Source: Terrimicrobiaceae bacterium (GTDB taxonomy: Bacteria > Verrucomicrobiota > Verrucomicrobiia > Chthoniobacterales > JAATET01). Taken from it: DNA of 32,275 nt. This document shows positions 1 to 32,275 of this stretch, piece after piece. The notes under the pieces are model-generated. The model did no database searches, was not told the origin of the DNA, and saw only the letters and a list, made by a program, of their open reading frames with translations. The stretch covers positions 1-32,275 of the forward strand of contig JAQTOP010000035.1 of assembly GCA_028713285.1 (NCBI GenBank), read 5' to 3'. The first letter of the stretch is position 1. Each line of letters begins with the position of its first letter. The translations under genes and the position numbers were made by a program.

Positions 1-126
1 GTCGATCTCAACGAGGACAACGCGATGGAGGCGGACCGCATGTTCACGATCCTGATGGGCGACATCGTCGAACCCCGCCGCCAATTCATCGAAGACAACG
101 CATTGAACGCCCGGCTGGATGTCTGA
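1..126 (+). CDS. gyrB: DNA gyrase subunit B, C-terminal end (partial)
   Basis: The first 41 codons are open in frame 1 and end in TGA at 124-126. They encode the end of a GyrB protein: an alternating acidic stretch ([15 protein letters not shown]), then [11 protein letters not shown] and [13 protein letters not shown]. The LMG-x-VEPRR-xFIE-x-NA pattern is the typical last helix of the TOPRIM/C-terminal part of GyrB and ParE. GyrB is the ATPase subunit that pairs with GyrA to supercoil DNA in the cytoplasm. The gyrA gene follows on the same strand after 186 bases, which supports gyrB over parE. The start and ATPase domain lie outside the window. Confidence 0.93.
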
Positions 127-301
127 TATCGGGACAGGATTAACGGGATTGGAAGACAAGGAACTGACTTTCCTGGCCGCGACGCACAGCAAGTTCGGCC
201 TGCTGATTAATTTCGGAGCGCCTTCCCTCGAGTTTCAGCGCAAGTATCACAAGGGCTGGCTGCCTTCCCCCAATCCCGTAAATCCTGTTAATCCAGTTTA
301 A
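119..301 (+). pseudogene. Remnant of a GxxExxY-family protein
   Basis: A 60-codon frame starts at an ATG overlapping the gyrB stop. Its residues 17-42 read like the C-terminal end of the GxxExxY family (small PD-(D/E)XK-like proteins, TIGR04256): ELTFLAATHSKFGLLINFG followed by APSLEFQRKYH. The family ends in a YL-x-AT-x-GLLINFG-x-LEFxR block, which is what is seen. The N-terminal two thirds, including the GxxExxY motif and the acidic nuclease-like residues, are missing, so this is a deletion remnant and probably not functional. The last residues (PNPVNPVNPV) are simply the translation of the flanking inverted repeat. The family match is from recalled motifs, not a search. Confidence 0.6.
134..288. 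repeat. Terminal inverted repeats bounding the GxxExxY remnant
   Basis: Positions 134-152 (acaggattaacgggattgg) match the reverse complement of 270-288 at 18 of 19 bases. The repeats enclose exactly the piece that encodes the GxxExxY C-terminus. Sequences of the aatcctgttaatcc type commonly flank GxxExxY genes in my recollection, so the pair probably marks the ends of the inserted element. The right copy lies 24 bases before the gyrA start and must be part of the gyrA leader or of the gyrB-gyrA transcript. Confidence 0.6.
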
Positions 302-312
302 GAAACTCTCCC

Positions 313-2892
313 GTGTATACGCAGAACGAAAAAGTCGAGAAGGTCAACGTGGCCGAGGAGATGTCGAAGTCCTTTCTGGACTACTCGATGTCGGTCATCA
401 TTTCCCGAGCGCTCCCCGACGCGCGCGACGGCCTCAAGCCCTCCCAGCGCCGCATCCTTTTTGCCATGAGCGAACTCGGCGTGATGCCGAATCGCAAACA
501 TCTCAAGTGCGCGAAGATCGTCGGCGAGACGATGGGCAATTACCATCCGCACGGCGACCAGGCGATCTATCCGACGCTCGTGCACATGGCGCAGCCGTGG
601 GCGATGCGCGAAATGCTGATCGATGGCCAGGGCAACTTCGGGTCGCTCGAGGGCGATCCGCCGGCGTCCATGCGTTACACCGAGGCCCGCCTCCAGCAGC
701 TCGGCGCGGCGCTCATGGGCGACATGGACAAGGGCACCGTGGACTTCGTGCCGAATTACGACGAGACGCGCGAGGAGCCGACGGTTTTCCCCGCCGCCTT
801 TCCGAATCTGCTCGTCAATGGCGGCACGGGCATCGCCGTTGGAATGGCGACGAACATTCCGCCCCACAACCTCAGCGAATGCATCGACGGAATCTGCGCG
901 CAGATCGACGATCCCGACATCACGATCGAGGGGCTCATGCAGCACGTGAAGGGCCCGGATTTCCCGACGGGCTGCCTGCTCCAGGGCATGGCCGGCATCC
1001 GGCAATACTTCGAGACCGGCCGCGGCCAGGTGCGCGTGCGCGGCCGCGTCGGCGTGACCGAGGTGAAGGGCGGCCGCGAGCAGATCATCGTCACTGAGAT
1101 CCCTTACAATGTGAACCGCGCGGAACTCGTGAAGCGCATCGCGGACCTCACGAACGAGAAGATTATCGCGGGCATCAGCGACGTGCGCGACGAGAGCGCG
1201 GAGGACACGCGCGTGGTCATCGACCTCAAGCGCGACGGAAATCCGAAGGTCATCATCAACAACCTCTACAAGCACACCGCGCTCGAGTCGTCGTTCAGCG
1301 TGAACATGCTGGCCATCGATCACGGCAGGCCGAAGCTGCTCTCGCTCAAGGACGCCATTGCCAGCTACATCGAGCACCGGCGCGAGGTCGTGCTGCGCCG
1401 CACGCGCTTCCTGCTCGACGCCGCGGAGGTCGAGGCCGAGAAGCTCGAGGGATTCCTCATCGCGCTCAGAAACCTCGACGATTTCATCCGGATCATCCGC
1501 GATTCCAAGGACCGCGACGACGCAAAGGCCCGGCTTCTCGCGCTTTCGTGGGGCCGGAGCGCGGTCGAGCAGCTCGGCATCCTCATCCGCAGCGACGCGC
1601 GGCTCAACGCCGACGGGAATTACAAATTCACCGAGAAACAGGTCGGCAGCATCCTCGATCTGCGACTCTATCAGCTAACGGGCCTCGAGCGCGACAGCAT
1701 CAAGGGCGAATACGACGCGCTCCTCACGACGATTCGCGACCTGCTCGACATCATCGCGAAGGAAGCCCGCGTGCTGACGATCATCAAGACCGAACTCCGC
1801 GAGGTGCAGGCAAAGCACGGCACCCCGCGCCGCACGCAGCTTGTGCCCGACGAGGGAGAGATCAACATGGAGGACCTCATCGCGAACGAGGGCTGCATCA
1901 TCACGATCACACACAAGGGCTTCATCAAGCGCACGGCGGTGAGCGCCTATCGTGCGCAGCGCCGCGGCGGGAAGGGCGTGATCGGCATGACCACGCGCGA
2001 GGCCGCCAGCGAGGACGAGACGGACGATTTCGTCGAGCACCTCTTCACGGCCAGCACGCACGATTACCTCATGTTTTTCACGAAGGGCGGCCGCGTTTAC
2101 GTCGAGAAGGTCTATGAAATTCCCGAGATGGGCCGCGCGTCGAAGGGCCGTTCCATCGCCAATCTGCTCGAACTCCAAAGCGGCGAGCAGATCGCCGCGA
2201 CGCTGCGCATCCACGCGAAGCGCTCCGGCACGGGGACCGCGGTGAAGGATGAGACGTGGGATGACGCTTTCTCGATCCTCTTCGCTACGCGCACCGGCAT
2301 CGTCAAGAAAACGAGCCTCTCGAAGTTTGCCAATATCCGCAAAGGCGGCATCATCGCGATCAAGGTTGAGGACGGCGACGAACTCATCGACGCCAAGCTC
2401 ACGGATGGCCAGAGCGAGGTCGTGCTCGTCACGAAGAACGGCATGAGCCTCCGATTCAAGGAGGAGGACGCCCGGGACATGGGGCGCGACGCCGTCGGCG
2501 TCTGGGGCATTCGTCTCGAAAAGGGCGACGAGGTCATCGGGATCGCGATCGTCAACAACGCCGCGATGCTCCTCGTCGCCGGCGAAAACGGCATCGGCAA
2601 ACGCACACCATTCGACGACTACCGTCAGCAATCCCGCGGCGGCAAGGGCATCATTACGATGAAGACCGGGGACAAGACCGGATTCGTAGTCGGCGCGCTC
2701 ACGGTCGCGGACAACGACGAAATCATGCTCATCACCAGCGGCGGCCAAATGGTGCGCACGCGCGTGGCGGAGATTCGCGAGACGATGCGAAACGCAATGG
2801 GAGTGAAGTTGATCGGTCTCGCCGCGGGCGAAAAGCTCCAGGGCATCGCTCCCGTCGTGAGCGAGGAACAGGAAGACCCGGCCGAGGGCTGA
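313..2892 (+). CDS. gyrA: DNA gyrase subunit A
   Basis: This is the DNA breakage-reunion subunit of gyrase, 859 residues, normal for GyrA. The N-terminal domain carries the LDYSMSVIISRALPDARDG block at 22-40 and the catalytic tyrosine Y122 in ASMRYTEARL. The GyrA-box QRRGGKG is at 549-555, which separates gyrase from topoisomerase IV, and further RGGKGI-type beta-pinwheel blades follow. The GTG start is chosen because it gives the family's usual N-terminus; there is no clear Shine-Dalgarno site. It follows gyrB after the GxxExxY remnant. In the quinolone region, residues 81-88 read GDQAIYPT. Thus the Ser83 and Asp87 positions of E. coli hold Gln and Pro, which is unusual and suggests low drug sensitivity. 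Confidence 0.96.
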   Translation: MYTQNEKVEKVNVAEEMSKSFLDYSMSVIISRALPDARDGLKPSQRRILFAMSELGVMPNRKHLKCAKIVGETMGNYHPHGDQAIYPTLVHMAQPWAMREMLIDGQGNFGSLEGDPPASMRYTEARLQQLGAALMGDMDKGTVDFVPNYDETREEPTVFPAAFPNLLVNGGTGIAVGMATNIPPHNLSECIDGICAQIDDPDITIEGLMQHVKGPDFPTGCLLQGMAGIRQYFETGRGQVRVRGRVGVTEVKGGREQIIVTEIPYNVNRAELVKRIADLTNEKIIAGISDVRDESAEDTRVVIDLKRDGNPKVIINNLYKHTALESSFSVNMLAIDHGRPKLLSLKDAIASYIEHRREVVLRRTRFLLDAAEVEAEKLEGFLIALRNLDDFIRIIRDSKDRDDAKARLLALSWGRSAVEQLGILIRSDARLNADGNYKFTEKQVGSILDLRLYQLTGLERDSIKGEYDALLTTIRDLLDIIAKEARVLTIIKTELREVQAKHGTPRRTQLVPDEGEINMEDLIANEGCIITITHKGFIKRTAVSAYRAQRRGGKGVIGMTTREAASEDETDDFVEHLFTASTHDYLMFFTKGGRVYVEKVYEIPEMGRASKGRSIANLLELQSGEQIAATLRIHAKRSGTGTAVKDETWDDAFSILFATRTGIVKKTSLSKFANIRKGGIIAIKVEDGDELIDAKLTDGQSEVVLVTKNGMSLRFKEEDARDMGRDAVGVWGIRLEKGDEVIGIAIVNNAAMLLVAGENGIGKRTPFDDYRQQSRGGKGIITMKTGDKTGFVVGALTVADNDEIMLITSGGQMVRTRVAEIRETMRNAMGVKLIGLAAGEKLQGIAPVVSEEQEDPAEG

Positions 2893-2917
2893 TCCCCTTG
2901 CGCGGAAAACGGTCGCC

Positions 2918-2966
2918 GGACCGCGGACGGAACGGAACCTGCTTGCTTCGCTCGAACGAGCGGTCC
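2918..2966 (+). other. Structured spacer between gyrA and ppk2
   Basis: Positions 2918-2924 (ggaccgc) pair exactly with 2960-2966 (gcggtcc). Nested inside is a compact hairpin at 2949-2962 (cgctcgaacgagcg). No T-run follows, so it is either a weak terminator for gyrA or a folded leader of the kinase gene. The rest of the 119-base spacer shows nothing recognisable. Confidence 0.25.
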
Positions 2967-3011
2967 CGTCGCATGCAGCGGAGGTGCTGCTTATTCAGGG
3001 AATCCCAGAAT

Positions 3012-4055
3012 ATGAAGCACCTAGAGGAAACCGCGAATGGCTCGGACGAGCAGGCGAAGCCGGCGCGCGTCGAGGCTGTCCAGAAACCCGACGGCAAAGA
3101 GAAAAAGAAGAAGCCCGACAAGGCGAAGTCCGCCAAATCGACCGCCGCCGCGTTTCCGATGGTGGCCGTTATTGACGAGCAGGTGCGGACGAGCATTCCC
3201 GCGGAGTTGGTGACCCGCGTGCAGCAGGCGAAGAGCCGGAAGGATATTATCAGCTCCACCTATCCGTATCCGCGCGTGATGAAGAGCGGCGACTACGAGG
3301 AGGAGGTCAAGCTGCTCCATATCGAGCTCGTGAAAATGCAGGCATGGGTGAAGGAAACTCGCGAGCGGATCGTGCTCATCTTCGAGGGGCGCGACGCGGC
3401 CGGGAAGGGCGGCACGATCAAGACGTTCACCGAGAATCTGAATCCGCGCGGCGCGCGCGTCGTCGCCCTGGCAACGCCGTCGGAGACCGAGCGGGGCCAA
3501 TGGTATTTCCAGCGCTACGTCGAAAAAATGCCGACCAGCGGCGAGATCGTCTTTCTGGACCGTTCGTGGTATAACCGCGCCGGCGTCGAGCACGTGATGG
3601 GCTTTTGCACGCCGCACGACTATCTCGAGTTCATGCGGCAGGCACCGGAATTCGAGCGCATGCTCGTGCGCAGCGGCATCCGGTTGTTCAAGTTCTGGTT
3701 TTCCGTCAGCCGCGCGGAGCAGCTCCGCCGTTTTCTGGGCCGGGCTCGCGATCCGCTCAAGCAATGGAAGCTCAGCCCGATGGATGTCGAGTCGCTCGGC
3801 CGCTGGGACGAATACACGAAGGCAAAGGAGGCGATGCTGTTCTACACGGACACCGCGGACGCGCCATGGACCATCGTTCGCTCCGACGACAAAAAGCGCG
3901 CGCGCCTCAACGCGATGAAATTCCTGCTGTCATCGGTCCCCTACGAGGGGAGGGACGATGACCTCGTCGGGAAGCCCGACCAGCTCGTCGTGGGGAGCGC
4001 CCACGCGATTTACGAGCACGGCGAAAGCGTGCACAAGCCGAAGGCGGCCGCGTAA
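3012..4055 (+). CDS. ppk2: Polyphosphate kinase 2 family protein
   Basis: PPK2 enzymes use polyphosphate to phosphorylate nucleoside mono- or diphosphates in the cytoplasm. Visible here are the Walker A loop FEGRDAAGKGG (124-134), the Walker B FLDRSWYNR with D183 and R184, and the lid and C-terminal blocks (GRARDPLKQWKLSPMD, WDEYTKAKEAM) of the one-domain class. The ATG at 3012 is chosen because a weak AGGGA lies 10 bases upstream and the catalytic domain starts well inside; the frame is open back to a possible TTG at 2898. The first 55 residues are a Lys/Ala-rich, probably disordered tail before the PPK2 domain. Total length is 347 residues, slightly long for the class. The preferred substrate (GDP or ADP) cannot be told from the sequence. 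Confidence 0.93.
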   Translation: MKHLEETANGSDEQAKPARVEAVQKPDGKEKKKKPDKAKSAKSTAAAFPMVAVIDEQVRTSIPAELVTRVQQAKSRKDIISSTYPYPRVMKSGDYEEEVKLLHIELVKMQAWVKETRERIVLIFEGRDAAGKGGTIKTFTENLNPRGARVVALATPSETERGQWYFQRYVEKMPTSGEIVFLDRSWYNRAGVEHVMGFCTPHDYLEFMRQAPEFERMLVRSGIRLFKFWFSVSRAEQLRRFLGRARDPLKQWKLSPMDVESLGRWDEYTKAKEAMLFYTDTADAPWTIVRSDDKKRARLNAMKFLLSSVPYEGRDDDLVGKPDQLVVGSAHAIYEHGESVHKPKAAA

Positions 4056-4083
4056 AATCACGGTGGTCGGTTGGACGCGCAGC

Positions 4084-4380
4084 TTACGGGCGGGATTTGT
4101 TCGCTGGAACCGCCTCCACCCCGGAGATCTCGCCGTATTCGTTAATCGTGACTTTCCTGACCTGGTCCCGCTGCCGGATCTTCACAAAGAAGTAGATGAA
4201 ATCGTTTCGTTCATCCTTTTCGGCGGAAACAAAGTCCGCTCCTGCAAAGTTCGCGTGAAGTTTTTCCGCCACCGGCTTGGGAAGCTGATCCAACGGCACG
4301 GGGTCGATGGCGAAGGCGCACGGGACGCCGGCGCACAGGAGACCGACGATTGGAGAAAACCGCGGCGCGCGAGAGAACAT
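4084..4380 (-). CDS. Small exported protein, PepSY-like
   Basis: A 98-residue protein. A signal peptide is visible (MFSRAPRFSPIVGLL to about residue 24, cleavage near AFA-ID). The mature part (about 75 residues) has the order LPKPVAEKLHANF, FVSAEKDE, IYFFVKI and VTINEYGEI. This resembles the helix plus antiparallel strands of PepSY-like periplasmic proteins, ending in a strand-turn with G. It converges on ppk2 with 28 bases between the stops and is divergent from the histidine kinase gene (84 bases between starts), so the two may share a control region. The family assignment is by pattern only and the function is unknown. Confidence 0.7.
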   Translation of the reverse strand: MFSRAPRFSPIVGLLCAGVPCAFAIDPVPLDQLPKPVAEKLHANFAGADFVSAEKDERNDFIYFFVKIRQRDQVRKVTINEYGEISGVEAVPANKSRP

Positions 4381-4464
4381 CGCTCAGCATAAGATGGATT
4401 TCCGATCCGGCAACCTGCGCGAAAAAGCGATCGCACGGCGCATGGGCTCAACGAGAAAGGCTCC

Positions 4465-6402
4465 GTGCCGGTGAAAGCGAGTTTATTGCGCGGGCGAAAC
4501 GTGCGGCGAGCGAAGTCAAGGTCCGCTTGCATCGTCATCGATGCCGTCGATGCGCACCGGCAGGTCGAGAAGGAGCTTCGATACCAGCGGGAGGTCGAGA
4601 GGGCGTTGCGGCGCGAGAGCAGGATGCGCGCGGCGGCGGAGCGCGTGGTGCGCAAGCAATCGCAGGCCTTGTCGAACACATTGAATCTACTGCTTCGCGA
4701 GCCGGAGCATGCGGACTTTGTGCGGGCGATCCTGCGGGCGATCACGCGCGAATGCGAGGGGCTCTGGGCGACGTTCTGGGAGATCGACCGGGCGAAAGAG
4801 CCAGCCAGCAGGGCAATCTCGTTTTATTGCGATTTGGAGATCGAAGGGGCGGTTGAGGGGTTCACCGCCGGGCACCCTCGAGAGGTCGCCCGGCTGGCTC
4901 GGCTGTATCTCGCCCTGTTGAAGGATCACCGATGCACGATTGTGCTGGCCGCCGACGACCCGCGGGTGCCTCGCGCAATCCGCTCGTTTTACGAGGTGTT
5001 GCAAGTGCGCAGCATGTTGCTGACTCCCCTGTTGGTGAGCAACGAGCTGCTCGGCTGGATCTGCCACCTCAGCAAGGAGGCGGCGAACCGCATCCATCCG
5101 GACAAGGTGGCCTTCCTGGAGGCGACGGGGAAGCAGACGATCCTGGCCACCCACCTCAAGTCGCTGGGCGAAGCTGCTCGTGTGTCGGAGCGTGCGCGGG
5201 AGCGCGAACGCGCGGCGATCGAGAAGGAGGCGGAACTCAATCGGATTGGCCGGCTGCTGCGGGTGCCGTTGATCGAAGCGTCCGGCGAACTCGAGGGCAT
5301 CGACGCGCTTCTCAAGGGCGTGCTGCAAAACATGGTCGGGCTATTGGAAGGAGAGTCGGCGAGCCTCTGGAAGCGGGATGGCGATCCCGACGCGCACGCT
5401 CCGATCCTGCTCTGGCGGGACGGTCGCCCATTCCTTCTGCCGCCCGATGAATCCCGGGAGTTGGGACTGCTGGCGCGAACAAATCATCATGCGCTTTTGA
5501 AGCTATGGTCGGGAGCGGACGACATTCTCATCGAGAAATCCTCTTCGCCGCGCATGCGGCGTTTCCTCGGCGAGGCCTCCCCTCACCGGGAGGCGCTGTC
5601 CGGCAGTCACATCGTGACGATACCCTTGAGTTTCAACGACGAGGCCCCGGGTTTCGTTTTGATCTCGACGTCGCGGATCCCGCGGAGGGCGGACGAACGC
5701 TGCCTGGCGGTCAAAGCCCTCGCGCTGCAAGCGGCGCTGGCGCTCCGCCTGCATCGTCTGTCGAAGGCACAGCGCCGCGCGGCGCTGGCTGGTGAGCGCA
5801 ACCGCATCGCACGGGACATGCACGATCTTCTCGCCCAGGCGTTCAGCGGCATTGCGTTGCAGATTGAGGCCATGAGGGCTGAGTGCCCGGATTTGCCCGC
5901 GGCGGTAACGGAGCGCCTGGAGAAAATCCGCGACCACGCCGGACGCAGCGTCGATGCGGTGCGGCGCTCGATCCAGATGCTGCGACCGGCGTTGCTCGAC
6001 AACCACACTCTGGCCGATGCCCTTGTCTCGCTTGGCCGGGAGATGGAAATGGCCTGCGGAATTCCCATCAAGGTCTCGACCGGGCGGGGCGTCCCCCCGC
6101 TCGACTCGAAGCTCGAGATTCATCTTTTTTCCATCGCGTCGGAGGCGATGCGGAACGCAACCCGGCACGCCTGTTCGCGACGGATCACGGTCTCATTGAG
6201 GAATATCCGAGGGCGCTTGTCGATGGTCGTTCAGGACGACGGGTTGGGTTTTGAAGGCAGTACGATCCGGGGTGGAAAGCCGGCGCACTTTGGTCTGGCA
6301 AACATGCGGGAGCGCGCGCGCGACATCGGAGGAAGCCTCACCGTGAGGAGCAGGCCGGGCAGCGGCACGCGGGTGGAGGTCGCGGTGCCTTTGAACGGGT
6401 AG
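4465..6402 (+). CDS. GAF-domain sensor histidine kinase, NarL/HisKA_3 type
   Basis: A cytoplasmic sensor kinase of 645 residues with no membrane segment. Residues about 35-75 form a charged coiled coil (ELRYQREVERALRRES). Two GAF-like segments follow (about 80-205 and 260-425). The HisKA_3 dimerisation domain then carries the phospho-acceptor H453 in RNRIARDMHDLLAQAF. The HATPase_c domain shows the N-box with E560 and N564 (SEAMRNATRHA), the G1 box DDGLGFEG from 591, and the final FGLANMRERARDIGG and SRPGSGTRVEV motifs. The GTG at 4465 is preferred, with AGAAAGG four bases upstream. Its partner is the response regulator 86 bases downstream. The signal is unknown; GAF domains often sense small molecules or redox state. 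Confidence 0.92.
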   Translation: MPVKASLLRGRNVRRAKSRSACIVIDAVDAHRQVEKELRYQREVERALRRESRMRAAAERVVRKQSQALSNTLNLLLREPEHADFVRAILRAITRECEGLWATFWEIDRAKEPASRAISFYCDLEIEGAVEGFTAGHPREVARLARLYLALLKDHRCTIVLAADDPRVPRAIRSFYEVLQVRSMLLTPLLVSNELLGWICHLSKEAANRIHPDKVAFLEATGKQTILATHLKSLGEAARVSERARERERAAIEKEAELNRIGRLLRVPLIEASGELEGIDALLKGVLQNMVGLLEGESASLWKRDGDPDAHAPILLWRDGRPFLLPPDESRELGLLARTNHHALLKLWSGADDILIEKSSSPRMRRFLGEASPHREALSGSHIVTIPLSFNDEAPGFVLISTSRIPRRADERCLAVKALALQAALALRLHRLSKAQRRAALAGERNRIARDMHDLLAQAFSGIALQIEAMRAECPDLPAAVTERLEKIRDHAGRSVDAVRRSIQMLRPALLDNHTLADALVSLGREMEMACGIPIKVSTGRGVPPLDSKLEIHLFSIASEAMRNATRHACSRRITVSLRNIRGRLSMVVQDDGLGFEGSTIRGGKPAHFGLANMRERARDIGGSLTVRSRPGSGTRVEVAVPLNG

Positions 6403-6488
6403 GCCGGTCTTCCACTTACCGAAATGGTGCGTTTGCTTCATCATCCCGGGCGGTTCTCGCGCCGGTCGCTCGTGAGGGACCAGTCCGC

Positions 6489-7145
6489 ATGACGTGCATT
6501 TCATCCAGATCCGTCCAGAGGAAGGCGAGCCGCGTGTTTCGCGTGCTCCTTGTGGACGATCATCCCTTTGTGCGGGACGGCCTGGCGGGCCTGTTGGGCA
6601 GTCAGCCGGAGTTTGAGATCGCGGGCGAGGCAGGCACGGCGGGCGAGGCAATCGCGAAGCTGCGGGAGCTGCGGCCGGACGCGATCATTGTTGACCTGCG
6701 TTTGCCCGACATGGACGGAACCAAGGTCCTGATGGCCGCGCGGGAGATGCGATGGAAACCCGCAGTGATTGTGCTGAGCGCATTTCGCTCGGACGACGAT
6801 TTGCTGGCGACGGCGCGGGCCGGTGCGATGGCCTTTTTGTTGAAAACCGAGCATGGCGGAAAAGTGCTCGAAACGATTCGCCTCGTGCTGGGCGGTGAGA
6901 ATGTCCTGTTGAGCGAGCTTTCACCCTCATTGCGCGTGCGGCTGCTCCAGAAAGATTTGACCGACAAGGAAATGATCGTTTTGAAGCTTCTGGGCAGCGG
7001 ACTGACCAACAAGGAGATTTGCGCCAGCACCCGGCTTTCAGAAAACACGATCAAGACGCACTTGCGCGCAATTTTCTCCAAGCTCGATGTCTCGAATCGA
7101 GCAGAGGCCACGGCCATCGCGCTGCGGCGCGGATTGGTCGGATGA
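6489..7145 (+). CDS. NarL/FixJ-family response regulator
   Basis: A 218-residue transcription factor. The receiver domain holds the acidic pair in LLVDDHP (D23, D24), the phospho-acceptor D69 in IIVDLRLPDMDG, S97 and the conserved K119 in FLLKTEH. A LuxR-type helix-turn-helix fills about 155-215 (LTDKEMIVLKLLGSGLTNKE and ENTIKTHLRAIFSKLDV). The ATG has GAGGGA at 6474-6479, nine bases upstream. It is the likely phosphorylation partner of the kinase just upstream. Targets are not shown; the exported-protein block 218 bases downstream is one candidate by position only. Confidence 0.94.
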   Translation: MTCISSRSVQRKASRVFRVLLVDDHPFVRDGLAGLLGSQPEFEIAGEAGTAGEAIAKLRELRPDAIIVDLRLPDMDGTKVLMAAREMRWKPAVIVLSAFRSDDDLLATARAGAMAFLLKTEHGGKVLETIRLVLGGENVLLSELSPSLRVRLLQKDLTDKEMIVLKLLGSGLTNKEICASTRLSENTIKTHLRAIFSKLDVSNRAEATAIALRRGLVG

Positions 7146-7234
7146 TTTAGGGCGCGAGCTCGGCGCGGTGCGCCGCGGACGTGGCAAATGTCGGGACGCC
7201 GAAACTCTGTTATTCGGAGCATTCCGCCGATGCT

Positions 7235-7261
7235 CACCCATTTGGGTTAGGTGGTTTTTTT
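7235..7261 (+). terminator. Probable terminator after the response regulator
   Basis: A short hairpin can form as accc/gggt (7236-7239 with 7244-7247) or as cacc/ggtg (7235-7238 with 7250-7253). It is followed by seven T residues at 7255-7261. The stem is weak but the T-tract is the clearest in this spacer. It would end the two-component transcript and separate it from the gene at 7364. Confidence 0.45.
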
Positions 7262-7266
7262 CGGGC

Positions 7267-7282
7267 TGGCATCGCGTGAGCT
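7267..7282 (+). promoter_or_regulatory. Weak sigma-54-like promoter match
   Basis: The sequence tggcatcgcgtgagct has GG and GC ten bases apart, as in a -24/-12 promoter, and keeps TGGCA. Its -12 part is GAGC instead of TTGC. It lies about 80 bases before a PEP-CTERM gene, and sigma-54 control is known for some PEP-CTERM genes. The match is partial and may be chance. Confidence 0.18.
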
Positions 7283-7363
7283 AAACGGTGCCCCCGCAGA
7301 TGAATCGTCCCCGGGCATGAAGCTCGTGACCTCTCTGTAAAAAATTAAAGCCGAGACCATCCC

Positions 7364-10300
7364 ATGCAAAAAAAGATCGTTACCCGCAGCATCCAGCACC
7401 TGGTGGGGAATCCCCGCCGGATGCGGGCATTTGCCTGCATCGCCGCTTCCACCATGTTCCTTACCGAGGCACAGGCCGTCACCCGAATCTGGGATCCAGC
7501 TTTGACGGGAATCGGATCCGATGGAAGCGGAACCTGGAGCACGGCGATCTCGAACTGGGCCACCGGAAGCGGAAACGTTGTCTGGAACAACGCGGGCGGC
7601 GACACGGCGGTCTTTGGCACTGCGGGCATCGCCGGGCCCGTGACGGTCTCGGGAACGGTTTCCCTGGCCGCATTGGTCTTCAATCCGGTGGCGGGGAATT
7701 ATTCGCTCTCCGGCGGCACGATCGGCGTCGGATCCGCCGCCACGATCACCACGAACTCGGATACGACGATCACTTCCAAGTTCAGCGGCACCACGGCGGT
7801 CCTGACCAAGGATGGAACCGGTAAACTCACCATCAACAGCACGACGAATATCGGCATCTCCACGATCAACGTGACTGCCGGCACGCTCGCCACGGGGACC
7901 AGCGGCTCGTCCTCGTTTGGCAACAGCTCCACGGCGATCGTCGTGTCGAGCGACGCGGTGGTGCAGGTCGCCTCCGGCTCGGTGATCCAGAACAACATCA
8001 CCTTCAACGGCGGAATCAACGCCGTGGCCTTCATCGGTGGCGCGACCTTGAGCGGGACCATCACGCTGGCCTCGGGCGACACGAAAATCAACACGAGCAA
8101 TGCGGCTTTGATCTCCGGCGGGATCACCGGATTGGGAAGCCTGACGCTCAACGGCCCGAACAAGCTGACCTTGAGCGGGGTGAATGACTTCTCCGGCGGG
8201 ACGACGATCCTGGACGGCATTCTGGAAGTGGACGGTGGCAGCTCGCTGGGAACCGGCGCGGTGAGCAACGCGACGAACCTGGCGTTCAATACGACCGCGG
8301 CCGACCTGGTGATCGCCAACGCGATCAGCGGCGGCGGTTCGATCACGAAATCCGGCACGGGAACGTTAACGTTGACAGGTCCGATCACCTCGACGGGCTT
8401 CACGATTGTGAGCGGCGGCACGCTGCAGCTGAACAGCACCAAGACAGGAACGACGGGAGCCAGCGGGAGCCTGCTGTATGTGTCGGGAGCCGGCTCGGTG
8501 CTCGGCGGCACGGGCACGATCATCGGTGCGACGACCGGTGCGCTCACCCTTCTGGCCGGAGGCGCCGTGTCGCCCGGTCTGCCGAACACGATGGGCACTC
8601 TGTCCGTCACCAGCGTGGCCTGGACCAGCGACAACGTCACGGCGGGCATGATCTACAATTTGAGCAACACCGACAACACCTCGGATTCGCTCGCGGTGAC
8701 GGGCGCATTCACGCGCAGCTCGGGAACCAGCTACATCTTCGATTTCCAAAACAGCGGCATGCTGGGCCAGACCTACACGCTGGTCACCTATGGCAGCACG
8801 GCCTCGACCTCGGTGGCGAACCTGGTCGCAACGAATCTCCCGAGCGGCCTCGTGGGCGTCTTCTCGTTCACGGGCACCGGCGTTGGGAGTCTGCAATTTA
8901 CCGCGGTGCCGGAGTCCGCGGAGGTCGGATTCGTTTTTGCGGCATTCGCAGGGGTGGTCATCTTCGTGCGGCGCAGGCGCAGCAAAGGGTCGGCTGACAA
9001 CCTCAAAATGTTTATGAAAAAACAGCCAACCCGGAATGTAATGCGGGCGATCCTCGTGGCCGCCTTCACTGCGCTCGCCCCGCAAGTTGCCGGAGCGAAA
9101 ACGATCACCGTCAATCTCGAAACGGCCACCTTTGACGACCTTCAGGCGGCGATGAATGCCGGAGCGATCACCTCGGTGGAACTGGCGACGCTGTATTTGA
9201 ATCGGCGCGCGGTTTACGACCAGGCAGGCATCAAGATCAACTCGGTGGTCTCAATCAATCCTACGGTTTTCGACGACGCCGCTGCGCAGGATGATCTTCG
9301 CAATCACGGCACGCTCCTCGGGCCCCTGCAAGGCCTGCTTTTTTGCACGAAGGACTCCTATCCGACCGTGGGCATGGTGACGAGCGGCGGCGTGAAGGCG
9401 TGGCTGTCATCCGTTCTCGGCGCGCCTCCGGCAACCGCAGGAATCGATGACGAAAACGGAGTCACTTACGGACCGGTGATTTCGCCGGCAGATTGCTTCG
9501 TGGTGGCGAAGCTCAAGGCGGCCGGAGCCGTCCAGCTTGGCCATGGCAACATGGACACGTGGGCGACCTCCGCAAGCAGCACGACATCGAACGCCTATGG
9601 CACTACGCTCAATGCCTACTGCCTCGGCAGCGCCTCTGGCAGCAGCGGCGGTCCCGGCGCATTGACGGGCTCGGACTTTGCGAACTTTGCATGGGGCGGT
9701 GAGACGGGCGGTTCCATTCGGAATCCGTCGGATCGCGGCGGGGTGACCGGTTTCAAGGTCTCCGTGGGAACGAATTCCGTGAACAACATCATCCCGCTGG
9801 CTTCGGATCGCGATGTCGTCGGGCCGATGGCGCGATACGTCAAGGATGAGGCCTACATCATGGATGCCGCCGCCACGGTGCTCGACCCCGCCGACTTGTG
9901 GTTCTCCATCAACTATGTCCCGGGGCGCGGGCTGGACAGCGGCTATGCGAGCAAGTTGGCAGGCACCTCGCTTTCGGGCAAAACAATCGGCGTCGTGGGC
10001 ACCTATCTCGGCGCCGCCCGGCCGACACCGGCTCCCACACCGGTGCAGCTCGACGATGCCGATGTGGAAAAGGCGCTCGGTGTTGGGAACGGCCACGGCG
10101 GCATCCTGAACTTCGGGACCACGTCATCATCGAATACCACCGGCGTGAATACGCCCGATGTCCCGGTGAAGGCCGCGCATGATCGCCTGGTGACAGAACT
10201 TCAGGCCATGGGTGCGACAGTGGTCACGGTGTTCCTGCCGCCGAATCTCGATACAGCCGTAGCGCCGCCCACTACGTTTACCGACACGACCGCCACCCCG

Positions 10301-11152
10301 AAGGCGGTGCTCGTGGCGCCCTTCAGCAATCAAACTCTGGCTTACGAAAACGCCGGATTCCAACTCTTTCACGGACAGGGCATCTACACCCGCCTTACCC
10401 AAGCGAATGCCGCCAGCGGTTCGTTGAGCACGACGGTTCGCAATCTCGCATATGCCGGAACGTTCACGACCTTCACGGATCCCGTGCCTGTGGAGCACTT
10501 CAAATTGAAGGCGATCTACAACGCGATCTACGAAAAGTTCCTGGCGACGAATGGCCTCGACTGTCTCATCTGGCCGGTGAGCTTCTCGAAAAGTCGGGCG
10601 AGCAATTCGGTGAGCGGTCGCGACCTGGTGAACAACATGGGGCTTCCCGTCTGCACGGTTCCGATTGGCGTCTATCCCTTGCTGGGCGGGGAGCCGATCG
10701 ACGAGGCCTTCCTGGGGCGCTACCGCAAGGAAGCCGACGTGCTGGCCATCGCCGGTGCCTACCAGAGGGCATATAACCATCGCTTCCCTTCGCCGCTCTC
10801 GCCCCCGCTCGATGGGGAAACGATCACCTACACGACCCTGGGATCGATTTTTCCCCAGAAGAAGCCGGACAAGCTCGCGCCGGTGGTCTCGATCAAGAAA
10901 AAGGCGACGCTGTCCGGCGCCAAAATCGCGATCAACGGAGTCGCCGTGGATGCCAGCGGGATCCTGTCCATCAAGGTCTTCGTGAACGGCCGAAAGATTG
11001 CGGTGAAAGCCGGCAAGCGGTGGACCGCAAAAGTGTCTCTCGCCGACATCAAGAAATGGACGAAATCGAAATCCACCGCGCTCGATGTGATCGTGCTGGC
11101 GAAGGATATCTACGGCAACGCGTCGGCCACGGAGAAAGTCGTCAAATTCTAA
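7364..11152 (+). CDS. Beta-strand-repeat PEP-CTERM protein fused in frame to an exported amidase
   Basis: One frame of 1262 codons carrying what look like two proteins. Part one (about 1-545) has a signal peptide to about residue 38 and Gly/Thr/Ser-rich autotransporter-associated beta-strand repeats (for example GTLTLTGPITSTGFTIVSGG). It ends in a PEP-CTERM-type tail: VPES at 515-518, a hydrophobic helix, and RRRR. Part two begins with MFMKKQ at 549 and a second signal-like segment. It then has an amidase-signature domain with the triad K663, cis-S761 (GSSGGPGAL) and S784 (GGSIRNPS). An Ig-like module of about 90 residues closes it. PEP-CTERM tails normally end a protein, so read-through into an amidase is odd. 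A one-base difference near 8980-8995 would bring the TGA at 8995-8997 into frame and split the gene. Confidence 0.8.
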   Translation: MQKKIVTRSIQHLVGNPRRMRAFACIAASTMFLTEAQAVTRIWDPALTGIGSDGSGTWSTAISNWATGSGNVVWNNAGGDTAVFGTAGIAGPVTVSGTVSLAALVFNPVAGNYSLSGGTIGVGSAATITTNSDTTITSKFSGTTAVLTKDGTGKLTINSTTNIGISTINVTAGTLATGTSGSSSFGNSSTAIVVSSDAVVQVASGSVIQNNITFNGGINAVAFIGGATLSGTITLASGDTKINTSNAALISGGITGLGSLTLNGPNKLTLSGVNDFSGGTTILDGILEVDGGSSLGTGAVSNATNLAFNTTAADLVIANAISGGGSITKSGTGTLTLTGPITSTGFTIVSGGTLQLNSTKTGTTGASGSLLYVSGAGSVLGGTGTIIGATTGALTLLAGGAVSPGLPNTMGTLSVTSVAWTSDNVTAGMIYNLSNTDNTSDSLAVTGAFTRSSGTSYIFDFQNSGMLGQTYTLVTYGSTASTSVANLVATNLPSGLVGVFSFTGTGVGSLQFTAVPESAEVGFVFAAFAGVVIFVRRRRSKGSADNLKMFMKKQPTRNVMRAILVAAFTALAPQVAGAKTITVNLETATFDDLQAAMNAGAITSVELATLYLNRRAVYDQAGIKINSVVSINPTVFDDAAAQDDLRNHGTLLGPLQGLLFCTKDSYPTVGMVTSGGVKAWLSSVLGAPPATAGIDDENGVTYGPVISPADCFVVAKLKAAGAVQLGHGNMDTWATSASSTTSNAYGTTLNAYCLGSASGSSGGPGALTGSDFANFAWGGETGGSIRNPSDRGGVTGFKVSVGTNSVNNIIPLASDRDVVGPMARYVKDEAYIMDAAATVLDPADLWFSINYVPGRGLDSGYASKLAGTSLSGKTIGVVGTYLGAARPTPAPTPVQLDDADVEKALGVGNGHGGILNFGTTSSSNTTGVNTPDVPVKAAHDRLVTELQAMGATVVTVFLPPNLDTAVAPPTTFTDTTATPKAVLVAPFSNQTLAYENAGFQLFHGQGIYTRLTQANAASGSLSTTVRNLAYAGTFTTFTDPVPVEHFKLKAIYNAIYEKFLATNGLDCLIWPVSFSKSRASNSVSGRDLVNNMGLPVCTVPIGVYPLLGGEPIDEAFLGRYRKEADVLAIAGAYQRAYNHRFPSPLSPPLDGETITYTTLGSIFPQKKPDKLAPVVSIKKKATLSGAKIAINGVAVDASGILSIKVFVNGRKIAVKAGKRWTAKVSLADIKKWTKSKSTALDVIVLAKDIYGNASATEKVVKF
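9008..11152 (+). other. Amidase module that may be a separate gene
   Basis: An ATG at 9008 (and another at 9014) lies in frame directly after the PEP-CTERM-like tail. It opens a complete exported amidase: MFMKKQPTRNVMRA, a hydrophobic core, cleavage near AGA-KT at about 30, then the amidase-signature fold and a C-terminal Ig-like module. Amidase-signature enzymes hydrolyse amide bonds with a Ser-cisSer-Lys triad, and all three residues are present. No clear Shine-Dalgarno site precedes the ATG. If independent it is 714 residues long. The substrate cannot be predicted; exported members act on peptides or other amides. Confidence 0.55.
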
Positions 11153-11192
11153 TCGAGCTGGCACGAGTCAAGCTCCCAACTCTCATGTCGTT

Positions 11193-11223
11193 CGGCGGAT
11201 CCACTATTCGGGTGGATCCGCCG
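11193..11223 (+). terminator. Hairpin after the amidase frame
   Basis: Positions 11193-11204 (cggcggatccac) pair perfectly over 12 bases with 11212-11223, leaving a 7-base loop. It lies 41 bases after the stop and 26 bases before the next gene. Only a short T-poor stretch (ttcgctt) follows, so it may slow, protect or partly terminate the transcript. Confidence 0.55.
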
Positions 11224-11248
11224 TTCGCTTGAACCTGGTGAAGTCCCT

Positions 11249-12886
11249 ATGTTGAAGTTCTGTCCGAAGTCCGTCGCTGGTTGGGGGGCAGGCATTGCGC
11301 TTTTTGGAATCGCAATCGTCGGCTCGTTCCTGCTCCTCGGCTCAAAGGAAAAATCTCGAGGCACTGGCGGAGACGCGCGTTCGAAGTCGGAAAATGGCGC
11401 TTCCATCAAAACTGCTGCTGCGAAAGCCGCGGAAAAGAATCTGGAGCAATGGAAATCCCGAATTGCCGCCGCGGGGCCGAAGGACTTTGCCGATTTGATG
11501 CGAGAGTTGCTGACCATGCGCGATCCCACCCTGCGGGCGCAAGTCGCCAAACTGCTGGTGGCGAAATGGGTGAGTGTGGATCTGACCGGCTTCATCGCCT
11601 TCGTGGATGAGACCGAAGTCGATGACGACGGCGAGGCGGATTCCCTTTGGGCATTGCTGGCGCCGGCGCTGGCCGGCGCACTGCCGACCTTGTCCGACGA
11701 CGTGGCGTCGCGTCCCGAACTGAATGAAGTCGTGCGCCGGCTCATCGAGTATTCGGCGCGGAAAAATCCCGTCCAGGCCCTGGCTTGGGCGAAGCAATGG
11801 CTGCTGGACGATGCGTTGGAATCCGCGCTGGCCACCATCGCCGGCGAAATGATCAAGAAATCGCCCGAGCAGGCGCTCGCGGTGCTTGAACAAATCCATA
11901 CTTCGGTTCGCCGCGTGGATGCCATCAGTGCGATTGCCGCCGTCTATGGGACCACGCATCCCGGCGAAGCGACGGCGTGGGCGAAGGGACTGGCGATACC
12001 CGCGGAGCGGCCTTACGCGGTGAACGCGGTCCTCGCCGCGCGGGCGGAAATCGAACCGGAGGCCGCCTCGAAGGAGTTCATTGATTTTCGGGAAAAGATG
12101 GTGGCCGCCTATTCTGTCGAGAGGGCCGCGGAGATGGCCAGGATGGGAGTTTCCGACATCAAGGAGCACAAGAATGGCGAGCCGTTGACGCCCGAGGAGG
12201 CGATGGATTCGGAGACCTTGCCGGGCAGGGACGACCCGCAGATCGGTCTGCTCGACGACGCGGCGATGGCCATCGCCCGGAATTGGGCCGCCGCCGACCC
12301 CGCCAAAGCCATTCAGTGGTCCGAGTCGCTCCCCACCGGCCGGATGAAGGACGACGTCATCCAAAGCGCGTTGACCGGCTGGGCCTCGCGGCAACCGGAC
12401 GCGGCTTACGCCTACTATAAGAAGAACTATTCGTCGGATGCGGCGCCCGCCCAGCCGATTTTCGAGGCATGGGCTCAGGTGGAGCCGGCGCAGGCGGCCG
12501 AGCAGGCGAGTCAGTTGACTGATCCCGCCTTGCGGGAAAAGGCGGTCAGTGGCGTGGTGAGCGGCTGGCTGGACGGATCCACGGACCAGGGGGCTCTCGC
12601 GGCATGGGTGGATAAGCTGCCCGGCAAGCAGGAGCGGGATAATGCCAATTCGCAGATCGCCGAGGCCACCAGTTACGACGAGCCGGGCACGGCCTGGCAG
12701 CGGGCGACGGCGATTCAGAATCAGAGCACGAGAAGGGAAGCGCTCAAATCGGCTTTTGCGAGTCTGGTGGAGAGCGATCCCGGCCAGGCGCGCACCCTGC
12801 TTGCGGAGGCAAAGAACCTCACCCCCGACGAGACGAATCGCCTGAACAAGATGCTCGATGCCGCAACCCCCAAGTCATCAAATTAA
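11249..12886 (+). CDS. Membrane-anchored alpha-repeat protein of the xPxxAxxW type
   Basis: A 545-residue protein with an N-terminal membrane anchor or uncleaved signal (about 10-31, GAGIALFGIAIVGSFLLLG) and a large helical domain outside the membrane. The helical part is built from degenerate units of about 35-60 residues, such as NPVQALAWAKQWLLDDALES, HPGEATAWAKGLAIPAERP, DPAKAIQWSESLPTGRMKDD and EPAQAAEQASQL. These form an xPxxAxxWxxxLPxxxxRxxA pattern like a TPR/HEAT solenoid. Such proteins are abundant in Verrucomicrobiota in my recollection and have no assigned function; a scaffold role is a guess. The downstream PEP-CTERM gene overlaps its 3' end, so the two are probably co-transcribed. 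The ATG has a weak GGTGAAG upstream. Confidence 0.8.
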   Translation: MLKFCPKSVAGWGAGIALFGIAIVGSFLLLGSKEKSRGTGGDARSKSENGASIKTAAAKAAEKNLEQWKSRIAAAGPKDFADLMRELLTMRDPTLRAQVAKLLVAKWVSVDLTGFIAFVDETEVDDDGEADSLWALLAPALAGALPTLSDDVASRPELNEVVRRLIEYSARKNPVQALAWAKQWLLDDALESALATIAGEMIKKSPEQALAVLEQIHTSVRRVDAISAIAAVYGTTHPGEATAWAKGLAIPAERPYAVNAVLAARAEIEPEAASKEFIDFREKMVAAYSVERAAEMARMGVSDIKEHKNGEPLTPEEAMDSETLPGRDDPQIGLLDDAAMAIARNWAAADPAKAIQWSESLPTGRMKDDVIQSALTGWASRQPDAAYAYYKKNYSSDAAPAQPIFEAWAQVEPAQAAEQASQLTDPALREKAVSGVVSGWLDGSTDQGALAAWVDKLPGKQERDNANSQIAEATSYDEPGTAWQRATAIQNQSTRREALKSAFASLVESDPGQARTLLAEAKNLTPDETNRLNKMLDAATPKSSN

Positions 12887-13721
12887 GGTGTTCGTGAAGT
12901 TTGCGCATGCCGCGCCGGCTCGACGATGGCGGCCCCTGCTCTGCCTGGCGACGCTCTGGTTCGGAGCGGCGCCGTTTTGCAACGCGCAGGTTTTGTCGTG
13001 GAGCACTCCGCTGGGATCGGTGACGGTCTTTGGGAGCGGACCGCGTGCGACGTTCCTACAGACGAATGCCGCGCTGGGCGGTGTCGATGGCGCGGATTTT
13101 CTGAATTTCCTGGACGCGACCAGCTCGCCGGCGATCTCGCGGTCCGAGGCAATTACGATGAACGCGTCGATCGCCTCCATCGCGCAGTTGGCGGTGAACG
13201 AGTCGCAGACTGGCGGCCTGCCGTTTACCTCGGGGAGCATCGGGTTCACGTCCACGGGCGCCGGCGGCGGGAGCGGCTCCGGCGCGATCAAGCTCTACTT
13301 TTTGATCCATGTTCCGAATCCGGTGATGATCGACCTGAGCGGCATTCGCAGCGCCGTCACGACGGCGGGATCGCCCGCCGACGCATTTTCGCTCGCTCTG
13401 TTCCAGAGCGACGCCACCGGCGCGGAGATTGGGAGCGCCCTGCTCTCCTGCACCGGAAATCTTTTCGACCAGGGCGGGAGCTATCAAAGCAGCCTCCCGT
13501 ATTATCTCGTCGAGATGAACGCCGTGGCGAATGCCACCGCGGGTTCATCCGAGGCGGTGACATTTTCCTTTCCTGTCGATCTGGCGGAGATCATGCCGGT
13601 GCCCGAGCCTGGCGCAACCTCCTTGCTAATATTAGCATTTGTCCTTGGATCCGCCCTGTTGAAGTTCAACAAACGCGGTTCTCAATGCGAACCGTCCCGA
13701 AGGTCCGGCGCTTCCGCCTGA
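12858..13721 (+). CDS. PEP-CTERM sorting domain protein
   Basis: An exported protein of 287 residues with a signal peptide (Arg-rich stretch, then PLLCLATLWFGAAPFCNAQ, cleavage near residue 43) and a Gly/Ser/Ala-rich beta-type body. The C-terminus is a textbook PEP-CTERM signal: VPEPGATS, a helix (LLILAFVLGSALL) and basic KFNKR. It is then followed by an unusual 15-residue hydrophilic tail (GSQCEPSRRSGASA). Such proteins are handled by an exosortase and moved to the outer surface; no exosortase gene lies in the window. The frame overlaps the upstream gene by 29 bases from this ATG. A GTG at 12888, just after the upstream stop, is an alternative start giving a shorter n-region. The body shows no domain I recognise. 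Confidence 0.82.
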   Translation: MPQPPSHQIKVFVKFAHAAPARRWRPLLCLATLWFGAAPFCNAQVLSWSTPLGSVTVFGSGPRATFLQTNAALGGVDGADFLNFLDATSSPAISRSEAITMNASIASIAQLAVNESQTGGLPFTSGSIGFTSTGAGGGSGSGAIKLYFLIHVPNPVMIDLSGIRSAVTTAGSPADAFSLALFQSDATGAEIGSALLSCTGNLFDQGGSYQSSLPYYLVEMNAVANATAGSSEAVTFSFPVDLAEIMPVPEPGATSLLILAFVLGSALLKFNKRGSQCEPSRRSGASA

Positions 13722-13744
13722 GAGTCGGCGGGCACTTCAGGCGG
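13714..13744. terminator. Inverted repeat between convergent genes
   Basis: Positions 13714-13721 (ccgcctga) and 13737-13744 (tcaggcgg) are perfect reverse complements, and an overlapping GGCGGC-TCAG-GCCGCC hairpin sits at 13740-13755. They span the stop codons of the PEP-CTERM gene and the convergent symporter gene. This fits a bidirectional terminator, although no T-run is seen on either strand. Confidence 0.38.
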
Positions 13745-13745
13745 C

Positions 13746-15026
13746 TCAGGCCGCCGGGTCGTCGGCGGGGAGCGGCGGCCCCTTGGCTCTGACATCCCCG
13801 AATTCGACGAGGGCCTTCGCCTGGTCGAATTCGCCCTCCCACTTCGCGATCACCACGCTGGCGAGGCAGTTGCCCAGCACGTTCACGGACGTTCGCGCCA
13901 TGTCGAGCAGGGCGTCCACGCCGAGAATCATCGCAGCGCCCTCGAGCGGCAGACCGAAGGAATGCAGAGCGGCGATGAGCACGACCAGCGAGGCCCGGGG
14001 CACCGCGGCAACGCCCTTCGATGTCAGCATGAGCGTGAGCATCATCACGATTTGCTGGCCGATCCCGAAATGCACGCCGGTCGTCGATTCCGCCGCCTGC
14101 GCGATGAAGACGGAGGCGACAGCGAGATGCAGGGTCGAGCCGTCGAGATTGAATGTATAGCCGGCGGGCAGGACGAAGCCGACGATGCCGGGCGGCACGC
14201 CGAACCGCTCCATCAGCGCAAAGGCCTTGGGCAGGGCGGCCTCGCTGTTCGCCGTGGCGAAGGCGATCGTGAAGGGCTCGCGCACCGCGCGCACGAAGGG
14301 CTTGAGCGGAATTCTCGTGATCCAGATGATCGCTCCGAACACGAAGACGACGAAGATCGCCAATGCGAAATAGAGCGTGAAAACGAGCTTGCCGAGGGAG
14401 AGGAGCACGCCGAGCCCCTGCTGGCTGACGGTGACGGCCATCGCGGCACCGACGCCATACGGGGCGAATTTCATCACGATGCCGGCAAACTTGAACATGA
14501 CCTCCGTGAGACTGCCGCACCAGATGAGAATGGGCTTGCCGGCTTCGCTCGCGTGGGCGACGGCGAGCGCGAAGAGCACGGAGAACACGACGATTTGCAG
14601 CACGTCACCGCGTGCCATGGCGTCGATCACGCCAGTCGGGAAGGAATGCAGGATCGTTTCCGCTACGGTGAGGGGCTTGCTCTCCACGGCGGCGCCAAGC
14701 GAGGCGACATTTCCGGCGAGAACGACGCCGTGGCCGGGTTTGAGGAGGTTGACGACGGTGAGGCCGACGGCGAGGGCGGCCGTGGTCGCGAGTTCAAAGT
14801 AGAGCAGTGTCTTCGCTCCGATGCGGCCGACTTTCTTCAAATCTCCCGTTCCTGCGATCCCCTGCACGATGCTGCCAAAGATGAGGGGTGCGATGAGGCA
14901 CTTGATGAGGTGCAGGAAAATGTCGCGCACGACATCGAGGTGTCCAGCCCAGTCCGGCTTCAGCCAGCCCAGCAGGCATCCGGCAACGAGGCCGATCAGA
15001 ATCTGCGCCGTCAGAGAAATGCGCAC
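13746..15026 (-). CDS. DAACS-family proton/glutamate-aspartate symporter
   Basis: An inner-membrane carrier of 426 residues importing acidic amino acids or dicarboxylates, with the GltPh fold. It shows the first helix ISLTAQILIGLVAGCLLGW, the TM7 region PAGYTFNLDGSTLHLAVASV, HP2 SKGVAAVPRASL, and the TM8 motif DMARTSVNVLGN. In that motif the substrate-binding D375, R378 and T379 are kept; the Arg favours glutamate/aspartate over plain dicarboxylates. The last position (Asp405, a sodium ligand in GltPh) is Asn386 here, as I recall for proton-coupled members. The frame is open upstream to an ATG at 15134. The GTG at 15026 is preferred because family proteins begin right at the first helix, though a GGAGG sits only one base before it. 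It is divergent from doxX. Confidence 0.92.
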   Translation of the reverse strand: MRISLTAQILIGLVAGCLLGWLKPDWAGHLDVVRDIFLHLIKCLIAPLIFGSIVQGIAGTGDLKKVGRIGAKTLLYFELATTAALAVGLTVVNLLKPGHGVVLAGNVASLGAAVESKPLTVAETILHSFPTGVIDAMARGDVLQIVVFSVLFALAVAHASEAGKPILIWCGSLTEVMFKFAGIVMKFAPYGVGAAMAVTVSQQGLGVLLSLGKLVFTLYFALAIFVVFVFGAIIWITRIPLKPFVRAVREPFTIAFATANSEAALPKAFALMERFGVPPGIVGFVLPAGYTFNLDGSTLHLAVASVFIAQAAESTTGVHFGIGQQIVMMLTLMLTSKGVAAVPRASLVVLIAALHSFGLPLEGAAMILGVDALLDMARTSVNVLGNCLASVVIAKWEGEFDQAKALVEFGDVRAKGPPLPADDPAA

Positions 15027-15193
15027 GCCTCCGCGGCGAAATGGCCCTTGTGCCGGTGCGGGATCCCTTTTTGCCACCCGCCGTGAATGGCAGAAATCGA
15101 TGCGCCCGCCAAGCTCCACGGTCGGAATCCGCACATTGCCCGCCCGCGTTCTTTTCCTTTCCCGCGAAAACCGGGACTGCTATATGCTGCCGC

Positions 15194-15643
15194 GTGTCAA
15201 GCAATCCGGTTTATGCTTTCTTCGCGACGCCGAAGAGCTTTGGACCCTTCTTTCTGCGGCTGTTGCTGGCCGCGGTCTTCCTGTTCCACGGTGGACAGCA
15301 GGGCCTCGGGTGGTTTGGCGGCGAGGGCTGGTCCGCGACGATTCTCGACTGGAGCCGGAGCGACGGGTTGCATTTTCCGGTGTGGGTGTCGGCGTTCGTC
15401 GTCGGAACGGAAATCCTGGCGTCGGCCGCGTTTTTCCTCGGCTTCTTCACGCGGCTGTTCGCGTTCGGGGTCATGAGCGTGATGGCTGGAGCACTCTGGT
15501 TTGTGCATGCCGCGCAGGGCGTGACTTCGAGCGAGTATCCGTTCGCGCTCCTCATCGTCGCCTTGTCGCTGGTTTGCATGGGCGGAGGGCGGTTGTCACT
15601 GGACCGGGCGATCAGCGAGCAGCTCCTTCCCGCGGTCGGTTGA
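15194..15643 (+). CDS. DoxX-family membrane protein
   Basis: A 149-residue integral membrane protein with four hydrophobic segments (FLRLLLAAVFLFHGGQQ, WVSAFVVGTEILASAAFFLG, FAFGVMSVMAGALWFV, FALLIVALSLVCMGG). The signature F-L-x-HGGQQGLGWFGG at about 32-44 is typical of DoxX/DUF417-like proteins. The frame is open back to 15041, but the GTG at 15194 fits the family length and places the first helix 19 residues in. DoxX-like proteins are tied to redox and oxidative-stress functions, with no firm reaction known for this type. The Nudix gene begins 10 bases after its stop, so the pair is an operon. Confidence 0.85.
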   Translation: MSSNPVYAFFATPKSFGPFFLRLLLAAVFLFHGGQQGLGWFGGEGWSATILDWSRSDGLHFPVWVSAFVVGTEILASAAFFLGFFTRLFAFGVMSVMAGALWFVHAAQGVTSSEYPFALLIVALSLVCMGGGRLSLDRAISEQLLPAVG

Positions 15644-15653
15644 CCTTCCGACG

Positions 15654-16184
15654 ATGAGCTGCGAGCCGGATCGCGCGGAAGGGAATTGGACTGAATGGCT
15701 GCCGACGGAGCGGGCGACGCTCTGTTTCGTCGTGCGCGGCGGGCAGATTTTGTTGATTCGCAAAAAGCGGGGCCTCGGCGCGGGCAAGGTGAATGGGCCC
15801 GGCGGCCGCGTCGAGCCGGGCGAGACGGCGCTGGAGTGCGCCGTGCGCGAAACCCAGGAGGAACTTGGCGTTACGCCTGTCGATCCCGAGTGGCGCGGAG
15901 AGTTGCATTTTCAATTCGCCGACGGCTACGCGCTGCATTGCGCAGTTTTCACAGCGCATGATTGCATGGGGGAGGCGGTGGAAACGGACGAGGCGGCCCC
16001 CCTGTGGACCTCGCTGGATGCGATTCCCTTCCAGGAAATGTGGGCCGACGACATCCATTGGCTGCCCGGAGTGCTTGCGGGGAGGAGCTTCCGCGGTTAC
16101 TTCCACTTCGACGGCGAAACGATGCTTTCGCGACGGGTCGAATGGCTCGAAACTCAAATGACGGCTGGATCGGACGGTATTTAA
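15654..16184 (+). CDS. Nudix hydrolase, MTH1 (8-oxo-dGTPase)-like
   Basis: A 176-residue Nudix enzyme. The Nudix box runs from G50 (GGRVEPGETALECAV, then RETQEELGV). Beyond the box it resembles human MTH1/NUDT1. KKRGLGAGKVNGPGG places N47 at the MTH1 Asn33 position. MWADDIHW at 129-136 matches MTH1 MWPDDSYW, with W130, D132 and D133 at the oxidised-base-binding positions. FRGYFHFDGET then matches MTH1 FHGYFKFQGQD. This suggests it clears oxidised purine nucleotides in the cytoplasm. Co-transcription with doxX (10 bases apart) fits an oxidative-stress theme. It is about 20 residues longer than MTH1, at the N-terminus. Substrate specificity is an inference from these residues. Confidence 0.9.
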   Translation: MSCEPDRAEGNWTEWLPTERATLCFVVRGGQILLIRKKRGLGAGKVNGPGGRVEPGETALECAVRETQEELGVTPVDPEWRGELHFQFADGYALHCAVFTAHDCMGEAVETDEAAPLWTSLDAIPFQEMWADDIHWLPGVLAGRSFRGYFHFDGETMLSRRVEWLETQMTAGSDGI

Positions 16185-16236
16185 ACAGTTTATGAACAGT
16201 ATGTTAAAAATTTATCAGGAAAGAGTGAAATTTTCC

Positions 16237-16263
16237 TTGCGCCCCTCGCGCGCTTTGTTAAGT
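16237..16263 (+). promoter_or_regulatory. Possible promoter in the AT-rich spacer
   Basis: TTGCGC at 16237-16242 and TTAAGT at 16258-16263 are 15 bases apart, preceded by a markedly AT-rich stretch (16182-16236) in an otherwise GC-rich region. A TG lies just before the -10-like element. Transcription would begin near 16270 and run into the terminator at 16297-16340. Spacing is short, so this is tentative. Confidence 0.3.
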
Positions 16264-16269
16264 TCCGTC

Positions 16270-16340
16270 CATCGAAAGATTGTTCTGGGGGGAACAACAG
16301 CCCGTCGCACCATTCGGTTGCGGCGGGCTGTATTTTTTTT
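16270..16340 (+). ncRNA. Candidate short structured RNA or tamB leader
   Basis: Between the promoter-like site and the terminator lie about 70 bases with three possible hairpins. These are a tiny GAAA-capped stem (16271-16280, atcgaaagat), a 6-base perfect stem ttgttc/gaacaa (16280-16285 with 16292-16297) with a G-rich loop tggggg, and the terminator stem. The G-rich loop could pair with cccc near 16242-16246 or with other RNAs. It may be a small RNA, or an attenuator in front of tamB, whose GTG is 68 bases further on. I recognise no known riboswitch class. Confidence 0.3.
16297..16340 (+). terminator. Strong rho-independent terminator
   Basis: The stem acagcccgtcgcacc (16297-16311) pairs with ggttgcggcgggctgt (16316-16331) through one G-T pair and one bulge, with loop attc. 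Nine T residues lie within 16331-16340 (TATTTTTTTT). This is the clearest intrinsic terminator in the window. It ends either the doxX-nudix transcript or a short independent RNA. Confidence 0.8.
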
Positions 16341-16408
16341 GGCGATCCACGATTTCAGGAATTCTCCGGTTTTAAGGGATCTCGCCGGGTGTCCTCGTTG
16401 ATCCGGCC

Positions 16409-19400
16409 GTGGCTATTGACTCCACGGATTCGGCCTCCAGTCGTCCACGCGGACGCTCCCGCCGGTTTCGGCTCTGGCCGTGGCTGCTTCTCGCCGTTGC
16501 GATCGCATTCTGGTTTGGCCATGAGCCGGCGCTGATTTGGAGCGCACGGAAGGCGATCTCGACCTTCGGACCGCGGCTGGGCGTCCGTCTGGAAGTTGGC
16601 GCGATGCGGTTGCACCTGTTCCAGCCGATCGAGCTTCGCGAGATTCGTTTTCGCGTAACGAATCCTCCCGCTTCGAGCACGGATGTGACCGCCGGACGCA
16701 TCAGTCTCACCGCAAACTCGTTGTGGGAGATTCTATTTGGGGACGGGCGCGTGTTCAGCCAGCTCGATGTGGATGGGATCCGTGGCACATTTGACTTTCG
16801 CAAGCCTGCGCTCATCCCGCAGCCGATGCCGACGCTCACGCGCGAGAAGCAGGAACAGCTCGCGGCGCTCACGCTGCGCTTTCTGCCGAAGGCGCTCCGC
16901 CTGAGATCCAGCGGCGCGGTATTCCTGGCGGACGGCCAAGCCTACACGCTGCGCGGTGTGGACGGCGATTTCACCGAGGCGGCCAGCGGAGAACTCACGG
17001 TGAAAAGCGCCCTCATCCAGGCCGGCTCGATTCGTCAGGAGATCGTCAACGGACGGGCGGCGACGGCATGGAAGGACGGCGCGCTTTATCTTTCGGACCT
17101 CCGGTTGCGCGACGAGATCATCATCCGCGACTTCGTGGCGAATTTCGTGAACTTGGGCGGCGTTTCCCTCGATTGGGACGTCGGCGCATACGGCGGCACG
17201 GTGCGAGGCAACATCGTTTTCGGCTCGGAGGAGGACGAACTGCGGCTCGCCGCCTCGGTGGCCGTCGTCAACCTCCCGATCAAGCCCATTCCCGGCCTGA
17301 TCGCGCTCCCCGTGCGGGCGGACGGCATCGTTCGCGACGCACGGATCACGTTCCGCGGAAATCCCGACCACCCCCTGGACGACGAGATTTCGCTGCGGGT
17401 TTCGGCCGACAACTTCCGATGGAATGAGCGCGGCTGGCAGTCGCTCGTCGCAGGTGCGAATTACATCGGGCGCCGGCTTTACCTTTCGACCTTCGACCTC
17501 GCGCAGGCAGACAATCGCATCTCGGCCAACGGCGAGCTTGCGATCCCGGAGCAGTTGAAGGACGTCCGGAATGCCCACTATTTTGTGAATCTTGCGGCGG
17601 ATGTGCGCGACCTTGCCGCGCTTTCCGCGCTGGCCGGGCCGCCATTCGATCAGCTCGGCGGCCAGTTCTACCTTCACGGCACGATCCAGGGCGACAACGG
17701 CCGCCTCAGCGGCTACCTGAACGGCGAAGCCAGCGGCATTCGCTACCTTGCGCTTCCGCCCGCCTCCGCCCGCCTTTCCCTCGTCGCGCAAAACGACGAG
17801 CTTCAAATTCGCTACGCGAACCTTTGGGCTGGAAGCGACCGCATCGAGGCGAAGGGCGGCATCGGCATTCGTGAGCCGCATCGTTACACCGGAGAGTTGA
17901 CCGGACGCATCGAGGACCTCGGGATCTATGCGCCCTTTGCCGGCGCGGCGGTCGCGCAGAATGTGTTCACCGGCGCCGCCACCCTCGATTGGCAGGGCGA
18001 CGGGACCATGACCGCAAACTCGGGGTCGTTCCACGTGCGGCTCGACCACATGGTGACCAGCGCCACGCCGACCGGACTCACGGGCGAATTCGCCGCGACC
18101 TACTCGCCCGAGAATATTTACTTCAAGACTGTCCGGCTCACGCACGCGCAGTTGGAGCTGAATTCCCAGCTCACCATCTCCGCCAGCGGCGTCAACGTCA
18201 CCGGCCTCTCGCTGCGCCGCGGGAAGCTCAGCCTCCTCGCCGGCGAGGGTTTTGTGCCATTGAACGTCTTTGCCTTGAGCGCAGGAAAAACGCTTGCGCA
18301 GGCGCTCGCGACGGACAAGCCCGTGTATGCCGACTTCACTTCCGGCGATCTTCCCGTGGCGGAACTTATTCAAATGGCGGGCCAAAAGGCGAGCGTCCGC
18401 GGCCGCCTGCGCGGGAATCTCGGGGCCTCCGGCACGCTGCCGAGGCTTGAACTCGCCGGCCAGCTCATCGGTCGCGACCTGTCGGCCACCATTGAGGACT
18501 TTACGATCCCAGCGACCACCGCCGACATTGCGCTGGGCACCCGCGACGGACGCATCGATGTAAAAGGTTCAATCCAGACGCGCGGTTTCCAGCCGATGAC
18601 GCTCGATGCGCATATGCCCTTCGCCTACGAGGAGACAAGGGATGGACTCGTGCGCCTGTTCCACCACGACGCGCCAATTTCGGCGAAGCTGTCCTTCCCC
18701 GGCACGAGTCTGGAAATTTTCCGCCCATTCGTTCCCGCCGCCCGGAGGCTGCAGGGCGCGCTGGCGGGGAATGCGACGGTCGCCGGCACGTTGAATGCGC
18801 CGAAGATCGACGGCGAAGCCACCCTTTCCGGCGGCGATATCGAACTCTCGCCCGACCTCCCGCGAATCAACGCCCTTGGCGCCCGCGTGCTCATGAATAC
18901 GTCCCGCATCACCCTCGAGTCGTTGCGCGGCGAGGTGGGCGCCGGTCCGTTCGAGGCATCCGGTTGGGCCGATCTGACGAACCCCCAACAGCCGCGACTG
19001 CATCTCCAGTTCAAGGGCTCGAAGATCCTCCTTGCGCGCGATCCCGGGCTGCGCCTTCGCGCCGATCTCGACATTGCCGCCGACGGCCGCGGCACGGACG
19101 GGGCGATTACCGGCGAGGTCCGATTCGTCGAGGGTCGCATCTTCAAGAAGATTGAAGTCACGCCCTTTCTCGTGCCGAATCCCGTGAGCGGCCCCGCCTT
19201 CGCGATTCCCAATTTCGCCGGTCTCGTGCCCGAGCCCTGGGGCCGATGGAAGCTCGACGTATCGATCAAAAACGGCACGCCGTTCCTCCTCCTGGGCAAC
19301 CTCGCCACCGGCGAGATTGCTCCGGATCTCGCCGTGCGCGGAACGCTCGCCGCGCCCTATCTCGAAGGCACCATCTCCCTCAAAAATCTCCAGGCCTACC

Positions 19401-19897
19401 TGCCCGCCACCACGCTGCTCATTCCCGATGGCAAAATCTATTTCACGCCGCAGAATCCGTTCATGCCGATCATGGACGTTCGTGCCCGCGCCGACGTCTC
19501 CGGCTACAACGTCCAGATGTATGCCTACGGTCCGCTCAGCGAACAAAACCTCGCGTTGCGCTCCGATCCGCCGCTCTCGCAGGAGAATCTCATCTTCCTG
19601 CTCACGACGGGTCTTACCCCCGCGGGCATGAGCGGCGCGGGACTCGGCGAGGCCGCCGCGGGGCAGGGCGGCATCATCCTTTTGCGCAGCCTCGTTCGCC
19701 AGCTCGAGCCATTCGGCATCGACCTCAATGACTTCGTGAATCGCCTCAGCGTCCGCGTCGTCCCGCCGAAGGATTCCTCGCAGGCCTCTTCGCTCATGAG
19801 CGAACTGCGCCTCACCGACCGCTTTTCGCTCACCACGGGCCGCGACGGCTACGGCTTCTACAACGCCGGCGTGCAATACACCATCCGCTTTCGGTAG
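16409..19897 (+). CDS. tamB: Translocation and assembly module protein TamB-like (DUF490)
   Basis: A 1162-residue AsmA/TamB-family protein. One N-terminal membrane helix (about 22-39, LWPWLLLAVAIAFWFG) anchors a long periplasmic beta-groove made of repetitive strands. The C-terminal DUF490 domain is recognisable from about 880 on: GRWKLDVSIKNGTPFLLLG, VRGTLAAPYLEGTISLKN, YFTPQNPFMPIMDVRA, and LRSDPPLSQENLIFLLTTG. It ends in a beta-signal-like YNAGVQYTIRFR. TamB-like proteins span the periplasm and are linked to outer-membrane protein assembly and phospholipid transfer. The GTG start at 16409 has no clear Shine-Dalgarno site. The Omp85 gene starts 2 bases after its stop, as in tamA-tamB pairs, though here tamB comes first. 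Confidence 0.9.
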   Translation: MAIDSTDSASSRPRGRSRRFRLWPWLLLAVAIAFWFGHEPALIWSARKAISTFGPRLGVRLEVGAMRLHLFQPIELREIRFRVTNPPASSTDVTAGRISLTANSLWEILFGDGRVFSQLDVDGIRGTFDFRKPALIPQPMPTLTREKQEQLAALTLRFLPKALRLRSSGAVFLADGQAYTLRGVDGDFTEAASGELTVKSALIQAGSIRQEIVNGRAATAWKDGALYLSDLRLRDEIIIRDFVANFVNLGGVSLDWDVGAYGGTVRGNIVFGSEEDELRLAASVAVVNLPIKPIPGLIALPVRADGIVRDARITFRGNPDHPLDDEISLRVSADNFRWNERGWQSLVAGANYIGRRLYLSTFDLAQADNRISANGELAIPEQLKDVRNAHYFVNLAADVRDLAALSALAGPPFDQLGGQFYLHGTIQGDNGRLSGYLNGEASGIRYLALPPASARLSLVAQNDELQIRYANLWAGSDRIEAKGGIGIREPHRYTGELTGRIEDLGIYAPFAGAAVAQNVFTGAATLDWQGDGTMTANSGSFHVRLDHMVTSATPTGLTGEFAATYSPENIYFKTVRLTHAQLELNSQLTISASGVNVTGLSLRRGKLSLLAGEGFVPLNVFALSAGKTLAQALATDKPVYADFTSGDLPVAELIQMAGQKASVRGRLRGNLGASGTLPRLELAGQLIGRDLSATIEDFTIPATTADIALGTRDGRIDVKGSIQTRGFQPMTLDAHMPFAYEETRDGLVRLFHHDAPISAKLSFPGTSLEIFRPFVPAARRLQGALAGNATVAGTLNAPKIDGEATLSGGDIELSPDLPRINALGARVLMNTSRITLESLRGEVGAGPFEASGWADLTNPQQPRLHLQFKGSKILLARDPGLRLRADLDIAADGRGTDGAITGEVRFVEGRIFKKIEVTPFLVPNPVSGPAFAIPNFAGLVPEPWGRWKLDVSIKNGTPFLLLGNLATGEIAPDLAVRGTLAAPYLEGTISLKNLQAYLPATTLLIPDGKIYFTPQNPFMPIMDVRARADVSGYNVQMYAYGPLSEQNLALRSDPPLSQENLIFLLTTGLTPAGMSGAGLGEAAAGQGGIILLRSLVRQLEPFGIDLNDFVNRLSVRVVPPKDSSQASSLMSELRLTDRFSLTTGRDGYGFYNAGVQYTIRFR

Positions 19898-19899
19898 CC

Positions 19900-21933
19900 A
19901 TGCGGGGAGTCCTCCTCGCCATCGCCGCGTGGTTTGGGCTCTGGGCGCCCGCGCGCCCGCCCGCCGGCGACATCCACTTCCAGGGGAACGAATCCTTCGG
20001 CTCCGCGCAGCTTCTCGCCATCCTTCGGAACCGCTACGACATCCCGCTGCATGGCGATTTCGGGGTCACCGACGCCGACGACGCCGCGTTTTTCCTGCGC
20101 ACCTTCTATTTCTCGCGCGGCTATCGGGCCGCAAGCGTTGCCTACACCTTCCGGCCCGCGCATCCGCCGTCCGTGCTTTTTGCCATCGATGAAGGCGGAC
20201 GGAACTCCATCGGGGGCGTCTCATTTGACGGCGCATCCGATCTGCCGCCCGACCGCTTGCGTGAGATTTTCGATGCCGCCGTCCGCCAGGCCACGCTCCG
20301 TCCCTTCGGTCGCATGCGCTACGTCGAGAGCGCGGTCGAAGCGGGCCGTGTCGCCATTGTCAATGCGCTCGCCCAGCGCGGTTTCCTCGTCGCCGCCGCC
20401 ACGGTCTCGGACTCGCCCGCCTCCCTGCCCGGGCTCGTGGACCTGCGCATTCGCATCGACCAGGGCGTGTGCTATTTTGTGCGCGGCGTCTCCTTTGCCG
20501 GCGCGCCGGTCGATGATGCCATGCTGCGCGGCGTGCTCCGCGAATACCTCGACCAGCCCTACCAGCGCAATCAGGAGGCGCTCATGCGCACCCGGGTGCA
20601 GGACTGGCTGCGCAATCGCGGCTACCTGCAGGCCGAAGTCGCGACGACCGCCACGCTCGATCCCGTTTCCGGAAAAGTCACCGTCGTCTTCGACATCGCG
20701 GCCGGGCGGACCTACAAGATCGGCCACATTCGCGTCGAGGGAGTCCGCGACACGAGGGTATCCGCCATCCTTTCCCGATTCGCAGTCCATCCGGGCACGC
20801 CCTACGATGCGTCGAAAGTCGATGCCGCCGCCCGCCGCCTGTGGTTTAGCGGAGCGTTCGCGGAGGCCGATGTCCAGCGCGTGCCGAACGCCGACGGCAC
20901 GGTCGATCTCCTGCTCAAGATCGAGGAGGCTCCCGCGAAGCGCATCCAGTTCGGCCTCGGCTACAGCCAATGGGATCGCGGTTACGGCCAGATTCATTAC
21001 ATCGACCGAAATTTCCTCGGCACGCTGAACCGCTTCTCGATCGACGGCGAGCTTTCCCAGCGCAGCTACGGCATCTCGACCGCGCTCACCGATCCCTGGC
21101 TCTTCGGCACGGACTTCGAGGGCTCCATCGGCGGCGCCTACGCCCGCCGCGAGCTGCCCGCCTATCGCTCGACCGAGGCAAGCGGCACCCTCACGCTCGC
21201 CCGCAGTTACAGCTCTGCGAACCTCACCGGCTACCGCTTCCAATACGGCTACAAGCGCGTGAGCGATGCCGAGGTCTTCGGCGAAGCCCCCGGCGGTCCG
21301 GTCTCCGATTACACCCTCGGCAGCCTCACCTTCAGCCAGACCTACGACACGAGAAACAACATCCTCAGCCCGATGAAGGGGCTCTTTCTCAACCATGAAA
21401 TCGAGGTCGCCAGCCCCGTCCTCCTTGGCGACATCTCGTTCCTGCGCCTGTCCGCCCAGGTCACCTACTACCTGCCGCTTCGCGAGATCACCACCGAGCA
21501 CCCGTTCATCCCGTTCGTCATTTTCAACCATCGCATCGGCGCGTTGCTTCCCTTTGGTGACACGAACAGCGTGCCCGTCCAGGAGCGCTTCTTCCTCGGC
21601 GGGCCGAATACCGTCCGCAGCTTCCAGCTCGACGGCCTTGGCCCGAGGGATCGGGGCGGCAACCCGATCGGCGGCCTCGCCATGCTCCTTTTCAACGCCG
21701 AAATCCAGTGGCCTGTTTTCAATAACATTTACCTCGCCGCCTTCACGGACGCGGGAAACCTCTGGTCCGACGTCCGCGACATCCAGCCCACGGACCTCCA
21801 GGTCGCCGTCGGTCCCGGCATGCGCATTTACACGCCGCTCGGGGCCATCCGCATCGACTACGGCTACAACGTCAACCGCCAGCCCGGCGACCCCATCGGC
21901 AACTGGCAGGTCGGCTTTGGGTTTACGTTTTGA
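19900..21933 (+). CDS. tamA: Omp85-family outer-membrane protein, TamA/BamA-like
   Basis: A 677-residue outer-membrane barrel protein with a signal peptide (about 1-19), a periplasmic region of POTRA domains (about 20-345) and a 16-strand-type barrel. POTRA features include YKIGHIRVEGVRDTRVSAIL at 277-296 and RLWFSGAFAEADVQ. Barrel features are IDRNFLGTLNRFSIDGELSQ, the lid-loop block ERFFLGGPNTVRSFQLDG (VRSF corresponds to the VRGF/Y motif) and the final YGYNVNRQPGDP to terminal Phe. It is probably the TamA partner of the TamB-like protein just upstream (2-base gap). A BamA-type role cannot be excluded, but the pairing and its length (E. coli TamA about 577, BamA about 810) leave TamA-like as the better name. 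Confidence 0.88.
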   Translation: MRGVLLAIAAWFGLWAPARPPAGDIHFQGNESFGSAQLLAILRNRYDIPLHGDFGVTDADDAAFFLRTFYFSRGYRAASVAYTFRPAHPPSVLFAIDEGGRNSIGGVSFDGASDLPPDRLREIFDAAVRQATLRPFGRMRYVESAVEAGRVAIVNALAQRGFLVAAATVSDSPASLPGLVDLRIRIDQGVCYFVRGVSFAGAPVDDAMLRGVLREYLDQPYQRNQEALMRTRVQDWLRNRGYLQAEVATTATLDPVSGKVTVVFDIAAGRTYKIGHIRVEGVRDTRVSAILSRFAVHPGTPYDASKVDAAARRLWFSGAFAEADVQRVPNADGTVDLLLKIEEAPAKRIQFGLGYSQWDRGYGQIHYIDRNFLGTLNRFSIDGELSQRSYGISTALTDPWLFGTDFEGSIGGAYARRELPAYRSTEASGTLTLARSYSSANLTGYRFQYGYKRVSDAEVFGEAPGGPVSDYTLGSLTFSQTYDTRNNILSPMKGLFLNHEIEVASPVLLGDISFLRLSAQVTYYLPLREITTEHPFIPFVIFNHRIGALLPFGDTNSVPVQERFFLGGPNTVRSFQLDGLGPRDRGGNPIGGLAMLLFNAEIQWPVFNNIYLAAFTDAGNLWSDVRDIQPTDLQVAVGPGMRIYTPLGAIRIDYGYNVNRQPGDPIGNWQVGFGFTF

Positions 21934-21954
21934 CGCGCGAGCGCCACCCCGGCG

Positions 21955-22944
21955 TCAATTCTGGTCCAGCTCGAAGGCGATGTTGATCGTGTAGGCTTCG
22001 CCCTTCGTGATGCCTTCCGGGAGCGGTGCGATCTTTTTGGTGCGCTTCGCGGCGGCGAGAACCGATTCGTCCATCACGGGATTTCCACTCGATGTCTTGA
22101 TGCTGGCGTCGGAAATCGTGCCGTCCTTCTCGATCTGGATTTGCAGCACGCACGCGAATTTATGGCCTTCGCCGAACAGCGACGTCGGTTGATCCCACTG
22201 GCTGTAGAGCGAGTCGTGGATCATGTCGTGATACCAGCCGAAGTCGCTGTCGCCCCCGCCGCCGCTCTTCGCCGCAGTGCCCGCGCCGGATTTCGCCGCG
22301 CCCTCCCGTGTCTGCGCGCTCTTTTCCTTGCTCGTATTTTTCGGCTGCGCGTCCTTCGCGGACTCCTCGTCGCCGCCGTCTTCCTTCGGCGTGGCTTTGG
22401 GTGTCGCTTTGGGTTTGACCTTCGGGGTGGCGGACGCCTTCGGCGTAGCCGACGCCTTTGGCTTGGGCTTCGATTTTGGAGTGGCGGAAGGTTTGGGCTG
22501 GGGCTTTGGCGTGGCCTTGGGAGTCGGCTTGAGTTTGGGCTTCGGCGTGGGTTTTGGGGTCGGCTTCGGAGTCGGCGTGGCCTCGGGGACGGCTTCGCTC
22601 GGTTCTGAGGGCGTGGGCTCGGGCGTGGGCGGAGGCGTGGGCTCCGGTGTCGGTGGCGGAGTGGGCTCGGGCGGGGGAGTCGGCTCCCGAGTCGGCGGCG
22701 GGGTCGGCTCCGGCGTCGAGGTCTCGACAGCAGGCTCGGGAGCGGCGGCGAGCGCGGTGGAGAATGCGCCTGCATCGAGCCACACCACGTCTCCGGCCGG
22801 CTTTTTTACCTCCGCCCTGCCGGCGAAAAAAATGAGCGCGCCGACGAGCGCGAGATGAATCGCCGCAACGAGCGCAAGGGTCACGTGGAATCCCCGCCGA
22901 GCCCGCCGCCCGGGATCGCGCACTGCGTGCCGAATCGACGACAT
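21955..22944 (-). CDS. tonB: TonB-family energy transducer
   Basis: A 329-residue inner-membrane protein that carries energy from ExbB-ExbD to outer-membrane receptors. It has one N-terminal membrane helix (about 19-42, [21 protein letters not shown]). A long Pro-rich periplasmic linker follows, and a C-terminal domain at about 245-329 ([50 protein letters not shown]). The linker is charge-sorted: Glu-Pro-Thr repeats at 78-122, then Lys-Pro-Thr repeats at 125-187, like the EP and KP segments of E. coli TonB. The C-terminal domain is of the TonB/TolA type, so a TolA-like role is the alternative. The ATG overlaps the exbD stop by one base (TAATG). Confidence 0.88.
22384..22713 (-). repeat. Low-complexity Pro-rich coding repeats in tonB
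   Basis: Minus-strand codons 78-187 of tonB consist of short degenerate units, EPTPPPT-like first and then KPTPKPT and ATPK-like. At DNA level this gives a strongly strand-biased run (ggcgtgggctc and similar on the plus strand) that may slip or misassemble. Long plus-strand frames here are only complements of the repeat. Confidence 0.7.
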
Positions 22945-23396
22945 TACGATCCGCTCTTCGGCCCGGCGGATTTCGCCGTCTGCGCGTCGGGCGGCCGCGT
23001 CATGATGCCGAGCTTCGCGACGCCAACGCGCCGGAGGATGTCCATCACGGCGATGAATTTCTGCACGGGCAGCTCGTTGTGCGGGCGCACGGCGACGGCG
23101 AGGTCGGGTTTCTCGCGCTTGAGATCGGCGAGCCGCTGTTCGAGCGCCTCCGCGGTGATCTCGACTTCGTTGAGCTTGAGCGTGCCATTGCGGTCGATCG
23201 AGACGATCTGCACCTCCCCGGGTTTCACCTCGCTCTTCGCGGTCGAGCTGGTGGGCACGACGAGGTCCATGCTGTTCTCGATCAGCGGCGTGGTGATCAT
23301 GAAAATGATCAGCAGCACGAAGGCGAGATCGAGCAGCGGAGTGACGTTCAGCTCGGCGAGCGCGGTGAGATTGCTGCGGTCGGAATAGCGGCGCAT
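22944..23396 (-). CDS. exbD: Biopolymer transport protein ExbD/TolR
   Basis: A 150-residue inner-membrane protein, normal for ExbD/TolR. The single membrane helix is preceded by [20 protein letters not shown], in which D23 is the conserved proton-path aspartate (D25 in E. coli ExbD). The periplasmic domain follows with [20 protein letters not shown] and [15 protein letters not shown]. It forms the proton channel with ExbB and drives TonB. It starts 6 bases after the exbB stop, and its stop overlaps the tonB start. Confidence 0.93.
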
Positions 23397-23402
23397 GGCG
23401 TG

Positions 23403-24170
23403 TCAGGTTCCGCGCCGCCCGCCTCCGGGCGCGTGATGTTCGACGTAGCGGTGCTCGATCTCGCTGGCGAGTTCCGCGGCGAAGTTGTCGCACTCGACGA
23501 CCACCGTCCGGATGCTGGTGACGAGAAAGTTGTAGCCGAACATCGCCGGGATCGCCACGAGCAGGCCGGTGACGGTCGTGATGAGCGCGCCGGAAACGCC
23601 GGGCGCCATGGCGGCCAGATTCGCATTGCCGGCGGCCGCGATCCCTCCGAACGCGTCCATCACTCCCCAGACCGTGCCGAGCAGACCGAGGAATGGCGCG
23701 CCGCTCACGGCCATCGTGAGGACGTTCATCTGGCCCTCGAGCGCGAGCGCGCTTTCGCCGACCGCCCGTTCCATCGCGGCCGTGACGGAGCGCATTTGCG
23801 CGGGCGTGATTTTCGGGGAGGCGTCCAGCCGCGCGCGGAAGGTTTCATCGACCTCGGTCGAACCGATCATCTGGAAGCACAGCTCCGATGTGCCCGCGTC
23901 ATAGATGGAGAAGAGCGGCGAGCCGTCGAAGCGCGCGCCGGTTTCGAAGAGCCGGAGCGGCTTGCGGTCGCGGTGGAAAATCGCGGAGAATCGCGCGGAC
24001 TGCCGCTTCGCGAAGCGGAGCATTCGAAACTTCGTGATCATCACCGACCAACTGAAAATGGACGCGAAAAACAGCGCGAGCAGCACCGCCTTGCCCTCGC
24101 CCGTGGAATTCACGAATGCGTAGTAAAGCCCGGTTCCCTGCTGGGCGATGAGCAACGGCCACGGCGACAT
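23403..24170 (-). CDS. exbB: ExbB/TolQ-family proton channel protein
   Basis: An inner-membrane protein of 255 residues with three hydrophobic helices: one near the N-terminus ([20 protein letters not shown]) and two in the conserved C-terminal block. The block contains the family signature [20 protein letters not shown] and [25 protein letters not shown]. It is the stator of the ExbBD motor. The frame is open back to 24269; the ATG at 24170 ([12 protein letters not shown]) gives the usual short N-terminus before helix one. First gene of exbB-exbD-tonB and divergent from the exported-protein gene at 24270, with 99 bases between. Confidence 0.92.
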
Positions 24171-24211
24171 GCTCGAATCGAATAGGCATTCGCCCGGCGC
24201 GCGCAACCGAA

Positions 24212-24226
24212 AACGCCCGCGGCGTT
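24212..24226. promoter_or_regulatory. Perfect palindrome in a divergent promoter region
   Basis: aacgcc-cgc-ggcgtt is a perfect 6-base inverted repeat with a 3-base centre, in the 99 bases between the divergent starts at 24170 and 24270. It sits just upstream of the promoter-like site at 24232-24260, where an operator for both genes would be expected. No regulator family is recognised. Confidence 0.28.
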
Positions 24227-24231
24227 GGATT

Positions 24232-24260
24232 TTGCAATACTCCGCCGCCCGGCGTATGCC
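24232..24260 (+). promoter_or_regulatory. Sigma-70-like promoter with a very short leader
   Basis: TTGCAA (24232-24237) and TATGCC (24255-24260) are separated by exactly 17 bases. The ATG at 24270 is only 9 bases after the -10 element, so the mRNA would be nearly leaderless, which agrees with the lack of a Shine-Dalgarno site there. Confidence 0.35.
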
Positions 24261-24269
24261 TTGAGCCAC

Positions 24270-25109
24270 ATGACACGCGCCATTTCCGCCCTCGTTCTAT
24301 TCGCCACTGCCGGTCTTGCCCCCGCACAACAGCCGGCATCCGCGCAGGAGGCGCCATCCGAGAATCGCTACGACATCGTGGGCAAGGTCTTTGCCCCGAT
24401 CTGCAGCGTATTGCTGATGGGCGGGCAGTCCGAGAACCATGCCCTTTCCTTCCACATGGTCATCAAGGAGGTCACGGGCCGGCTGCCGAAGGAGTTCAAC
24501 GGCGCGACGCTCGACGCCGCGGTGCAGTTCCCGAACAAGGTGAAGCTTTCGGCGCCTGTGCTGGGCGAGCAGGTGACGGTCTGCCGCAAGGGCGACGACG
24601 TCTGGGCCGTGCCCGGTGAGAAGATGGAGTATTTGTTGAAGCAGTTCAAAGGGCGCCTGCCGAAGCCGACCATGAAGGCGAACACGCCGATCTTCATTCC
24701 GATCACCGCGCAGCAGGCGATCTTCCTGCCGGCGGTTTTCACCCTCGACGAGGGCAAGCAGTTCGAGGAGATCAACGGCGAGCCGACCCGCGTGATCTCG
24801 GGCGGCCTCATGCCCGAGCTGGCCCAGTCCACGAAGAGCGAGGATTTTCACGCCGCCATGTGGGTCGCCGCCGGCTATGTGCCGAGGCAGGTGAAGATCA
24901 CGCGCCGCGATTTCACCGCGACCGTGAGCATCGAGGATTTGAAATTCGTCCCGAAGCTGCCGGGATCCACGTGGGAGCCGCCTCCGGGCGCGACCGACAT
25001 CTATCGCACCACGCCCGACGTGTTGCAGCAGCTTCTCTTCGTCGTGATGAATTCCGTGAACGCAAAGGCCAAGGCCGCTCCGGAAAGCTCGCCGGCTCCG
25101 ACGCCATAG
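24270..25109 (+). CDS. Exported protein of unknown function
   Basis: A 279-residue protein with a signal peptide (MTRAISALVLFATAGLAPAQQ, cleavage near residue 20). The mature part contains EAPSENRYDIVGKVFAPICSVLL, SFHMVIKEVTGRLPKEFNG, PNKVKLSAPVLGEQVTVCRK and FIPITAQQAIFLPAVFTLDE. This looks like alternating strands of a periplasmic lipid- or ligand-binding beta fold, loosely LolA-like, but I do not recognise the family. The two cysteines are far apart and the C-terminus is Pro/Ala-rich. The ATG at 24270 is chosen over an in-frame ATG at 24225 because it starts the signal peptide. Divergent from exbB-exbD-tonB; 49 bases separate it from the next gene. Confidence 0.75.
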   Translation: MTRAISALVLFATAGLAPAQQPASAQEAPSENRYDIVGKVFAPICSVLLMGGQSENHALSFHMVIKEVTGRLPKEFNGATLDAAVQFPNKVKLSAPVLGEQVTVCRKGDDVWAVPGEKMEYLLKQFKGRLPKPTMKANTPIFIPITAQQAIFLPAVFTLDEGKQFEEINGEPTRVISGGLMPELAQSTKSEDFHAAMWVAAGYVPRQVKITRRDFTATVSIEDLKFVPKLPGSTWEPPPGATDIYRTTPDVLQQLLFVVMNSVNAKAKAAPESSPAPTP

Positions 25110-25158
25110 CGGACGGCGTTCCTTGCAAATTCCCGGGATCGGGCGTATCGAGCAATCC

Positions 25159-25554
25159 ATGACGACGCTCCGCCAATATCGGTGGACTTCCGCGCTGGTC
25201 GCCCTTTTGGCCATCTTCGCGTGGATCATTGCGTCGAACCACTGCGCGCTCGCCGCGGTCGGACACCCGGCAAAGCATTCCTGTTGTCATGAGCCCTGCG
25301 GCGGGAAGCCGGTCACCCAATGTTGCGAAGCCTTCAATGTGCCGATGCCCGATCAGGCGTCGGCTCCTGCGGTGCATCTTCATGCGCTCGGCGCGGCGTG
25401 GACGGATGCGACGAATGCGTCCGCTTTCGGCGATGACCCGGCGGCCCTGGTTTCATCGGCCTGCGCGACCGGACCGCCTCCTGGCGCGGGCTTCGCCGAG
25501 ACGGTGCTCAATCGCAGCCTCCTCGCGCACGCCCCGCCTGTTTGCGTTGCCTGA
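25159..25554 (+). CDS. Small exported Cys/His-rich protein
   Basis: A 131-residue protein with a hydrophobic N-terminal segment (about 11-34, SALVALLAIFAWIIASNHC). Directly after it comes a metal-ligand-rich block: HPAKHSCCHEPCGG and KPVTQCCEAF, with Cys at 42, 43, 47, 55 and 56 and His at 36, 40 and 44. The rest is Ala/Pro-rich with scattered His. The ATG at 25159 begins the signal-like segment; the frame is open from 25123. Its place just before the YHS, lipoprotein, oxidase and Cu-ATPase genes suggests metal binding or sensing in the periplasm. I do not recognise a named family, so the role is inferred from ligands and neighbours. Confidence 0.62.
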   Translation: MTTLRQYRWTSALVALLAIFAWIIASNHCALAAVGHPAKHSCCHEPCGGKPVTQCCEAFNVPMPDQASAPAVHLHALGAAWTDATNASAFGDDPAALVSSACATGPPPGAGFAETVLNRSLLAHAPPVCVA

Positions 25555-25584
25555 TTCCCGATCGCCCTCACGGGTGCTCGCGCC

Positions 25585-25602
25585 GCGCCGGCGTCCCGGC
25601 GC
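25585..25602 (+). terminator. GC hairpin after the Cys-rich gene
   Basis: gcgccg (25585-25590) pairs with cggcgc (25597-25602) around a 6-base loop, followed by atttctcc. It is 30 bases after the stop of the Cys-rich gene. The T-run is poor, so it may be a partial terminator or mRNA end. The next gene starts 33 bases later without a Shine-Dalgarno site. Confidence 0.3.
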
Positions 25603-25635
25603 ATTTCTCCACCAAAAAATTCAGCCAACAAAAAT

Positions 25636-25920
25636 ATGAAAACTTTATTCCTCGCACTCGCCATTGGAACCCTCGCCTTCACGTCCGCAACCCGCGCAGC
25701 GGATGCGCCGAAGCCCTACGCCCTCGATTATTGCGTCTATTCCGGCGACAAAATCGGCACGATGGGCAAGCCCGTCACCGAAGTTTATGAGGGGCAGGAG
25801 ATCAAGTTCTGCTGCAAGGACTGTCAGAAGACGTTCGACAAGGATCCCGCCGCCGGCTTGAAGAAATACCAGGCCGCCGTGCAGTCGAAATCCTCGGGCG
25901 GCTCGAACGCGCCCCACTAG
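25636..25920 (+). CDS. Periplasmic YHS-type metal-binding protein
   Basis: A 94-residue protein with a signal peptide (MKTLFLALAIGTLAFTSATRA, about 21 residues) and one YHS/TRASH-like domain: YALDYCVYSGDKIGTMGKP, VYEGQEIKFCCKDCQKTF and DPAAGLKKY. The likely metal ligands are the Cys of DYCVYSG and the Cys cluster FCCKDC. YHS domains are found in copper-handling proteins and ATPases. It is the first clear member of the copper block and probably binds Cu or Zn in the periplasm. The lipoprotein gene follows after 94 bases. Confidence 0.8.
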   Translation: MKTLFLALAIGTLAFTSATRAADAPKPYALDYCVYSGDKIGTMGKPVTEVYEGQEIKFCCKDCQKTFDKDPAAGLKKYQAAVQSKSSGGSNAPH

Positions 25921-26014
25921 GCCGCGTCGAAAACCGACTTCAGCCCCGTCCGAAGCGCGTCCGATCCGCGCTCCGGTCCGGGCTGCGCGTTCGTTATTCC
26001 GCGAGAACCATTCC

Positions 26015-26239
26015 ATGATCCTGCGTCAGCTCCTGCCGCTGATCGTCGCAGCCCTGCTGCTCAACGCGTGCGCCGTCGCACCGTTGCCGGAGCCGCCGGC
26101 GTTGCATCCGGCCAGCCCCGCCGCGGCGGAGGCGCCTTCGCGGCCTGCGGGGTCGAGCCTCTCCGCCGACGAAGCGACGCGCACGACGGACCGATTGCTG
26201 TCGCAGCCGAGCGCCGGGTCGTCCGGCATGAGCCGCTAG
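26015..26239 (+). CDS. Small lipoprotein of the copper block
   Basis: A 74-residue lipoprotein. The signal peptide ends in the lipobox LLNAC with Cys19 as the lipid-attachment residue. The rest is short, low-complexity Pro/Ala/Ser: EPPALHPASPAAAEAPSRPA, then a tail with LSADEATRTTDRLLSQPS. HPASP-type lipoproteins of this size sit before outer-membrane efflux genes in related bacteria, by recollection. It ends 3 bases before the TolC-like gene, so both are likely translated together. Its function is unknown. Confidence 0.72.
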   Translation: MILRQLLPLIVAALLLNACAVAPLPEPPALHPASPAAAEAPSRPAGSSLSADEATRTTDRLLSQPSAGSSGMSR

Positions 26240-26242
26240 TCG

Positions 26243-27622
26243 ATGAAATCGACCCTTTGCCTTTGGATCGCGGCGTTTGGAGTCGCATCCGCTTATGCGA
26301 AATCCAAACCCGCCGAAGCCGAGGTGCGGGCGCGCACCGGCGCCGAAGTCGTCTGGCAGCGGAGCGCGGCGGACCGGGAGCGGGCGGACGCCGTGGTGGA
26401 CAAGCTCCTGCGCAAGCCGCTCACCGTTTCCAGCGCGGTGCAAATCGCCCTGCTCAACAATCGCGAGCTTCAGGCCGCATTCGAGGAGATTGGCATCGCG
26501 CAGGCGGACGTGCTCCAGGCGGTCACCGTGCCGAATCCCGCGATCGAATTCGAGGTCCAGTTTCCCGCGACCTCCGACACGCTCAATCGCTACGCGTGGG
26601 TGGCCGCGCAGGAGTTCGTGCAGATACTCATGCTTCCGCTCAAGAAGCGGGTTTCGGAGGAGGCGCTCGAGGCGGCGCAACTGCGCGTCGCGGCGCAGGT
26701 GCTCGAGCTTGTGGCTGCGGTGAAGAAGGCGTATTTCACCGCGCAGGCCGGCCGGCAGCTGATCGGGCGGCTCAAGGTCATCGAGGAAACGACGGCGACC
26801 GCGCTCGACCTCGGGCAGAAGCAATTCAAAGCCGGCAACATCACCGACCTCGCGCTGCTCCAGATGCAGGCGGCCTACAACGAAGGCCGTCTCGACATCG
26901 CGCAGGCCGAAACGGATGCCGAAGAGCATCGCGAAGATCTGAACGAACTGCTCGGGCTTTGGGGCGCGCGGACGGATTGGGAAATCGACGGAGACCTTCC
27001 TTCCGCGCCGAGTGGCGACCTATCGACGCGGCACCTCGAATCGCTCGCCGTGGCCCAGCGGCTCGACCTGCGCGCCGCCCATCGCGAACTCGCCTCGCTC
27101 GCCGGCGCGCTCGGATTGACGAAGACATTCCGCTACGTGCCGGTGCTGGATTTCGGCTTCACGGGAGAGCGCGACGTCGATGGCGCGCTGAATCTCGGCC
27201 CGCAGTTTCGCGTCGAGCTGCCGATCTTCAATCAGGGCCAGGCCCGCGTGGCGCGCGGCCAGGCGGAGCTGCGGCGGGCCGAGGCGAAGTTCGAAGCGCT
27301 GGCGGTCCGCATTCGCTCCGAGGTTCGCAAATTCCGCGACCGGCTCGCGCGCCTGCGGAATCGGGCGGAGTTTTATCACGACACCGCCCTGCCCGACCGC
27401 ATCCGCATCGTGAACCGGGCGATTCCGCAATACAACGCGATGCAGCTCAGCCCCTATGAGCTCTTCACCGCCAAGGCCGATGAACTCAGGGTCGAGCGGG
27501 GTTACATCGACGCGCTGCGCGACTACTGGATCACCCGCGCCGACCTCGAGCGCGCCGTGGGCGGAACCCTCACTCCACCGAAATCCGCGTCCGCCGGCGC
27601 GAAAAAGGAAATCAAGCCATGA
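26243..27622 (+). CDS. TolC/CusC-family outer-membrane channel protein
   Basis: A 459-residue outer-membrane efflux protein. It has a signal peptide (MKSTLCLWIAAFGVASAYA) and two OEP repeats of long helices: SAVQIALLNNRELQAAFEEI, GIAQADVLQAVTVPNP, VLELVAAVKKAYFTAQAG, LDLGQKQFKAGNITDLALLQ and PIFNQGQARVARGQAELRRA. TolC-type trimers cross the outer membrane and periplasm. No lipobox Cys is at its N-terminus, unlike CusC. It sits in a copper block but with no RND pump or membrane-fusion gene in the window, so its partner may lie elsewhere or it may act in a CopB-like role. Its stop overlaps the oxidase start by 4 bases (ATGA). Confidence 0.9.
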   Translation: MKSTLCLWIAAFGVASAYAKSKPAEAEVRARTGAEVVWQRSAADRERADAVVDKLLRKPLTVSSAVQIALLNNRELQAAFEEIGIAQADVLQAVTVPNPAIEFEVQFPATSDTLNRYAWVAAQEFVQILMLPLKKRVSEEALEAAQLRVAAQVLELVAAVKKAYFTAQAGRQLIGRLKVIEETTATALDLGQKQFKAGNITDLALLQMQAAYNEGRLDIAQAETDAEEHREDLNELLGLWGARTDWEIDGDLPSAPSGDLSTRHLESLAVAQRLDLRAAHRELASLAGALGLTKTFRYVPVLDFGFTGERDVDGALNLGPQFRVELPIFNQGQARVARGQAELRRAEAKFEALAVRIRSEVRKFRDRLARLRNRAEFYHDTALPDRIRIVNRAIPQYNAMQLSPYELFTAKADELRVERGYIDALRDYWITRADLERAVGGTLTPPKSASAGAKKEIKP

Positions 27623-29028
27623 ATTCAAATCTTACTCGCAGGGGCTTCGTGAGCGGCAGCGCGCTGCTCGCCGGCGCCGCCGCAATACCCGCCGCGCTTC
27701 GGGCGGAAAGTCCGGCCGCGCCCGCCGCGGAGCCAATCCGTTTCTACGAATCGGACCAGCCCGTCTGGACGAAGCCGCCGCTCGCGCCCGGCCAGCCGGG
27801 CAGGGAATATCGGCCGACCCTCACGCTGAACGGCTCGACGCTGCCCTTCCGCATCGTCGATGGCGTAAAGATTTTTCATCTCACGTGCGAGGAGGTGGAT
27901 CATGTCTTCGTGCCGCGCACGGACTTCAACGACGAGCTGCGCGCGCTCTGCTGGGGCTTCAACGATCAGGTGCATGGCCCGACCATCGAGTGCGTCGAGG
28001 GCGATCGCCTGCGCATTTACGTCACGAACAAGCTGCCCGCCGCGACGACCGTGCATTGGCACGGACTCATCATTCCAAACGGGATGGATGGAGTCGGCGG
28101 ATTGAATCAAAAGGCGATCCAACCCGGCGAGACGTTCAAATACGAGTTCACCGTCTGGCAGCACGGCACGTTCATGTATCACTCGCATCACGACGAGATG
28201 ACGCAGATGGCGCTCGGCATGCTGGGCATGTTCGTTGTTCATCCGCGCGAGCCCGAGCGGACGCCGCCGGACCGCGACTACGTCTATCTTCTCAGCGAGT
28301 GGAAGATTGTGCCCGGCACGCGCCGGCCCGATCCGAACGAGATGGTGGAGTTCAATGTGCTGACGTTCAATGCGCGCGCCTTCCCCGGCACCGCGCCGAT
28401 GCTCGCGAAGCTCGGCGACCGGATGCGCATTCGCATCGGAAATCTTTCCGCGATGGATCATCATCCGATCCACATTCATGGCCACAACATGCGGGTCGTC
28501 GCCACCGATGGCGGCCCGATCCCTGAGGCCGGGCAATGGCGGGAAGTCAGCGTGCTCGTGCCGGTCGGCAGCACGCGCACGGTCGAGTTCATCGCGAACA
28601 ATCCCGGCGACTGGGCGTTTCATTGCCACATGACGCATCATGTGATGAATCAAATGGGGCATGGCCTGCCAAACCTCATGGGTATCGATCCCGGGAAGCT
28701 CGACAAAAAGGCGCGCGCGTTTTTGCCCGGCTACATGACGATGGGACAGGAAGGCATGGCGGCCATGGGCGACATGGGCATGGAGGTGCCGCCGAACAGC
28801 GTGCCGATGGTCGGCGCGCCCGGCCCCTACGACTACATCACGATGGGCGGCATGTTCACGAACCTCAAAGTGCGCGAGGACCTCGGCGGCCTGCGCCCCG
28901 GGGACGGCAGGGATTTTACCTTCGGCGGATGGTATCAAAACCCGCCGGGCACTCAGGCCATGCTCGCGAGCGCGGAGGCGATGCGGCGCGATCTCGAGGC
29001 CGCACCGGCGGATTCCCCACATGGATAG
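27619..29028 (+). CDS. Tat-exported multicopper oxidase, copper-resistance type
   Basis: A 469-residue periplasmic oxidase that probably oxidises Cu(I) and may bind extra copper. It has a twin-arginine signal (LTRRGFVSGSALLAGAAA). All four copper-ligand blocks are present: HWHG (H146, H148), YHSHHDE (H188, H190), HHPIHIHGHN (281-290) and HCHMTHHVMNQM (335-346, with C336 and the type-1 Met346). The region after 365 is rich in Met (for example YMTMGQEGMAAMGDMGM), as in CopA/CueO copper oxidases. The length is like a two- or three-cupredoxin enzyme, shorter than E. coli CueO (516). It starts inside the TolC-like stop codon and ends 3 bases before the Cu-ATPase gene. Confidence 0.92.
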   Translation: MNSNLTRRGFVSGSALLAGAAAIPAALRAESPAAPAAEPIRFYESDQPVWTKPPLAPGQPGREYRPTLTLNGSTLPFRIVDGVKIFHLTCEEVDHVFVPRTDFNDELRALCWGFNDQVHGPTIECVEGDRLRIYVTNKLPAATTVHWHGLIIPNGMDGVGGLNQKAIQPGETFKYEFTVWQHGTFMYHSHHDEMTQMALGMLGMFVVHPREPERTPPDRDYVYLLSEWKIVPGTRRPDPNEMVEFNVLTFNARAFPGTAPMLAKLGDRMRIRIGNLSAMDHHPIHIHGHNMRVVATDGGPIPEAGQWREVSVLVPVGSTRTVEFIANNPGDWAFHCHMTHHVMNQMGHGLPNLMGIDPGKLDKKARAFLPGYMTMGQEGMAAMGDMGMEVPPNSVPMVGAPGPYDYITMGGMFTNLKVREDLGGLRPGDGRDFTFGGWYQNPPGTQAMLASAEAMRRDLEAAPADSPHG

Positions 29029-29031
29029 GGC

Positions 29032-31284
29032 GTGAGCGGGCATTGCCAGCATTCCGGACCGGGCGCTCCGCCGTCGCGCGGCGAGTGGATTTGCCCGATG
29101 TGCCCCGGCGCGGCGTCCGACAAGCCGGGCGCATGCCCGAAGTGCGGGATGGCGCTCGAGCGCCATCCGGCCACCTCGCGACGGACGACCTACACATGCC
29201 CGATGCACCCCGAGGTGCGCCGCGATGGGCCGGGCGAGTGTCCCATTTGCGGGATGGCGCTCGAGCCGATCGATGGCGGCGACGACGCGGACAATGCCGA
29301 GCTGCGCGACATGGAGCGGCGATTTTGGATCGGCCTCGCGCTCGCGGCTCCGGTCGTCGCGCTGGCAATGGGCGCGCACCTGCCGCCGCTCGACGCCGTG
29401 CCCATGCGGCTCTCGATGTGGATTCAATTCCTCTTCGCGACGCCGGTCGTGCTCTGGGCCGGCTGGCCGTTTTTCGTGCGCGGCGCGCGATCGGTGATCT
29501 TGCGCAATTTGAACATGTTCACCCTTATCGCGCTCGGCACCGGCGCGGCCTATGTCTTCAGCGTCGTCGCGCTGCTGGCCCCGGCGCTGCTGCCGCACGC
29601 GTTGCAACATGGCGGCGAAGCGCCCGTCTATTTCGAGGCATCCGCCGTGATCATCGTGCTGGTGCTGCTCGGGCAGGTGCTGGAGTTGCGCGCGCGCGCG
29701 GGCACGGGCGCCGCGATCCGCGCGCTCCTCGATCTTGCGCCGCGGACGGCCCATCGGCTGAAGGATCGAGTCGAGGACGAGGTTCCGCTCGATGCGGTGG
29801 TCGTACACGACATCCTGCGGGTGAAGCCCGGCGAAACAATTCCGGTCGATGGGGTCGTGACGGAGGGGCGCAGCGCGGTCGATGAATCGATGCTCACCGG
29901 CGAACCGGAGCCGGTGGCGAAGGAGCCCGGCGCACGGGTCGCCGCCGGCACCGTGAATGGCACGGGCAGCTTCCTCATGCGCGCGGCAAAGGTGGGCGGC
30001 GACACATTGCTCGCGCAGATCGTGCGAATGGTTTCGCAGGCCCAGCGCAGCCGCGCACCCGTTCAGCGCCTCGCCGATGCCGTCTCCGCGTGGTTCGTTC
30101 CGGCGGTGGTCGGCGTCGCGGTTGTGACGTTCGCTGCGTGGATGCTTTGGGGTCCGCAGCCGGCCTTTGCCTTCGCGCTGGTCAACGCGGTCGCGGTGCT
30201 CATTATCGCCTGCCCGTGCGCGCTCGGGCTTGCCACGCCGATGTCGATCATGGTCGGCGTCGGGCGCGGCGCGACGCTCGGAGTGCTCGTGAAGGACGCC
30301 GCGGCGCTCGAGCGGCTCGGCAAGGTCGGCGTGCTGGTCACGGACAAAACGGGCACCCTCACCGAAGGCCGGCCGGCCGTGACGACCATCGGGACGGCCG
30401 AGGGATTCGACGAATTGCGCGTGTTGGCGCTGGCTGCCGCGTTGGAAATGGAAAGCGAACATCCGCTGGCCGGGTCGGTCGTGCGCGCGGCGAAGGAGCG
30501 CGGCATCGCGGTGCCGAAAGCGGCAAACTTTCAGTCCATCACCGGCGAGGGCGTGTCCGGCGAGGCGGATGGCGCGGCGATCCTGCTGGGCCGGCGCGCG
30601 CTGCTCCAGCGGGCCGGCGTCACCGGCCTGGAGGCGCTCGACGACGGACCGCTGCAATCGAAAGGGAACTCCGTCGTATTCCTTTCAATTGCCGGCAAGG
30701 CGGCTGGCATGCTTGCATTTTCCGACCCGATCAAGGTGACGACCAAAGACGCCATCCCTGCGCTTCATCGCCTCGGTTTGAAAGTCGTGATGCTCACGGG
30801 GGATCAACGAAGCGCCGCGGAACGCATCGCCGGCGAACTTGGAATCGACGAGATCATTGCAGAAGTCAGCCCGGCGGAAAAATTGCAAAAAATCGAGGCA
30901 CTCAGACAAGGCGGCGCGGTGGTCGCGATGGCGGGCGACGGCGTCAACGACGCTCCGGCGCTCGCGGCGGCGGACGTGGGCATCGCGATGGGCACGGGCA
31001 CGGACGTCGCGATGCAGAGCGCGGGTGTGACGCTCGTGAAGGGCGACCTGCGCGGCATCGTGCATGCGATCGCGCTCAGCCGCGCGACGATGCGCAACAT
31101 CCGGCAGAATCTGGCATTTGCCTTTCTCTACAATTCGCTGGGCATCCCCATCGCCGCAGGCGTGCTCTATCCGCACTTCGGCGTGTTGCTCAGCCCGATC
31201 TTCGCAAGCGCGGCCATGGCGCTCAGCAGCGTGTCGGTGATCGGAAACGCGCTGCGGCTGAGGAGCGCGCGGCTGCAAGGGTAG
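29032..31284 (+). CDS. Copper-translocating P1B-type ATPase
   Basis: A 750-residue inner-membrane pump that exports Cu(I) from the cytoplasm. Motifs in order: two N-terminal heavy-metal-binding domains (C21-P-M-C24 with C35/C38; then CPMHPEV at 56-62 with CPICGM), the TGEPEPV phosphatase loop, CPC at 394-396, DKTGTLTEG with D438, SEHPLAG with H477, GDGVNDAP, the FLYNSLG of TM7 and [11 protein letters not shown] of TM8. The CPC/YN/MxxSS set is the Cu(I) subgroup. It has no CxxC MBD but the CPMHP-type domain. The first domain is changed: its CPMH is CPMC. The GTG start is 3 bases after the oxidase stop. Confidence 0.94.
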
Positions 31285-31314
31285 CGGGGCTCGTGCGAAT
31301 TCCGCTTGAAGCGT

Positions 31315-31354
31315 GACAGAATAGATGTCGGTCTTCGGGACAATAAAAATGTCG
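31315..31354 (+). mobile_element. Possible insertion-sequence end (IS21-like repeat pair)
   Basis: Two related 16-base blocks lie in the same direction, 24 bases apart: gacagaatagatgtcg (31315-31330) and gacaataaaaatgtcg (31339-31354), identical at 12 of 16 positions. Repeated gaca-N8-tgtcg-like blocks are typical of the multi-site ends of IS21-family elements, from memory. No transposase is present, so this would be a solo or decayed end. It lies just upstream of the point where the recombinase gene is truncated. Confidence 0.35.
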
Positions 31355-31435
31355 AGATCGTCGATTTACTCTGACACTGAATGTGCCCTGTAGCTTGGGA
31401 CTCAATATTTTAATTTTGCCCTCGGCAAAAATTGG

Positions 31436-32077
31436 ATGTCCGTCTCGCCGGTGGAAGGAGTGGAGAAGTCCGAAATCGAGGACCGGGAAATCGTTGCGCT
31501 CTCGATCCGGCAGGCGGCGCGCCTGTTGCTGACGGCGCGAAATCGGCCCGAATTTCGTTCGTTTCTCGCGCCGGTTGCCATCCAGCTTTTCGCGGGATTG
31601 CGCACGTCCGAAATCCGCTCGCTCGATTGGTCCGAGGTCCGGGACAAACAAATCATTGTTCTCGCCTCGAAGGCGAAAACCCGGCAGCGCCGCACGGTCG
31701 TCATCGCGGACAACCTGGCCTCCTGGCTCGCCGCGGAGCGGAAAGGCGGTGGATTGGTCGCGCCCACGGGAAGGGAATGGCGGACGGGATTTACGGCGCT
31801 GACCGATGCCGCGAAGATCACGCCCTGGCCGCGAAACGCCCTGCGCCACAGCTTCGGCAGCTATCATTATGCGCTCCACAAAAACGAAAACCTCACCGCT
31901 GCCGAGATGGGCAACTCCCCGCAGATGATCTTCCAGCATTACCGGGCCGTCGTTTTCGACGGCGACGAAAAGCGGTATTGGAATCTCTTCAACCGCGAGC
32001 CCAAGATCGTCCCGATGAGTGCTGTCTCGGAAAAGCGACCAGCCGCCGATGGGCGCAAAAAGAATCGCGCGGCATGA
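31436..32077 (+). pseudogene. 5'-truncated tyrosine recombinase (integrase) catalytic domain
   Basis: An open frame of 213 codons with a phage-integrase catalytic domain: R56 in GLRTSEIRSLDW, K81 in SKAKTRQRRTVV, NALRHSF with R137, MGNSPQMIF and Y169 in QHYRAVV. The first catalytic His (HxLR) is N134, and the usual late His/Trp is N160. The N-P forms occur in related verrucomicrobial recombinases, by recollection, so inactivity is not certain. Upstream of the ATG the same frame stays open to the TAG at 31391 and reads FNFALGKNW just before MSVSPVEGV. That resembles the last helix of the core-binding domain, so most of that domain has been lost. The stop overlaps the PIN gene start (ATGA). Confidence 0.72.
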
Positions 32078-32275
32078 TCCCCATTCAGGCGGTCATCGAC
32101 ACCAACGTGATTTATGCCGCATTGCGGTCACGGCAAGGCTGTTCGTTTAGGCTTGTCGATGACTTCATGACGGGGAAGACATCGTGGAAGTGGAACATTT
32201 CCAACTCCTGTGTGCTGGAGTATGAAGAGGTTCTTTTGCGCGAAGGCGTCTCATCGCCGGTTGTGGAAGCGTTTC
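32074..32275 (+). CDS. PIN-domain protein, toxin-like (5' part)
   Basis: The first 67 codons of a gene running off the window. It starts at ATG 32074, overlapping the recombinase stop by 4 bases. Visible are IQAVIDTNVIYAALRSRQG with the first catalytic Asp (D9) in a VIDTNV motif, FRLVDDFMTG, and SCVLEYEEVLLREGV with an acidic E in LEYEEVL. This pattern is the PIN_3/COG1569 type, RNases that act as toxins of toxin-antitoxin pairs. No antitoxin gene lies immediately upstream; that place is taken by the recombinase remnant. An antitoxin could follow downstream. Confidence 0.82.
   Translation, partial: MIPIQAVIDTNVIYAALRSRQGCSFRLVDDFMTGKTSWKWNISNSCVLEYEEVLLREGVSSPVVEAF

Follow-up and report, generated by a model that had tools for sequence, protein, structure and literature searches.

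An uninterrupted open reading frame of 1262 aa (positions 7364-11152, forward strand) lies in the window, the 32,275-nt contig of a Terrimicrobiaceae bacterium that was analysed here, and it is best explained by the loss of a stop codon between two neighbouring genes. The two genes are a conserved pair encoding a PATR/PEP-CTERM-like protein and an exported amidase. A real loss of the stop, whether tolerated or selected as a fusion, appears fairly probable to us, and a tolerated loss in this lineage, taken by itself, is the reading that we moderately favour. Much firmer than any choice between a real loss and an error is the descent of the two halves from two separate genes.

Organization of the joined frame

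The first-pass annotation had described a PEP-CTERM-like tail followed in frame by a new start, a signal peptide and a complete amidase, and this is what the frame holds: a PATR-repeat protein with a signal peptide, the tail, a 33-nt linker, and then a second start and signal peptide leading into the complete amidase (Table 1). Two families were matched when the frame was searched against Pfam, PF01425 Amidase (E 9e-42) and the PATR repeats (E 7e-9), and its three most hydrophobic segments were the PEP helix and the two signal peptides. The PATR protein is 52% identical over 542 residues to its orthologue in the sister genome G001 (G001:C88:49811-51442). The dN/dS ratios by the NG86 method are ~0.40 for the PATR half and ~0.19 for the amidase half, and purifying constraint acts on both halves. 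The window gave no Rfam match, no promoter was seen in a scan around the locus, and no terminator-like match was found inside the 33-nt linker.

Table 1. Features of the joined frame and of its immediate neighbours
Feature	Position	Strand	Basis
Histidine kinase and LuxR-type response regulator, upstream	4465..7145	+	Kept in sister genome
PATR (autotransporter-repeat) surface protein, signal-peptide-like N-terminus	7364..8980	+	Pfam PATR and TIGR02601 matches; orthologue of 544-aa G001 gene
PEP-CTERM-like tail (VPES, hydrophobic segment, RRRR)	8906..8980	+	Aligns with VPEPTEVG...RRRRQTN-stop of G001
Linker, 33 nt, in-frame stop absent	8981..9013	+	Stands where the two-gene form has the gene end, stop codon and gap
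TGA, one frame off the ORF	8995..8997	+	Read from sequence
Amidase start and signal peptide MKKQPTRNVMRAILVAAFTALAPQVAGA	9014..9097	+	Alternative ATG at 9008; own ATG and signal peptide also in G001
Exported amidase-signature enzyme with C-terminal extension	9098..11152	+	PF01425; 73% identity to G001; peptide amidase 1m21, E 4.9e-34
Downstream gene, 545 aa	11249..12886	+	Homologue after amidase at all loci examined (tblastn: L040, L041, L078-L082)

Two genes in a sister genome

Three other genomes of the genus were searched (G001, G002 and G003), and close orthologues of both halves were found only in G001. The syntenic locus there (G001:C88:49811-53668) has the same gene order as the window, i.e. 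histidine kinase, response regulator, PATR protein, amidase, a protein of ~550 aa and a second PEP-CTERM protein, but it differs in having a TAA and a 39-nt gap between the halves, and VPEP instead of VPES. The first gene, of 544 aa, ends in VPEPTEVGIGIAALAAFAIVMRRRRQTN followed by the TAA (RRRRQTN-stop), and the ATG and signal peptide of the 727-aa amidase come 39 nt further on. At the close locus, the two-gene form is seen in one sister genome. The earlier suggestion that a sequencing or mutation event had joined neighbours is supported by it, the search of relatives having turned up a genome in which RRRR is followed by a stop and the amidase is a separate gene. A single indel had also been put forward as the divide between one gene and two, and this is not required: since the G001 genes already share a frame, with a single TAA separating them, a substitution or an in-frame change suffices. 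The orthologous pair was not found in G002 or G003. What G003 has is the downstream gene's homologue alone, in another context (L087:7322-8884, on contig G003:C54, without an amidase).

Six further amidase homologues stand free: one each in G240, G244 and G309, two in G330, and a paralogous copy in G001. Each has a homologue of the downstream gene, ~510-560 aa long, after it, so that the conserved unit is the amidase with its downstream gene; the PATR protein was seen as a neighbour of the amidase in this genus only. The 545-aa gene of the window has no Pfam match. Its homologues come after a secreted amidase at every locus examined, including those of another family of the class, and hence the two products probably work together. 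The paralogous amidase and downstream-gene pair in the sister genome (L041:3068-6779, on contig G001:C48) suggests that a duplication or an acquisition involved the two-gene unit as a whole. Scans of genome contigs for relatives gave no confirmed relative, and the comparison made here is based on searches of whole genomes.

It can also be imagined that the joined frame is a selected natural fusion, in which surface passenger and amidase serve the cell as a single molecule or as a polyprotein that is maintained. If so, the internal degenerate PEP-CTERM helix and the internal signal peptide would form a membrane hairpin, and two exported proteins would come from one polypeptide. The long open frame, the compatible membrane topology and the change from PEP to PES, as though sorting had been abandoned, would all favour such a fusion. 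Against these stand the amidase having retained its own signal peptide, the spacer-like composition of the linker, and the distribution of the fused form, which was seen in no relative: among 384 genomes of the class there was no fused homologue, and the close orthologue elsewhere was in G001 only. We therefore consider a selected fusion very improbable, and a maintained hairpin polyprotein equally so. The proposal of a natural fusion as a new architecture thus finds no support, the sole relative with both genes having them in the two-gene form.

The linker and the out-of-frame TGA

Between RRRR and the ATG at 9014 there are 11 codons, none of them a stop, with a second ATG at 9008. The linker is 45% G+C (15/33), below the surrounding frame, and the G001 gap is about 44% (~17/39). 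CTCAAA stands upstream of the start in both leaders, and no obvious Shine-Dalgarno sequence was seen in either. In these respects the linker looks as a former spacer would.

The frame count confirmed that the TGA noted in the first-pass annotation is one frame off (mod 3 = 1, against mod 3 = 2 for the joined frame). It lies just past RRRR, near the position at which a stop would be expected from 26 other tails of the genome, and a one-base error could leave such a TGA. This would fit a consensus or assembly error, with two ordinary genes in the organism and the stop between them removed by a small mistake in the draft, as would the two-gene form in G001 and the draft state of the assembly, which consists of 157 contigs. 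However, a random 33-nt stretch of the window has a 12.6% chance of a stop in one given other frame, so the TGA is only weakly surprising and is a weak clue. Further points against an error are that the same-frame arrangement in G001 calls for no indel, that the PES in the tail is a separate departure from the motif, and that the neighbouring genes of the window, which have end-to-end Pfam matches or full-length homologues in the sister genome, show no frame breaks. Taken together, an error of this kind is possible but, in our view, rather doubtful. A second out-of-frame TGA, at 9015-9017, overlaps the ATGA start, as it would with any ATG followed by A.

The frame at 12858-13721 encodes the second PEP-CTERM protein; the preceding gene ends only past the first ATG of this frame, whose true start may lie further inside. 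Further downstream, a TamB-like gene adjoins an Omp85/POTRA gene (16409-21933), making a TAM-like outer-membrane assembly pair.

The PEP-CTERM-like tail

The tail, VPESAEVGFVFAAFAGVVIFVRRRR (residues 515-539), opens with VPES (residues 515-518) and closes with RRRR (residues 536-539, nt 8969-8980). Its helix contains the most hydrophobic 12-mer of the joined frame and is followed by the basic cluster, as in a PEP-CTERM tail. The Pro-Glu-Pro motif, nearly invariant in TIGR02595, is absent, VPES standing here against VPEP in the G001 orthologue, and the tail is not at the extreme C-terminus, with 723 residues beyond RRRR. With TIGR02595, a 61-aa piece holding the tail scored 12.8 bits, below the cut-off of 16; in a scan of a longer, 548-aa protein the tail was not listed, nor was that of the G001 orthologue. 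A search of the genome with the same model (E up to 1) gave the 26 other tails, all with PEP and all with a stop 24-45 codons past the motif, although, with a search that favours PEP tails, finding no other tail with PES is in part to be expected. The genome has two EpsH-family exosortase matches, one of them above the cut-off. The PES change together with the internal position suggests that the tail is no longer an exosortase sorting signal. A few PEP-CTERM proteins with dramatically longer tails, possibly non-functional, were described by Haft et al. 2006 (PMC1569441).

A proposed pathway for a tolerated stop loss

Returning to the preferred reading of a tolerated loss, it can be hypothesized that a small mutation in the former spacer removed the stop in this lineage, and that ribosomes would then read through. 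The product would be threaded such that the first signal peptide leads out the passenger, the PEP-CTERM helix crosses from out to in, RRRR stays inside, and, after a short cytoplasmic loop, the signal peptide of the amidase crosses from in to out. Since the positive-inside rule would put RRRR in the cytoplasm, this second signal peptide would start on the correct side for export. Signal peptidase could cut after VAGA and free the amidase in much the same way as when two genes encode the halves, so that the fused product could be nearly harmless and little would need to change. Internal initiation at 9008 or 9014 may also persist beside the read-through.

If the stop loss is real, the locus would be a natural case in which two exported proteins became joined where the topology tolerates it. 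It also carries a caution, in that a striking architecture with two signal peptides reduces to two adjacent genes once the sister genome is read.

Comparison with known systems

The amidase half belongs with the amidase signature family (PF01425), its core domain scoring 144 bits against a cut-off of 27. It resembles the peptide amidase 1m21/1m22 in this domain and in the Lys- and Ser-containing motifs (TKD, GSSGG, ETGGSIR), with K115, S212/S213 and S236 aligning with the motifs of 1m21 and invariant in an alignment of three sequences. We take these to be the catalytic residues, the Lys and the two Ser motifs. The enzyme here differs from the peptide amidase by its signal peptide, by insertions and by an extension of ~100 residues at the C-terminus.

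The first half shares with the substrates of the PEP-CTERM/exosortase system (TIGR02595; PMC1569441) a signal peptide, the motif region, the hydrophobic helix and the basic cluster, in a genome with exosortase homologues, but it departs from them in its PES motif, its score below the cut-off and an internal tail with more than 700 residues beyond. As a whole, the frame is like the fusions of adjacent prokaryotic genes in that neighbours on the same strand come to lie in one frame after the loss of a stop, whereas, unlike the established cases, it is seen here in one assembly.
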